Assembly (NCBI GenBank): GCA_903871465.1
Contig: CAIQHB010000025.1
Coordinates: forward strand, 1 to 56,238
Source: an uncultured Methanosarcinales archaeon
GTDB taxonomy: Archaea > Halobacteriota > Methanosarcinia > Methanotrichales > Methanotrichaceae
DNA length: 56,238 nucleotides
Direction: 5' to 3'
The notes beneath the pieces are model-generated. The model ran no database searches, was not told where the DNA came from, and saw nothing but the letters and a program-made list of their open reading frames with translations. Below, piece by piece: positions 1 through 56,238 of this stretch; within the stretch, counting starts at the first letter, position 1; every line of letters starts with the position of its first letter. Made by a program: the position numbers and the translations under genes.

Positions 1-76
1 GAATTTGCTGGAATTCGAATGACGCTAAACGATGCAAACATGCCTCGCTTTTGGATCAGGTAACCTGATTCCGTTT

Positions 77-1315
77 TCATGCGGCGGCGCCTTGGATGCC
101 CCGTCTGCTTGCAGCGGGGTGCGCCGCCGCCGTTTCACTGTGTTTAAGTGTAGGATCGCCGCCGTCCTTAATCTCAACACCCGCAAGAGTGTTGCCAAAG
201 ATATCATTGTCTTCAATTGCACTCTTCCCATTTTTGTAAACTATTATTCCAGCACTTTTGCCATCGTGGATTTTATTGTGTTTAAGTGTAGGATCGCCGC
301 CGTCCTTAATCTCAACACCCGGACGAGCGTTGCCATAGATATCATTGTCTTCAATTACGCCTTGACCATTTTCATAAACTAATATTCCTGCATTTTTGCT
401 GTCGTGAATCAGGTTCGCAAAAAGTTTAGGATAAGCATTTCCGTGTACTGCAACACAAGCCAAACTCTCACTGGTTATATCGCAGCCAACTAGTTCAAGG
501 CATCCTTGACTGATGTCGACACCAAACCAATTCCCGCCTCCAGTTTGCCTAATCAAGAGGTTTGATATTTTACCCCTTACTGCCTTGAATAGAATGGCGT
601 CTTTTCCTGAAGCTCTGATCACGACGTCGCCTATCTCTCCATCTCCAACGATCTCAAGAGGCTTATCGATTACTAGCCCCTCATCATAGACACCCGGCCT
701 TATTAAAATTCGCGATCCAGGAGCTGCCGCAGCGATCGCGGTCTTTATCGTGGTATAGTCTCCGCGATGCATCTGATCGACTATTATATTTTTTAAACTT
801 CCATTAGGTGCCGTTTTTGAATTAGCCCCCGCAGGATCTTTTGGCTTAAGGCTTACTATCGCGTCTCTCAAACCTCTTGCTACATCGACAAAAGCCTCGT
901 CAGTGCTTCCCCATTTTTTGCTAATAACAGGCTCTGCATCAGTGGGGCGCGCCTGTAACTTCCCAAATGGCGCGCCTGCCCAGTCCACTGGCCGAAGGAT
1001 AATTGGGATCACACGGGCTTCTCCAGACTCATGCCTCTCCATGGCATGCATCATTTCGATGTCATAGCAATAATCTGAAGCCAGGAAATCAGCACTGATA
1101 AGCAATAAAATAATTTTGGCGGAATCGAGATGTTCATCGATTTGTCCTTTCCATTCCTCTCCGGCACCGATTTTTCGATCAAACCACGTGGAAATCAGCT
1201 TTTGGCGTTTCAGAATGCTCAAATGCTTTTCAAGTTCATCCCTAAGTAGCTCGTCCTTATGCGAATATGAGATGAATACTTCGATTCCCTCTGAATAGAT
1301 CTGCCCGTTGGTCAT
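77..1315 (-). CDS. TIR domain protein with right-handed beta-helix (NosD-like) repeats, truncated C-terminus
   Basis: Residues 11-155 form a TIR domain (EVFISYSHKDELL start, then LLISADFLASDYCYDIEM, where the E of DIEM is a candidate catalytic glutamate by analogy with NAD-cleaving TIRs). From about residue 175 to the end come beta-helix repeats of the NosD/pectate-lyase type, with alternating IxxNxIxGN-like turns. The frame is open to 1501, but the ATG at 1315 lies just before the TIR domain and is preferred. The last two repeats are 46 residues each and nearly identical; after the second DPTLKH the sequence turns into a low-complexity Ala/Arg tail, so the helix looks cut off. TIR domains in prokaryotes are mostly NADase effectors or signal makers in defence; a role here is inference. 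The SLATT gene lies directly upstream. Confidence 0.8.
   Translation of the reverse strand: MTNGQIYSEGIEVFISYSHKDELLRDELEKHLSILKRQKLISTWFDRKIGAGEEWKGQIDEHLDSAKIILLLISADFLASDYCYDIEMMHAMERHESGEARVIPIILRPVDWAGAPFGKLQARPTDAEPVISKKWGSTDEAFVDVARGLRDAIVSLKPKDPAGANSKTAPNGSLKNIIVDQMHRGDYTTIKTAIAAAAPGSRILIRPGVYDEGLVIDKPLEIVGDGEIGDVVIRASGKDAILFKAVRGKISNLLIRQTGGGNWFGVDISQGCLELVGCDITSESLACVAVHGNAYPKLFANLIHDSKNAGILVYENGQGVIEDNDIYGNARPGVEIKDGGDPTLKHNKIHDGKSAGIIVYKNGKSAIEDNDIFGNTLAGVEIKDGGDPTLKHSETAAAHPAASRRGIQGAAA
140..318. repeat. 138-bp direct repeat inside the beta-helix gene
   Basis: The stretch beginning at 140 (tgtttaagtgtaggatcgcc) recurs at 278, a period of 138 bases or 46 codons. The core of about 41 bases is identical and the flanks differ at a few sites. 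The period matches the encoded beta-helix repeat, so the gene grew or shrank by unequal recombination. Confidence 0.8.
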
Positions 1316-1443
1316 TGCAGCACCATTTCGTGACGTTTGCCGGTTCTTTCTTAGGCAGCGATTCTCGTTGACAATACTTAAAAGGTTTCCTTCATTGGTT
1401 TGAAAAAATGGATGATCTTCAAGTTCGCTGCAGTTCACTGCTT

Positions 1444-1935
1444 TCACGTCTTCCCTGCGCTCGGCTTTGCCTTCCCCGCCTGCTCCATCTCCGAGGTCCA
1501 CTTTGCGTGCTCGGTAGATACCAGCTCCTCGATCCTCTCCGCCAGCAATGCCGCAGGATTCTCTGCATTCAGGTAAGGTCCGGCCACGGCATACCAGAGA
1601 TATTTCTCGTGCTTCAGAGCTTCTGCAGTAGATCGATAAGAGATCCAGTTGCTCTGGAACTGGTAGATGCTCTGCAACGATTCGAGCACGACTACTATTA
1701 CGCCCAGTAACCCCGTTACAGCCGGATAGCTTCCCCAGCCTGCAAAGAACGGAACCAATGCAGCTGCAATAACTTCAGCCACTTTCAGCCACTTGAATCG
1801 ATCCTGATTCCATTTGCTGCTTCTGCTGTACCATTTGATCTGGTCATCCAGCCGGTCCAACGTTATATTTGCGACCAATTTCAAATCCCCCAGAAATGAA
1901 TCAGTTTCCCATAATGACGGTCGTGCCAATGGCAA
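1444..1935 (-). CDS. SLATT (DUF4231) family membrane protein
   Basis: This 163-residue protein has the layout of SLATT/DUF4231 proteins: an N-terminal helical part rich in W/Y/R (residues 28-50, LDDQIKWYSRSSKWNQDRF), two adjacent membrane helices (about 51-67 and 71-87), then a conserved amphipathic tail (SNWISYRSTAEALKHEKYLW and a following helix). SLATT proteins are predicted pore-formers in conflict systems linked to nucleotide signalling. The gene precedes the TIR/beta-helix gene on the same strand with about 130 bases between them, so the two may be cotranscribed. The start is uncertain: TTG at 1935 is used, and a second TTG at 1929 has better spacing to the AGGT upstream. Confidence 0.75.
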   Translation of the reverse strand: MPLARPSLWETDSFLGDLKLVANITLDRLDDQIKWYSRSSKWNQDRFKWLKVAEVIAAALVPFFAGWGSYPAVTGLLGVIVVVLESLQSIYQFQSNWISYRSTAEALKHEKYLWYAVAGPYLNAENPAALLAERIEELVSTEHAKWTSEMEQAGKAKPSAGKT

Positions 1936-1965
1936 ACCTATCTAAGCTCTTCTGGCTCCAAGATT

Positions 1966-2919
1966 TTAAATCTTTGGAAGAATTTGTCTGATGCTGGATT
2001 CGATATTATGTGCGTGCTTGACCTGTTCCGGAACTGTCCCAAAATAAGGCTCTCTTCTCGCATTTGCCGCCCGGAGCAGCTCTTTGATCTCTTCAGTGTT
2101 GCAGGTACCGATCTCTATCAGATTGTCGCTGCGGAGCAAGCAGGGCTTGATCTTCCCGTCCGAGGTTACACGCAGGCGCGTGCAGTTGGCGCAAAATTCG
2201 GTGTTGTCCATGGGCCGGACGACCTCCACCTCGGCTCCCTTCAGGAAATATTTCTTTCGCCGGTGCATCTCCCGCGTGCGGATGCTGTCCGCCTGCGCGG
2301 CCAGGCTGCGCTCGATGCCTTCGATGTCTCCTGAGATGCCCAGATTCTGCAGATCGAGTAGCTCGATGAGCTGCAGTATTACGCCCTTGCGGCGGCAAAA
2401 ATCAATCAACTCCGGAATCTCAGCCTCATTCTTCTTCAAGACCACCACATTCAGCTTGATGGGCACGAGGCCTGCTTCTTTGGCGGCGTCGATTCCTGCC
2501 AGAACCCTCTCCAGGTCCCGAGCCTTTCCGCCTGTGATGGCACAATAATTTTTTGAGTCCAGTGAATCCAGGCTGATGTTTACTCTGTCCAAGCCTGCCT
2601 CGGAGAGGGCTTCGGCCTGCTCTGCAAGAAAGACGCCATTGGTGGTCAAGGAGATATCTAGATCCTGAGGCATTTGGGATATTAGATCTGCCAGATCTTT
2701 CCGGAGCAGCGGCTCTCCGCCTGTGAACTTCAGAGAGCGGACTCCCAATTCGGCAGCCGCCCGGGCAACATTCACTACCATCTCGTCCGGGATCTCTCCG
2801 GTCGGCCCGACCTCGCCCTCATGGTGGCAATAAATGCACTTCAGGTTGCAGCGAGGAGTCAGAGCGATCCGCAGGCCCGTGACTTTTCGGCCGAAGGAGT
2901 CCACCATCTGGCAAGGCAT
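1966..2919 (-). CDS. moaA: GTP 3',8-cyclase MoaA (molybdenum cofactor)
   Basis: A radical SAM enzyme that rearranges GTP to 3',8-cyclo-dihydro-GTP, the first step of molybdopterin synthesis. The N-terminal cluster is C24-x3-C28-x2-C31 (CNLKCIYC), followed by KFTGGEPLLRKDL for SAM binding. The second FeS site of the family is seen near residues 246-263 (CANCTRLRV...IKPC). Length 317 is normal for archaeal MoaA. The C-terminus ends in QILPKI, not the Gly-Gly tail of bacterial MoaA; archaeal members often lack it. The start may be the Met at residue 5 (2907). In a methanogen the pterin is needed for tungsten or molybdenum formylmethanofuran dehydrogenase. Confidence 0.93.
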   Translation of the reverse strand: MPCQMVDSFGRKVTGLRIALTPRCNLKCIYCHHEGEVGPTGEIPDEMVVNVARAAAELGVRSLKFTGGEPLLRKDLADLISQMPQDLDISLTTNGVFLAEQAEALSEAGLDRVNISLDSLDSKNYCAITGGKARDLERVLAGIDAAKEAGLVPIKLNVVVLKKNEAEIPELIDFCRRKGVILQLIELLDLQNLGISGDIEGIERSLAAQADSIRTREMHRRKKYFLKGAEVEVVRPMDNTEFCANCTRLRVTSDGKIKPCLLRSDNLIEIGTCNTEEIKELLRAANARREPYFGTVPEQVKHAHNIESSIRQILPKI

Positions 2920-2979
2920 TGAAAAGCAGCTTGTATGCTGCTAGTATTAGAACTCTGTTCCATCTGGGCTCTATTCGAT

Positions 2980-3369
2980 CTAGTACTCTATCTCACCCAG
3001 ACTGCGCTTAAGATAGTTGAGCAGTATCATGGCAACAATTATGCAGATGGCGAGGCCCGAGAGCAGCTCCTCCCAGGATTGGGCCGGCGACTTCAGATAT
3101 ATTATGCCGCCGGAGAGCAGTGTCAGTATAAGTGTTGCGATAAGCGACACCAGCATGGACCACATGATTGACCCTACTTCGTATCTCTCGAAGAAGGACG
3201 CAGAAAGGACGAAAGCGATCGCCGCCAGGACCAGGATTATGGACAGACGCAAGGCAGGCCCCTCCCGGAAGAGCTGGATCAGCCCCAAGGCAAGGACCAT
3301 CATCACTATCGACAGGAGCCCTGAAGCCAGAAAAGCCTTCAGAATGTAGTTCTCAAAACGAAACTCCAT
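2980..3369 (-). CDS. small four-helix membrane protein, unknown
   Basis: A 129-residue integral membrane protein with four predicted helices at about residues 10-33, 40-58, 67-92 and 103-120, separated by short charged loops (FFERYEVGS, YLKSPAQSWEE). I recognise no enzymatic motif. It lies upstream of moaA on the same strand but 60 bases away, so an operon is possible and unproven. Confidence 0.65.
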   Translation of the reverse strand: MEFRFENYILKAFLASGLLSIVMMVLALGLIQLFREGPALRLSIILVLAAIAFVLSASFFERYEVGSIMWSMLVSLIATLILTLLSGGIIYLKSPAQSWEELLSGLAICIIVAMILLNYLKRSLGEIEY

Positions 3370-3418
3370 CCCAAACCTCCAGAGCTTTGTAGAAACTGTA
3401 TTGAATATAAAGATTGTG

Positions 3419-3450
3419 TATAGTTACTATACATATAGTTACTACCAGCT
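3419..3450. repeat. two close copies of ATAGTTACTA in a promoter region
   Basis: The intergenic stretch upstream of the membrane protein contains atagttacta at 3421 and again at 3437, 16 bases apart, in an A+T-rich context. They overlap the likely promoter for the minus-strand gene and could be an operator or simple A+T repeats. A similar motif (gtagtaac, gtagttac) lies at 11504-11525 upstream of the PEP mutase-family gene. Confidence 0.35.
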
Positions 3451-3576
3451 GCCCATCGTCAAAATTTTCAAAGTCTCAGGAACTAAATTTTTAGGAGAGG
3501 AAAAATAGGATATCCGACAGACGCCCAAAGCTCGTTCCCTTCGTAAGCAATTCCTCTGCAGGAATAGCACTACGTC

Positions 3577-3984
3577 TCACTTGCTGGATTCAATTGCCAG
3601 CTTGATCTCCGCATCCAAAGCTGTCCTGACTCGCATATATTCTGCTTTCAGCCTTTCAGCCTTCTCTTTTGCCCCATCCATGACGTTGGCCCGGCCCATC
3701 ATCTCGAGCTCCTTGCTCATGTCCGAAAGGCGCATTGCTCCCACATAGGCGCTGCTGGACTTCAAACTGTGTGCCGCCATCTGCAGCCCCTTTGCATCCT
3801 TATCCACCACAGCCTGCAAAATAGCTTTTATCCTTTCAGGCGAATGCTCGACAAAAAGGCCGCCTACCTCAGCAATTATGTCGGGATCCCCAACATCCTG
3901 CAGCTCCCGGAGGCTGGCCAGCACCGTTCGGTCAATAGCCTCGCAGAAACCTTCCTCTCCGTCCGTCATCTCCAACACGTCCAT
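3577..3984 (-). CDS. Hpt (histidine phosphotransfer) domain protein
   Basis: A 135-residue all-helical protein consisting of one Hpt domain. The motif MAAHSLKSSSAYVGA at residues 69-83 places the phosphorylated histidine at H72. Such proteins relay phosphate between receiver domains in a His-Asp phosphorelay. No kinase is adjacent; a decayed receiver-domain fragment lies just upstream (4139-4345) on the same strand, and a hybrid kinase ending in a receiver lies at 15.9-18.8 kb, so either could have been a partner. The alternative start is the Met at residue 6. Confidence 0.85.
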   Translation of the reverse strand: MDVLEMTDGEEGFCEAIDRTVLASLRELQDVGDPDIIAEVGGLFVEHSPERIKAILQAVVDKDAKGLQMAAHSLKSSSAYVGAMRLSDMSKELEMMGRANVMDGAKEKAERLKAEYMRVRTALDAEIKLAIESSK

Positions 3985-4138
3985 GCCAACACAAATCCCA
4001 GTGATCTAACTAGTTTCGTACTATTTATTCTTACCTTTCGTTCGGTTTTCTCGCTCAATTTTTGGGACGGATTTCAATCAAATCGATCAATTATATCTCA
4101 ATAAATTCAGTCGATTCATATATCGTTTATTTGAAAGC

Positions 4139-4345
4139 CTAAAACTTCTTCCGAATAGCGCTAGCAAGCTCTTCCATACTCACCGGCACGCTGATAATAG
4201 TCATCCGTCCACGCCTAGATGCATCTTTTGCGGTCTCCTTCCAGAACGTGTGCATTGACTGCAATGATGTGCAGCATTCCGTTCTTCCATCGCTCGCGAA
4301 TGGCCTTTGCCGCTCCACTGGCATTTGCTGATGGTCTGGGGAATC
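4139..4345 (-). pseudogene. decayed C-terminal half of a response-regulator receiver domain
   Basis: Reading the minus strand from about 4338 gives AAKAIRERWKNG, then LHIIAVNAHVLEGDRKRCI followed by a TAG. A shift of frame then gives DD-YISVPVSMEELASAIRKKF and a stop at 4139. Put together these match the end of a receiver domain (the region around the HALxGDRxKCLxAGMDDYxxKP motif). The phospho-Asp half is missing, and a stop plus a frameshift interrupt the rest, so this is a relic, probably of a hybrid kinase that worked with the Hpt protein next door. Confidence 0.7.
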
Positions 4346-4379
4346 TAGGATCTCGGAAATCCTCTCCAGAAAGGGGGCC

Positions 4380-4673
4380 CTATTTTTCGATGCTTTTATG
4401 CAGTTTAGACTCGATTGAGATATCCTTATCCAGGCGGTAATCGATATGAATAGTGGTTATTATTCGCTGCACGCCCATCTCTGCCAGCTTCTTGTTCGCC
4501 TTTTCTATCACGTTGAAGAGCTGCTCAAAGCTGTTCGTCTCAATAGCTGTAGACATGGGGCCGGGAACGAACGTAACCCCAGATTCTCTCAAGATTTCAT
4601 AAATCGCCAGCACATACTTTGAGGCGCTGGTTCCCGTGCCCATAGGGATGGCGGAGAATTCTGCCACAATCAT
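4380..4673 (-). CDS. MTH1187 family thiamine-binding protein (UPF0045)
   Basis: A 97-residue protein of the MTH1187/YqgV family, a ferredoxin-like fold that binds thiamine in studied members. Typical features are MIVAEFSAIPMGTGTSASKYV at the N-terminus, YEILRESGVTFVPGPMSTAI, and a C-terminal IDYRLDKDISIESKL. Its ATG overlaps the stop of pyrF (ATGA), so the two are translationally coupled. The functional link to pyrimidine synthesis is unclear. Confidence 0.88.
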   Translation of the reverse strand: MIVAEFSAIPMGTGTSASKYVLAIYEILRESGVTFVPGPMSTAIETNSFEQLFNVIEKANKKLAEMGVQRIITTIHIDYRLDKDISIESKLHKSIEK

Positions 4674-5344
4674 AACGGCCTCTTCTCGTGAATCTCGCTG
4701 ATCACCCTCTTTGCACAGGCCGCCGGATCCTCTGCATCATAGATCGATCTGCCCACAATCAGATAATCTGCACCTGCCTGCAGGGCCGATAAGGCCGAGC
4801 CACCCTGGGCCCCTACGCCAGGAGAGATGATGATCCTGTTCCCGATGACGGATCGGATGAGCCTTATTCTCGCCGGGCGAGTGGCCGGGGCTACCACACC
4901 GCTGGCTCCGGCTTCTATTGCCATCCGGGCGAGGCTCTCAGCCAGGGGCGCCATGAATTGCTCCGCACCAGGGTGGCTCATCTCAATGACGGCATATAGA
5001 TCCGCTCCATAATTTGCAGCACAGTCGGCACAGGCGATTAGGGAGTCTTTGCCAGGAAAGGCTTGAGCGATAATGCCGCTTGCGCCTGCCCCGAGCACGG
5101 CCTCGCATATGAGCCGGTTCGTGTTAGGAATGTCGGCCACTTTCAGGTCAGCGATAACAGGCGCAAGAGCGCTGACTTCCTTGACGATCTTCAAGCCGGC
5201 ATGGAGGATGAGGGGGTAGCCGATCTTGATGGCATCAAAGTAGTCCTTCAACTGGTCCGCCAGAATAAGGGCTCTTTCCCGGGAGACAACATCCAGCGCC
5301 AGAATTAGCTGAGTCTTTCGATTCATAACTGCCTGAACCGTCAT
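4670..5344 (-). CDS. pyrF: orotidine 5'-phosphate decarboxylase
   Basis: Catalyses OMP to UMP, the last step of de novo pyrimidine synthesis. The TIM-barrel signature is present: D18 in LALDVV, K40 in AIKIGYP, and the catalytic DLKVADIPNT (D66, K68, D71), with phosphate binding near ISPGVGAQGG and VGRSIY. Length 224 fits the short archaeal form. The Met at residue 7 (MNRKTQLILALD) is a possible alternative start. It overlaps the downstream MTH1187-family gene by four bases. Confidence 0.95.
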   Translation of the reverse strand: MTVQAVMNRKTQLILALDVVSRERALILADQLKDYFDAIKIGYPLILHAGLKIVKEVSALAPVIADLKVADIPNTNRLICEAVLGAGASGIIAQAFPGKDSLIACADCAANYGADLYAVIEMSHPGAEQFMAPLAESLARMAIEAGASGVVAPATRPARIRLIRSVIGNRIIISPGVGAQGGSALSALQAGADYLIVGRSIYDAEDPAACAKRVISEIHEKRPL

Positions 5345-5484
5345 ATAACCTCATATTTATTCCTTTCAGGTGCCATAAAGGCTAGAATAGACAGTGTTTT
5401 AATCTCGGTCGTACCGCGAGGAACAAAAAAAGAAAATCTAAAAAGAAAAATCCACCGGATCGGTTCCGCATTAAAAAGCAAATA

Positions 5485-6123
5485 TCACATAAACCCGTCA
5501 ATCAGCTCCACTGCCTCGCGCAGGTCGCCCACAACCTCGCGGCCGCAGCGCTCGCCTTTGCGGTCCAGGAAGAGCGCATCCAGGCCGGCATCGAGAGCGG
5601 ACTCGTAGTCGTAGCTGTAATGGTCGCCGATATGCAGGACCTCGATGGGTTTCGCTTTCATATGGGCACATACGGCACCGTAGACCAAAGGTGATTTCTT
5701 CACCTCTCGAAAGTCGGTGGTGGCGGAGAAGGTCTCGCGGAAGTAGTCCTGCAGGCCGTCCAGCTCTATATCGATGAACTCGCGGGCAGCGTTGGATGTC
5801 ACCACCAGCTCGTAGTTCTCCGCGAGGAGGTCCAGCGCCTCTCGCACCTCTGGATAGACCTCGATCTCGTCCTCGTAGAGCTCCAGCAGCTCACCTTTGC
5901 TGATTGAAAGGCCGAATTTGTCGATCCAGTATTTGAGGTCGTACCATTCCAGGTGGTCGCTGCCGATCTTAGTGTACTCGCCGATCACGTATTCTTTTGC
6001 AGCTGGATAGTCCAGGCCCGCCTTCTCGGCGTAGAGACTGGGTATGCCTTCCATCCAGACCTTGTCCACGAACCTGGATTTGACCAGGGTACCATCCATG
6101 TCCAGGGATATGACGCGAATCAT
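5485..6123 (-). CDS. HAD superfamily hydrolase
   Basis: A 212-residue phosphatase of the haloacid dehalogenase family. Motif I is DMDGT (D8 and D10), motif II is VVTSNAA, motif III lysines lie in REVKKSP, and motif IV is HIGDHYSYDYESA. A helical cap domain lies between motifs I and II (about residues 15-85). The substrate cannot be read from sequence; small phosphorylated metabolites are typical. It is divergent from the DUF1614 gene with a short shared promoter region. Confidence 0.88.
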   Translation of the reverse strand: MIRVISLDMDGTLVKSRFVDKVWMEGIPSLYAEKAGLDYPAAKEYVIGEYTKIGSDHLEWYDLKYWIDKFGLSISKGELLELYEDEIEVYPEVREALDLLAENYELVVTSNAAREFIDIELDGLQDYFRETFSATTDFREVKKSPLVYGAVCAHMKAKPIEVLHIGDHYSYDYESALDAGLDALFLDRKGERCGREVVGDLREAVELIDGFM

Positions 6124-6233
6124 CTTAAACTCCAGTTGAAGTGGAACGAGCCGCCTTTTGGGTTATTATGCTTTACGGAACAAATGAAGCTCGTGTAGAA
6201 AAAACTATACCCTCAGGCGGTAAATGGTTTTCG

Positions 6234-6941
6234 ATGGATAATCGGTTGGTCTACAGCCCGGTGGGTATGCTTCTCATGCTATTCCTGGCATTCTTGCTCT
6301 TCATGGTGGTGGGCTTTCTCTTCCTGGATCTGGCCAGGACTGCCTTCACCAAGATCGGTTTCACCTGGGGTCAGGCGCTCTTCGTGCTGACTGCGTCACT
6401 CCTGGGCAGCAGCATCAACATACCGATAACAGATATGCAGTGCAGCGTTCCCATGGTACGGGATCGAAATATTCGGGCCTTCGGAGTGCCTTACCGGATT
6501 CCTGTAGTGGAGAGCGTGAGCTGCGACACGCTGTTGGCCATTAATGTGGGTGGGGCCGTGATTCCATCTCTGATCTCCATCGTGCTCGTCTTAAGGTTCC
6601 CTGAATCATTGTCATACGCCCTGGCAGGGATCGCCTTCGTCGCCATCCTGACCAACCGGGTGGCGAAACCCGTGCAGGGTTTGGGGATCGTCACGCCCGC
6701 CCTTTTTCCTCCACTGATTGCGGCTCTGGCGGCAATATTGATGGTCTATGTGTGGGGGGCACCGCATGATCTTATCTTCCTCATCGCCTACGTGGGTGGA
6801 ACTCTGGGAACGCTTCTGGGAGCCGATATCCTGAACCTGGGCAAGATACGAAATCTGGGGGCGCCCGTGGCCAGCATCGGTGGAGCCGGGACCTTCGACG
6901 GAGTCTTCTTGAGCGGCCTGATCGCCGTGCTCCTCGTATGA
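6234..6941 (+). CDS. DUF1614 family membrane protein
   Basis: An integral membrane protein of about 235 residues. The open frame reaches back to 6141, but the ATG at 6234 (MDNRLVYSPVGM) leads straight into the first membrane helix and is preferred. Around seven hydrophobic segments follow, with the family-typical stretches GSSINIPI, GGAVIP, and the C-terminal GADILNLGKIRNLGAPVASIGGAGTFDG. The function of DUF1614 proteins is not known; the conserved polar loops in the membrane suggest transport or a membrane enzyme. Confidence 0.82.
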   Translation: MDNRLVYSPVGMLLMLFLAFLLFMVVGFLFLDLARTAFTKIGFTWGQALFVLTASLLGSSINIPITDMQCSVPMVRDRNIRAFGVPYRIPVVESVSCDTLLAINVGGAVIPSLISIVLVLRFPESLSYALAGIAFVAILTNRVAKPVQGLGIVTPALFPPLIAALAAILMVYVWGAPHDLIFLIAYVGGTLGTLLGADILNLGKIRNLGAPVASIGGAGTFDGVFLSGLIAVLLV

Positions 6942-7077
6942 ATGAAAAGAAATAAAAAAGGAATAGAAAGGAAATAGAAAAGACCATTAAGCGCGACATG
7001 CAATGGCTCGACAATAGGCTGCAAATTGATACCGTAAAAATGGCTTTCAGGATTTGGGTAGGGGCAGAGGCAGAAAT

Positions 7078-8337
7078 ATGAGCTTCAGGGATTTTTTTGG
7101 AGAACTGGAAGAGAATGGATTGATGAAGCATGTGCATGAACCCGTTTCACCCATTCTCGAGGTTACGGACCAGGCCTGGGGAGCGGGCCCTATATCGTTT
7201 GACAATGTTTCGGGCCACAGATGCTGCCTGAATATCCTGAGCACGCGAGATCTGCTGGCCAGGGCTCTCGGCATTTCCGGCCGGGATATGGTCCGCCGTT
7301 TGTCATCAATTGGCTACCAGGGTCCTGTCCGGGAGGTGGACTCATCGCCCTTCATGGAGTGTATCTCTGAGCCAGATCTCTTCCGTCTGCCCATTCTGAC
7401 ACACTTCCAGGGAGACGGCGGACCCTATATCACTTCGGCTGTGGTAGTAACTCAGTTTGATGGTCGGATCAACGCCTGCGTTCACCGGCTTATGGCCCTT
7501 GACAAAGACCATCTGGCGGCAAGGCTCGTTCCCGGCAGGCATACTCACCAGTTCTGCCAGGCAGCCTGGGCCCGCGGTGAGGATGTGCCAGTGGCCATCG
7601 CCATTGGCGTGGACCCGCTGGTGCTCATGGCCGCATCGACTCGCGTTCCCCCTGAGATGGAGTTCCAGTATGCTGCCGCCTTGCGAGGTGCGCCGGTTGA
7701 GCTGGTGCGCCTGGAGAACGGCATCTATGTTCCTCATGCAGAGATCGTGCTGGAGGGTTTCATTACGGGCGAGAGAGCGGCAGAGGGGCCATTCGTGGAT
7801 ATCACCGGCACCCAGGATCTCGTCCGCCAGGAGCCGGTCATCCGGCTCACCAGGATGATGACTCGCGAAGAATTCATCTATCACGGGCTGCTGCCTGGGG
7901 GCGGCGAGCATAAGATGCTCATGGGGGTGCCTTATGAGCCGCTCATTTACAGGGCGGTCTCTAAAGTGGCAAAGGTGAGGGACGTCCTGCTCACGGATGG
8001 CGGGTGCAATTACTTCCATGCCGTGGTGCAGATCGAGAAAGAGACGGAGGTTGATGCTCGGAGGGCAATCGACGCCGCAATGCAGGCGCACGGCTCACTG
8101 AAGCATGTGCTGGTTGTGGACACAGACATTGATATTCACGATCCGCAGGACCTGGAGTATGCCATCGCCACGCGCATGCGCGGGGACGAGGACATCGTGC
8201 TTTATCCCAATGTACGGGGCAGCACGCTTGATCCGCGGAGCAAAGACGGCATCACCACCAAAGTGGGAGTGGACGCGACTATGAAGCTGGATAGACTCTG
8301 GAAGTTCCATAGGGTTACGCCCAGAGGACAGGGCTGA
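7078..8337 (+). CDS. UbiD family decarboxylase, probable anhydromevalonate phosphate decarboxylase
   Basis: About 419 residues from the ATG at 7078 (MSFRDFFGELEENGLM). The upstream part of the open frame (from 7054) is Gly/Arg filler. UbiD enzymes use prenylated FMN from UbiX. The family core is seen in LEGFITGERAAEGPFVDITGT, which carries the conserved Glu/Arg residues, and in the C-terminal metal and flavin region ending DPRSKDGITTKVGVDAT. In most archaea the UbiD homologue decarboxylates trans-anhydromevalonate 5-phosphate to isopentenyl phosphate in the archaeal mevalonate pathway; that assignment here is from family knowledge, not from a diagnostic residue. No ubiX is in the window. Confidence 0.88.
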   Translation: MSFRDFFGELEENGLMKHVHEPVSPILEVTDQAWGAGPISFDNVSGHRCCLNILSTRDLLARALGISGRDMVRRLSSIGYQGPVREVDSSPFMECISEPDLFRLPILTHFQGDGGPYITSAVVVTQFDGRINACVHRLMALDKDHLAARLVPGRHTHQFCQAAWARGEDVPVAIAIGVDPLVLMAASTRVPPEMEFQYAAALRGAPVELVRLENGIYVPHAEIVLEGFITGERAAEGPFVDITGTQDLVRQEPVIRLTRMMTREEFIYHGLLPGGGEHKMLMGVPYEPLIYRAVSKVAKVRDVLLTDGGCNYFHAVVQIEKETEVDARRAIDAAMQAHGSLKHVLVVDTDIDIHDPQDLEYAIATRMRGDEDIVLYPNVRGSTLDPRSKDGITTKVGVDATMKLDRLWKFHRVTPRGQG

Positions 8338-8471
8338 AAATAGACTGAGGCGAGCGCAGAAGGATGACCCGTGCCCTGATCTCTGCCCTTCCGATCGCTC
8401 ACACGAACCTCCAGTCGGTACTATTATCCCAACATTGCCCGATCTCTGAATCGGAAATATCAAAATTCCGT

Positions 8472-8567
8472 TCAGATCTCCAGATAAAGCCGAATGCCGT
8501 AGATGGTGATAACTCCCAGGATAACGGATACCACCAGGGCCAGGATCTCGAATAATATATCAATCAT
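8472..8567 (-). CDS. 31-residue single-span membrane ORF overlapping the ftsZ stop
   Basis: The ATG (8567) shares bases with the ftsZ stop codon in an ATGA overlap. The ORF encodes [13 protein letters not shown], then [12 protein letters not shown] and the end RLYLEI, followed by TGA at 8472. That is a short acidic N-terminus, one clean hydrophobic helix of about 20 residues, and a basic/acidic tail. The coupled start and protein-like composition argue for a real small protein; it is too short for homology to be decisive. A membrane partner of FtsZ would be a natural guess, but it is only a guess. Confidence 0.5.
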
Positions 8568-9646
8568 TTGATCACATCTATCCTGGCGCGCTTCCGATCT
8601 ATGTGCTTTTCTCTTTCCTGTATTCTTTCCTGTACTATTCCCCTCCGAAATTCTGCAGGGCCGAGAACCTGCGCCGATTTCACCCCCGTGATTATAGCCA
8701 TCAGCCTCACCTTTCCTGCAAATTCGGGATTGATCCTTGCCCCCCAGATCACATTCGCTCTCGGGTCCAGGTCCAGGGTAAGAGCCCCGGCGATGGCTGC
8801 GGCTTCCTTCAGAGTCATGTCCGGCCCGCCGGTCATGTGCAGGAGGCAGGCTTTTGCGCCCCGGAAGTCCACATCCAGCAGCGGGTTCTTAAGAGCCGAG
8901 CGCACAATCTTCTCAGGGCTGTTCTTCATGTTGCCTTCACCTACGAACATGAAGGAGGGTCCACCTGTGCTCATGATGGTGTGCACATCTGCGTAGTCAA
9001 GGTTGATGAGCGAGGGAGAGGTCAGGGTCTCGCAGATTCCCTGGATGATCTCGGCTACGATCTGATCGACCACGGAAAAAGCCTGTTTGAGCGGCAGGTG
9101 GGGAGCGCATTCCAGGAGCCGGTTGTTGTCCAAAACTATGGTTGTATCGGCATAGGTTCGCAGGTTCTCCAGCCCCTCCTCGGCCACAAAGAGTCGCGCC
9201 CTTTCCACATGAAAGGGAGTTGTCACCATGGCTACCACGAGTGCACCCAGTTCTTTGGCCAGCTGGGCCACCACGGGTGCCGATCCGGTGCCTGTGCCTC
9301 CGCCCATACCGGCAAGGACAAATACCAGGTCTGCACCTCGGATGAGCTCCTCTAGCTCCTGCTTTGCGCTCTGGGCCGCCTTTCTGCCCACCTCTGGGTC
9401 GCCGCCCGCACCCATGCCCCTTGTGAGCTTTCGTCCTATCAGGATCTTCTTTTCCGCCTGGACAGTCTTGAGATGCTGGCTGTCCGTGTTTATGGCCACT
9501 GTCTTTGCCCCTGTAATGCCCATCTTGACGAGAAGGCTCACGGTGTTGTTCCCCGCGCCTCCGCAGCCCAGAACCAGGATCCTGGGCCTGCCAAAATCGT
9601 CAGAGCATTCCGAAAATTCCAAAGATTCCGCTAAATTGCATTCCAT
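8564..9646 (-). CDS. ftsZ: cell division protein FtsZ
   Basis: A tubulin-like GTPase that forms the cell division ring. The N-terminal GTP-binding segment is [15 protein letters not shown] (residues 23-37), the tubulin signature [10 protein letters not shown] is at 115-124, and the T7 loop is NLDYADV near residue 218. Length 360 is typical for archaeal FtsZ. The C-terminus is strongly basic and ends RIDVIK. The gene ends in an ATGA overlap with a small membrane ORF. Its 5' end lies about 135 bases from the divergent UPF0146 gene. Confidence 0.97.
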
Positions 9647-9783
9647 CTAATTCCCCTTCATTTGCTCATAACCAAATTGTAGTATATGTTAATAATAATT
9701 GCGGACAGGTGATTTTGGGGAGAGATCTCCGTCTGATATAAGAATGATCAAAGAAGAACGATCAAAGCGCGATAGAGGTCTGG

Positions 9784-10209
9784 ATGTTGTCATTACGGGG
9801 CGCGGAAGATCTGGCAGAGTTTGTCGGCCAAAACTACTCGGGCCGCATAGTGGAGGTGGGGGCGGGCCGTGTTCTGGATGTGGCCCGGCTTTTGCTGGCC
9901 CGGGGCCTGAAGGTGTTGCTTACGGACAGAGAGGAACGGCTGCTGGGCAGCCTCCGCATTGAGAAGGACGACATATTCGCGCCCCGAATGGAGCTATACC
10001 GGGGAGCAAGCCTGCTCTACTCCATCCGCCCTCCCCTGGAGCTGCAGATAGCCATGGGCGAAGTGGCCGTGCGGGTGGGAGCGGATATCCTGATCCGGCC
10101 CCTGCAGGATGAGGTGGCTGAGCTGCCCGGATTTTCCAGGCGGTTGGTTAATGCAGGCGAGGCCAGGTTTTACCTGTTCAAGGGAAAGGGTGGAGAGGGC
10201 AGCATGTAG
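9784..10209 (+). CDS. UPF0146 family protein
   Basis: A 141-residue member of UPF0146, an archaeal family with a Rossmann-like start (RIVEVGAGRVLDVARLLLARGLKVLLTDRE, with the VGAG loop as in methyltransferases). It is too short for a complete methyltransferase and the function is unknown. The C-terminal part ADILIRPLQDEVAEL is family-typical. GAGGT lies five bases before the ATG at 9784. A decayed partial copy of its 3' end follows at 10393. Confidence 0.85.
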   Translation: MLSLRGAEDLAEFVGQNYSGRIVEVGAGRVLDVARLLLARGLKVLLTDREERLLGSLRIEKDDIFAPRMELYRGASLLYSIRPPLELQIAMGEVAVRVGADILIRPLQDEVAELPGFSRRLVNAGEARFYLFKGKGGEGSM

Positions 10210-10392
10210 AAAGAAAGCAGGCTGCATCCAGGCCCAATTCCCTGAAAGCGGGAGATCGGCAGCAGTCATATGCTTGCTCGCCACCCCCCTCACGTGCGCT
10301 CCCGTGAACGCACGCGTGCGAGCTCCGCGGGCCGGGCCCTCGGGCAGTATATCTTACCGGATATATATTAGCTAATTTTATATGCGCTATGG
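10210..10392. other. intergenic region with a G+C-rich hairpin and TATA-like stretch
   Basis: No gene seen. A G+C-rich block (about 10285-10350) contains the inverted pair CGTGCG (10293) and CGCACG (10309), and is followed by a very A+T-rich stretch (atatatattagctaatttta) just before the UPF0146 relic. Confidence 0.4.
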
Positions 10393-10530
10393 GGTCGGAC
10401 GTCCTCATCCGGCTCTTTCATGGATGAGATGGCGGATCTGCCCCGATTTTCCAGGCTGCTTGTCAATTCAGGCGAAGCCAGGTTTTTGCCTTTTCAGGGC
10501 AAAGGCGAGGGACCGCAGGGATTAGAATTT
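10393..10530 (+). pseudogene. decayed duplicate of the 3' end of the UPF0146 gene
   Basis: The sequence gggtcggacgtcctcatccg at 10393 aligns with the segment starting near 10074 of the intact gene. Translation gives GSDVLIRLFHG then a TGA, and after a frame change DEMADLPRFSRLLVNSGEARF-PFQGKGEG, against GADILIRPLQDEVAELPGFSRRLVNAGEARFYLFKGKGGEG in the gene. It covers only the last 45 codons or so and is broken by a stop and a shift, so it is a relic of a tandem duplication. Confidence 0.8.
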
Positions 10531-10586
10531 AAATATAGCAATTCCGGCTGACAAATAAAAAGATAATTCGATTGATCAATAAAATC

Positions 10587-11450
10587 TCACCTGAATTCCT
10601 CCTCTATCTGCCTCCACTTCTTGACGCCTATCAATTCATTGAATTCAGACCAGTTGACGCCCATCTCACCTACCTTTGCGAGATCCCCGTTTTTAAGCGC
10701 CACCAGGGCATTCAGCATCGCTTTTGCGGCAGGATAGACGCAGACCATGGGAATGGAAAGATACTTCACGCCCAGGTTTTCCAGATCGGTTAGGGCAAAC
10801 AATGGGGTTTTACCTCCCGGAATCAGGTTAAAAGCTAATGGTATTTGAATCTCCTTCACCAGTCTTTCTACTTCCTGCAAGGATTGCGGGCATTCGACAT
10901 AAACGTAATCCGCACCTGCATTCGCGTAGGCAATGCCGCGTTCGATGGTCTTCTCAAAGCCTTCCAGCGATCTGGCATCTGTTCTGGCGCCAATGACGAG
11001 GTCTGAGCCCTCCTCCTCTCTTCCCCTCACCACGGCTCGAATCTTCTGGACCATCTCTTCCCTGGAGATGATCGATTTGCCGCTCATGTGACCGCAGCGC
11101 TTGGGCCAGGTCTGGTCCTCGATCCTTATGCCGGCTGCATCAATCCAGATGTAATTTTTAACCGTCCAGTAGGCATTGAGGGCATTTCCATAGCCGGTAT
11201 CGGCATCTATATCGACAGGTATCGAGACGCTATTTATTATGTTTCTTGCTCTCTCCAGCAGCTCTCCAAAGCTTATCAGCCCGAGGTCAGGTTGCCCGAT
11301 CGCCGATGCGGAGATGGCATATCCGGATGTTCCCATCAGCTTGAAATCTGCCTTTTCAATCAAGAGGGCAGAGAGGGCATCATAGCCACACGGTCTCAGA
11401 GTCATACCCGGCTGCTCAAGCAGCTGCCTGAAAGATCTTGATTTGTTCAT
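10587..11450 (-). CDS. isocitrate lyase / PEP mutase family protein
   Basis: A 287-residue TIM-barrel enzyme of the isocitrate lyase/phosphoenolpyruvate mutase superfamily. Magnesium and substrate motifs are IDADTGYGN (near 80-89), IRIEDQTWPKRCGHMSGK (the KRCGH active-site loop near 117) and VIGARTDAR. Members split C-C bonds (2-methylisocitrate lyase, oxaloacetate decarboxylase) or make P-C bonds; the KRCGH loop favours a lyase over PEP mutase, but the substrate is unresolved. It is monocistronic, with repeated GTAGTAAC-like motifs upstream. Confidence 0.87.
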   Translation of the reverse strand: MNKSRSFRQLLEQPGMTLRPCGYDALSALLIEKADFKLMGTSGYAISASAIGQPDLGLISFGELLERARNIINSVSIPVDIDADTGYGNALNAYWTVKNYIWIDAAGIRIEDQTWPKRCGHMSGKSIISREEMVQKIRAVVRGREEEGSDLVIGARTDARSLEGFEKTIERGIAYANAGADYVYVECPQSLQEVERLVKEIQIPLAFNLIPGGKTPLFALTDLENLGVKYLSIPMVCVYPAAKAMLNALVALKNGDLAKVGEMGVNWSEFNELIGVKKWRQIEEEFR

Positions 11451-11623
11451 GAGAATCGCCTCTTAGCTCTTGGCTTATTTCTTAAGGTAATTGAACGATA
11501 AATGGTAGTAACCTACAGTAGTTACCCGACAATAATATGGGGCTATGCAATGCCTGGATTATGAGCTTTTCATTGAGCGAAAAAAATAGTTGCGGAAGAC
11601 TAAAACCCCGCATCGCTGAGTTA

Positions 11624-11977
11624 TCACTTCGCTTTGGGGTCCGTCTCCCAGATGCCAAAGGCATTGTTCTCAGTATCCATACAGATCACGAAATACCCCA
11701 TAGCCGGGACGGCCATCTTTGGAACAATGATCTTGCCGCCCAGCTTCTCGACCTTCGCGGAGTATTCGTCAACCGATGGCACTCCAATATAGGCTGTGAT
11801 CTGCTGGTCGGGGTGCATTCTCTTCATCATGCCTCCTCCGGGTGCGCCATAGGTGTCGATCATCATGTAATCCATGCCCGGAAATCCTTCGATCTTCCAA
11901 CCAAAAAGGTTGGAGTAGAATGTTTTTGCCCGCTGGACATCATCAGCAGGTACTTCAAAGTGAACTATGCTTGGCAT
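11624..11977 (-). CDS. VOC (glyoxalase/bleomycin resistance fold) protein
   Basis: About 117 residues with paired beta-alpha-beta-beta-beta modules of the vicinal oxygen chelate fold: IVHFEVPADDVQRAKTFYSNLFGWKIE at the N-terminus and ITAYIGVPSVDEYSAKVEKLGGKI in the second half, ending in NAFGIWETDP. The ATG at 11977 has GAGG at a good distance and is chosen over the upstream ATG at 11998. Close homologues are annotated only as VOC proteins; the H and E metal ligands are partly present. Confidence 0.85.
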   Translation of the reverse strand: MPSIVHFEVPADDVQRAKTFYSNLFGWKIEGFPGMDYMMIDTYGAPGGGMMKRMHPDQQITAYIGVPSVDEYSAKVEKLGGKIIVPKMAVPAMGYFVICMDTENNAFGIWETDPKAK

Positions 11978-12103
11978 CTTTCCTACCTCATAGCACATAA
12001 AGCTCTTGATTTTGCTACATTTATCTGCTTATTTACTTAAATAGTTTCTCCGCCCATTGCCTTTTCCGTGGGAGGCGAGCCTTCAGCGGCCTCAGAGCCT
12101 GGC

Positions 12104-12604
12104 TTACAGCAATAGTTCATACTTGACTTCAGTAACAGTCCTGCCCCACAATTCATGCGTCAGCTCCTCTGTCTTCCTGAACCCCACGGATTGGTAGAGC
12201 CTTGCAGCTATGGGGAGCGTATTCACCGTCCAGAGAAAGACGGATGAGTATCCCGCATCTCGACAGAAATCCAGAGCCTCTTCTACGAGCCTCCGCCCGA
12301 TTCCCTGGCCCCTCACCTCTGGCACCAGAAGCAGCCAGCGGAGCTGAGCCTCAATCTCCGAGAACTTCACTATGGCCAGGGACCCCACGATCCTCTCGCC
12401 ATCTTCGACGATCCATATGCTTTGCCCTGGCAAGCGCGATCTGGCAAACTCGGCCAGAGGAATGGCGACATAGGCGTCAAAGGTGTGGTCCCAGCCCTGC
12501 TCCGGAGCATACAGGATGCCGTGCAGGTATGTGATGTAGCCTACATCACCTGGCCGGAGGTCGTGCCTTATGGAAATGGGGTGGTTGGAGATGGGCATCC
12601 TCAT
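12104..12604 (-). CDS. GNAT family N-acetyltransferase
   Basis: A single GNAT domain of about 166 residues. Motif A is LLLVPEVRGQGIGRRLVEEAL (the RGQGIG acetyl-CoA loop), followed by FLWTVNTLPIAARLYQSVGFRKTEEL, the typical C-terminal Y-x-x-x-GF. Start choice: a diverged duplicate of the 5' end at 14219-14318 conserves the reading frame from ATG-AGG-ATG-CCC onward, which supports the ATG at 12604 over the ATG at 12613. The conserved aaattaattattca upstream in both copies is the likely TATA element. Confidence 0.86.
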   Translation of the reverse strand: MRMPISNHPISIRHDLRPGDVGYITYLHGILYAPEQGWDHTFDAYVAIPLAEFARSRLPGQSIWIVEDGERIVGSLAIVKFSEIEAQLRWLLLVPEVRGQGIGRRLVEEALDFCRDAGYSSVFLWTVNTLPIAARLYQSVGFRKTEELTHELWGRTVTEVKYELLL

Positions 12605-12806
12605 GATGGCCATAGCCTATGTTGAGGATGAATAATTAATTTACCGAAGATTTCAGCTCAGATCACTGGGATTTCGCCTGGGGCCTAGCTGGTCGCAAGC
12701 ATCAAAATATTGATTTACATAGAATATTTACAAATCGCAATCTTGCAGATAATTAGAATGAGTTTTATTCTTATTTTCTGCTAGTATCGAATCGCTTCCC
12801 GTAATA

Positions 12807-13235
12807 TTATCTTTGTAACCACATTAATCTTAATTGCAGAGCTGCTATTATTGCTCCCGCTATTACAGCCAATGCCACGACCTTATCTAACAGGCTTCTA
12901 TGTTCTAATTTCTGTAATATGGTCTCCGGAATCATAATTTCTTTAGCTTTATACACAACCCTAAATGCTTTTTTTTCATCTTCATTTTGCTTTAATTTGC
13001 CATCTATAAAGTCATTAATTTGCTGGAATTTACCCAGAACCCATGCTTGATTCAATCCAGAAACAGATAAGCTCGACCAATTTTTGCCAGTAACATTTAA
13101 GTATATCGATCTTTCCATTTTCTTATTTGAATCATATCCTATAAGTAACATATCATATTTATTTAATGGTTCTGGAACCTCTTTATGAGCTAAGAATGCT
13201 TCGATTAAAGGTTCTTTAATACAAAGTGTATCCAA
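12807..13235 (-). CDS. unknown protein with C-terminal membrane helix, possible 5' frameshift
   Basis: A protein of unknown function with one C-terminal hydrophobic segment (KVVALAVIAGAIIAALQL), so probably tail-anchored. The central part is hydrophilic, with MERSIYLNVTGKNWSSLSVSGLN. The coded start here is TTG, but the same frame continues open to about 13376 with a plausible sequence (VVLKEYKKSGEIKYLPIRKR, then DLADLTELILENSTPNDSF) and no ATG. Removing one G from the run at 13367-13374 would join it to an ATG at 13380 (MEGGVVLKEYKK), giving about 190 residues. Its A+T content is higher than its neighbours. Confidence 0.5.
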   Translation of the reverse strand: MDTLCIKEPLIEAFLAHKEVPEPLNKYDMLLIGYDSNKKMERSIYLNVTGKNWSSLSVSGLNQAWVLGKFQQINDFIDGKLKQNEDEKKAFRVVYKAKEIMIPETILQKLEHRSLLDKVVALAVIAGAIIAALQLRLMWLQR

Positions 13236-13602
13236 TTCAGTGGAGATGGTAAAACTGTCATTGGGGGTACTATTTTCCAGTATTAATTCTGTAAGATCCG
13301 CTAAATCTCTTTTCCTAATCGGAAGATACTTGATTTCACCCGATTTTTTATATTCCTTCAGAACTACCCCACCCTTCCATCAAGTAGCTCCAAATTGATT
13401 GGGCATTATAAATAGCCTTGCCTTAAATAGTTCAAGGGGGCGCAGACATCCGCTTTTCCTTCGATGTGGACTCATCAAGGACGCACGCATTGCGTCAATC
13501 CGCAATCTGTAGAAAATATAGCATATCTGGTTTCGGCTCATACTCAAGCGTAAGATTCTTGATGTTAAAATATCCTATCAAAAAGGTGGAGGGATAAAAA
13601 AT

Positions 13603-14148
13603 ATGTCACAAGATATATCCGATGCATGCCTGTCAAAGGTAAAAGAGATTTTAACATCTGATGAATCGGTTCTCTTTTCTGTTGCCCAGATGTCTATTGC
13701 AGGCCTCAAGCCAGACAGTGTTGTATTGACCAATAAGCGCTTCATCCTCTATCATCCTGGTTTATTAGGCTGCAGATTCGATGATTTCCTTTGGCGTGAT
13801 CTGATTAGCGTAAAGTTGAATGAAGGTCTTATGGGAGCCAAGCTGGTCTTTGAGACAACGGGTCAGAATTTCTCCGTAGATAAACTTCCAAAATCTGAAG
13901 CACGCAAGGCTTACTCAATGGCACAAGAAAAAGAGCAAGAAGCAACGGAAACCAGACGACAGCGTCAGATGCAAGAAGACTCCGCCAAAGCGGGACATAT
14001 AGTAATCGGAAGCAGCAGTGCAGGAACAACTGCGACAGCAGACGATCCGATGGCGAAGCTGACCAAGTTAAAGAATATGTTTGATGCAGGACTTATCACT
14101 CAAGAGGAATACGATAAGAAGAAGGCTGAAGTACTTGCATCCATGTGA
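13603..14148 (+). CDS. PH-like and SHOCT domain protein
   Basis: A 181-residue protein. Residues 10-110 resemble a bacterial PH domain (SVLFSVAQMSI, VVLTNKRFILYHPG, then LLVFETTG-like strands), followed by a charged coiled stretch (EKEQEATETRRQRQ) and a C-terminal SHOCT motif (DPMAKLTKLKNMFDAGLITQEEYDKKKAEVL). SHOCT motifs occur at the ends of many proteins and are thought to support oligomerisation. The start is backed by AGGTGGAGG upstream. Probably a cytoplasmic or membrane-surface protein; the role is unknown. Confidence 0.83.
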   Translation: MSQDISDACLSKVKEILTSDESVLFSVAQMSIAGLKPDSVVLTNKRFILYHPGLLGCRFDDFLWRDLISVKLNEGLMGAKLVFETTGQNFSVDKLPKSEARKAYSMAQEKEQEATETRRQRQMQEDSAKAGHIVIGSSSAGTTATADDPMAKLTKLKNMFDAGLITQEEYDKKKAEVLASM

Positions 14149-14218
14149 AGCAAATATTGCATAATCCACTGTGGTTGAAGTCCTCTGTCATGTATTCAGA
14201 GGTTGAACTGCAAAGTCA

Positions 14219-14318
14219 CATGGCCGGAGGTCGTACCTTATGGAAATGGGGCGGTTGGAGATGGGCTTTCTCATGATTGCTCTCGCCTTTCTCACAGGTG
14301 AATAATTAATTTGTCGAA
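14219..14318 (-). pseudogene. relic of the 5' end and promoter of the GNAT gene
   Basis: About 100 bases match 12549-12651 at roughly 85 percent identity by eye, covering the first 18 codons of the GNAT gene (MRKPISNRPISIRYDLRP here against MRMPISNHPISIRHDLRP) and the A+T-rich leader with aataattaattt. The rest of the gene is absent. The further upstream part of the same duplicated block continues at 14945-15005, on the far side of the ykgJ-type gene. Confidence 0.75.
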
Positions 14319-14340
14319 TCGGTTCGTTATGATAATCGAC

Positions 14341-14904
14341 TCACTCAATCCCCTTCTCATAAGAGCATGGGGTGAGAAAGAGCCTATCGATGCTGTAAGG
14401 TTTCGACGGGCTCATAATATACCGGAATAACAGGTATCTACAAGCAGATATATCGAAGAGGAGTTCTTCATTCAGATGCTGCTGCAAATCCCAACAATCC
14501 TGAATTAGAGCCAGGAATGATTTCGAGCCGTCGATGAACGATACCTTTTCGGCAATCCGATTTATATATTTTTTAATCTTCGTGATTATTTTCAGGCTGG
14601 CTTCAAGGCTTATTTTGCCGCTCAATAGCTGATCCAGGAGGATGCATTGAAATTCTTTGCAGACATTCGGGTGAGGGCTATCATAAACCGAGCAAACATT
14701 TCCGTGGATCAAGGAGCAGGGCAGATGGAATTTATTGATACCATCACGGGTCACGAAAGGCTTTAGATTGAGCTCTTTTGCCAGCTCTACCTCGTCCGGT
14801 TCCAGGACGGCGGCTTTTTCCAGTATGCTCTGACAGCATAGACCGCAGCTTGTACATAATTCCGAGCATTCTCCAAGCCGCTCATCAGTCACGATATCCG
14901 ACAT
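14341..14904 (-). CDS. YkgJ family cysteine-cluster protein
   Basis: About 187 residues with the YkgJ-type zinc/iron-binding cysteines: CSELCTSCGLCCQS near the N-terminus, then CSLIHGNVCSVYDSPHPNVCKEFQC. The ATG at 14904 (MSDIVTDERL) has GGAGG upstream and is preferred to the ATG at 14943. The C-terminal half is helical and lineage-specific. YkgJ proteins are thought to bind metal; no reaction is established. The gene sits between two halves of a duplicated GNAT promoter block, as if inserted there. Confidence 0.8.
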   Translation of the reverse strand: MSDIVTDERLGECSELCTSCGLCCQSILEKAAVLEPDEVELAKELNLKPFVTRDGINKFHLPCSLIHGNVCSVYDSPHPNVCKEFQCILLDQLLSGKISLEASLKIITKIKKYINRIAEKVSFIDGSKSFLALIQDCWDLQQHLNEELLFDISACRYLLFRYIMSPSKPYSIDRLFLTPCSYEKGIE

Positions 14905-15317
14905 AGTTCCATTATCCTCCCACATCCTCCCTGATCCATCCAACCGCTCAGATCATCACGAATCGATTTGGAGCCAAGCTCGTTGCCAGCATCACTATAT
15001 CGATCTTGCGTCTCCAGGTTTCGTCACGGGTTCTCCTGAACCAATGCCTCGATCTCGTTTCGGTCCATTCTCGCTCCCTGACATGTGTTGTAACCTGAAA
15101 TTGAAATAGTTTGCTTTTGCGAGGAGGAGGTTTAGGCCAAGGGCCGAGCATCTTGGTTTATCGCCACTTTTTTGAGAGCTGGATTCAGATCGGAAAATTC
15201 TCTTGCGGCGCAGTTTACTATTTCGTAGCTGGAGCAGATATTATGCATAAGGCAATGCACCCGATACTGTTGCCTTAGTTGCGCTTGATCCTCATGCACT
15301 TTAGGCTTCTGCCCTGG

Positions 15318-15563
15318 TTACACTCCCAGTAGAAATGCTGCTGGCCACAGCACTTCCTCACGCCCCTTCGGCCGGATCTCAGTCTTTTCGATCCAGCTCC
15401 TCTCCTCCAACCTCCTCAGAATCATCTCTTCCACATCACCAGGCCTAGCATGGAAGACCTCGGCCAATATCTCCTTGGCCGTCTCCAGCTCCAATGAACT
15501 TGTACTGGCAGCACGCCTGGTCTCAATGCGCTTGGGCTTATGTATCGCAGGCCATCTTATCAT
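15318..15563 (-). CDS. small conserved-looking hypothetical protein
   Basis: An 81-residue hydrophilic protein with a helical core (LELETAKEILAEVFHARPGDVEEMILRRLEER) and an end WPAAFLLGV. Its ATG overlaps the stop of the upstream small ORF (ATGA). I do not recognise the family by name; composition and coupling suggest a real gene. Confidence 0.55.
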   Translation of the reverse strand: MIRWPAIHKPKRIETRRAASTSSLELETAKEILAEVFHARPGDVEEMILRRLEERSWIEKTEIRPKGREEVLWPAAFLLGV

Positions 15564-15847
15564 GAGAAGACCTCCAGAGAAGTCTTGTCTCCATTTATCT
15601 CTGGCTCCAAGACGAGGGCCAGAACACTTAGCCGCCCAGAAAGCATGAAGAATGCCGGATAGAGTCCAAATTCCATATCTAAAGAAGGTGATCTGCCGCG
15701 ATTAAAGCACGAGCCATGCGCGGGGCGAATGTAAGCCAAAAGCAAAACGGAAAGATACTGAGGGTGATAAAATCGGCAAAGCATCTTCATTTCATCTATG
15801 CCCTGATCAATCTTTTTTCGCCCAGATAATTTTTTGTTTTGGAGCAA
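15560..15847 (-). CDS. small hypothetical ORF coupled to the next gene
   Basis: An open frame of 95 codons that ends GRLSVLALVLEPEINGDKTSLEVFS and overlaps the ATG of the following ORF. The C-terminal part looks protein-like, while the N-terminal part (MLQNKKLSGRKK...) is less convincing, so the true start may be internal (a Met near residue 20) or the gene may be decaying. Confidence 0.35.
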   Translation of the reverse strand: MLQNKKLSGRKKIDQGIDEMKMLCRFYHPQYLSVLLLAYIRPAHGSCFNRGRSPSLDMEFGLYPAFFMLSGRLSVLALVLEPEINGDKTSLEVFS

Positions 15848-15895
15848 AAGAGGAGGCTGTCATTTTCAATCGATTTCCTTGAATAACATGGCATT

Positions 15896-18823
15896 TTACC
15901 TGTACTTTGCCAGCATCTCTTCTAGATCTGCCATCTTTACCGGCTTGCTAAGATAATCATCCATGCCAGCATCAAGACATTTTTCTCGATCGCTTTCGAG
16001 TGCGTGGGCAGTAATAGCTATTATCTTCGGTTGATCATTGGAAGCCCAACGCTTCCGGATAGCTCTGGTGGTTTCAAATCCATCCATTTCCGGCATCTGA
16101 ACATCCATGAGAATTAGGTCATAGGGCTTGAGTTCAAGAGAATGCAAAACCTCTTCTCCGTTAGCTGCAACATCAACGTGATAGCCTAGCTTCTTCAGCA
16201 TTTTTTTCATTACCATCTGGTTGACAGCATTATCTTCAGCTAACAGGATCCGAAGAAATTGGTTTTGATCCTTTCCAATTTCGTTGTCTTTCTGTATCTC
16301 CGATATTATTATACGGGCGGGCATAATAAATGTTGCATCGGCCAATATTGTGAAGCAAAAGGTTGAACCCTTATGCAATTCGGTCTCCGCCCAAATCTGT
16401 CCGCCCATCATTTCCACAAGCCTCTTGCTTATGGCCAGACCAAGTCCGGTTCCACCGTACCTGCGCGTAGTTGATGAGTCCACCTGGGTGAATGACTGAA
16501 ATAGACGATCCATCTTATTGTCGGGTATCCCAATTCCTGTATCTTTCACCTGAAAGTACATCCTATAACAGAAGCCATCGAGTTTCTGGCTGGAGATTGA
16601 GACGGATATCGTACCTCTATCCGTGAATTTTATGGCGTTACTGAGCAGATTGGTCAGGATTTGTTGAAGCCTGCCTGGATCTCCCATGATTGCGTCCGGA
16701 GTTTTTTCATCAATGGTATAGGTCAAGTCCAAACATTTCTTAGATGCAATTGGACGCATGAGATTCAGGGAGGCCTCAACAAACTCCTTTAGATCAAACG
16801 GGCAGAGTTCCAATTCCATCTTCCCGCTATCGACCTTAGAAAAGTCCAGTATATCATTTATTACGGAAAGGAGCGAGTCCCCACTGCTTCTTATTGTCTC
16901 TATATAATTGCATTGTTCTTGAGTCAGATTAGTCCCCTGGAGAAGATCAGATAATCCTATGACCGCATTCAAAGGTGTACGTATCTCATGGCTCATGTTG
17001 GCTAGGAAATCAGATTTGGCTTTTGTAGCGGATTCTGCGTCCTCCTTCGCTTTTCTGAGTTCGTCCTCCGTATGTCTCCTGGCGATAGCTCCGCCTATGG
17101 AGGCTGCAGCCGCCTGAAGAATAGCTCCTTCTATGCCCATCCAGAGACGTTCAGAATGGCAATCATCGAATCGGATGAAACCCCAGAACCGGCCGTCTAC
17201 CGTGATTGGAATAGCTATGAGCGATTTTGTGTTCTGAGGCTCCAATATTGCCCTCTCAGACTCGGGGAACTCCTGAATCAAACCCTTGATGGAATGCCCA
17301 ATAGAGAGCACATCATACCAACGAGATAATGCAGGATGATATGTTAGATCCTGCAAATCGGGATTACCTTTCTCTGATATTGCGAAATTGCGCTCCCATT
17401 TGTGAGATATGCTTGCGAGATACGATCCTGTTTCTAATTCATGATTCTCGAAAATATAGGCTCGATCTACATCGATGGGCCTTCCAAGAAGCTCCAAAGT
17501 CTGATTTATTGCATAGTTCAGATCTGTCTCAGTGAGAAGGATATTTGTGGCAACTGCAACTCCGCCGAGCAGGATGTCCTTTCTATTCAGTTCTTCTTCT
17601 GTCTGTTTTCGCTCAGTGATATCAGCAAGAAAATTCAAAGTGGCAGGCCTTTCGTCCCATACAATCAGGACTGAAGAAATTTCCAACCATTTGATAGCTC
17701 CGTCTTTATCGATGATTCTGAAAGCATATAATTGAGGTACATTCTCGCCACGTACCCTTCTCAGATGGTTGTTGACTACCATCTCCCTGTCACCTGGATG
17801 AACGAATTCCGCAAACTGCCTTGACTTTAGATCCGTTTCCGAATAGCCCATAACTTTAATGAATTTTGGGTTGACGAACTTAATTCTGCCATCTTGAGCG
17901 ACCAGAATTGATTCGGTGGCGTTCTCAAACAGCAGACGATATTTCTCCTCCGATGCCCTTAGAGCATCCTCTGCATCTTTTCGCTTAGTTATGTCTTCAA
18001 CGGTCCCATCATAGTGCGTGCCGAACTCATCCTGCACTATTATGGTGTTCATGGAAACCCAAAACCTGGTGCCATCTCTTCGTTGCACTTCAAGTTCGAA
18101 TCCCTCAAGGAAGCCGTTCTCGATAAGCGTCTTTATAGCTCGGTCTCGATCGAGGGAATTAACATATAACTGATGACCTATGTCTGTAACGCAAGCAATA
18201 AGCTCTTTGGGAGTATCGTATCCGAAGAGTCGCGCAAAAGCCGGGTTAACACTTATGTACCTGCCATTCGGGAGGCTCTGGTATATGCCCATTATGGAAT
18301 TTTCAAAGATATTGTGGTATTTCTCTCTGCTTCTTTTGAGATCTTCTTCAATCTCCTTGCGTTCTGTTATATCGTGTATCGATTCTATTGCCCCGATAAT
18401 CTGGCCTGAAGTGTCGTAAAGCGGGGAAGCTTTGCTCCAGGTATAGGAGCCACCCTGCCTGGAAGAGGAGATCTGGGCTTCGCCACTTATGCTTGTGCCA
18501 TCTCGTTGCAGATTCCTATATTCTGCTTCGATTTTTGCATCCTGTTTCAATACCAGGTCTACTAGAATGGGTCGCCTGCAATTGTAGAGCGGCAAAGCAT
18601 ACTCATAATTGCCTTTTCCCAGAAGGTCAATGGCCTTTATGCCTGTCAGATTCTCCATCGCCCTATTCCATGCGATCACTCTGCCTTTGAGATCAATGGC
18701 CAGGGTGGCATCTGGAACAAAATCTATGATTCTAGCCAGTTGTATGAAGTCCATTTTGACGGTTGCGGCAGAGCAACTGGAGATAATCTCCCTTTCCCGA
18801 TTATCCTTTCCATCTCCTGACAT
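15896..18823 (-). CDS. multi-PAS/GAF hybrid sensor histidine kinase with receiver domain
   Basis: A 975-residue soluble hybrid kinase with no membrane segments. In order: a PAS domain (about 25-155), a second PAS/PAC (165-285), a third PAS/PAC (290-410), a GAF-like domain (440-590, with FENHELETGSYLASISHKWERN and IPITVDGRFWGFIRFDD), HisKA with SHEIRTPLNAVIG (phospho-His near 611), HATPase_c with the N, G1 (DTGIGIPDNKM) and G2 (YGGTGLGLAISKRLVEMMGG) boxes, and a C-terminal receiver (LLAEDNAVNQMV, phospho-Asp in LILMDVQMPEMDG near 905, KPVKMADLEE end). It should feed a phosphorelay through an Hpt protein, such as the one at 3.6-4.0 kb. The signal is unknown. Confidence 0.95.
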   Translation of the reverse strand: MSGDGKDNREREIISSCSAATVKMDFIQLARIIDFVPDATLAIDLKGRVIAWNRAMENLTGIKAIDLLGKGNYEYALPLYNCRRPILVDLVLKQDAKIEAEYRNLQRDGTSISGEAQISSSRQGGSYTWSKASPLYDTSGQIIGAIESIHDITERKEIEEDLKRSREKYHNIFENSIMGIYQSLPNGRYISVNPAFARLFGYDTPKELIACVTDIGHQLYVNSLDRDRAIKTLIENGFLEGFELEVQRRDGTRFWVSMNTIIVQDEFGTHYDGTVEDITKRKDAEDALRASEEKYRLLFENATESILVAQDGRIKFVNPKFIKVMGYSETDLKSRQFAEFVHPGDREMVVNNHLRRVRGENVPQLYAFRIIDKDGAIKWLEISSVLIVWDERPATLNFLADITERKQTEEELNRKDILLGGVAVATNILLTETDLNYAINQTLELLGRPIDVDRAYIFENHELETGSYLASISHKWERNFAISEKGNPDLQDLTYHPALSRWYDVLSIGHSIKGLIQEFPESERAILEPQNTKSLIAIPITVDGRFWGFIRFDDCHSERLWMGIEGAILQAAAASIGGAIARRHTEDELRKAKEDAESATKAKSDFLANMSHEIRTPLNAVIGLSDLLQGTNLTQEQCNYIETIRSSGDSLLSVINDILDFSKVDSGKMELELCPFDLKEFVEASLNLMRPIASKKCLDLTYTIDEKTPDAIMGDPGRLQQILTNLLSNAIKFTDRGTISVSISSQKLDGFCYRMYFQVKDTGIGIPDNKMDRLFQSFTQVDSSTTRRYGGTGLGLAISKRLVEMMGGQIWAETELHKGSTFCFTILADATFIMPARIIISEIQKDNEIGKDQNQFLRILLAEDNAVNQMVMKKMLKKLGYHVDVAANGEEVLHSLELKPYDLILMDVQMPEMDGFETTRAIRKRWASNDQPKIIAITAHALESDREKCLDAGMDDYLSKPVKMADLEEMLAKYR

Positions 18824-19095
18824 GAACCACCCGAAACAATAGCTGAAACCCTAAGTCGCATTGCTTGCACCTCCATGTACTTAACTCGATTGGATCTCTG
18901 GAGTTCACCTTATTTTCAAGATTTCCAATCTCCTTCACCAATATCTGGCGATTGTCGGGCTAAGAACGCTATAGATAAATATTCTTATTATTAAATCTAT
19001 ATTGAAAACAGTTGATGCATTTATGGCATGTGTTAGATCGATACTCTTAAATATAACCAGCTAAAATTATTATAGTAGATGGGAGTGGTTCTTGG
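18824..19095. other. divergent intergenic region with promoter-like A+T stretches
   Basis: No gene seen. It holds the starts of the hybrid kinase (minus) and the transglutaminase-like gene (plus). TTAAATATAA at 19047-19056 is a good TATA candidate for the plus-strand gene, placing transcription about 20 bases before its ATG. Confidence 0.45.
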
Positions 19096-19791
19096 ATGGG
19101 TACGGCATACAACTGGGCAGGGGATGCAATTGTCAGGGATACGATTATGTTGGATAAGAGAATCGTCATTGGCAACTCTGGCGTTTTCATCCCCACAGAT
19201 ATCCGGGATTGGCTATCATGCACCGAGAGCGAGGTTATAACAAACGCTTTGCTGGAGATAGGCCTCCCCTCAGAGCGGGAGGCCGGCACCTTTGATATTA
19301 GAGCCTGGAGAATCTGGGATTATGTCGCAAAATCTGTGCAATATATAACGGATAAAACATGCTTTGGCCTGGAGGACTTCTGGCTTTTTCCCGAGGAGAC
19401 GCTTGTGCTTCATAAAGGAGATTGCGAGGACACCGCCTTCTTGCTCGGCGCTCTTCTCCTGGCCAGCGGAGTGTCCGATCAATGCGTGCGGGTAGTGCTG
19501 GGCCGGGTTGTCTCTTCAGAAGGAACCTACGGCCATGCCTGGGTCGTCTACCAGAGCGAGTCCGGTCAATGGTGTCTTCTGGAATCCACTCTGGACAGTG
19601 TACCCACGCGCCTTACGCCTGCCGATCCGTTTACAATGCCCGGCAATCAATATCAGTACCAGCCTCAGTTCTGCCTGAATGCCACTCACCTCTGGTCGAT
19701 GGCACCGATCAAGACCGTGATGGCTGATTACGTGAAAATGAGAAGCCGGCCGACGAGGACAAAGACCGCTTCGGTGAAGTTGGCCGTTTGA
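19096..19791 (+). CDS. transglutaminase-like cysteine proteinase-fold protein
   Basis: A 231-residue protein with the transglutaminase-like triad region: KGDCEDTAFLLGALLLASG (Cys), TYGHAWVVYQ (His) and LLESTLDSVP, where an acidic residue would complete the triad. There is no signal peptide, so it is probably cytoplasmic. Related proteins are annotated as bacterial transglutaminase-like cysteine proteinases; peptidase or crosslinking activity is inferred from the fold only. It is convergent with the Mut7-C gene. Confidence 0.8.
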   Translation: MGTAYNWAGDAIVRDTIMLDKRIVIGNSGVFIPTDIRDWLSCTESEVITNALLEIGLPSEREAGTFDIRAWRIWDYVAKSVQYITDKTCFGLEDFWLFPEETLVLHKGDCEDTAFLLGALLLASGVSDQCVRVVLGRVVSSEGTYGHAWVVYQSESGQWCLLESTLDSVPTRLTPADPFTMPGNQYQYQPQFCLNATHLWSMAPIKTVMADYVKMRSRPTRTKTASVKLAV

Positions 19792-19851
19792 ATCGTAACC
19801 TGAAGGTCGTGATCATACGACGCAAAGTTTTTTGGCCCTCTTCACGACCAT

Positions 19852-20304
19852 TTAGGAATATTGCGTGGCATCTCGCTCTTTGCAGGAGCGAATGCTCTCC
19901 AGCATCCTTTCCATTTTTTCCCAGTGTCCTCCCTGCCAATAGAGCTTTTTGCAGGCGGGACACTGCCACATTCTCGACGAATTTGATGCGACTTCCAGCA
20001 AAAGCGAGTTGCAGAGCGTGCACCTCTTTGGATCTAGCTGCAGGACAACCCCCATCGTGGACATCTCCATAAGCTGATCGGAAATTTTAGAGGACCGGAT
20101 GAGCACGCATTTTATGCCCGCACCCAGGCAGGCCCAGAAAAGTCTCTTATCCCTGGTGATAATGGTCCTGCTCTCATCTCTTGCCTGGCGCATCAGCTCG
20201 CAGTCGCTGCTTTCCTTCGGATTGGCAACATCTAGGCCCAGGAGCCGCAGCCACCTTCCCAGGCGCATGAGCATCAGATCCACCAGAAAGCAATTTCGTT
20301 CCAC
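19852..20304 (-). CDS. Mut7-C RNase domain protein
   Basis: A 150-residue Mut7-C protein: a PIN-like nuclease part with FLVDLMLMRLGRWLRLLGLD, ELMRQARDESRTIITRDKRLF (conserved acidic residues) and a C-terminal zinc ribbon (CTLCNSLLLEV ... WQCPACKKLYWQGGHWEKM). The fold predicts RNA cleavage, by analogy with the exonuclease Mut-7 C-terminal domain. Its start lies 53 bases from the divergent rqcH start, so they share a promoter region. Confidence 0.9.
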   Translation of the reverse strand: MERNCFLVDLMLMRLGRWLRLLGLDVANPKESSDCELMRQARDESRTIITRDKRLFWACLGAGIKCVLIRSSKISDQLMEMSTMGVVLQLDPKRCTLCNSLLLEVASNSSRMWQCPACKKLYWQGGHWEKMERMLESIRSCKERDATQYS

Positions 20305-20357
20305 CCTACAACATTAGCATCCGCAACTATTTATCGATTGATCTCGACCCTACAACT

Positions 20358-22280
20358 ATGAAGAAGGCGATGAGCAATGTGGACGTCGCTGCCATTGTGG
20401 AGGAGCTTCGGGACAGGATCCTGGGCGGCTTCATGGGCAAGGCTTACCAGCAATCCTCAGACAAAATCTGGCTGTCGGTTCAGTCTCCGGCTGAAGGGCG
20501 GCTTGATCTGCTTCTAGAAGCAGGAAAAAGGGTTCATATCACACGGGGCGTTCGCCCCGCTTCCAAGACCCCACCCCAGTTTCCTACCATGCTCCGCAGC
20601 CACCTTTCCGGCGGCAGGATTGTCGACATCCAGCAGTATAACTTTGACCGCGTGCTTGAGATCGCAGTAGAACGTAGTGGCGTGCGTAACTATCTCATCG
20701 TCGAGCTCTTTCCCAAGGGCAGCATGGTGCTGCTCGATGAATCAAGGCTCATCCTCAGCATGCTCCGGAAGATGCTCTACCGGGGAAGCCGGATGGCTGC
20801 GGGGGAACTGTACCTCTACCATCCCGGCCAGCTTGATCCGAGAACCATATCCAGAGAGGACCTGGCCCTCTGGCTGGCCTCAACCGGCCAGGATCTGGTG
20901 AGATCTCTGGTGCGGGGTTTGAACATGGGCGGAACCTATGGCGAGGAGGTCTGTCTGGTCGCCGGAGTGGATAAGAATAAGCAAGCGATCGATCTGGATG
21001 CCGAAGAGATCGATCGGGTTCATAAGGCTCTAACGGAGGTCTTCTTGGACAAGACCCTCGACCCGCTCATTGTTCTCAAGGATGGAGAACTCTTTGATGT
21101 CCTTTCCCGGCCGCTGATGCTCTATGCAGATCTGGAGCAGAATCGTTTTGCCACCTTCAGCGAAGCCCTGGATGTTTTTTTTGTGAAGGCGGAGGAGGTG
21201 GCGCCCCGCCAGAACCCTCTGGATCGCAGGATAGAGCTGCAGCGTAAAGCCATTGAGGAGTTCAAGTCCCAGGAAAAGGCATTTGTCCAGAAAGGAGAGC
21301 TGATCTACCAGATTTACGGCAGCGTCGAGCAGATTCTTGTATTGATGGCCGAAGCTCGTGCCAGGGGATATTCTTATAACCAGATATGGGAGAGGATCAA
21401 CGGCTCGGGCCTTCCACAGGCCAAAACCATTCTCGCTTTGGACGGCAAGGGAGAGATGAGGGTTTTGCTGGAGGAAGCCGAGCTGGAGCTGAACGCCAGC
21501 TTAACAGTTCCTCAGAACGCGCAAAGGTATTATGAAAAGGCCAAAGAGATGGCCCGCAAAGCCAGTGGTGCCACAATTGCTCTGGCCATCACCGAGGAGC
21601 TGCGCACCAGCAAAGCCGGGCCCAAGAAGACGAGGGCGGCACAGTTTCACCGCCGCAGGAAGCCCAAGTGGTATGAGAGGTTCCGCTGGTTTTACTCCTC
21701 GGATGGATTCTTGGTGTTGGGCGGAAGGGATGCGGATACCAATGAGGAGATCTACACCAAATACTTGGAGCGGCGCGACCTGGCCATGCACACGGATGCG
21801 CCCGGCGCTCCTCTGACAGTGATAAAAACGGAAGGGGAAGAGGTTCCAGAGAGCACCCTCCGGGAGGCGGCAGAGTTTGCAGTGAGCTACTCCTCCGTCT
21901 GGAAAGGAGGATTAGTGGCTGCCGATTGCTATCTGATCAAGGGCGATCAGGTCAGCAAGACCCCGGAGTCCGGCGAGTTCTTGAAGAAAGGTGGCTTTGT
22001 CATTCGAGGGGAACGCAGGTACTTCCGGGATGTCCCACTGGGCATAGCCGTGGGCATAGCGGAAGGGGTTTTGATCGGCGGGCCGGTCTCGGCCGTAAAG
22101 CCCAATGCTGACCCGTCGGTGGAGATTGAGCCCGGCGAATTCAATGCCGATGATCTGGCGAAGCGTATCTACAGGCAGTTTTCAGAGAAGGTGGAGGACA
22201 GGGCTTTCTTGAAGGCTGCGGCTTCTGTGGACCTGATCGTGCCGTTCCTGCCGCCGGGCGGATCGCGGATGAAAGAGTGA
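20358..22280 (+). CDS. rqcH: RqcH (Rqc2/NEMF, NFACT) ribosome rescue factor
   Basis: A 640-residue NFACT protein. The NFACT-N part occupies about residues 1-270 (VDVAAIVEELRDRILGGFMG, then VHITRGVRPASKTPPQFP and LLDESRLILSMLRKMLYRGS), a helical middle follows at 290-420, and the NFACT-R domain at about 440-545 carries KWYERFRWFYSSDGFLVLGG and the following RDADTNE. The family binds the split large ribosomal subunit carrying peptidyl-tRNA and recruits tRNA-Ala to add C-terminal Ala tails in bacteria; archaeal homologues are presumed similar. The alternative start at the Met in residue 5 (20370) has AAGAAGG close upstream. Confidence 0.92.
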   Translation: MKKAMSNVDVAAIVEELRDRILGGFMGKAYQQSSDKIWLSVQSPAEGRLDLLLEAGKRVHITRGVRPASKTPPQFPTMLRSHLSGGRIVDIQQYNFDRVLEIAVERSGVRNYLIVELFPKGSMVLLDESRLILSMLRKMLYRGSRMAAGELYLYHPGQLDPRTISREDLALWLASTGQDLVRSLVRGLNMGGTYGEEVCLVAGVDKNKQAIDLDAEEIDRVHKALTEVFLDKTLDPLIVLKDGELFDVLSRPLMLYADLEQNRFATFSEALDVFFVKAEEVAPRQNPLDRRIELQRKAIEEFKSQEKAFVQKGELIYQIYGSVEQILVLMAEARARGYSYNQIWERINGSGLPQAKTILALDGKGEMRVLLEEAELELNASLTVPQNAQRYYEKAKEMARKASGATIALAITEELRTSKAGPKKTRAAQFHRRRKPKWYERFRWFYSSDGFLVLGGRDADTNEEIYTKYLERRDLAMHTDAPGAPLTVIKTEGEEVPESTLREAAEFAVSYSSVWKGGLVAADCYLIKGDQVSKTPESGEFLKKGGFVIRGERRYFRDVPLGIAVGIAEGVLIGGPVSAVKPNADPSVEIEPGEFNADDLAKRIYRQFSEKVEDRAFLKAAASVDLIVPFLPPGGSRMKE

Positions 22281-22373
22281 TTGAGATTGAGGTCTGAGGG
22301 AGCTATTGCTGGGGCCGGGCGAGAGGATGAATGGATAGAAATATTATTAAGCAATAGCTTCAAAACGCTGCAA

Positions 22374-22895
22374 ATGAAGTCAGACCCAGCTCAGCCTGAC
22401 CCGGATAAACCGGACCGCAATAAGAAGCAAATATGTCATTTTGAAGACATTAAGTGCATGGAAGATTTAACCCGGGTTTCGAATGAAGTTATTTGGCAGA
22501 ATTTTGAAAGATTAACCGCTTTTGTCTTTGAAAAGAACGATTTCCTGGCCGTGACAAATACAGTCAAGACACTGAAGAAGAGGCGAAGACAGTATGACGT
22601 CATTGCCAAGACAAATAACAAGACATTTCTGGTAGAATGTAAAAAATGGGCAGGTAACCGTTCCAGATTATCCGCATTAAAAAGAGCTATTGAAAGGCAT
22701 ATAGAACGAACTGAATTTTACCGATATTTGACACGAGAAAATGCAATTCCAATTGTAGTAACATTGGTTGAGGAAGAGATAAGATCCTATGAAGGCGTCC
22801 CCATTGTTCCCATTCTAAGACTCAACTCATTCATAAATGAACTTGACAAAGAGGCACTTGATGGGGAATGGCAATCCTGCAACAGCCCCCTGTAA
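22374..22895 (+). CDS. PD-(D/E)XK nuclease-like protein
   Basis: About 173 residues from the ATG at 22374; the frame is open from 22281 with no ATG before it. The core KKRRRQYDVIAKTNNKTFLVECKKWAG fits a restriction endonuclease-like (Mrr/Hjc-type) fold: D of QYDVIA, then E-x-K in VECKKW. The upstream stretch VIWQNFERLTAFVFEKNDF is a typical first helix with glutamate. ATATTATTAA at 22341-22350 is about 28 bases before the ATG, consistent with a leaderless transcript. Substrate and role (repair or defence) are unknown. Confidence 0.75.
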   Translation: MKSDPAQPDPDKPDRNKKQICHFEDIKCMEDLTRVSNEVIWQNFERLTAFVFEKNDFLAVTNTVKTLKKRRRQYDVIAKTNNKTFLVECKKWAGNRSRLSALKRAIERHIERTEFYRYLTRENAIPIVVTLVEEEIRSYEGVPIVPILRLNSFINELDKEALDGEWQSCNSPL

Positions 22896-22935
22896 CCAAT
22901 CTGTAAGTCTTCAAGGCAAACTGATATCACAATAA

Positions 22936-23466
22936 TCATGACTCAAATGAGAGAGGGTAAGAACAATACCCATCAGTACAGATATTGATGGGTCGATTCG
23001 AACATACTCCGTTAATGCAGGTCTTGTCGGGTGGGCAGGTTTTCGCACAGGTGCCGCAGTTAAATTCATCGATGCTAACATCAACACAGGTTCCATTACA
23101 GAAAGCGAGATCTGCCGGGCATAAGCATTTTCCATTGAGGCATGTCTTCCCAAGGGGACAGATATTTCCACATGAGCCACAATTGCGTGAATCGAAGCTG
23201 GTGTCAGTACATGTCCCGTTACATAGCTCAAGACCTACAAGACAAGAACATTTCCCGTTGACGCAAGCAGTCCCATCATGGCAGGCATTTCCGCATGAGC
23301 CGCAGTTCAGCGGATCAACGCTGGTATCGGTGCAGGTTCCATTACAGAGAATTGTACCCACGGGACAGGTCGGATTGCTGGGAGCGACAGCTGAGGCGCC
23401 ACTTATTCCAGTGGCCAGGAGCACAAGAATGTATGTCATTTTACAGATAATAAAAGTCAAATTCAT
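22936..23466 (-). CDS. secreted cysteine-rich repeat protein
   Basis: An exported protein of about 176 residues: a signal peptide (ILVLLATGISGASA), then three tandem repeats of about 43 residues, each of the form CNGTCTDTSxDxxNCGSCGNxC followed by a CxNGKC motif, at about residues 35-165. This matches the Cys-rich repeats (Stig1-like) found in many secreted bacterial proteins, where paired disulfides are expected. The ATG at 23466 has GAGGT upstream and is preferred over 23478. It is likely extracellular or surface-attached; the function is unknown. Confidence 0.75.
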   Translation of the reverse strand: MNLTFIICKMTYILVLLATGISGASAVAPSNPTCPVGTILCNGTCTDTSVDPLNCGSCGNACHDGTACVNGKCSCLVGLELCNGTCTDTSFDSRNCGSCGNICPLGKTCLNGKCLCPADLAFCNGTCVDVSIDEFNCGTCAKTCPPDKTCINGVCSNRPINICTDGYCSYPLSFES

Positions 23467-23711
23467 TTCATACCTCATCTCATATGGATATCCCTATTTC
23501 GGGACAGCGCCAATCCGATTTCAACTGGTGTTATTGGCTATGTATATTTTCAAAATACTTATGCCACAACTGGATTATAAAGATAGGTTCACTCATGATC
23601 GCCGACGCGATTCCTCTGCTCATCGAGGAGAGAGGAATGATTAGGAGCGAAAAATGCACACTGCACCCCGCTCAAGAGGATGCAGTGTTTGGGTTCAGCA
23701 TCTAAGCGCTC

Positions 23712-24539
23712 TCAAACATTGACGCCATAGGCTTCTGTGAATGCTGCCTGGGCATAGGCCTTAGAAGCATACGCGAATCCTTTGTCGCCCCATGAAGTAC
23801 CCCAGCTGTTCCGCACAATGAACCGATCATCCTTAAAACCGTATCCTACAATGGCTACACAGTGTCCTCCGTGTGCTGTTTTTGGCTGATAGGTATCGAG
23901 GTTCCCGCCAGTCTTTGCAGCATCTTCCCAGGTGGAATCTACATCCAACCTCGTCACGATTGGGCCTTTAGTTGCCAACCAGCTCTTCCAATTATCCATA
24001 TTTGTGCCCAGGTTATAGTAGCCTGCAATCTTCAGATTTGAGGCCTTTGAATAGAAATCTTGCAGAGGCCCCCCTGCATACAGTCTTTCATTTGCCATTC
24101 TTCCCTTCGAATCCGGGAGCCTGAATGGCAAGAGATCGTCGGTGACCAATCCGAACTTTCGAGCAATATCCAATGCCGCCGTAATCCAGGTACCCTCAAG
24201 CTCCAGAAAAGTTGTGGGATAATCGGTAAAGACATCGACCTCTTTTGCTGCCATCCAGGGATATCGAACCGATAGCCTTTGATCTTTTCGCAGAAGGCCT
24301 TTCTTCACAAAATGCCATCGACATACGGCATCTGCGGTCCCCCAACCTACACAGGATCCTGAATCCATCTGGTCCCCAATTTCCCACCAAGGTTCCCTCA
24401 GATCTACTATGGCTTTCGCTGGGGCTTGCGCTGGAATCAGCCCGGCTTTGGCTGCGATTTCGTACATCCAATTTTTTTCAGGGCTTTTCGAAGGTAGACA
24501 GTTCAGAATTCTGTTAACAATTTCTTCTTCTATTCCCAT
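23712..24539 (-). CDS. papain-like C1 family cysteine protease
   Basis: A 275-residue protein with a C1A peptidase core: DQMDSGSCVGWGTADAV gives the Gln-Cys oxyanion and nucleophile pair, AHGGHCVAIVGYGF the catalytic His, and RNSWGTSWGDKGFAY the catalytic Asn. The N-terminal stretch of about 45 residues is not a recognisable signal peptide and could be a short propeptide. C1 proteases are scattered in methanogens. A chagasin-type inhibitor is encoded about 270 bases upstream on the same strand. Confidence 0.92.
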   Translation of the reverse strand: MGIEEEIVNRILNCLPSKSPEKNWMYEIAAKAGLIPAQAPAKAIVDLREPWWEIGDQMDSGSCVGWGTADAVCRWHFVKKGLLRKDQRLSVRYPWMAAKEVDVFTDYPTTFLELEGTWITAALDIARKFGLVTDDLLPFRLPDSKGRMANERLYAGGPLQDFYSKASNLKIAGYYNLGTNMDNWKSWLATKGPIVTRLDVDSTWEDAAKTGGNLDTYQPKTAHGGHCVAIVGYGFKDDRFIVRNSWGTSWGDKGFAYASKAYAQAAFTEAYGVNV

Positions 24540-24805
24540 GACATGCCTCCTTAGATATTTTAGTCATCATGTTCGGTAGATTTAAAGTTTTGGCCAGATC
24601 GCATTTCAGGAATTGAAAGAAAATTTTAAGATAATTTATTCGCATCATGCCAATTTCAAGTCATATAGAACAAAATATGAGCTAAAAATTTAAAAAGTCT
24701 ATCTCTCACGATTAACAAATCAAAGGACTCTTAATAATAATTTATAAATAGATTTGATGAAGTTTTCCGAAAATAGATGCAAATATTTTCAGAATATACT
24801 GACAC
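24540..24805. other. A+T-rich intergenic region between protease and inhibitor genes
   Basis: No gene seen. The stretch is strongly A+T-rich (several runs such as aaaattttaagataatttatt), and likely holds the promoter of the protease gene and a terminator for the chagasin-like gene. Confidence 0.4.
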
Positions 24806-25135
24806 TCATTCGCGAATCATAATTATAAAAGTTCTTTCATCTTGCACTTCATTCTCCCATGGCCGCTTATACACGAACGCAACTTCCACCTTGCCCAATA
24901 AGATGGGCATGAATGCGAAGATCTGCATCCCGCCGCTGCCTATGGTTTCTGTGTGAGAACTCTGAAACTGTTCATTTTCAAGCTTCAAGAAGCGGGAATC
25001 GTAATTCGCCGTCCATGTATATCCTGCCGTAGGAAGCGCACTAAGAGAGATCGTGAAAGGTTTGCGAAGACTGGCCTCGATTATGTTTTCATCCGCCTTC
25101 TTTCCCCTGGCGGCATCGCTCTCTAATGGTTCCAT
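24806..25135 (-). CDS. chagasin family (I42) cysteine protease inhibitor
   Basis: A 109-residue protein with all three chagasin loops that block the papain active site: LPTAGYTW (NPTTGY loop, about residues 35-42), GSGGMQIF (GxGG loop), and KRPWENE (RPW loop). No signal peptide is visible, so it would act in the cytoplasm unless the start is wrong. Placed next to the papain-like protease gene, it is the obvious inhibitor or guard of that enzyme. Confidence 0.88.
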   Translation of the reverse strand: MEPLESDAARGKKADENIIEASLRKPFTISLSALPTAGYTWTANYDSRFLKLENEQFQSSHTETIGSGGMQIFAFMPILLGKVEVAFVYKRPWENEVQDERTFIIMIRE

Positions 25136-25365
25136 CTATAGTAATATCGAATTGATCATATCTATAACTTTCGATTTTATCACAGACGAATTGAAACCAA
25201 AAACCGAATCCATTGGATTCATTTTGGCAGCAAACATCCGCGGCATCACGTGGGAGGGCGTTTCAGTAGCTCGCATACACGCCCCCGAATGACTGCCAGT
25301 GACCATCGCTTCTGTGCAGTTAAGCTTTTCATCTATCCGGTCACGATAGCATTAGAGCGATCCAC

Positions 25366-26754
25366 TTGGCAACGTTTTATAAAAAAACCGATAATGAGTC
25401 CGGTAACGAGTCAGATGATGCGGTCGAAGCGGACAGGCAAGACGAAATTTTGCATGCAAAAAACAACATACGCCACTCTGGCGGCTATGATGGTACACCC
25501 CATGAAGATTACGATCTGATAATCATCGGAGCGGGCCCATCCGGGCTCTTTTGTGCCATAAATTCCATCCAGAAGGATATAATTCAAAAAGGTAGGAAGA
25601 TCTTAGTTATTGAGAAGAAGGACGCTCCCGGGCATAAGCTTCTCATCTCCGGATCCGGCCGCTGCAATATAACTCATGACGGAGATATCCAGGCCTTCCT
25701 CGATCATTTTGGAGATCACGGCAGATTCTTGCGACCGGCTCTATTGGGCTTCACTAACCATAACCTTGTCACCTATTTTAGAGAAAAAGGCCTGGCCATG
25801 ATCCGGGAGAAGGGAGGCAAGATATTTCCAGAGACACTGCAAGCCAGAGATGTATTGAATATTCTACTCGAAGAATGCATGGATAAGGAAGTTAGCATCG
25901 ACTGCGGCCAGGAGGTCAGATCGATAGCAAAGACAGAGAACGGATTCAGGGTCACATGCGTTGGGCGTGATTACCATTCGCGTTTGCTAGTCATTGCCAC
26001 AGGAGGATGTTCCTATCCCGGCACGGGCTCGACCGGAGATGGCTACAGGTTCGCCCGCGATCTTGGCCACAGCATCGTCGAGATTGGGCCGGCCCTGACA
26101 CCCCTTATAATCAAAGATTACCCCTTCTCTGAGCTGGCCGGCATCTCCTTTTCCGATATGGGGATCTCGCGGCACCGTCAAGGCAAGATCGGGAAGATGC
26201 ATGGCGATATTCTGTTTACGCATCAGGGGCTATCGGGTCCTGCAGTACTCGACCTATCCAGGCGCATCCGGCCGGGAGACATTTTGAAGCTCTCCTTTGT
26301 GCCCCTAGAAGAACGCGGGGCTCTGGATGAATGGCTCCTGGGCAGAGCTCGATCGAATGGCGCGCTCACCCTGAAGACGGCGCTGGCGGAGCTACCCCAC
26401 TCGGTTCCGCTTCCTCCCAGGTTGATAAAAAGAATTCTAGAGTTCTCCGGAATCGACGCAGATTCAACCATGGCTCATCTGACACGAGAGAAGCGAACTC
26501 AGTTGACCGATAATCTGACAGGCCTGCCTCTTATTGTGTCAGAACTAGTGGGTTTCAATATGGCCATGGTTACCAGAGGTGGAGTGGATCTGTTAGAGGT
26601 CAATCCGAAGACGATGGAGTCCAGGCGGGTTTCAGGGCTATATCTAGTGGGCGAGGTGCTGGATATCGACGGGGATACGGGCGGCTATAACCTGCAGGCC
26701 GCATTCTCCACTGGAATGCTGGCTGCCAGGAGCATAAAGAGTAGGTTAGGATGA
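25366..26754 (+). CDS. HI0933/YhiN family FAD-dependent oxidoreductase
   Basis: A flavoprotein of the HI0933 (YhiN/BaiN-like) family: dinucleotide loop YDLIIIGAGPSGLFCAIN near residue 50, family signature HKLLISGSGRCNITH, then PGTGSTGDGYRFARDLGH and a C-terminal GEVLDIDGDTGGYNLQAAFSTG. The start is unresolved: there is no in-frame ATG before the FAD motif, the longest frame begins at TTG 25366, and a TATA-like TTTTATAAAAAA sits inside it at 25375, which favours a later non-ATG start (TTG at 25450). The substrate is unknown; related enzymes reduce bile acid intermediates or C=C bonds. Confidence 0.88.
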   Translation: MATFYKKTDNESGNESDDAVEADRQDEILHAKNNIRHSGGYDGTPHEDYDLIIIGAGPSGLFCAINSIQKDIIQKGRKILVIEKKDAPGHKLLISGSGRCNITHDGDIQAFLDHFGDHGRFLRPALLGFTNHNLVTYFREKGLAMIREKGGKIFPETLQARDVLNILLEECMDKEVSIDCGQEVRSIAKTENGFRVTCVGRDYHSRLLVIATGGCSYPGTGSTGDGYRFARDLGHSIVEIGPALTPLIIKDYPFSELAGISFSDMGISRHRQGKIGKMHGDILFTHQGLSGPAVLDLSRRIRPGDILKLSFVPLEERGALDEWLLGRARSNGALTLKTALAELPHSVPLPPRLIKRILEFSGIDADSTMAHLTREKRTQLTDNLTGLPLIVSELVGFNMAMVTRGGVDLLEVNPKTMESRRVSGLYLVGEVLDIDGDTGGYNLQAAFSTGMLAARSIKSRLG

Positions 26755-27031
26755 ATCCATTATATTATGGATTTTTTGGAGGAGTATATCGTCCAAAAAT
26801 TGACATCGGACAATATGCTTGATTTATAATTTTTAGGAGAGTATGTTCTCAGCTCAGCGAAGCTATAAATAACTTCCAGATAGCTTACCACTTACAAAGA
26901 ATGAATCGTTCAGGACGTTCATCCCGGAAAAATAACGAAAATTGAATTGCATGATAGGAATCCGAAAAATATATATGGAATCTAATCTGAAAATATACAT
27001 GAATGAGCCAAAATATCCTCTAAAAAGGTAA
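26755..27031. other. A+T-rich promoter region
   Basis: No gene seen. It contains several TATA-like stretches (aaaaatatatatgg near 26964) before the transporter gene and a possible terminator (ttttttgg) after the flavoprotein gene. Confidence 0.4.
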
Positions 27032-27037
27032 ATGCAT

Positions 27038-28351
27038 ATGCTCTCTGAGATCCTGATCATTTTAATCCTTTTCCTAGCCAATGGCGCCTTTTCCATGGCA
27101 GAGATGGCTGTTGTTTCATCAAGAAAGGCCAGACTCCGTCAGATTGCAGAAGAAGGCAATGCAGGCGCAAAAGTAGCTCTGGAGCTGGCCAATAACCCCA
27201 ACCAGCTCCTTTCCGCAGTTCAGACTGGAATGACTCTGATGGCAACTTTAGCCGGTGCCTTCGGCGGTGCAACAATAGCCAACGAGCTTGCCATTTATCT
27301 GAGGGATGTTCCTGCCCTTGTCCCTTACAGCGGGGGCATTGCCCTGGCAGCCGTGGTCCTTTTGATAACCTTCTTCAACCTGGTTATCGGAGAGCTGGTT
27401 CCTAAGAGAATTGCCCTGAACAATCCTGAGCGCATTGCCGCTCTCGCGGCTTCCCCGCTGCATACTTTTTCTAGAGTTGCATATCCTGTGATTGTGTTGC
27501 TCAGCGCCTCCACGGAACTGGTGCTGCGAGTACTGGGTGTGAGATCTTATGTTGAACCTGGTGTTACAGAGGAAGAGATCAGAATTCTGATTGACCAGGG
27601 AACCACCGCGGGCATAATCGAGGAGGAGGAGCAGGATATTATGGAGCGGGTCTTCTCTCTGGGTGACAGAAAGGTCAACTCCATCATGACTCCCAGAGGA
27701 GAGGTTGTATGGCTGGACATGGACGACTCTCCGGCCGAGGTTCAGAAAAAAATATCCAGCGGGCCGTACTCAATGTTCCCGGTCTGCAACAAGAAGCTCG
27801 ATAACGTTTTAGGTGTGGTGCAGTCCAAAGATCTCTTGAGCTGCAATCTGGCAGACCATAAGGTGGACCTGAAGTTAGCTCTCTTGCCGCCTCTCTTTGT
27901 CCCGGAGAGCATGAGAGCCTTGAAGGTTTTGGAGAAGTTTAAACAGACTGGAATTCATCTCGCCATCGTTCTGGATGAATACGGCTCTGTGCAGGGAATT
28001 GTGGCCCTGGTAGACCTTTTAGAAGGGCTGGTGGGAGACATACCTCACATCGAGGATCTGGGAGAGCCGCAAATATTGCAGAGGAGTGACGGATCCTGGC
28101 TGGTAGACGGGACGATGCCTGTAGATGACTTTGAAGAGTCTCTGCAACTGGAAAGCCTGCCCGAAGAAGAGAATGGTTTTTATCAGACCATGGGTGGGTT
28201 CGTAATGACTCACTTGGAGAAAGTTCCCTCCACAGGAGATCATTTTGAATGGGGAGGATACCTCTTCGAAGTTGTGGACATGGATGAGCACCGGGTGGAC
28301 AAGATTCTCGTCACGGCTCTGAAAAATGAAGAAGGAAAAAGCAAGAAATGA
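27038..28351 (+). CDS. CNNM/HlyC/CorC family transporter with CBS pair
   Basis: A membrane protein of 437 residues with three parts. A DUF21 transmembrane domain occupies residues 1-190 (FLANGAFSMAEMAVVSSRKARL and FFNLVIGELVPKRIAL are hallmark segments), a CBS pair lies at about 205-330 (SIMTPRGEVVWLD and LAIVLDEYGSVQGIVALVDL), and a CorC_HlyC domain at about 350-430. Homologues move Mg2+ or Co2+ or regulate that transport. The ATG at 27038 has AAGGT at a suitable distance; 27032 is an alternative. It overlaps or abuts the next ORF. Confidence 0.93.
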   Translation: MLSEILIILILFLANGAFSMAEMAVVSSRKARLRQIAEEGNAGAKVALELANNPNQLLSAVQTGMTLMATLAGAFGGATIANELAIYLRDVPALVPYSGGIALAAVVLLITFFNLVIGELVPKRIALNNPERIAALAASPLHTFSRVAYPVIVLLSASTELVLRVLGVRSYVEPGVTEEEIRILIDQGTTAGIIEEEEQDIMERVFSLGDRKVNSIMTPRGEVVWLDMDDSPAEVQKKISSGPYSMFPVCNKKLDNVLGVVQSKDLLSCNLADHKVDLKLALLPPLFVPESMRALKVLEKFKQTGIHLAIVLDEYGSVQGIVALVDLLEGLVGDIPHIEDLGEPQILQRSDGSWLVDGTMPVDDFEESLQLESLPEEENGFYQTMGGFVMTHLEKVPSTGDHFEWGGYLFEVVDMDEHRVDKILVTALKNEEGKSKK

Positions 28352-28412
28352 AAAGCCAGAACCGAAAAAACAGATTCATTTAACCCCAAAACCCCGGAAG
28401 AGATTGATCGTT

Positions 28413-28748
28413 ATGAGAAAGCTCAATGAGAAAGATATCGAAATACTAAAGAAGCTGGCTCCGGAGATTGAGAATAAATCACGGATCGAATATCGCTCCA
28501 TCCTCCCGCCGGTCTCCATGCATATCGCAGAGGATGCCGAGGACTTCGAGTTGAGACTGGAGCGGCTGGATGCCCGGGATCTTGGCTATCTTGCAGGTCG
28601 CATCCTGGACGGTTCGGAGTGCCTGCTGTGCATATCGCCGGAATTCGCCGGGATATTCCTGAATGTGCTGGAGGAGAAGCTGCCCGGGGAGAATGCCGGG
28701 AAGATTCGAGCGCGTTATAAGTCCTCCACAGGATACGAGCCGGAATGA
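28413..28748 (+). CDS. small hypothetical protein upstream of queC
   Basis: About 111 residues from the ATG at 28413 (MRKLNEKDIEILKKLAPEIE). The frame is open from 28326, where it would overlap the transporter gene and add a basic low-complexity stretch. The sequence is helical and acidic (HIAEDAEDFELRLERLDARDLGYL). It overlaps queC in an ATGA-type junction, so it is probably cotranscribed with it. I do not recognise a family. Confidence 0.65.
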   Translation: MRKLNEKDIEILKKLAPEIENKSRIEYRSILPPVSMHIAEDAEDFELRLERLDARDLGYLAGRILDGSECLLCISPEFAGIFLNVLEEKLPGENAGKIRARYKSSTGYEPE

Positions 28749-28762
28749 ATCGGGAGTTGGAG

Positions 28763-29416
28763 ATGAAGGCTGTTTTGATCCTATCCGGTGGAGTAGATTC
28801 GACGACATTGCTCTACAAGATGCTGGATAATGGCTATGAGGTAGATGCCCTCACATTCAACTATGCGCAGAGGCACAAGAAGGAGATCGACTGTGCAAGA
28901 GAGGTGGCAGCAAGGCTGCATGTAACCCATGTCATCATCGATCTATGTTGTCTCGGCTTACTCTTAGGCGACAGCGCCCTTCTCGGGGGAAAGGATGTGC
29001 CAAGTTGCCACTACACGGAAGAGGCCGCCAGAAAGACCATTGTGCCCAATCGCAACATGATCATGCTCGCCGTTGCGGCCGGTTACGCCGAAGCGCACGA
29101 GATTCCAGAGATATTTTACGCTGCCCATAAGAATGATGCGACGATCTATCCCGACTGCAGAGCGGAGTTCGTGGAAGCGCTCAGGCCTGCCATCAGGCTG
29201 GCTACGGCCTGGCACCCGGTAGAGCTGCAGGCGCCTTTCGTGGACCTGACCAAGGCCGAGATCGTGAAGATGGGTCTGGAATTGAAGGTTCCATATGAGC
29301 TCACCTGGTCTTGCTACAAAGGAGAGGAGAAGCCCTGCCGATCCTGTCCCACCTGCATCGAGCGGGAAGAGGCATTTCTGATCAATGGAAGCCGGGATCC
29401 TCTTATCGAACCGTAA
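28763..29416 (+). CDS. queC: 7-cyano-7-deazaguanine synthase QueC
   Basis: ATP-dependent enzyme that converts carboxy-deazaguanine to preQ0, the precursor of archaeosine in tRNA. The PP-loop SGGVDSTTLLYKM lies near the N-terminus, and the zinc site CYKGEEKPCRSCPTC is at the C-terminus. The ATG at 28763 (MKAVLILSGG) has GGAG directly upstream; the ATG at 28745 overlaps the previous stop and is the alternative. No other queuosine or archaeosine genes are in the window. Confidence 0.95.
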   Translation: MKAVLILSGGVDSTTLLYKMLDNGYEVDALTFNYAQRHKKEIDCAREVAARLHVTHVIIDLCCLGLLLGDSALLGGKDVPSCHYTEEAARKTIVPNRNMIMLAVAAGYAEAHEIPEIFYAAHKNDATIYPDCRAEFVEALRPAIRLATAWHPVELQAPFVDLTKAEIVKMGLELKVPYELTWSCYKGEEKPCRSCPTCIEREEAFLINGSRDPLIEP

Positions 29417-29671
29417 TATGGGCCTCTATCCTTTTTGTCTGCAAAATCCGCGAATTTTCAGAACGGACAATGGTAGTGGTATCAATCCAAAGGATCACCC
29501 TCATTCTAAAACACATATAATCAAAATTTAATGGATACATGCATCTTTATGTTATTCTTCAAGTAATATTTGAATAGGATCAAACAAATTATTAAATTTA
29601 TTTAAGCTTAGGAAAAATAATTTAAAGGAAACGAACCCTATAATGTTTAGCATAATATCGGAAGGCAAAAA
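29417..29671. other. A+T-rich intergenic region
   Basis: No gene seen. It is strongly A+T-rich, with TATA-like ataatttaaag near 29616 ahead of the thermonuclease gene. Confidence 0.4.
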
Positions 29672-30277
29672 ATGAGAAAATGGATCCTATTACTCGTGGC
29701 GCTGGCGCTCCTATTGCCGCTTGCGCCAGCTCTTCCTGATGAAGGCCGTGGAATTGTCACTCACGTAATGGATGGAGATACCATAAACGTGCAGGGTTAT
29801 GGAAGCATCCGCCTGGCGGATGTCAACAGTCCTGAGCTGACGGCACCAGGAGGGCCGGAGGCAAAGGAGTACACCAGAAACCAGCTACTCAATAAATCGG
29901 TTCATCTGGATCTCGATAACAAAACTGGACAGGATCGATACGGTCGCAATGTCTCAGTTGTTTTTCTGTCTAAAACCGACGGCTCCGTGGGTGAGAACTT
30001 CAACCGCATGCTGGTGGACTCCGGACATGCTATTGTGGAGGATGCCAAGGATAACGAATTTGACCCGATGCAGTGGTGGAAACCCCCGGTTCCGCTTCCG
30101 GGCGACGGAAAGAATGACGGCAAGAAGTTCGTAGGATCCGCAAAGTCAAATAAGTACCATTACCCGGACTGCCAGTGGGCCAAGAAGATCAAATCTGAAA
30201 ACGAGGTCTGGTTTTCCGGATCTGAAGACGCCAGGGGCAAGGGCTATGTGCCCTGCGGTGTCTGCCACCCGCCCTGA
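29672..30277 (+). CDS. secreted thermonuclease (SNase-like) with C-terminal metal-binding motif
   Basis: A 201-residue protein with a signal peptide (LLVALALLLPLAPALP). The staphylococcal nuclease fold shows VTHVMDGDTINVQGYGSIRLADVNSPEL (active-site Asp/Arg) and DRYGRNVSVVFL. After it, the tail FVGSAKSNKYHYPDCQWAKKI and CGVCHP is a metal-binding (Ada-like) module seen in similar secreted nucleases. It probably degrades extracellular nucleic acid or acts at the cell surface. Confidence 0.88.
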   Translation: MRKWILLLVALALLLPLAPALPDEGRGIVTHVMDGDTINVQGYGSIRLADVNSPELTAPGGPEAKEYTRNQLLNKSVHLDLDNKTGQDRYGRNVSVVFLSKTDGSVGENFNRMLVDSGHAIVEDAKDNEFDPMQWWKPPVPLPGDGKNDGKKFVGSAKSNKYHYPDCQWAKKIKSENEVWFSGSEDARGKGYVPCGVCHPP

Positions 30278-30290
30278 TCGTTTGGAAGGA

Positions 30291-31469
30291 TCATACCATC
30301 TCCAGGCCCCGTTCGAAATCCGCCAGAACATCCTCCGCGTCCTCTATGCCCACGGACACTCTAACCAGGCCGTCGCTGATTCCCAGGCGTTCTCGCGTCT
30401 CCCTGGGCATGACGGCATGAGTCATGGACGAAGGATGCTCGACCAGAGTATCCACCGATCCCAGGCTGACCGCCAGGCTGCAAAGCCTCAAATTGTTCAT
30501 GAGACGGCGGCCGGCCTCCACTCCGCCCTTAATTTCAAAGGAGAGCATGCCACCCCATCCGCTCATCTGCCTCCCGGCCAGCAGGTGCTGCGGATGACAG
30601 GCCAGGCCCGGATAGTTGACCTTTTGCACCTTAGGATGCGATTCCAGGAAAAGGGCAAGCTGCATCGCGTTTTCTGCATGCCTCGCCATGCGCAGGTGCA
30701 GCGTCTTCAGGCCCCTCAGACAGAGCCAGGCTTCATGCGTCCCCATCGTGCCGCCCGCTAAAAGCGCGGGACGCTTCATGCTCTGGATAAGCTCGTTCGA
30801 CCCTACTGCCACGCCACCCAGGAGGTCGCCATGTCCGCCGATATATTTGGTGCAGCTTTCGACGACGACGTCGGCTCCAAGCCGCAAAGGCTGCTGGAAA
30901 TAGGGAGTCGCGAAAGTGTTGTCCACGGCCGTGATCGCTCCCGCCTCTCTCGCGATTCTGCCGATCTCGCCAATATCGCTCACTGCCATGGTGGGATTGG
31001 CGGGCGTCTCCAGAAAGACCATCCTGGTGTTCTCCCGCATATTTGCCTTGACCTGGCCCTGGTCGGTGGTGTCCACGAAGCTGACTTCAATTCCAAATTT
31101 GGTCAGAAGCGAGGAGATGAGCCCGTAGGTTCCGCCGTAGATGATATTCGTGGACAGCAGATGATCTCCGCTCTCAAGCAGAGAGAGAAAAAGCGCGGTC
31201 TCCGCGGCCATGCCGGATGAGAAAGCGAGACCCGCCTTTCCGCCTTCCAGGGAGCAGATCTTTTCCACAAATGCTGCATGCGTGGGCGTGTTAGGAGGCG
31301 AGCGTATGTACCTGTATCCAGGCTGGCCGGAAAATATTGCAGCCGCCTGTTCGGCGCTCTCGAACACGAATGTGGATGTCTGGTAGATGGGTGTGGCATG
31401 GGCCCCGAAGGGATTGTGCCCCTCTCCCGCATGAACGCATCGGGTGCCGAAACTTTTTTCTCTCTCCAA
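30291..31469 (-). CDS. cystathionine/methionine gamma-family PLP enzyme
   Basis: A 392-residue Cys/Met-metabolism enzyme with fold type I. The PLP lysine is in VVESCTKYIGGHGDLLGG (near residue 205), with FSSGMAAETALF for the phosphate and ITAVDNTFATPYFQQP for the ring. Features such as SVGIEDAEDVLADFERGL at the end are general to the family. Sequence alone does not separate cystathionine gamma-synthase, gamma-lyase and methionine gamma-lyase; it is probably a lyase in sulfur amino acid turnover. It is convergent with the thermonuclease gene. Confidence 0.87.
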   Translation of the reverse strand: MEREKSFGTRCVHAGEGHNPFGAHATPIYQTSTFVFESAEQAAAIFSGQPGYRYIRSPPNTPTHAAFVEKICSLEGGKAGLAFSSGMAAETALFLSLLESGDHLLSTNIIYGGTYGLISSLLTKFGIEVSFVDTTDQGQVKANMRENTRMVFLETPANPTMAVSDIGEIGRIAREAGAITAVDNTFATPYFQQPLRLGADVVVESCTKYIGGHGDLLGGVAVGSNELIQSMKRPALLAGGTMGTHEAWLCLRGLKTLHLRMARHAENAMQLALFLESHPKVQKVNYPGLACHPQHLLAGRQMSGWGGMLSFEIKGGVEAGRRLMNNLRLCSLAVSLGSVDTLVEHPSSMTHAVMPRETRERLGISDGLVRVSVGIEDAEDVLADFERGLEMV

Positions 31470-31532
31470 AATTGTTCACCGGACGGGAATATCATCCTGT
31501 ATGGAAATATAATTTCCCTTCCCGAAAAGAGA

Positions 31533-31919
31533 TTACCAGGAACGACTGGAATATTTCTCCATCAGATAGCCAAATCCAAAAGTAATCGTTGGGATCATGA
31601 GATATGTCACGGGAACATCCATCGCATAATCCCGGAGAGACATTTTTATGGGACCCTCGACATAGATCAGAAGATCCAGGAAGATGCTCATAAAGAACCA
31701 TGCCATGCCGATAACGATGCCTTCCTTTTGGAAACCGCTCTTAAGTCCCAGTAGATAAAACACGGCAAAGAATACAGTCCAGATCGCGATGACAACAGGC
31801 ATGATTGATTCAAAGAGCGTCCGCTGCATTGCTCGGAGCGGGAATATTAAAATCGATACTATGAACGGGATCAACCAAATGAAAAAGCCAAAAAGCCCAA
31901 CCTTCAGATACATATTCAT
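31533..31919 (-). CDS. small multi-span membrane protein, unknown
   Basis: About 128 residues from the ATG at 31919 (MNMYLKVGLFGFFIW); the longer frame to 32006 adds a stretch without membrane character. Four hydrophobic segments are visible (FGFFIWLIPFIVSILIFP, VVIAIWTVFFAVFYLLG, GIVIGMAWFFMSIFLDLLIY, VPVTYLMIPTITFGFGYLM). No family is recognised. Confidence 0.6.
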   Translation of the reverse strand: MNMYLKVGLFGFFIWLIPFIVSILIFPLRAMQRTLFESIMPVVIAIWTVFFAVFYLLGLKSGFQKEGIVIGMAWFFMSIFLDLLIYVEGPIKMSLRDYAMDVPVTYLMIPTITFGFGYLMEKYSSRSW

Positions 31920-32009
31920 CTTTCTTTCACCAGTCCAGCAAATCTGCCCCAGGATTTCCCCTGGATCCACTATTGCGCGATAAAGATATTTCCCACATGA
32001 TCTCATAAA

Positions 32010-32452
32010 TCTTTTGGAAGAGAAACAAAACGGAATGATACGACACGACGAGTAGATCCAAGAGCCTAAGAATGGATATTGGCAATATCGGCAAATATCG
32101 GTCTCAGATGCGCTATATTTTAGTATTTGATCTTATTCAATTTTAGTTAAATTGGCAAAACGAGGCTGACGGCCCGAGCCAGGGTGACGAAACCTTTTTC
32201 AGCCTTCAAATAGCCATGATTTCCGCGGGAGGCGTTAGACTTTATACTCAATTTCATCCGGCCAGACTCGACAATTATGCATTGGAGCGATGAAGAGATT
32301 GTGCCCTCTCTGACAGGTGTTTTTTTCCCTTGCACCCCAATAGGCCTCGATCCCCTAATTCATCGCGAAAGAGGGTTTAAGAATGCCGATCCAGAAAGCT
32401 CCCAGACGTGCGTCTCTTTAGCCAAATCCCTTGCCCGGGAGGGTCAGGAGCG
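32010..32452. other. intergenic region, no convincing gene
   Basis: About 440 bases between the membrane protein and the phosphoglycolate phosphatase gene. A minus-strand frame at 32147-32335 (62 codons) ends LKAEKGFVTLARAVSLVLPI, which I cannot place; it may be a relic. Short direct repeats (ggcaatatcggcaaatatcgg) lie near 32080-32101. AGGAGC at 32446 serves the downstream ATG. Confidence 0.4.
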
Positions 32453-33142
32453 ATGATCAAGGCTCTGGCAGTGGATATCGACGGCACCTTGACGGACCAT
32501 AATCGGGTGCTCTGTCCAGTGGCCTTAAAGACCATGCGAAAGCTGAATGTGCCCGTGGTGTTGAGCACAGGCAACACCCACTGCTTCACCAGGACGGTCT
32601 CCATCCTCCTGGGCACACCTCGCATATTCATTGCTGAGAATGGAGGCGTGCTCTCCTACGCTGAAGATGATATGGAGATTCTGGCAGACCTGCAGATCTG
32701 CCTGGATGCCTATCAGAAGCTGGCGAATGAGTTTCCTCTGCACAAGTTCGAGACCGCAGGACACAGATACCTATACAGATTTACGGACGTTACCTTGCAG
32801 CGCGACTTTGATGTACCTGCTGTCGCCGACCGGGCTCATGAGCTCGGCCTGCCTGTGGATATCATAGACACCATCTTTGCCGTGCATATCAAAGATAAGC
32901 GATTCGACAAAGGGACCGGCCTTAGGCGCATTGCCGAGCGCATGAAGATCGACCTTTCTGAGTTTGCAGCCATCGGTGATAGCTTGAGCGACAGCCCCAT
33001 GTTCGAGCTGGCAGGCTTTCGTGCCTCAGTCGGGAATGCCGGCCCGGAATTGAAAGGAATGTCCGACTACGTGGCCAGAGCCAGGTACGGAAACGGATTT
33101 GCGGAGATAATCGACTTCATGATCGAGCAGAAAATGCTCTAG
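32453..33142 (+). CDS. phosphoglycolate phosphatase-type HAD enzyme
   Basis: A 229-residue archaeal PGPase-type HAD hydrolase (TA0175 family): VDIDGTLTDHNRVL (motif I), LSTGNTHCFTR (motif II), KDKRFDKGTGLRRIAE (motif III lysine) and AIGDSLSDSPMFELAGF (motif IV). The start at 32453 has AGGAGC in place. Studied members hydrolyse 2-phosphoglycolate. The stop is shared with the opposite-strand YkgJ gene in a CTAG. Confidence 0.9.
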   Translation: MIKALAVDIDGTLTDHNRVLCPVALKTMRKLNVPVVLSTGNTHCFTRTVSILLGTPRIFIAENGGVLSYAEDDMEILADLQICLDAYQKLANEFPLHKFETAGHRYLYRFTDVTLQRDFDVPAVADRAHELGLPVDIIDTIFAVHIKDKRFDKGTGLRRIAERMKIDLSEFAAIGDSLSDSPMFELAGFRASVGNAGPELKGMSDYVARARYGNGFAEIIDFMIEQKML

Positions 33143-33870
33143 CGCTGCTGCATTTCTCCGAGCAATCTCGCCCAGTTGTTCTCGCAGATGATCCACCACC
33201 CCAGGGTCTCCTTGGCAAAAAGACGCGCCGCCGGACAGAAGGCATCGACTGCCAGGTTGTACGGCATCTCGTTTAGCGGAGGATGAAGCGGATATTTGGT
33301 GCAGGTGAGGGGCCTGATTTCGTAGATCTTGCAGCCTCGTTTCCTTCGGTCATAGAATGGACAGGGCTGTTTGAGCACCCAGACGTCATGGGTCTTGTCA
33401 TATCTGCATAGCGCTTTGAGCTTCTTTTTTCCGACCTGAGCCGCAATTCTCTCAAAATCCTCTTCCTCCAGAAGCAGGCCCGCTCCAGGGGTGTAGCAGC
33501 ACAGACCGCACTGCTGACAGCGGAATCGTTCCCAGAAGAGATTCACACCCTGATCGGAGTCCTCGCGCTCATCGCGAGCAGGCAGGGGCAGGGAGATGTC
33601 GAAAGGGATCTTCTCCCCCTGATCTATGCGACGAAATTGCTCCTCCTTCTTCAAGACGGACCAGTGGGGACGATTGGAGAGCAGAAGCACATAGCATCCC
33701 TGGCGCTTCTCTTCCACGCATGAGGTTGAACAGAGTTGATGGCAAAGCCTGCGCGCCTGGGCTACTTGGTCACGGCGATCGTTCATATCTGGATGCCAGA
33801 GATGTCGGTCCTCGTAATTAATGCTATACTCTCCCGCTACGCCCTTGAGTTCAAAGCCCATCACTTTCAC
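33139..33870 (-). CDS. YkgJ family cysteine-cluster protein
   Basis: A 243-residue protein with the YkgJ core at about residues 115-215: CQQCGLCCYTPGAGL, CPFYDRRKRGCKIYEIRPLTCTKYP, and a later VDAFCPAARLF. The N-terminal extra domain has another Cys set (CHQLCSTSC). Such proteins are believed to bind zinc or an iron-sulfur cluster; the reaction is unknown. Its stop overlaps the stop of the convergent phosphatase gene. Confidence 0.85.
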   Translation of the reverse strand: MKVMGFELKGVAGEYSINYEDRHLWHPDMNDRRDQVAQARRLCHQLCSTSCVEEKRQGCYVLLLSNRPHWSVLKKEEQFRRIDQGEKIPFDISLPLPARDEREDSDQGVNLFWERFRCQQCGLCCYTPGAGLLLEEEDFERIAAQVGKKKLKALCRYDKTHDVWVLKQPCPFYDRRKRGCKIYEIRPLTCTKYPLHPPLNEMPYNLAVDAFCPAARLFAKETLGWWIICENNWARLLGEMQQR

Positions 33871-33949
33871 GCCGCACGGCTCGTCTTTATCTTTTCCAGA
33901 GGCTTTTGCAATTCTATCCTATAATGATAATTCGACTTTGGTGATACAT

Positions 33950-34414
33950 ATGTCCAAGAACCCAGAATTTGCGAAGTATGCAACCGATCTTGCCCGCCAT
34001 CAGGATGCCATTCGCTCTGCCAACGAGGATCTGATCAAGCTCACCCAGAGGTTCGGGCGCATGATGCCCAAGCTCCAGAAGCTGGATTCCTCGGCGATTC
34101 TTATCTGGTTTGGCCTTTATAACAAGATCAAGGACGCTGCGAAAAAAGCGGACGATGAACTCTCGACCCTCGCGAGCAATGATCCAGCAAGCTCGAACCC
34201 GGTCCTGCAGATGCAGATCAATTCTTACTATGCACAAAGGCAGCGGCTCTACTCCAAGATGGAGGTCATGGACGACATTCTGAACGGCATGATGGAGGAC
34301 CTCCTGGAGAACGGAAACTTCGAGGAGACGCAAAAGCAGGAGATGCGAGTCGCCCTGGATGGGACTATGGAGAAGAGCCGTCTGCGCACGGAAGCGGCAC
34401 CGGTCATGGCCTGA
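33950..34414 (+). CDS. coiled-coil hypothetical protein
   Basis: About 154 residues from the ATG at 33950 (MSKNPEFAKYATDLARHQD) with GGTGAT just upstream. The frame extends to 33821 without support. It is largely helical and charged, with a coiled-coil tendency across residues 15-60 and 90-130 (MEVMDDILNGMMEDLLENGNFEETQ). No family is recognised; it is soluble. Confidence 0.7.
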   Translation: MSKNPEFAKYATDLARHQDAIRSANEDLIKLTQRFGRMMPKLQKLDSSAILIWFGLYNKIKDAAKKADDELSTLASNDPASSNPVLQMQINSYYAQRQRLYSKMEVMDDILNGMMEDLLENGNFEETQKQEMRVALDGTMEKSRLRTEAAPVMA

Positions 34415-34566
34415 AAAATCCGGGCTGGACTATTATTTATTGAAGGCTCCGTATTGACATGTTGAGTGCAGCTTTCAGATTCTATTGCAGTGCATGAATA
34501 CGCACAAATATTAGAATCATTCCGGCTGATGTTCCATCAAAAAAAGGTTTTAAAGTCTGATTCCAG

Positions 34567-35496
34567 CTATGTGCAGGGCAGCCAGTCTACGCTGATGGCA
34601 CCGCACGTGGAGTTTCCCCAGAGCTGAATGAACTTCTCGATGGAGAAGACACCAGTAAGGTCTTCGACGCTGCGACCATACTCAGCATGGCGGCCTTTCA
34701 ACTGCGGATCGGCCACGGGGTCGCGCGAGATCCAGCCAATATGAGCAACGCCGATGACATTGCTGTTCAGGTTGGCTTCAAGTACTCCCGTACAGCACGG
34801 GGTGGGAGGATACTGGACGCCGAAACTTCTTTCGATTTCGTTGTCCCGTATCGTAAAGTTGATAAACTGTTTTTCGTCGTCATAATCTCTGGTCTTGACC
34901 TCGGTCGTCTTCTGCAGGTGCTCAGCGTGAGTATACATCTCGGTCATAACTGCGCCAATCTTGTAGTTCTGAACGCAGAGCTTATCGATCCATTTCTGAT
35001 CATATGTGCCTGTCTGATAGCTAACTGGCATGTACTCAAACTCAGCTTGCTTGGTGAAGTTGATGTAATCCATTGGGCCAAAGCCTGTTGGCCATTGGCG
35101 ATACCTGAATTTTATGTGTAATGGCAGAAAATCATCCCAATAAACAGGAGAGCCCCACGGACCGAAATCTCCAGTTCCCGAGTTAAATTCCTCTGGCCAA
35201 GCGGGTTCTGCTTCGTTCATCCAGACGGTATACTCAAATGGAAACGGGCCACCACATCCGCTGCCAATCTGCCTCTCGGCCTCCAGCTCAGTCCTATCCG
35301 TGATTATGTTGCCGCTTCCAGATTCCTTTTCAACGAGCTTAGATCCATTGAAGCCGATCTGGGTTGAGATGATCTTCTCATTGTTCTTGTATCCAGTGCC
35401 CGTCACAGATGACTTTTCATACATGTAATTGGCCGCGCCAGTTACACTCGCAAAAGCCATAACCAAAATTACGAGAGCCAATAGTTTTCGATTCAA
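34567..35496 (-). CDS. secreted hypothetical protein
   Basis: A 309-residue exported protein with a clear signal peptide (LLALVILVMAFASVTGAAN). The mature part is rich in aromatic and acidic residues with few repeats (FPFEYTVWMNEAEPAWPEEF, WGSPVYWDDFLPLHIKFRYR) and four to six cysteines. No catalytic motif is recognised. Similar large secreted proteins of unknown role occur in Methanothrix-type genomes, which is a weak pointer to the host. Confidence 0.75.
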   Translation of the reverse strand: MNRKLLALVILVMAFASVTGAANYMYEKSSVTGTGYKNNEKIISTQIGFNGSKLVEKESGSGNIITDRTELEAERQIGSGCGGPFPFEYTVWMNEAEPAWPEEFNSGTGDFGPWGSPVYWDDFLPLHIKFRYRQWPTGFGPMDYINFTKQAEFEYMPVSYQTGTYDQKWIDKLCVQNYKIGAVMTEMYTHAEHLQKTTEVKTRDYDDEKQFINFTIRDNEIERSFGVQYPPTPCCTGVLEANLNSNVIGVAHIGWISRDPVADPQLKGRHAEYGRSVEDLTGVFSIEKFIQLWGNSTCGAISVDWLPCT

Positions 35497-35738
35497 TACT
35501 GTCCCACCAAAGACTCAGTAGAGATTCTTTACGGTATAAATCTATTGCGGGAGAAATAAACCTTGAACCATTCGACGGTATCTGAAACTCAAAACAAAAA
35601 TAGTCCATCAGGTCGATAGATACTTATTCCATATTTGAATTAAAATTCAGATCAAATCTGCATGGTATGTGATAAGAATGAACATAATCGTCTATATTAT
35701 TCCGGAGGGACATTATTCGCTATGGAAGGCAGAGGCAA

Positions 35739-36005
35739 ATGAGGACAAGAAGGAGAACTAACGACTTAATTGCATCGCAGATTCTAAAAGTATGCGTGAA
35801 TGGTGCGAGCAAGACAAAGATTGTGTATCAAGCCAATCTGAATTCCGTAAGTGCAAAACCATATCTGGATAAGCTAATAAATAATGGATTCATGGAAGTT
35901 GTTCCCGAGGGCTCCAGAGTTGTTTATAAAACCACTCGGAAGGGACTGGAACTGAAGGAGAAATTTAGGGAGTTTCATAGTGAGATAGATAAGCTGTATA
36001 CATGA
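35739..36005 (+). CDS. archaeal winged-helix DNA-binding protein
   Basis: An 88-residue winged helix-turn-helix protein: N-terminal helix LIASQILKVCVNGASKTKI, recognition part LNSVSAKPYLDKLINNGFMEVVP, wing SRVVYKTTRKGLELKEKF. This is the archaeal family of small predicted repressors with a C-terminal helix. Its ATG overlaps a TGA of a six-codon ORF just before it. It precedes the radical SAM cluster on the same strand by about 250 bases and is a candidate regulator. Confidence 0.83.
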   Translation: MRTRRRTNDLIASQILKVCVNGASKTKIVYQANLNSVSAKPYLDKLINNGFMEVVPEGSRVVYKTTRKGLELKEKFREFHSEIDKLYT

Positions 36006-36153
36006 GTGTGCAGCCGTGGTATTGATGGCCCTACATCTTTTGCCAAACCTATTCTCATACACCCAAAATTTTAGCCCATTTAGATCAAAATGAATCTCGA
36101 TTTGAGGTTACCACACCATGCAGTAGATACGGATAGTAGCCTTCTAGAGAGGA

Positions 36154-36161
36154 TTTAAATA
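36154..36161 (+). promoter_or_regulatory. TATA box of the radical SAM cluster
   Basis: TTTAAATA preceded by the purine-rich GAGAGGA (a BRE-like element) lies 21-28 bases before the ATG of the 22-codon ORF at 36182, the spacing seen for leaderless archaeal transcripts. Confidence 0.55.
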
Positions 36162-36181
36162 GCTCAACCAGAACATATAAG

Positions 36182-36250
36182 ATGTTCAAGGAAGGCTTTT
36201 GGGATACCAGCACAAATTCCTTAGATCTGCTACATGAGGCTGGTGGATGA
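36182..36250 (+). CDS. 22-residue leaderless peptide ORF at the head of the radical SAM cluster
   Basis: The ORF starts at an ATG that coincides with the expected transcription start and reads MFKEGFWDTSTNSL, then DLLHEAGG, followed by TGA. It ends nine bases before the first possible ATG (36260) of the B12-binding radical SAM gene, and its last codons supply the GGTGG that would be that gene's Shine-Dalgarno. It could be a RiPP-like precursor, a leader peptide coupling translation, or chance; size prevents a firm call. Confidence 0.4.
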   Translation: MFKEGFWDTSTNSLDLLHEAGG

Positions 36251-36259
36251 TTAACTTGG

Positions 36260-37576
36260 ATGTGTATCAAAAAAGAAATTACGAACATGATCGAAGTTGT
36301 ACTGATAAATCCTCCCTCACTCTGTGTTGATGACGATAGACTGGAACCATCTCTGGGATTGCTCTATATAGCATCCATGGTGAGGCAAAGCAATTTCCAG
36401 GTTCTTATTTACGAGATGACGGGATGCAAAAATGAGACGGAGATCTCCAGGAAAATCAAAGAGATACCGAACGGAGATGTCTACGGTCTGTCTGTCCTTT
36501 GTACTAACTATTCCTATGCCAAACAATGCATTGAGCAGATCAGATCAAGGAACAGAAAATCAATGATAATATTGGGTGGACCAAATCCAACCGCACTTCC
36601 TGAATTTACACTTAATAACAGCAAATGCGATTGTGTCATTACAGGTGAAGGAGAGGATGCGTTTATTTTGGCTTTGAATGCCATTCAAAAGGGAGAACCA
36701 GTTCCTGCTATAATAAGAGGGGCTGGCAGAATTGATATAGATAGCTATCCCATGCCTGCATGGGACTTGGTAGACCTGGGAAGCTTCAATCGGGTATTTG
36801 ATGGTGAGAGAACCGTATCACTGATAAGTTCTCGTGGATGCAAATACCATTGCGCTCACTGCAATAGCACGGTCATGGGAGCGGGAAGCACACAGGTCCG
36901 ATATCGAAGAGCTGAGAATGTTGTGGAGGAGATGAAATATCTCCAGAAAACGGGAATCAACAAGTTCCGATTCAATGATGACAACTTCACTGGAAACCCC
37001 GACCTCCCTGCACTCCTTATCAAAATTAAGGAATTAAATGTCAGATATAGATCATTCGGACGAATTGAGGACCTGACCGAACGGAATTGCCGGCTGCTTG
37101 CAGAGAGTGGATGCAGACACATCTCTGTGGGTCTGGAATCCTTGAATCCTGACAACCTCAAGGCATTGGGAAAAGAGAACCAATCTGGTCTTGAGGCGAA
37201 TCATCTAAAGAACGCGAAAGAGAATGGAATTATCATAAGGGCCTTTTTTATTGTGGGCTTGCCTTATGATAACGATAAAACCATTAAAAAATACTTCGAA
37301 ATCTGCAAAGATCTTCCCTTCGACGAATATTCAGTCTATCCACTAATACCATATCCAGGCACCTCCATTGCTGAAACGCCACAGTATTTCGGATACGAGA
37401 TAGTCGATCGTGATTTCACCCATTACGTGCAGATTGGCCAGAACAGATCTACATCTTTTGCACTTAAGCACGAAAACTTCTCAGAAAATGATGTAAGACG
37501 CTGGCATAATTATGTCGATTCTCTCCTTAGCTCCTATAGAAAAGTCCGCCAGAATCAGAGTGAGATTGCCGTATAA
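36260..37576 (+). CDS. B12-binding domain radical SAM protein
   Basis: A 438-residue class B-type radical SAM enzyme. Residues 10-135 form a cobalamin-binding-like domain (VVLINPPSLCVDDDRLEPSLGLLYIASMVR, ILGGPNPTALPEF), and the radical SAM cluster is SSRGCKYHCAHCNST near residue 193, followed by a TIM-barrel part ending ISVGLESLN and AFFIVGLPYDN. Members do methylations or ring rearrangements on unactivated carbon. The ATG at 36287 (MIEVVLINPP) is the alternative start. It opens the cluster that continues to 44 kb. Confidence 0.9.
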   Translation: MCIKKEITNMIEVVLINPPSLCVDDDRLEPSLGLLYIASMVRQSNFQVLIYEMTGCKNETEISRKIKEIPNGDVYGLSVLCTNYSYAKQCIEQIRSRNRKSMIILGGPNPTALPEFTLNNSKCDCVITGEGEDAFILALNAIQKGEPVPAIIRGAGRIDIDSYPMPAWDLVDLGSFNRVFDGERTVSLISSRGCKYHCAHCNSTVMGAGSTQVRYRRAENVVEEMKYLQKTGINKFRFNDDNFTGNPDLPALLIKIKELNVRYRSFGRIEDLTERNCRLLAESGCRHISVGLESLNPDNLKALGKENQSGLEANHLKNAKENGIIIRAFFIVGLPYDNDKTIKKYFEICKDLPFDEYSVYPLIPYPGTSIAETPQYFGYEIVDRDFTHYVQIGQNRSTSFALKHENFSENDVRRWHNYVDSLLSSYRKVRQNQSEIAV

Positions 37577-37607
37577 GGGCCGTATAAAAAAGGCAGTTTG
37601 AAGAAGT

Positions 37608-38618
37608 ATGATGACTATGGGCCAATATGAATTCGAAGAATTGGGCTTCGCCTCACATGATGCACTCGAATTTCCCGCCTTTGTTAACCTGTGCGTAATT
37701 CGTGGAAGCTGTCCCTGCAGCTGCATTCACTGTCCGGTGGGATCTCTGTCGGATAAAGGTCGGGAGAAGACTTTTGGAAAAACAACAATATCCATGAAAT
37801 TATTCCAAAAAATAGTCGACGAAATGGCATCATTCCCATTATCTACTTTGAGGATTCATGGTGTAGGGGAACCTATTCTATGGAGATCCTTGCCCGAGGC
37901 GCTTCAATACGCCAGAAATAACAATGTACTTACATGGCTATTCACCTGCTTAGTCACAGGGGATTCGTCTCTGTTGATGAATTTGGCCCGGAACTGCAAC
38001 ATCATTGAGATCTCAATTAACAGCTGCGACCCAGAGGACTACAAGAAGACGAAAGGTATCGACGCTTTCCACGGAGTCGTGGATAATATCAAAGTGCTGA
38101 GGAGAACTATAGAACGAGAAGACCTGCCCACGCGGATGGTAGTTAGCCGCGTGCAAAGCGAAGACGACGAGTATGACTCTTCTTTTTTGAATTACTGGAA
38201 GAGCACAGGTCTTGTGAATGATGCCTTTATCAGAACCTACCACGATTATAACCACCTCATTCCCAGCCGGGTTGCAGCCAAGAAGAAGGCGGATCAATGC
38301 CTTGTTCATTGGGCCAGGTTTAACATCGATTGCAGTGGAAAAGCGATCGTCTGCTTCAATGAACTATTCAAGAGTGAGCTGAATCCTGATTTAATATTGG
38401 GAGATGTCAGATGCCAGAGGATCAGGGATATTTGGCGATGTAATAAGCTCAATGCCTTAAGAAGAGCGCAGATCCGGGCGGATTATTCTCAATTAGATTT
38501 TGCTGATCAACTTCCATGCTTAAATTGCACCTCATGTCAGCCATTAGGAGGCGAAAAGCCAACCAGTGAGACTCAAGTAAGGTTCTTTGCCGGAGAGGAC
38601 ACCCGTGGCGAAACATGA
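37608..38618 (+). CDS. radical SAM protein with C-terminal cysteine motif
   Basis: A 336-residue radical SAM protein. The cluster motif is unusual: GSCPCSCIHCPVG (C-x3-C-x2-C with an extra Cys inside), followed by RIHGVGEPILW in place of the usual GGEP. The C-terminal part has further Cys (CLVHWARFNIDCSGKAIVCFNE and CLNCTSC), which suggests an extra FeS (SPASM-like) site. It overlaps the next gene's start by 14 bases. Confidence 0.85.
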   Translation: MMTMGQYEFEELGFASHDALEFPAFVNLCVIRGSCPCSCIHCPVGSLSDKGREKTFGKTTISMKLFQKIVDEMASFPLSTLRIHGVGEPILWRSLPEALQYARNNNVLTWLFTCLVTGDSSLLMNLARNCNIIEISINSCDPEDYKKTKGIDAFHGVVDNIKVLRRTIEREDLPTRMVVSRVQSEDDEYDSSFLNYWKSTGLVNDAFIRTYHDYNHLIPSRVAAKKKADQCLVHWARFNIDCSGKAIVCFNELFKSELNPDLILGDVRCQRIRDIWRCNKLNALRRAQIRADYSQLDFADQLPCLNCTSCQPLGGEKPTSETQVRFFAGEDTRGET

Positions 38619-39591
38619 GCGATTCTACATCAATGTATTTAATGGGTGCAATCTGAATTGCCGCCATTGCTTCAACAATGAAGGCGCAACAAAGGGACCT
38701 CTCCTCACAACTCCGGAGATCCTGCGTCTTTCAGATGAAGCCATGGATTGCCTAGGAATAACTGAGATGCAGTTAACTGGTGGAGAACCCTTGCAGAGGC
38801 CGGATATCTTCCCGTTAATTAGTGCTTTACAGGAAAAAGGATTGAAGGTGATCCTTCAGACAAACGGTTTCTTCGACAGGGATACGGTTCGAAAAATCCA
38901 GGATCTTTCTCGCAATAATCTGAGCTTAATTATTTCCATGGACGGCTTCGAGACGAATGACTATTTCCGGGGCAGAGGAGTTACTGCCAGGACGGTTGCA
39001 AACATTGAAATGCTGTCCGAGTCGGTAGACATCCGGATCAATACCCTTCTCAGTTCCAGGATAGAGTGGGAGGAGGTGGAAAATTTGGCAAAATTAGCTG
39101 AGCGCCATTCAATTCAACTGGCCTTCAATCCCATTTGCCCATCAGGTCGAGCGGACTCAACTCTGCTGCTTCCTGCGCAGAAATATTTCCAGTGGATGTA
39201 CCGGCTGGAGGAGCTATCAGCAATGGGAATATCAATCAGAAAGTGCTTCAACGTGGTTGAGGGCCATTTAGTGGAAAACGAGGATTGCCCAGTCCGAAAA
39301 GGGGCTACCGTCCACATCGCTGCCGATGGCGCGGTCTATCCCTGCGGTTTTCTGGTCAATAAGCAGGCTTGTTTTCTAGGATCGGTGAGAGAAAGCTCAA
39401 TTCTCGATCTGATGAAAAGGATTCCGGACGATTGCCGATCCCTGCATCCTGATTGTCAGAAATGTGAATATCACATTAGGCGAGAATGCAAGGGGGGCTG
39501 CCCTGCCAGGATCCTGAACCTGAAGGGAAGATTCGGAGAGAAAGATATCTACTGCATGGCCGAACACCTGCCCAATCTATGGAACAGATGA
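38605..39591 (+). CDS. radical SAM/SPASM domain protein
   Basis: About 328 residues from the GTG at 38605, which has GGAGAGG in the right place; the upstream TTG at 38587 is less likely. The motif NGCNLNCRHCFN is followed by QLTGGEPLQRPD. The SPASM-like end has CPVRKGATVHIAADGAVYPC and CQKCEYHIRRECKGGCPAR. SPASM enzymes act on peptides or other large substrates (PqqE, heme d1 and RiPP pathways). It overlaps the stop of the gene before it and ends two bases before the next. Confidence 0.9.
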   Translation: MAKHERFYINVFNGCNLNCRHCFNNEGATKGPLLTTPEILRLSDEAMDCLGITEMQLTGGEPLQRPDIFPLISALQEKGLKVILQTNGFFDRDTVRKIQDLSRNNLSLIISMDGFETNDYFRGRGVTARTVANIEMLSESVDIRINTLLSSRIEWEEVENLAKLAERHSIQLAFNPICPSGRADSTLLLPAQKYFQWMYRLEELSAMGISIRKCFNVVEGHLVENEDCPVRKGATVHIAADGAVYPCGFLVNKQACFLGSVRESSILDLMKRIPDDCRSLHPDCQKCEYHIRRECKGGCPARILNLKGRFGEKDIYCMAEHLPNLWNR

Positions 39592-39592
39592 G

Positions 39593-40903
39593 ATGACTGC
39601 TCGGGAAATGCCCAGGTATAGGGCCAGAAAAGAGTGGAATGGCCTGGATCTTTTTGATAGAGATGAGGGAAGGTTGACATACATCAGCCTGGGTAGCACG
39701 CTGGCAGAGACTCTATTGAAATGGGGGATGAAGGATGCAGGAGGCTTGCGATATTCAGCAGCGCAGGGGGTTGCAAACGGAATAGGCGATATAGGCGACC
39801 CAGTCGATCTGGTTAAGTTGGGAAGATGGAATGTCGAGTCTTTGATCGATACACCCTATCCCAAGGTGCCGGAATATGCTTCCGCACCTCGCAGGATTTA
39901 CTGGGAGCTAACCCGGAGATGCAACCTGAATTGTAGATCCTGCTTCAATCGCCAGGGGGGCATTTCTGATGAGATGGCTCAAAGCACAATTCTGAAGCTT
40001 GCAAAGCAGCTATACTCTGCCGGCGTTTATGAGATCAGGTGCACCGGAGGCGAGCCCACGCAAAGGGATGACCTGTTCGAGATCATGGAAGGGCTTTATC
40101 AAATGGGCTTTTACATCTCTCTGGCGAGCAATGGTATCTACTCAGAAGAAACGCTGCAGAAATTGATGAAGTCGCCTGTGGACTGGATCATCCTTTCTAT
40201 TGATGGGGGTTGTGAAGATGCCAACGCCGAGATCCGCGGCCCGGGCAACTTTGCGCGGGTCGTTAGCACCCTTAAGGTGCTAAGAGAAAAAGGTTGCCGA
40301 ATAAGGATCAATACTCTGATCAGGAGAGGGCATTTCCGTTACCATCATCTGAAGGGCCTGGCAGAGATATGCGAAGAACACGGCGTAGAATCTTTGAACT
40401 GCATTCCATTGCGGCCAATGACCAACGATCCAACCACGAGGGATCTCCAGCTAACTCCAGCGGAGTTTAAGGAATTCATCATGGGCTTGAAGCAACTTAA
40501 GCAGGAATACAACATTAAGTTCGTCACCACACTGGATCTGGAGCTTACATCCGAGCAAGATAGGATTTACCTGAAGGACCGCTCCTGTGCCGCGGGCAGG
40601 GAAGGGGCGGTGATCTCCCCTCAGGGAGATATCTATGGATGCTCCTACTCTCCTGCATCCGATCCTGATGCGGTTGTTGAGATTAGGCAGAGGTATGTAG
40701 CCGGGAACCTGCTCGAGGAGGATTTTCTGACCGTATGGAATGACAGCTCCAGATGGGCTATCTACCGGGACCTAGAAATATATAAGAATGCGAAATGCAA
40801 GACATGTGATTATTACTTGCGGAGAAGATGTATAGGCAACTGCCCGATAATGAAGGAGGATCCGGGTGCGTTTGATCCCTACTGCTACTTGCATCTAATT
40901 TAA
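39593..40903 (+). CDS. radical SAM/SPASM protein with an N-terminal extra domain
   Basis: A 436-residue protein. The first 100 residues (YRARKEWNGLDLFDRDEGRL, TLAETLLKWG) look like a PqqD-like substrate-recognition module, which would favour a peptide substrate, but the match is weak. The radical SAM motif is TRRCNLNCRSCFNRQ with RCTGGEPTQRDD, and the SPASM-like end is CAAGREGAVISPQGDIYGCSYS with CKTCDYYLRRRCIGNCP. It is a paralogue of the preceding gene. Confidence 0.9.
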   Translation: MTAREMPRYRARKEWNGLDLFDRDEGRLTYISLGSTLAETLLKWGMKDAGGLRYSAAQGVANGIGDIGDPVDLVKLGRWNVESLIDTPYPKVPEYASAPRRIYWELTRRCNLNCRSCFNRQGGISDEMAQSTILKLAKQLYSAGVYEIRCTGGEPTQRDDLFEIMEGLYQMGFYISLASNGIYSEETLQKLMKSPVDWIILSIDGGCEDANAEIRGPGNFARVVSTLKVLREKGCRIRINTLIRRGHFRYHHLKGLAEICEEHGVESLNCIPLRPMTNDPTTRDLQLTPAEFKEFIMGLKQLKQEYNIKFVTTLDLELTSEQDRIYLKDRSCAAGREGAVISPQGDIYGCSYSPASDPDAVVEIRQRYVAGNLLEEDFLTVWNDSSRWAIYRDLEIYKNAKCKTCDYYLRRRCIGNCPIMKEDPGAFDPYCYLHLI

Positions 40904-40956
40904 AATTCTGGATAGAGAACTCAAGCAGAACAGAATCAAATTCAATGAGGAGATTT

Positions 40957-41799
40957 ATGGATATCAAATCGGTCTTGGTGGATAAATGGGATAGAATAAT
41001 GGTTTCATATACGATAATCTTAGCATTTCTTTTTGTCATATTAAAATTTTACTCATTAGAAATTGACTATATGATGCCATTAGCTCTTCTGGTCTTAACA
41101 CCAATACCTTGGGCGATTGGTAAAGTCCAACACCAAACAGAGAAGCTTGAGTCCTCGACAATTGAATTAAGAAAACTAATCAACCAGCCTGATATAAATA
41201 AGGTTCTAAAACCTTTTAATGACTATAGAAAGGAAATTAAAGAGAAAATAAGTGGCTCAGACAGAATTTGCCTTTTATCCAGGACCGGTCAGAAGTGGTG
41301 GGAAGAATACTTAATAGGCAATATTGAGAATAAAGAGGTTCGTTTGCTCGTTCTGGATCCAAGGGATGGAAAAGATTCCGCGTTTAAAATGCATTTCACT
41401 TCAGATCAACAAATAAATATGAATATTTCGGAAAAGGAAAAAGATATGAGCATTTCGGAAGAAGACAAGAAAGTTTCACTCTATCATAAAATTATAGATA
41501 CGGAACGCGGAAGATCGATTCAATTCCTGAATGAAATGGTGGAAATAGAGAAGATACAGAAGAACGTTCATCCAAAAGTCTTAAACTATCTCCCCGCGTG
41601 GAGCATCTTAATTCTTGAGAACTCAAAAAAGAAGAATGCGGGAAATGATGGATCTATTATCTATTGTGAATTAGCTCCCTACAAACTTACTCCATACAAC
41701 CGTCCCATGCTGAAGGTAACTGAAGATCATAATAAATGTTTCAAATTTTTTCGAAATGAGTTTGAGAGTCTCTGGAAAAGGGCAGAAGACTACCCTTAG
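40957..41799 (+). CDS. membrane-anchored protein with a PLD-like domain lacking HKD
   Basis: About 281 residues from the ATG at 40957, with GAGGAG upstream. Two membrane helices lie at about 15-35 and 40-58 (IILAFLFVILKFYSLEI, MPLALLVLTPIPWAIGKVQ), then a cytoplasmic part with a phosphatidyltransferase-like layout (SGSDRICLLSRTGQKWWEEYL, EVRLLVLDPRDGK), but no HKD motif is seen. It is markedly A+T-richer than its neighbours, so it may be a later insertion into the cluster. The function is unknown. Confidence 0.55.
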   Translation: MDIKSVLVDKWDRIMVSYTIILAFLFVILKFYSLEIDYMMPLALLVLTPIPWAIGKVQHQTEKLESSTIELRKLINQPDINKVLKPFNDYRKEIKEKISGSDRICLLSRTGQKWWEEYLIGNIENKEVRLLVLDPRDGKDSAFKMHFTSDQQINMNISEKEKDMSISEEDKKVSLYHKIIDTERGRSIQFLNEMVEIEKIQKNVHPKVLNYLPAWSILILENSKKKNAGNDGSIIYCELAPYKLTPYNRPMLKVTEDHNKCFKFFRNEFESLWKRAEDYP

Positions 41800-41819
41800 G
41801 TGCCACTAGTGATCAATTA

Positions 41820-42752
41820 ATGTTTCTTGATTCACAAAGGACGGATTTGCGAAATATATGCAAAGCCAGGGAAGTTATTGGGCGAGTGGGCATCGTCGAC
41901 GCTGAGTTAATCCGTTTCCTGGCTGGCGTTCGTGAGTCTGACAAAAGGCTTCTGATCTGGGTGATTGCAAGCATTTATCCCAGCATCCTCCCCATTTCCC
42001 ACATTGAGGAGTTTATATCATCAACTTCGATAGCGTATGTTATAGAAAACGGAAATTTGGCCGAAAAAAAAGCTTCTGCTTTGGGTAATGCTGCAGGGCG
42101 TGAACCTGCATTCGTCAAGACCGAGAATCATTATGCAGTTGCCCTTCCGGAGGAGAATCTGAGGCGATACTCGGAAGATCGGATAAAGAGAGGTTATTTG
42201 CAGATTCACAACGGGCAGGTTCCTCTTATCGTTAATCCTTCCAAGCTTATATCCTTAATGAAACTGGCGATTCTCTATCCTCATGGTCGTAACCACCCTC
42301 GAATAGGGCTTGTTTCAGGCAGCTTTGACTTAATTCATCTGGGCCATGTGAGACATATCAACAATGCCCGAAGGCTCTGTGATGTTTTGGTAGTAGCCAC
42401 CATGAGCACATCGTCTCTGAGGGCGCAAGAAAAGAATGCAAAAGGAGACCGTCCGATCTACAGCCAAGCCGACAGGATTACAGTGCTCTCTGCCTTGCGA
42501 TCGGTGGATCATGTAGTAGTATTTGATGAGCCGGACTGCAAGGAGGCAATAAGGGCGCTGCGTCCTCAAATATTTTTCAAAAACGTAAAGGATATGAACA
42601 GAAAAGTTGTGAAAGAAGAATGCGATCTTGTCAGGTCTTTTGGAGGTGAGGTTAGTGTCTCTTATGATAGTGCAGGATATTCCTCAACGGATCTGATTAA
42701 CCATGTACGAAATTGCGCAAAAATTAACTCCACTAGCATTACCAAAGATTAA
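41820..42752 (+). CDS. HxGH nucleotidyltransferase (RfaE/TagD-like) with an N-terminal extra domain
   Basis: A 310-residue protein. Residues 160-305 carry a nucleotidyltransferase core: IGLVSGSFDLIHLGHVRHI (the HxGH motif), then DRITVLSALRSVDHVVVFDE and the C-terminal SAGYSSTDLINH (the ST-II motif). This is the family of glycerol-3-phosphate cytidylyltransferase and heptose-phosphate adenylyltransferase, so it activates a phosphorylated sugar or polyol with ATP or CTP. The N-terminal 150 residues are of unknown type. The start at 41820 is uncertain. Confidence 0.8.
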   Translation: MFLDSQRTDLRNICKAREVIGRVGIVDAELIRFLAGVRESDKRLLIWVIASIYPSILPISHIEEFISSTSIAYVIENGNLAEKKASALGNAAGREPAFVKTENHYAVALPEENLRRYSEDRIKRGYLQIHNGQVPLIVNPSKLISLMKLAILYPHGRNHPRIGLVSGSFDLIHLGHVRHINNARRLCDVLVVATMSTSSLRAQEKNAKGDRPIYSQADRITVLSALRSVDHVVVFDEPDCKEAIRALRPQIFFKNVKDMNRKVVKEECDLVRSFGGEVSVSYDSAGYSSTDLINHVRNCAKINSTSITKD

Positions 42753-42856
42753 TCCATAAAATAGAAAATTGTAATTTCTCAACCAGTCAATTGTGAAAGG
42801 TATGAAGATCAGAGGACAGAAGATTGGATGAGTGCATGGATGGGTGATGCCAGCTT

Positions 42857-44005
42857 ATGACTTCAAGCATATTTGATATTGAATTCAGTCCGCATAAGTA
42901 TCTAGTGCACTGGGACCGGCTGAATGCTCTGGTCAGAGGCGAGTTTGTCTTCCCGGTTACTATGGAGCTTGATGTCTCCAGCGCCTGTAACCATAGATGC
43001 CTCTGGTGCGTCGATCCACCCGGATCTCATGAAGGAGTCTTCATGCCGGTGTCCACTGCCAGGAAAATCATGGAAGAGGCAAAGGCTCTGGGAGTCCTCA
43101 GCATAGTCTTTAAGGGTGGGGGAGAGAGCACGCTGCATCCCCGCTTCGACGAAATCCTCAAGATCGCCGACTCACTAGGCTTTGAGGTTGGCCTGATCAC
43201 TCACGGCGGCAACCTGGGTCCTGAACTGATCGACGCAGCTACAAAATGCTGCGATTATGTGAGGGTCTCCGTGGACGGGCCGACGCCGCAGTCCAGGAAG
43301 GACATTCATGGTGCGGACGACTTCTCCTCGATGATTGAAGGAGTGAAAAGAATGCTGGTCAGCAGAGGCACAAAGAGGCATCCTGTGATAGGCCTGACCT
43401 TCTGCCTGGATTATCAAAGGCGCAATCTGATAGGCAATTGTCTGGAATTGGGAGAAGCTCTCAAGCCCGATTATGTGCTTATCAGGCCACCATTTTGTGA
43501 AGAGGTCGGCTTTCCATCCCCACATACTCCCGGGGAAGCTGCCGCGCTGAGGAAGGAAATGAGGGAGATATGCGGGGGATATTCGGGAAGCTTGGCAGTT
43601 ATGGTTGGCAATTGGGTCGGTGACAAAGAACTTGAGAAAGATTTCATGAAGACTGAGCAAATTCTCGCGCGAAGAGATCTGAGAATCGGTGAGCATAAGT
43701 ACAACGGCATAGAGCACCGCACGCATCGTTGCCCTGCCTCTTCTCTTCTCTGTGTAGTTACGGCTACTGGAGAGGTCTACGGATGCTGCTGCCTGAGAGG
43801 CATCAAAGAGTTCACCTTCGGACGCATTGATTACGATATTAATAAAGATTTTAAATCTGTAATAAGCGGGTCGCAGCGTAACGCTGCGATTGAGATGATG
43901 AATCGGGCGGAATGTCTGAAGTACTGTACCCACCCGCTCAGCAAACCAAATGAGATCATGGAATACCTTTCCAAGCCAGAGAAATACCATTCATCGTTTA
44001 TTTGA
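42857..44005 (+). CDS. radical SAM protein with C-terminal cysteine motif
   Basis: A 382-residue radical SAM protein: motif DVSSACNHRCLWCVDPPGSH near residues 40-60, a modified GGEP (FKGGGESTLHPR), and a C-terminal set of Cys (CPASSLLCVVTATGEVYGCCCLRG, CLKYCTH) that is likely an extra FeS site. It is the last gene of the cluster, with about 105 bases before it. The substrate is unknown. Confidence 0.88.
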   Translation: MTSSIFDIEFSPHKYLVHWDRLNALVRGEFVFPVTMELDVSSACNHRCLWCVDPPGSHEGVFMPVSTARKIMEEAKALGVLSIVFKGGGESTLHPRFDEILKIADSLGFEVGLITHGGNLGPELIDAATKCCDYVRVSVDGPTPQSRKDIHGADDFSSMIEGVKRMLVSRGTKRHPVIGLTFCLDYQRRNLIGNCLELGEALKPDYVLIRPPFCEEVGFPSPHTPGEAAALRKEMREICGGYSGSLAVMVGNWVGDKELEKDFMKTEQILARRDLRIGEHKYNGIEHRTHRCPASSLLCVVTATGEVYGCCCLRGIKEFTFGRIDYDINKDFKSVISGSQRNAAIEMMNRAECLKYCTHPLSKPNEIMEYLSKPEKYHSSFI

Positions 44006-44064
44006 AGCTTCTGAAATGCGAGGCTTTCCGGCGAGCCCCGCAACTCTTCTTTCCCTAGCAAACC

Positions 44065-44072
44065 TTTATCTC
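44065..44072 (+). promoter_or_regulatory. TATA box of the exosome superoperon
   Basis: TTTATCTC preceded by AGCAAACC (BRE-like) lies about 30 bases before a likely transcription start near 44095, leaving a leader of about 50 bases that ends in GGTGAAAAGGA directly before the rpl15e ATG. Confidence 0.45.
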
Positions 44073-44143
44073 CTATCAGCCGATTTTCCCTCTAGCACCG
44101 GAATGTGACCTATTTTAGGTCGAACCGGTATGGGTGAAAAGGA

Positions 44144-44731
44144 ATGAAGTCTTTTTACAAGTATATCAGTGACGCCTGGTCCTCTCCCAGAGAAGGATAC
44201 GTGGGCGCACTGCGGCAAGAGAGGCTTAAGGCCTGGCGCCAGGATATGACCGTGCAGAAGATCGATAGGCCTACCCGCCTGGACAGGGCGCGGGCTTTGG
44301 GCTACAAGGCCAAGCAAGGCATCATCGTGGCGCGCGTTAAAGTGAGGCGTGGCGGTCTGCGCAAGTCCCGTTACGAGAGGAACAGAAAGACCAGCAAGAT
44401 GGGCGTGAACACCATCTCCATGGCCAAGTCCATTCAGCGCATCGCTGAGGAGCGGGCCGGCAGAAGGTTCCGCAATATGGAAGTTCTTAACTCTTACTGG
44501 GTGGCCGAAGACGGCAAGCAAAAGTGGTACGAGGTCATCTTGGTTGACCCCTGCGCACCATCCATCATGAATGATAAGAACCTCAAGTGGGTCTGCAACG
44601 ATGTCCACAGAGGCAGAGCCGTGCGGGGCAAGACCAGCGCCGGTCGCAAGGGCCGAGGCCAGAGACATAAGGGCTTTGGCACTGAGAAGACAAGACCCGG
44701 CATCAGGGCCCACGACGGCAAAGGAAAGTAA
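44144..44731 (+). CDS. rpl15e: ribosomal protein L15e
   Basis: A 195-residue large-subunit protein, archaeal/eukaryotic type. Recognisable segments are [48 protein letters not shown] and the end [22 protein letters not shown]. It is the first gene of the superoperon, with a strong GGTGAAAAGGA just before its ATG. Confidence 0.97.
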
Positions 44732-44742
44732 GTGATTGGCAA

Positions 44743-45159
44743 GTGATTGATAAGGTCTCTTTCCGGGCCTTTGTGGCAGCGACGGAGGACGAAGGCCGTG
44801 TGCGCGAAGCGCTTAGCATCTTTGTCCCTCTGGATCGGATATCCTCTTTAACCGCAGAAGGCCATTTCGGAAATGAGATCAAAATCCTGGAGGCCTGCCT
44901 CAGAAAGAAAGAGGGGCAGGCCTTCTTTCAAATTCTTAGCGAGCAACTATCCCCCGAAGATCAACTCAGGCTGCGCCGCGAGATGCCGGATCGGCTGGAA
45001 GGGGATAGCCACTTCCACCTGCGACTGGACAAGCAAGCTGCTTACAAAGGCCTCCTCCGCCTTACGGACTCGAAGGACGCCATAGATGTTTGTGCTCTGG
45101 TCAAGACCTACCCTGCCCGGCGGGAGTCGGCCTTAAAGATTTTGAGTGAACTCATATGA
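44743..45159 (+). CDS. DUF54 (COG1325) RNA-binding protein
   Basis: A 138-residue protein of the DUF54 family that sits with exosome and RNase P genes in many archaea. It starts with GTG (MIDKVSFRAFVAATEDEGRVREALSIF) 11 bases after L15e. The fold is a small alpha/beta RNA-binding domain related to L5. It overlaps rnp3 in an ATGA junction. Confidence 0.85.
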   Translation: MIDKVSFRAFVAATEDEGRVREALSIFVPLDRISSLTAEGHFGNEIKILEACLRKKEGQAFFQILSEQLSPEDQLRLRREMPDRLEGDSHFHLRLDKQAAYKGLLRLTDSKDAIDVCALVKTYPARRESALKILSELI

Positions 45160-45833
45160 GCTTTTTCGAGTGCCTGAAGGCCTATCCTGAGGGCTCGGCA
45201 TCCGCCAGCCGTCTCGCTCTGACCGCAAAGCGGCTGGGCTACCCGGGTATTATTATCTGCAACCAGGAGCCGAACAAGCTCTTTCGACCAGGTGCGGTGG
45301 AATTCATAAAGGGAATCGAGGTTGCATTCGGTGCTGAGGTGGCCGCACAGAGCGCGAAGGCACTCAAGAGCCGTATCTCTGCACTGCGGGCAAGATACCC
45401 TTTTCTCGTTGTTCGCGGAACTACGGAGGAGATCATCAGGGTTGCCTGCGAAGATCCCAACGTGGACCTTCTGCTACACCCCTGCGATGGTCATCGCCCT
45501 CTGGGCATTGCCACAGCCAGAGCCGCCAAGCTAAACCAGGTGTCCATCGGCTTTGATCTGTGGCCACTGCTTCATCTGTGCGGCAGCCCGCGAGCTCGCT
45601 GGCTTGAGGCATTCAGACGCAACCTGCTATTCGCCAGAAAGTTCGAACTCTGCCCCGTTATAACAGCAGGAGCAAGATCTCATCTGGATTTGCGTTCTCC
45701 TCGGGAGCTCATAGCCCTGGCGGAAGTGGCGGGCTTTGAGCATGATGAGGCCAAGGACGCCCTGCGCCGGCCGGGAAAACTGCTTGAGCTGAATCGCAGA
45801 AAGTGGCTGAGTCCGGGAGTGGAACTGCTTTGA
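45156..45833 (+). CDS. rnp3: RNase P protein component 3 (Rpp30 homologue)
   Basis: A 225-residue TIM-barrel protein of the Rpp30 family, a protein subunit of archaeal RNase P that matures tRNA 5' ends. Features are FFECLKAYPEGSASASRLALTAKRLGYPGIIICN, VDLLLHPCDGHRPLGIATARAAKLN, and the end SPRELIALAEVAGF. The ATG overlaps the DUF54 stop, and its own stop overlaps the TTG start of rnp2 (TTGA). Confidence 0.93.
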   Translation: MSFFECLKAYPEGSASASRLALTAKRLGYPGIIICNQEPNKLFRPGAVEFIKGIEVAFGAEVAAQSAKALKSRISALRARYPFLVVRGTTEEIIRVACEDPNVDLLLHPCDGHRPLGIATARAAKLNQVSIGFDLWPLLHLCGSPRARWLEAFRRNLLFARKFELCPVITAGARSHLDLRSPRELIALAEVAGFEHDEAKDALRRPGKLLELNRRKWLSPGVELL

Positions 45834-46369
45834 GGAGCAGATTTCCGGTTCTCAGAAGCCGAAGAAGGTACATGATATTTGAGCTGGAAGCAGAGGACGA
45901 AATCCTGGCCAAGGATCTGATGCCTGAGATTCACTCCGAACAACTCTTTCTCTTTGGCGATATCGGCGCATCGGAAAATAGGCTAAAGCTGATTGCCTTC
46001 AACGGTCGCTACGGACTCATACGGTTTCATCACACCCATTCCGTCGAGACCCGGGCGACTCTGGCCTCCGTTTATTCGATCCATGGAACCCGAGTAGTGC
46101 TGCATACAAAAGGAGTAACTGGTACAATCAAATCAGCCACAGAAAAGTATTTACCGCGACTAAGTAAAATAAGTGCTGAAAGCGACGGAAGAAGAATCGA
46201 GCTGGAAGAAGTTTCCGGGTGCATAATTCGCACCCATGGCCTGGAAGTCGATCTCTGTCCGGACGACCGCAATTGGACAAAAGGGTCTGACACCCGATAC
46301 CTGGGGCTGACCTCTTTTGATTTAAGTGGAGGACACGACGATGCAGATGGCACCGCAGATGGGTTATGA
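45830..46369 (+). CDS. rnp2: RNase P protein component 2 (Pop5 homologue)
   Basis: The TTG at 45830 overlaps the rnp3 TGA. It encodes [25 protein letters not shown], then [31 protein letters not shown], the Pop5 core that pairs with Rpp30 in RNase P. At 179 residues it is longer than typical archaeal Pop5 proteins (about 120-150) because of a C-terminal acidic tail that ends inside psmA. The last 29 bases overlap the next gene. Confidence 0.85.
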
Positions 46370-47099
46370 TAGGGCGATTACCGTATTCAGCCCTGATGGC
46401 AGACTATTTCAAGTTGAATATGCCCGAGAGGCTGTTCGGAGAGGAACGACAGCGGTAGGTATTAAAGTAAAAGACGGCGTGGCCGTGCTGGTAGACAAAA
46501 GGATTACCAGCAGGCTCATGGAGCCCAAGTCCATCGAGAAGATCTTTCAGATAGATAATCACATAGGAGCAGCCACGTCGGGGCTCGTCGCAGATGCCAG
46601 AGTCCTGATCGATAGAGCGAGGGTAGAGAGCCAGATCAATCGGCTGGTTTATGACGAACCCATCGGAGTCGAGGCCCTGGCCAAGAAGATCTGCGACTTC
46701 AAGCAGCAATACACTCAATATGGCGGAGTGCGGCCTTTTGGAACGGCGCTGCTCATCATTGGCGCAGAAGAGGATAAAGCTCGCCTCTTTGAGACCGATC
46801 CGTCCGGAGCTCTGCTGGAATATAAGGCCACAGGCATTGGGGCCGGAAGAGCAGCGGTGATGGAGGTCTTCGAAGAGAAGTACAGAGAAGACCTGACCAT
46901 GGACGAGGCAGTGCTCCTGGGTCTGGAGGCGCTCTACAAAGCGGCTGAGGGCAAGGTAGAAGCAGCCACAACGGAGATCGGTATCATTAAGCTCTCCGAC
47001 AAGAAGTTCTACAAGCTGACGGAAAAGGAAGTAACCGATTATGTTGAACGCATGAAGGCAACGGTTACTGCCAGCAAAGATGAGAAGGGAGAGGCGTAG
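46341..47099 (+). CDS. psmA: 20S proteasome subunit alpha
   Basis: A 252-residue alpha subunit: [32 protein letters not shown] (the alpha-type N-terminal gate), [42 protein letters not shown] lies eight bases before the ATG at 46341, inside rnp2. The active beta subunit is not in the window. Confidence 0.96.
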
Positions 47100-47101
47100 G
47101 A

Positions 47102-47800
47102 ATGGTCAGATTGGATGACGCGGTTCCTGCCAGACTCAAGACCCACGGAACTACCTTTGAGGTTTTAGTGGATCCCGATGGTGCTCTGGCCCTAAAGCGA
47201 GGAGATAGCGTCAACCTCGAAGAAATCCTGGCTGTTGAGGATATCTTCGAAAATGCCTCTCGAGGTGATCGGAGCCCGGAAGAAGATCTACAAAAGGCCT
47301 TCGGGACAACAGATGTCCTTCCCATTGCCCAAATAATAATCAAGAAGGGCGAGATCAGCCTCACGGCTGAACAGCGCAAACAGTTCATAGAGAATAAGCG
47401 GCGACAGGTCATTGAAGTCATAGCCAGGAATGCCATAAACCCTCAGACCAAAACTCCCCACCCTCCAGGCCGAATCGAGCAGGCCATGACCGAGGCTCGC
47501 GTCAACATCGATCCTACGAAATCTACGGATGAGCTGGTCAAGATCACCATGAAAGCCATCCGGCCTCTTATACCGATAAGATTCGAAGAGGTAGAGGTAG
47601 CCGTCAAACTTCCGGCAGCGTATGCTCCAAAGGCTTACGGTGAGGTTGCAGCTTTCGGAAAGCTCACCCGCGAAGCATGGCAGAATGACGGCTCATGGGT
47701 TGGTGTGGTGCAGATACCTGCAGGCATGCAGACGGAGTTCTATGACCTTGTCAACCGGCTGACCAAAGGCGAAGCTGAGACGAAGCTTCTTAAGCATTGA
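47102..47800 (+). CDS. SBDS ribosome maturation protein
   Basis: A 232-residue archaeal SBDS homologue (Sdo1): three domains, with VRLDDAVPARLKTHGTTFEVLVDPDGAL at the start, KGEISLTAEQRKQFIENKRRQVIEVIARNAINP (domain 2) and RFEEVEVAVKLPAAYAPKAYGEVAAFG at the C-terminus. It helps release eIF6 from the large subunit in eukaryotes. It begins two bases after psmA. Confidence 0.96.
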   Translation: MVRLDDAVPARLKTHGTTFEVLVDPDGALALKRGDSVNLEEILAVEDIFENASRGDRSPEEDLQKAFGTTDVLPIAQIIIKKGEISLTAEQRKQFIENKRRQVIEVIARNAINPQTKTPHPPGRIEQAMTEARVNIDPTKSTDELVKITMKAIRPLIPIRFEEVEVAVKLPAAYAPKAYGEVAAFGKLTREAWQNDGSWVGVVQIPAGMQTEFYDLVNRLTKGEAETKLLKH

Positions 47801-47819
47801 AGAATGGAGTAAGTAGCGC

Positions 47820-48485
47820 ATGGATCGCAAGGTGGTAGTACCAGGTGATCTTCTCTCTGAGGATGCCAAGAGGTCGGGCGAGGGGACGTACATAAAAGAT
47901 GGAAGCGTCTACTCCTTGTTGTATGGTCTTGCGAACTACAGGGATAAGATAAATGTCATACCCCTGGCTGGTAAGTATGTGCCCGCACCAGGGGACAATG
48001 TCATAGGCGTGGTGAAGGATATAACATTCTCTAATTGGATCGTGGATATGAATTCGCCTTACGACGGGCTGTTGCACATCTCGGAGTTTCCAGAAAGGAT
48101 CGAATCGGATGAGATGTCCAAACATTTGCGCATCGGCAGTTCTATCATGACCCAGGTGAAAGATGTAGATCCCACTATGAAGGTGGAGCTTACTTTGAAT
48201 GACCGAAAGCTAGGCCTGATCAAGGCCGGTCGGGTCATCGAGATCAGCCACACTAGGGTTCCCAGGCTTATCGGCAAGGGCGGCTCCATGATCAGCATGC
48301 TGAAGAAAGAGGTAAACTGCAACATCTTCGTTGGACAGAATGGCAGAATCTGGATCAGCGGTGGTGCAGATGATACGGATCTGGCACTCAAGACCATTGC
48401 TCTGATCGAGAAGGAAGCCCATACCAATGGCTTGACGGATAAGATAGTGGACTTCTTGAAAACAGAGAAAGAGGCCAGAAGTTGA
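47820..48485 (+). CDS. rrp4: exosome RNA-binding subunit Rrp4
   Basis: A 221-residue cap protein of the archaeal exosome: an N-terminal domain ([29 protein letters not shown]), an S1 domain ([35 protein letters not shown]), and a KH domain ([30 protein letters not shown]). The cap feeds RNA into the Rrp41/Rrp42 ring. It overlaps rrp41 by four bases. Confidence 0.96.
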
Positions 48486-49243
48486 TCACTATGGATAAAA
48501 CAGATATATCATTTTTCAAAGACGGACTCCGCTTGGATGGCCGAAGAGCAGATGAGCTCCGACCTGTGAAGATCGAGGTGGGAATCCTGACGAGAGCGGA
48601 CGGCTCATGCTACATAGAAATGGGCGGAAATAAGGTCATAGCTGCAGTATACGGACCAAGGGAAGTGCATCCGAGACACTTGCAGGATGTAACAAGAGCC
48701 ATTGTGCGCTACAGATACAATATGGCGTCCTTCTCCGTTGAGGAGAGAAAGCGGCCCGGGCCCGACCGCAGATCTTACGAGCTTTCCAAGGTGAGCCGCG
48801 AGGCGCTGGAACCTGTGATTCTCACATCATTCTTCCCCCGATCTGTAATAGACGTCTTCGTGGAGGTACTGCAGGCAGATGCCGGAACCAGAACCGCCGG
48901 CATAAACGCAGCGGCGGTTGCATTAGCTGATGCGGGAATACCTATGAAGAGCATGATCTCATCCTGCGCCGCAGGCAAAGTGGCCGACACTATAGTTCTG
49001 GACCCGATGAAGGAAGAAGACAACTTTGGACAGGCTGACCTGCCCATTGCCATGACTCCTAACGGCGATATCACCCTTATGCAGATGGATGGCGGATTGA
49101 GCCCGGAAGAGTTTCACGAAGCCGTGGAGATGGCCATGAAGGGGGCAAGAGAAATCTATGAGCTGCAGAGGAAGGCTCTGGTGGAAAAATATAGCCAGCT
49201 AGCGGGAGAGCCTGGGAAAGAAGAGGTGCATGCCTGTGACTAA
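48482..49243 (+). CDS. rrp41: exosome catalytic subunit Rrp41
   Basis: A 253-residue RNase PH-type subunit with 3'-5' phosphorolytic activity in the ring. Key segments are [60 protein letters not shown] (the substrate-binding arginines) and [22 protein letters not shown]. The start could be Met 4 (48491). Confidence 0.97.
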
Positions 49244-50012
49244 CGTCATCTCCGAGATCAAAAAGGACTTTATCTACAACCTGCTCATTAAAGGGGAGCG
49301 GGTTGACGGCCGGACTTTTGATCAATACAGGGAGATCTCCATCGAGAGGAATGTAATCCAAAAGGCGGAAGGCAGCGCTCTCGTGAAGCTCGGTTCCAGC
49401 CAGGTGCTTGTGGGTGTGAAGATGCAGCCCGGCGAGCCCTTCCAGGATTCGCCCAATCGTGGTGTCATTATTACCAATGCCGAACTGGTGCCACTGGCCT
49501 CGCCCAACTTTGAGCCCGGGCCACCTAATGAGGTAGGAATCGAACTCGCGCGGGTCGTGGATCGCGGTGTGCGCGAATCAAAGGCATTGGACCTGGAAGC
49601 GCTCTGCATAGTGCCCGGCAAGCAAGTTTGGATCGTATTCATCGATGTGCATATCCTGGATGACTGCGGAAACATCCTTGACGCTGCGTCCCTGGGCGCC
49701 ATAGCCGCGCTTCTTTGCACTAAGGTGCCTGCATCCAAGTTTGGCCTTGGCGAGGATTATATCTTGCCCCTAAGGGACATCCCCATAGCCACAACTGCGA
49801 TTGAGTTCAGCGACGTCTTGATGTTTGATCCAGGCGTTGATGAAGAGGCAATAGCCAATACCAAGCTCACAGTTATCACTACAGCAAGCGGGAACATCTG
49901 TGGCATGCAAAAGAGCGGCACAGGAATGTTGAAGCCCGAGCAGGCCTACCGCATCATTGATATAGCATGTGAGAAAGCGAGAGAAATCCGGGAAAAGTTT
50001 CTGGAAGCATAA
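49230..50012 (+). CDS. rrp42: exosome subunit Rrp42
   Basis: A 260-residue non-catalytic RNase PH-type partner of Rrp41 in the hexameric ring. Features are [49 protein letters not shown], and the [23 protein letters not shown] stretch. Its start lies inside rrp41 (14-base overlap) and has GAGGTG just before the ATG. Confidence 0.96.
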
Positions 50013-50027
50013 ACGGAAGTAAGGATT

Positions 50028-50309
50028 ATGGTTAAGCACACTGCAAAAGGACGGACGAGCAGATCAGCAGCCCGTTTTGGTCCAAGGTACGGTCGCAAGT
50101 CACGAAAGCTCGTGGCCGATTCGGAAGAGAAGAGCAAGGCTTCGTATGACTGCCCGCAGTGCGGAAGGAACAGAGTAAAAAGGACAAGCACAGCCATCTG
50201 GAGTTGCAGCAAGTGCGGCTATACCTTTGCCGGAGGTTCGTTCTTGCCTGAGACATCTCTAGGCCGTTCTTTGTTGAGGTCTCTCAAAAAGACCCTTGAG
50301 GTAGTGTAG
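50028..50309 (+). CDS. rpl37ae: ribosomal protein L37Ae
   Basis: A 93-residue zinc-ribbon protein of the large subunit: C-x2-C-x15-C-x2-C ([20 protein letters not shown], then KCGY), flanked by the basic [25 protein letters not shown] start. It begins 15 bases after rrp42. Confidence 0.95.
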
Positions 50310-50312
50310 AAG

Positions 50313-50450
50313 ATGGCTTATAAGTGCACCAGGTGCAAAAAAACCGTTGAGGTTGATTACGAGTACAGCGGCATACGCTGTCCTTACTGTGGGCACAGGA
50401 TCCTGATGAAGGAGAGGCCCACTACAGTCAAGAAGATGAAAGCCGTCTAA
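50313..50450 (+). CDS. rpoP: DNA-directed RNA polymerase subunit P
   Basis: A 45-residue zinc-ribbon protein (archaeal homologue of Rpb12): [14 protein letters not shown], then the second Cys pair in [12 protein letters not shown] and a basic tail ending VKKMKAV. The stop TAA abuts the next ATG directly. Confidence 0.93.
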
Positions 50451-50858
50451 ATGCTCGTCACCACCTCGCGAGATCCTTCTATGAAGGCAAGAAGGTTTGG
50501 AAAGGCTCTGGCTTCATTCCTCACTTTGCCCTACTTGAATCGCGGGAAGCAAGCAAAAGTGGAGGATGAAACCTGGCTCGTGGTGGTGGAGGACCATGGC
50601 AACCCAAGCGGCCTGGTCAAGCGCTCTCCTGGAAAAGAGGAAAATTTGACCTTTCGTCTATCAGGAGAGCCAGAGGTAGGACGGCTAAAGAAGTGTGTGC
50701 CCGTGGTGATGGGAGCGGATGCTCTTCCAATTGCTCAATTCTTCGAGTTGGAGTGGGTGGAATCGTCCGCACCGCACCAGACACGTATTCTGTCGGTGAC
50801 ATCCGGCAGGATCGATTTCATTGAGGTGGGTGAGGCCAAGTTCAGGCTGAAGATATGA
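50451..50858 (+). CDS. Brix domain protein (Imp4-like), ribosome biogenesis
   Basis: A 135-residue archaeal Brix-type protein: LVTTSRDPSMKARRFGKALASFL (the TTSR motif of Imp4/Brix) with strands LVVVEDHGNPSGLV and LTFRLSGE. Eukaryotic relatives bind rRNA during ribosome assembly. It starts immediately after rpoP and overlaps pcc1 by four bases. Confidence 0.85.
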   Translation: MLVTTSRDPSMKARRFGKALASFLTLPYLNRGKQAKVEDETWLVVVEDHGNPSGLVKRSPGKEENLTFRLSGEPEVGRLKKCVPVVMGADALPIAQFFELEWVESSAPHQTRILSVTSGRIDFIEVGEAKFRLKI

Positions 50859-51082
50859 AGGGCTGTGCGGAGATCGTCTTTGAAACAGCGCGTCATAGCG
50901 AGATCTATCAGGCGCTCGCTCCGGAACTGAATGACGAGCTTCATAGATCCAATGTTGAACTGGACCAGGGAGATGGTTTCATTCGATTGAAGATCCGGGG
51001 TGAGGATGTGGTCTCTCTCCGGGCAGCCTTAAATACCTGGATAAGGTTGGTCAAGATCGCGTTTGAGATGGTGAGTTTATGA
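50855..51082 (+). CDS. pcc1: KEOPS complex subunit Pcc1
   Basis: A 75-residue protein with the Pcc1 alpha/beta fold: CAEIVFETARHSEIYQALAPELNDEL and an end SLRAALNTWIRLVKIAFEMV. Pcc1 is the dimerising subunit of the complex that makes t6A in tRNAs. It overlaps the genes on both sides by four bases. Confidence 0.9.
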   Translation: MKGCAEIVFETARHSEIYQALAPELNDELHRSNVELDQGDGFIRLKIRGEDVVSLRAALNTWIRLVKIAFEMVSL

Positions 51083-51441
51083 GTGGCGAATTGCCTCCGC
51101 AGATACAAAATCAATTGGCTCAGCTCCAGCAGCTTCAGCAGCAGGCTCAGGCGGTTATGGCTCAGAAAGGCCAGATCGAAGGTCTGATCAGGGAGACTGA
51201 GGCAGCGTTGAAGGAACTGGAGAAGAGTGCAGACGATGCTGTTATATACAAGAGCGTCGGCGAACTTCTCTTCAGAGCTGATAAAGGGAAGCTGATAGAA
51301 GAGCTGAATGAGAAAAAGGATATGAACGAAATCCGCAAAAAGAACATGGCCAATCAGGAAGAACGTATTCAGGGCCGGTTCACTCAGCTCCAGGAACAGC
51401 TCAAGCAAACACTAGGTCAGATGCCGCCCAAGGGCGGCTAA
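51079..51441 (+). CDS. pfdB: prefoldin subunit beta
   Basis: A 120-residue coiled-coil protein: two long helices (IQNQLAQLQQLQQQAQAVMAQ and EERIQGRFTQLQEQLKQTL) joined by the short beta hairpin around VIYKSVGELLFRADK. It is a chaperone that hands unfolded proteins to the thermosome. It is the last gene of the superoperon. Confidence 0.94.
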   Translation: MSGELPPQIQNQLAQLQQLQQQAQAVMAQKGQIEGLIRETEAALKELEKSADDAVIYKSVGELLFRADKGKLIEELNEKKDMNEIRKKNMANQEERIQGRFTQLQEQLKQTLGQMPPKGG

Positions 51442-51453
51442 ATCAGATTTAGC

Positions 51454-51528
51454 GGACCCGTGGCTTAGCCAGGATATAGCACCGGGCTTCTAACCCGGGG
51501 GTCGCGGGTTCGAATCCCGCCGGGTCCG
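51454..51528 (+). tRNA. tRNA-Arg (UCU)
   Basis: A cloverleaf is visible: acceptor GGACCCG (51454) pairs with CGGGTCC (51521), the D arm is GCTTAGCC...AGC, the anticodon stem CCGGG/CCCGG (51482-51498) has loop CTTCTAA with anticodon TCT (51489-51491), and the T arm is GCGGG-TTCGAAT-CCCGC. No CCA is encoded; the discriminator is G. It reads AGA codons. Confidence 0.93.
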
Positions 51529-51549
51529 CCTTAATATTCTCGAGGAACT

Positions 51550-51738
51550 ATGTGCGAACTTACAGTCTATACCTTGAAAGGCAACTCCCGTGATATGGCG
51601 ATGGAAGGGGTTGTCAGGCTTATTGCCCATAACGGTAAAGTGCTCATGGAAGGCATTTTTGGCGATTCCATGGAAGTAGAGGGAAAGCTTGCCGAAGTGG
51701 ACATCATGGCCCAGTCAGCAAATATCATCGCGAATTAG
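51550..51738 (+). CDS. CooT-like small protein
   Basis: A 62-residue protein that begins MCELTVYTLKGNSRDMAMEG, the family pattern of the CooT nickel-binding proteins (conserved N-terminal Cys-Glu), and has a beta-rich body (VRLIAHNGKVLMEGIFGDSMEVEGKLAEVDI). It is likely a small metal-binding dimer. In a methanogen it could serve a nickel enzyme such as CO dehydrogenase/acetyl-CoA synthase; that is inference. It lies between the tRNA-Arg and the recombinase. Confidence 0.75.
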   Translation: MCELTVYTLKGNSRDMAMEGVVRLIAHNGKVLMEGIFGDSMEVEGKLAEVDIMAQSANIIAN

Positions 51739-51789
51739 GTGGAAACATGGTACCGGGTTGTACTCTTGATCGCTTCAGGAGATGTAAAA

Positions 51790-52671
51790 ATGTCCCGGAA
51801 GCGATTGAATGTGGATTGGGGGCAAGTAGAGTGTGTTTTGGACCTTAATCCCTACTTGAAACGTTATGAAACCCATTTAATAGATATTGGACTTAGAAAC
51901 TCAACCGTAGAATCCTATGTATGGTTGGTTAGGTCTTATCTCAAATATGCTGAGACCAACAGACCAACAACAACTGATTTTGAGGAATTTAGAGGGATAT
52001 TGCACGAGAAAAATCTCTCAAGAAGCACGATCAATAATTATTCTTTTGCGATCAAGAAATATCACGAAATGTGGGGCGAATCGATAGATTACCCATTTCT
52101 AAAAAGAAACGATGATATTCCTTACTATTTCGATGAAGAAGATGTTCTGAAGATATTTTCTGTGGTTCATAACATAAAGCATCTTGCTATGCTTCAGACT
52201 ATCTTCTATGGCTGCCTTAGGGCCTCAGAGCTTTGCAATCTTGATGATAGTGATGTCGATATGAAAGCTTTGACTCTGAGGGTTCGCGAAGGAAAAGGGG
52301 GAAGAGACGGGATCGTTTTCATAAAAAACGAATGTGCATCCATAATAAAGCGATACCTTTTGGTTCGCCCCATGTTGGAGATCGATGGCAGAATGCCCTT
52401 GTTCTATACCGATTATGGAATGCGATGGACTAAACGCGGACTTCATACGATATTTACAGCGTGCAAGAAAAAGGCAGGGATAGAGAAAAAAGGCGGTGTT
52501 CATGTCTTTAGTAGGCACACACCTGCCACCCTAATGATCGCCAATGGCTGTGACATAAGAATTGTTAAGGAAATACTGAGGCATCGAGATATCAGAACAA
52601 CACTGCGATACGCACATGTAGCGGATAAAACGCTTCGGGAAAGGTATAATCAATGCTTGACTTTGGGATGA
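51790..52671 (+). CDS. tyrosine recombinase / integrase
   Basis: About 293 residues from the ATG at 51790 (GGAGAT upstream). The N-terminal SAM-like core-binding domain spans residues 20-105. The catalytic domain has the Arg in YGCLRASELCNL, the beta-hairpin Lys in GKGGRDG, then HVFSRHTPATLM (with one more residue between H and R than the usual HxxR), the second His in EILRHRDI, and the Tyr in TTLRYAHV. All catalytic residues seem to be present, so it should be active. It may be an integrase of a former element or a Xer-type resolvase. Confidence 0.92.
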   Translation: MSRKRLNVDWGQVECVLDLNPYLKRYETHLIDIGLRNSTVESYVWLVRSYLKYAETNRPTTTDFEEFRGILHEKNLSRSTINNYSFAIKKYHEMWGESIDYPFLKRNDDIPYYFDEEDVLKIFSVVHNIKHLAMLQTIFYGCLRASELCNLDDSDVDMKALTLRVREGKGGRDGIVFIKNECASIIKRYLLVRPMLEIDGRMPLFYTDYGMRWTKRGLHTIFTACKKKAGIEKKGGVHVFSRHTPATLMIANGCDIRIVKEILRHRDIRTTLRYAHVADKTLRERYNQCLTLG

Positions 52672-52828
52672 AAATCAGGACGACAGGATCTGGGTCCAAT
52701 TACGAAGATGTTAATGAGGTTCTAATCCCTTAGGCTTTTTCTGCATTCTGGGTGAGAGAAGCAAAATCCTATATCCAATAAGATCCTCTCTACTTTTGTC
52801 GTTTCGGTTCACCAAACTAAACGACTGG

Positions 52829-52853
52829 AATGAGCGGCGAAATCCGCTCGTTC
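52829..52853 (+). terminator. hairpin, possible terminator after the recombinase gene
   Basis: GAATGAGCGG pairs with CCGCTCGTTC (one T-G wobble) around the loop CGAAAT, a ten-base stem. A T-run (ttttttt) follows about 20 bases downstream, so the fit to a bacterial-type terminator is only partial. Confidence 0.4.
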
Positions 52854-52960
52854 TTCATAATTATAATTGCTCCTTTTTTTGTATATCCATCAATGCAAGC
52901 TATTTCCAGGTATAAGTTCGAGATTTTGGTTCCTGGAATAGACATGCTTGCGACAATACG

Positions 52961-52969
52961 TTTATAAAT
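52961..52969 (+). promoter_or_regulatory. TATA box of the zinc-ribbon gene
   Basis: TTTATAAAT is centred about 38 bases before the ATG at 53003, so transcription should start near 52990, at the left end of the TTGGTGAACCGAAA element. The leader would be only about 12 bases and contains GGTGA as Shine-Dalgarno. Confidence 0.55.
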
Positions 52970-53002
52970 GAATACGTAGTTATAGCTTATTGGTGAACCG
53001 AA

Positions 53003-53395
53003 ATGAGTGAAAGAACGCTTTTAGATAGCGTGAGCCCTACAACACAGAGCATCGACGCAGTGAAATCGTTTTTGGCCTATGTTGGTCATGCAAACGACTC
53101 GGACGGTGGCTTGATGGATGGCAAAGTAGCCATTTCGCTTCTTTTTCAGGATGGCGACTACAAGGAATCTGGTGATATTATCTTTTCATGTGATAACGCC
53201 GGATTTAAGGGCCTGCTGGAATCCTTGGTTGTCGAAAGCAGTAAGCATGTCGCGAAAGATGCTGAGATTGAAAAGGAACCTGAGTTCGTTTGTCTGGAGT
53301 GCGGTCACAAGTTCTATTCTGTGCATGCAGCAGAGAAGGCAGCTTTTGGAGATGGTTGCCCGAGTTGCAGCGGTTCAGATATCGAGGTGGCGTAA
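53003..53395 (+). CDS. zinc-ribbon protein, unknown
   Basis: A 130-residue protein with a C-terminal zinc ribbon (FVCLECGHKFY ... GDGCPSCSGSDIEV) and a preceding acidic alpha/beta part (DGKVAISLLFQDGDYKESGDIIFSC). No family is recognised. It overlaps the next ORF in TAATG. The A+T and codon character differ from the superoperon genes nearby, and it fits an acquired gene set. Confidence 0.65.
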   Translation: MSERTLLDSVSPTTQSIDAVKSFLAYVGHANDSDGGLMDGKVAISLLFQDGDYKESGDIIFSCDNAGFKGLLESLVVESSKHVAKDAEIEKEPEFVCLECGHKFYSVHAAEKAAFGDGCPSCSGSDIEVA

Positions 53396-53670
53396 TGCCG
53401 CCAAAGTTTGCATTGGGCCATTTGGTTGCAACGCCGGGTGCCCTGGAAGCCCTAACATACGCCGCAGTGGGTTTCCTGCCTTACGTTAGTAGGCATCAAA
53501 GGGGTGATTGGGGAGACGTTTGCGCTGAAGACAAGGCCGAAAACGAGCTATCGCTGAAACATGGCTTCAGGCTGTTGTCTGCTTACACGCTTCCGGGTGG
53601 CTGCAAAATCTGGATCATAACGGAAGCTGACAGAAGCGCTACAACGATCCTGCTTCCTGAGGAGTATTGA
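53395..53670 (+). CDS. small protein of a plasmid-type conserved family
   Basis: About 91 residues from the ATG at 53395, coupled to the previous gene. The sequence FALGHLVATPGALEAL, SRHQRGDWGDVCAEDKAENE, LKHGFRLLSAYTLPGGCKIW and ITEADRSATTILLPEEY matches a small family that is common on bacterial plasmids and genomic islands, sometimes labelled a type I restriction subunit without evidence. The function is unknown. Its presence in an archaeon suggests transfer. Confidence 0.72.
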   Translation: MPPKFALGHLVATPGALEALTYAAVGFLPYVSRHQRGDWGDVCAEDKAENELSLKHGFRLLSAYTLPGGCKIWIITEADRSATTILLPEEY

Positions 53671-53700
53671 TCTCCCGCCCATTTTTCAGAGGCAGAAGCC

Positions 53701-54144
53701 ATGTCCGAAGACCTACCTGATTCTGTAGTGATGCTGCAAGCTGGCGCTATTTTGTATCTTGTTAGTGAGCTTGAACGTCTCAAAGTGCAGATAGAATCGC
53801 AGGATCGCAGAATCACGGAAATTGCAGCCCAGCAGGACGAAGATTGCGATAGGCTTGCCCATGATATCGCGCTGGATCGGCAGCGTATTTCTCACTTAGA
53901 GGATCCTGCAAGTAGAGATCCTACACCTACTGAACAAGCTCATTTGCAAAAGATCGAGAAGCATCTGAGAGAGTCGCCAAGGCATGTAGCAAGTTTCGCA
54001 GAGATCCGAGGATTACTTGGCGTGTCACCTGGCCGAGTAAGTCAGCTCGTAAAGAAGCTAGACCCACAGAGATTCGAGGTCCATCGAAGTGCCAGAGATC
54101 ACAAAGCTAGGATACTAATTCTTAAAAAGAGGCCCACGCTTTAA
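53701..54144 (+). CDS. coiled-coil and winged-helix protein
   Basis: A 147-residue protein. Residues 10-75 form a coiled coil (YLVSELERLKVQIESQDRRITEIAAQQ), and the end holds a winged-helix part (HLRESPRHVASFAEIRGLLGVSPGRVSQLVKKLDPQRFEV). It is probably a DNA-binding protein that dimerises through its coil. It lies 30 bases after the plasmid-type gene and is likely in the same unit. Confidence 0.68.
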   Translation: MSEDLPDSVVMLQAGAILYLVSELERLKVQIESQDRRITEIAAQQDEDCDRLAHDIALDRQRISHLEDPASRDPTPTEQAHLQKIEKHLRESPRHVASFAEIRGLLGVSPGRVSQLVKKLDPQRFEVHRSARDHKARILILKKRPTL

Positions 54145-54628
54145 TTAAACTAAAGTAAGAATCAAAGGCGGCTAGCAGATAGTGTTTTAATCTTAACACA
54201 ATATGCTGGTTATTGTCTAGGAAATATACATGATTAGTTTTAGATAGAGATAGAATTTAATAATAGATTTATAAATACATATATCCACGTGTTACAATTT
54301 CGTTGGAATATCTTCACTTTAACTTTAATTAAAGTAAGGATGCTATTGAGGATATCTCCTATGCATCCGGCTGAAATCCTACTAAATCTCGCATCAAATA
54401 TTTCCTGTAATAAAACTTACGTTGATACTAAGATAGTGGCTTATTCGCGTTCTAGTACAATCGTAGGGGTATATAGCAGGTATTTTATCGCTGTGGCAGT
54501 GGTCGGCTTCGAAGTCTACGGCGCGCCTGCGACTTCTTCGCCCTTCCCCTTTGCTGCTTTTGCGAAAGAAAATAGTGAATAGGTGCAATCCTAGTCTGCT
54601 TTCTCCTATTAGCAAATAGCGGTTTATA
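54145..54628. other. A+T-rich intergenic region with a perfect palindrome
   Basis: No convincing gene. It holds the palindrome ACTTTAATTAAAGT (54327-54340), a similar TTAATTAAACTAAAGT at 54142-54157, and TATA-like TTTATAAATA near 54273. A plus-strand frame of about 80 codons from 54337 has no convincing protein character. A short G+C-rich patch at 54487-54560 is unlike its surroundings. Confidence 0.4.
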
Positions 54629-54796
54629 ATGGCTATTATAGCTAAAAATCCAAAATCTAGTTGTTTTGGTTGGATAAAGGCCGATAATAATGATTTTGTG
54701 AAGTTGGCTGAAAATTGGTCCGACTCACCAATTTGGACGAAGATCTCCAATATCTTGGCCATTCAAAGGCATCAATATATGGAGTATTTTGATTGA
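54629..54796 (+). CDS. possible 55-residue protein opposite the end of the TPR gene
   Basis: An ATG-initiated ORF with composition like a real protein (MAIIAKNPKSSCFGW, then DNNDFVKLAENWSDSPIWTK and HQYMEYFD). It is antisense to the last part of the TPR gene. Only one of the two is likely to be translated over this stretch, and I cannot decide which. Confidence 0.3.
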   Translation: MAIIAKNPKSSCFGWIKADNNDFVKLAENWSDSPIWTKISNILAIQRHQYMEYFD

Positions 54797-56117
54797 GCAA
54801 ATGATTAAATGAGATTGCATCTAAGTAAGCCTTTCGTGAATAATATGGATTCCCAATAAAATTAAAGGCGATGCATTTGCCACACCTTGCTAATATATTA
54901 AACCTATATTTTTCAATGGCTTCATCGTACGCCCTCAAAGCATTAACAAAGCTTTCCTGGTTCCAGAGAGCTAGCTGACTAATTATATCACCACTCAAAG
55001 TTAAAACCCATGAAATTTCTACATTTATGATAAATTCATTATCATATGCATTGTCCGCATCTATATAATTCTTATCATTAATTAATGAGTTATACATATT
55101 ATGCCAATATAAAGATTTAATGTGATATAATTCTAATGCCTTATTTACAGAATATAATGCTTTTTCAAATCTACCCAATCCAAGTAAGCAAATGCCCAGA
55201 TTTAGCCAAGCATAATAATTTTTAGGATTAATCTCAAGTGCTTTCTCCATTGATTTAATGGCTTCTTCATTATCGCCCCTTCTCGATAGAGCAATACCCC
55301 TATTTATCCAGGTATCTTGATCTAGAGGATCAATTTCTATAACTCTATTAAAACATCGAATAGCATTAACATTTGCCTCATCACTTGAAGGAGCTATCTC
55401 TAAATAAATTAGTCCTTTTGTAAACCAACTTTGCTTATGCATAGGATCTAGCCTAATTGCTTCATCAAAAGTTTGTATTGCATCAAATAATTGGACACTT
55501 GACTGGAGGGCAACACCTTTATTAAACCAAATATTTGCGCAGTCGGCTTTTATCTCAATAGCCCTATTAATTGCTTCAATTGATTCATCGCATTTATCAA
55601 GCCAGCAAAGAGCAATCCCTAAATTGGACCAAGCAGTAGCAAGCCAATCTTTGAGGACGTTAGACGGTTTGTTCTCCATTTCTTCAGATCTTATTTTAAT
55701 AGCCTTTTTTATAGCGACAATCGATTGAGCAAGGTAAATAACTCTCCGATTATGCCAAGTCCCATGTGAATCGCTATCCAGATCTACATAATTTTCAATG
55801 AACATGCTGTCTATAATAAATGGGATTTTATATTTATCCATACAACGGTTAAATAGTTTTGTATCCAATTTTTCTTGTTTATGGGTTGCTATTCCTGATA
55901 GAATAACACCTTTTATATTCCAAGCATCTGCATTATTTGAATCAATATCAATAGCCTTGTTTACGGCATTCAGTGCATCATCTAGTCTTTTTTGGGCTTC
56001 TAAGGAACTAGCTTTGTTTATCCAAATTCTAATATCATTTGAATTTATATTTATAGCCCTTTCAAATGACACATCTGCCTCAAAATATTTCTTTTCTTGT
56101 ACGTGTTTAGCTCCCAC
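54657..56117 (-). CDS. TPR repeat protein
   Basis: A 486-residue protein made mostly of tetratricopeptide repeats with the pattern of W-x-x-(L/K)-G-x-x-L and A-x-x-x-Y/F (for example NADAWNIKGVILSG, CANIWFNKGVALQSSVQLFDAIQTFDEAIRLDP, YAWLNLGICLLGLGRFEKALYSVNKALEL). It is a scaffold for protein binding. The start is a GTG right after an in-frame stop, so the N-terminus may be missing. The last 30 residues after DAFEWPRYWRS lack TPR character. The gene is much A+T-richer than the superoperon, which fits an acquired region. Confidence 0.75.
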   Translation of the reverse strand: MGAKHVQEKKYFEADVSFERAININSNDIRIWINKASSLEAQKRLDDALNAVNKAIDIDSNNADAWNIKGVILSGIATHKQEKLDTKLFNRCMDKYKIPFIIDSMFIENYVDLDSDSHGTWHNRRVIYLAQSIVAIKKAIKIRSEEMENKPSNVLKDWLATAWSNLGIALCWLDKCDESIEAINRAIEIKADCANIWFNKGVALQSSVQLFDAIQTFDEAIRLDPMHKQSWFTKGLIYLEIAPSSDEANVNAIRCFNRVIEIDPLDQDTWINRGIALSRRGDNEEAIKSMEKALEINPKNYYAWLNLGICLLGLGRFEKALYSVNKALELYHIKSLYWHNMYNSLINDKNYIDADNAYDNEFIINVEISWVLTLSGDIISQLALWNQESFVNALRAYDEAIEKYRFNILARCGKCIAFNFIGNPYYSRKAYLDAISFNHLLNQNTPYIDAFEWPRYWRSSSKLVSRTNFQPTSQNHYYRPLSNQNN

Positions 56118-56200
56118 TTAAGTCTCTGAAAAATTCCCTCAGAATTCATTTGGACCAGAAAAATTAAGTAATATAATGTCAATATTCTTTAATTGGGATT

Positions 56201-56238
56201 ATGGACGAAGGAGAGATAATTAAGCAGCTTCGAGAACA
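56201..56238 (+). CDS. start of a gene cut by the window end
   Basis: An ATG at 56201 opens MDEGEIIKQLRE and runs off the window. An ATATAA element at 56173-56178 lies about 25 bases before it, fitting a leaderless transcript. Too short to identify. Confidence 0.5.
   Translation, partial: MDEGEIIKQLRE

Follow-up and report, generated by a model that had tools for sequence, protein, structure and literature searches.

A seven-gene archaeal operon with five radical SAM enzymes and an HldE/HldC-type nucleotidyltransferase, possibly for a nucleotide-activated sugar

Results

The window analysed here is the whole stretch of 56,238 nucleotides of contig CAIQHB010000025.1 from an uncultured Methanosarcinales archaeon. 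Its plus strand carries, at 36260–44005, an array of seven co-directional and closely spaced genes: five distinct radical SAM genes (rS1 to rS5), the gene of a membrane protein (TM6) and that of a nucleotidyltransferase with a CTP_transf_like domain (NT7). Gaps within the array are from -32 to +104 bases, all seven reading frames are open and the CX3CX2C motif is intact in all five radical SAM proteins. Each of the five combines this motif with a Radical_SAM domain, as proteins of the superfamily do, with PF04055 in rS2 scoring 25.8 and thus below its cut-off of 29.5. An earlier note, made from the sequence alone, had listed the five same-strand genes with a nucleotidyltransferase and a membrane protein among them, and both statements hold. 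A candidate promoter of the operon, the archaeal TATA-like box atttaaata, can be read by its match to the consensus at 36153–36161 on the plus strand. No RNA element was found within the operon in an Rfam search, and no convincing insertion repeats or tRNA at its junctions.

The whole genome has 43 radical SAM matches, and five of them fall in these seven consecutive genes. When windows of seven genes are counted over an assumed number of about 3,100 genes, about 3e-5 windows with at least five radical SAM genes are expected per genome, so the clustering is not a product of chance. The upstream winged-helix gene mentioned earlier is present (HTH_45/Sso10a, 35739–36005), but the operon-free G004 site has it too; it is a native neighbour and therefore probably not a member of the cluster.

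The first gene, rS1 (36260–37576, plus strand, with the true start more likely at 36290, MIEVVLINPP), encodes a protein with PF02310 (2.3e-17, 63 bits) and PF04055 (1.5e-21). Its N-terminal B12-binding domain assigns it to the B12-dependent radical SAM class, as had been read from the sequence before, and use of cobalamin is predicted. The closest solved structure is AprD4 (6fd2, E 3e-15), and the best relatives within the class are 28–32% identical. Four of the five loci of its top relatives are surface-glycan loci with glycosyltransferase or NeuB genes. The best NCBIfam profile is TIGR04072, a lipid-associated B12 radical SAM family, with 100 bits against a cut-off of 360. The product of rS2 (37608–38618, plus strand) is a radical SAM/SPASM protein (PF13186 3.7e-6) with both the CPCSCIHC and the GVGEP motif noted previously, although the first, then called odd, is the usual CX3CX2C plus an additional Cys. 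It reaches 51 bits with spiroSPASM profile TIGR04321 (cut-off 250), and its relatives adjoin NeuB, DegT, WbqC and glycosyltransferase genes. BtrN is its sole match among solved structures, and a weak one (E 0.007). The substrates of AprD4 and BtrN are aminoglycoside sugars or cyclitols.

Genes rS3 (38587–39591, plus strand; PF04055 2.2e-19, PF13186 1.4e-4) and rS4 (39593–40903, plus strand; PF04055 1e-23, PF13186 2.5e-8) encode two further radical SAM/SPASM proteins, which are 26% identical and agree with the two paralogues with SPASM-like ends proposed earlier. The first 32 bases of rS3 are shared with the end of rS2, and near the C-terminus of rS3 there is the Cys pattern CX2CX7CX3C. The closest solved structure of rS4 is PqqE (6c8v, 4e-16), with BlsE second, and its profile matches include mycofactocin, WgkB and GeoRSP maturases. 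The match to a peptide enzyme counts against a sugar reading of the operon, as does the lack of a glycan association among relatives of rS3 and rS4. A defence reading of rS4 as prokaryotic viperin (pVip) was rejected, with 75 bits against 180 for NCBIfam viperin and partial PADLOC matches. The N-terminal extension of about 95 residues on rS4 had been called PqqD-like, but this could not be confirmed: no Pfam match to PqqD or RRE appears even at E<=10, and a single-sequence structure model gives strand-strand-helix-helix-helix at low confidence (pLDDT 40).

These proteins bring up a RiPP-type or peptide-derived cofactor pathway, in which rS3 and rS4 would modify a precursor peptide, perhaps with recognition by a PqqD-like domain of rS4, rS1 would methylate it, and NT7 would activate the product or be incidental. 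We regard this as rather unlikely. The relationship of rS4 with PqqE and the maturase profiles, the SPASM matches in three of the five radical SAM proteins and the fold of the extension in the low-confidence model all speak for it, and the SPASM architecture of rS3 and rS4 is shared with PqqE, MftC, AhbD and TIGR04133. However, both proteins are far under the curated cut-offs of such maturases, the PqqD domain is not detectable in rS4, and SPASM domains occur in non-peptide enzymes as well. The intergenic spaces hold very short ORFs only (about 20–35 aa), none with features of a precursor, although a precursor gene may lie further away, and the operon has no peptidase or exporter. We also know of no RiPP pathway with an HldE-type transferase, which counts against a peptide product.

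The product of TM6 (40945–41799, plus strand) is an orphan that has two hydrophobic segments near the N-terminus and a domain that looks cytosolic. It has no significant match in Pfam, NCBIfam, PADLOC, PHROG or PDB and no homologue among 393 genomes of the phylum or in the plasmid set. With TM6 apparently anchored at the membrane and TIGR04072 as the top profile of rS1, the operon could make the head group of an unusual archaeal lipid or of a polyprenol-linked glycolipid. This seems improbable, as neither a CDP-alcohol phosphotransferase nor a prenyl enzyme is present in the operon, the TIGR04072 score is far under its cut-off, and rS1 relatives are mostly found in glycan loci.

NT7 (41820–42752, plus strand) has a nucleotidyltransferase domain at residues of about 160–297, preceded by a 155-residue N-terminal domain that matches no known family. 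The domain scores 108 bits (E 2.6e-31) with TIGR02199, below the cut-off of 181.5, which makes it related to this family but not a certified member, and it aligns with BpHldC (PDB 5x9q) at E 4e-15. All elements of the catalytic signature are present: GSFD at 167–170, HLGH at 173–176, K205 and SSTDLI. K205 aligns with Lys69 of BpHldC, an active-site lysine reported to contact the nucleotide phosphate (PMC7993394). In the tree, NT7 lies within the bacterial RfaE2/HldE group and is separated with support of 1.0 from archaeal RibL-type proteins, so the alternative of a RibL-type FAD synthetase or cytidylyltransferase was dropped. The genome has another gene of RibL type, apart from NT7. By tree and profile, NT7 belongs to the HldE/HldC type of bacterial heptose-1-phosphate adenylyltransferases, and such an activity is predicted. 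It differs from HldE/HldC (RfaE domain II) enzymes in having FKNVKDM instead of VKGGDY and in its additional N-terminal domain. The host genome differs as well, as it has no detectable SIS_2 (GmhA) and no recognised heptose kinase, only a generic PfkB with 67 bits against a cut-off of 345. The canonical ADP-heptose route is therefore not recognisable there from gene families, and this too counts against a sugar reading, as does the lack of a glycosyltransferase, epimerase, kinase or phosphatase in the operon.

Weak similarity of NT7 to 5x3d (E 0.002), the transferase domain of a protein named PEP phosphomutase, which we take to be Fom1, suggests yet another product, a small soluble natural product made by way of an intermediate that is attached to a nucleotide. 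In fosfomycin biosynthesis, a cytidylyltransferase activates the substrate with CMP for a B12 radical SAM methyltransferase, and here an HxGH transferase and a B12 radical SAM protein are likewise coded in one operon. Still, we hold such a product to be fairly improbable: NT7 fits the heptose family far better than the cytidylyltransferases, and the ICL/PEPM-family gene at 10587–11450 has a lyase-type KRCGH motif and lies 25 kb away. The operon itself has no PEP mutase, and on this ground a phosphonate route was set aside.

The last gene, rS5 (42857–44005, plus strand; PF04055 1.2e-15), encodes a radical SAM protein with a Cys-containing tail and with GGGES, confirming the GGGE reported in place of GGEP. 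A role as maturase of tungsten oxidoreductases (TIGR04317) was discarded at 70.5 bits against a cut-off of 380. Relatives of rS5 are found in heptose or glycan loci. Full-length ones occur in two Methanoperedens-type loci with transaldolase/FSA, HAD phosphatase, HldE (NTase-PfkB), a second NTase and SIS. Another lies in a plasmid locus of Solidesulfovibrio carbinolicus with PfkB/HldE-like, SIS, pseF and methyltransferase genes and two adjacent B12 radical SAM-like genes, and one in Azospirillum oryzae neighbours PfkB/HldE-like, SIS, SDR and B12 radical SAM-like genes.

Orthologues of all seven genes are absent from the 150–393 relatives searched, and in a complete genome of the same genus one unrelated gene occupies the place of the operon. 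The sole orthologous sequence found is a 67-residue C-terminal remnant of rS5 in Candidatus Argoarchaeum, 54% identical. In a public genome set, the aligned rS5 tail found only Ca. Argoarchaeum and NT7 found no relative, scans of a viral collection gave no matches, and tblastn against plasmids gave distant relatives only, with an orthologue for none of the seven proteins. By this distribution the operon looks laterally acquired. GC3 and codon usage vary along it, with z of -2.5 for TM6 and -2.8 for NT7, while rS4 and rS5 are near background.

No complete homologous operon was found to prove that the seven genes belong together. They could be unrelated genes gathered by lateral transfer, partly decaying and serving no common pathway, and the uneven composition and the shortened rS5 remnant would fit this. 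We consider it very improbable in view of seven open frames, five intact Fe-S motifs, tight spacing on one strand, and three other loci that combine an rS5-like radical SAM protein, a B12 radical SAM protein, an HldE-type transferase and a SIS protein. Scattering of the genes in relatives had been named in the earlier note as an argument against one cluster. Distant homologues do occur in many different loci, yet for rS1, rS2, rS5 and NT7 these are mostly surface-glycan loci, and relatives of rS5, rS1 and NT7 come together in the three loci just named.

Discussion

No protein of the array reaches the curated score of a specific NCBIfam radical SAM family, all matches to named families being far short of it, in support of the earlier view of a biosynthetic cluster with no assigned pathway. 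Among the products then proposed (peptide, cofactor, lipid or glycan), the kind of transferase and the genes around distant relatives favour a sugar or polyol that is activated with a nucleotide and used for a surface glycan, while a peptide is left with neither a precursor nor a detectable RRE to support it. Since distant relatives lie in cell-surface sugar gene clusters, the operon probably builds an unusual activated sugar. Identity to the relatives in glycan loci is only about 22–32%, and they are therefore too distant for transfer of function. We give roughly even chances to the full statement that this acquired operon makes a sugar or polyol phosphate that is activated with a nucleotide and modified by radical chemistry, probably for a cell-surface glycan.

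If all seven genes serve such a single pathway, NT7 would join a sugar or polyol phosphate to a nucleotide, with ATP favoured by its family, and the radical SAM enzymes would tailor the carbon skeleton, in an order that may place them before or after activation. Judged from family only, rS1 may perform C-methylation, deoxygenation or epimerisation, and rS2 to rS5, with the help of auxiliary Fe-S clusters, may carry out C-C chemistry or a dehydrogenation, decarboxylation or deamination. The part of TM6 would be to hold the complex or the acceptor on the membrane, and the product would go to the cell surface. More tentatively, and at less than even odds, the product of this methanogen operon may be proposed to be a nucleotide-activated sugar or polyol not described before, which would start from a non-heptose phosphate and have its skeleton rebuilt by several radical SAM enzymes, one after another.

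Sugar-acting radical SAM enzymes are known mainly from antibiotic pathways. Among solved structures, AprD4, BtrN (weakly) and BlsE rank first or nearly first for rS1, rS2 and rS4, respectively, but they are distant and their activity is not transferable. To our knowledge, none of them is combined with four other radical SAM enzymes and an HldE-type transferase. In a literature search, no paper joining radical SAM with ADP-heptose clusters was found, and the five papers that name both Methanothrix and radical SAM are, by their titles, about other subjects. If the sugar reading is true for the operon and for its glycan-locus relatives, cell-surface glycobiology of anaerobes would have a general and largely unexplored branch in which nucleotide-activated sugars undergo radical chemistry, and the operon would be a compact, expressible seven-gene example of it.

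The nearest known arrangements are the Methanoperedens-type loci G148 and G149 and the S. carbinolicus plasmid pDCAR1, which have, like the operon, an rS5-like radical SAM protein and an HldE-type transferase; G148 and pDCAR1 have also a B12 radical SAM protein. They differ in carrying SIS, PfkB, HAD and transketolase and two or three radical SAM genes by the transferase, whereas the window has five radical SAM genes and none of those sugar enzymes. A third plasmid relative of rS5, in Streptomyces vietnamensis, adjoins genes for UDP-galactopyranose mutase, WbqC and DegT.

Operon and Radical SAM Proteins

Seven genes in the order rS1, rS2, rS3, rS4, TM6, NT7, and rS5, all with open frames on the + strand, make up a predicted operon (36260-44005) with intergenic spacing of -32 to +104 bases and a TATA-like box about 100 bases upstream of rS1. 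Five of them encode radical SAM (rSAM) proteins, a density far above random placement when computed against the 43 Radical_SAM matches in the whole source genome (3.13 Mb, 99.6% complete; the window is its contig 25). The CX3CX2C motif is intact in all five. According to Pfam, rS1 (36260-37576) has B12-binding and Radical_SAM domains; rS3 (38587-39591) and rS4 (39593-40903), 26% identical to each other, each have Radical_SAM and SPASM; rS2 (37608-38618) has SPASM, with Radical_SAM slightly under cut-off; and rS5 (42857-44005) has Radical_SAM, with SPASM in its tail only at a sub-cut-off score. The CPCSCIHC sequence of rS2, called odd in the earlier note, is present, but it is a normal CX3CX2C with one additional cysteine. 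NCBIfam equivalog cut-offs were reached by none of the five proteins.

Nucleotidyltransferase and Putative Function

Residues 160-297 of NT7 (41820-42752) match heptose-1-phosphate adenylyltransferase models (108 bits) and also BpHldC (PDB 5x9q), itself a heptose-1-phosphate adenylyltransferase (PMC7993394); the N-terminal 155 residues have no family match in Pfam. In a FastTree analysis of 37 domains, NT7 clusters on a long branch with bacterial RfaE2/HldE (support 0.998), separated from archaeal RibL-type sequences (support 1.0). The active-site motifs GSFD, HLGH, K205, and SSTDLI are retained, but FKNVKDM stands in place of VKGGDY, which may mean a different substrate. A profile search of the host genome did not detect GmhA, and the sole heptose-kinase match there is generic; heptose is therefore a rather unlikely substrate of NT7.

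As relatives are about 22-32% identical, the operon function was inferred from class and context. The most economical reading is that NT7 would activate a sugar- or polyol-phosphate, rS1-rS5 would tailor the skeleton by radical chemistry, and TM6 (40945-41799), an orphan two-helix protein, would be placed at the membrane. Structure-based leads to sugar chemistry are AprD4 for rS1, BtrN (weak) for rS2, and in part BlsE for rS4, whose best match is the peptide enzyme PqqE. A peptide product is a possible alternative, but evidence was found neither of a precursor in the intergenic spaces of the operon nor of a recognition domain (Pfam search and a low-confidence model of the rS4 extension).

Full-length rS5 relatives (24-25% identity) in two Methanoperedens-type genomes lie in loci with transaldolase/FSA, HAD phosphatase, two HldE-type transferases, PfkB, and SIS. 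Besides the two transferases, these loci (L110:6403-16648 and L111:5135-14618) have a nearly complete heptose-like pathway and contain two or three rSAM genes, and they represent a better-equipped relative of the window operon. Full-length relatives of rS5 on Solidesulfovibrio and Azospirillum plasmids, likewise 24-25% identical, are in loci with PfkB/HldE-like and SIS genes, and a Streptomyces relative (23% identity) is within a glycan locus. A B12-rSAM-like gene is adjacent to or within about 4 kb of the rS5 relative in one Methanoperedens-type genome (G148), Solidesulfovibrio, and Azospirillum. Relatives of rS2 adjoin NeuB, DegT, WbqC, and glycosyltransferases, and four of the five best rS1 relatives are in glycosyltransferase or NeuB loci, such names in archaeal loci being assigned by eye from translations, apart from profile-scanned genes. 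Among the matches listed, the plasmid rS1 relative with the best E-value is on pDCAR1 of Solidesulfovibrio carbinolicus, some 12 kb from the rS5 relative there. Relatives of rS3 and rS4 are dispersed, often adjoining housekeeping genes.

Origin of the Operon

No orthologues were found of rS4 and NT7 among 150 relatives, of rS3 among 165 genomes, of rS1 and rS2 among 238 genomes of the class, or of TM6 among 393 genomes of the phylum; bacterial chromosomes were covered by short patterns only. For rS5, the 238 class and 393 phylum genomes yielded a single orthologous sequence, a 67-residue C-terminal remnant, 54% identical, in Candidatus Argoarchaeum ethanivorans (L109:11804-12004). Short ORFs downstream of it resemble transposase fragments by eye, and the remnant suggests that a copy of this system was lost or moved. 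Other matches to operon proteins are distant (about 20-37% identity). The complete genome G004, from the same genus, has one unrelated 280-residue gene (L112:8068-8910) between the flanking genes seen here (HAD, CxxCxxCC, coiled-coil gene, HTH_45 ... L15e). G+C content of the operon genes is 0.36-0.51, whereas most neighbours have about 0.5-0.58; codon use is most atypical in TM6 and NT7. From its absence in relatives, the site content in G004, and the deviating composition, the operon is an insertion or replacement confined to this site and was most likely acquired.

The winged-helix gene (HTH_45/Sso10a, 35739-36005, +), which the earlier note placed upstream of the cluster, adjoins L15e in the operon-less G004 too, and it is probably native and not a cluster regulator. 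Gene order upstream of L15e differs between species; the 280-residue gene is also there in several congeneric species and is missing from the window.

Other Genes of the Window

The gene at 10587-11450 (-) was considered as a PEP mutase of a phosphonate pathway and rejected, as this ICL/PEP-mutase-family product has the lyase-type KRCGH motif. The gene at 77-1935 (-) encodes, as judged by eye, a TIR-like N-terminal domain fused to a right-handed beta-helix-like repeat region and adjoins a small membrane protein, with which it may form a defence or signalling pair.
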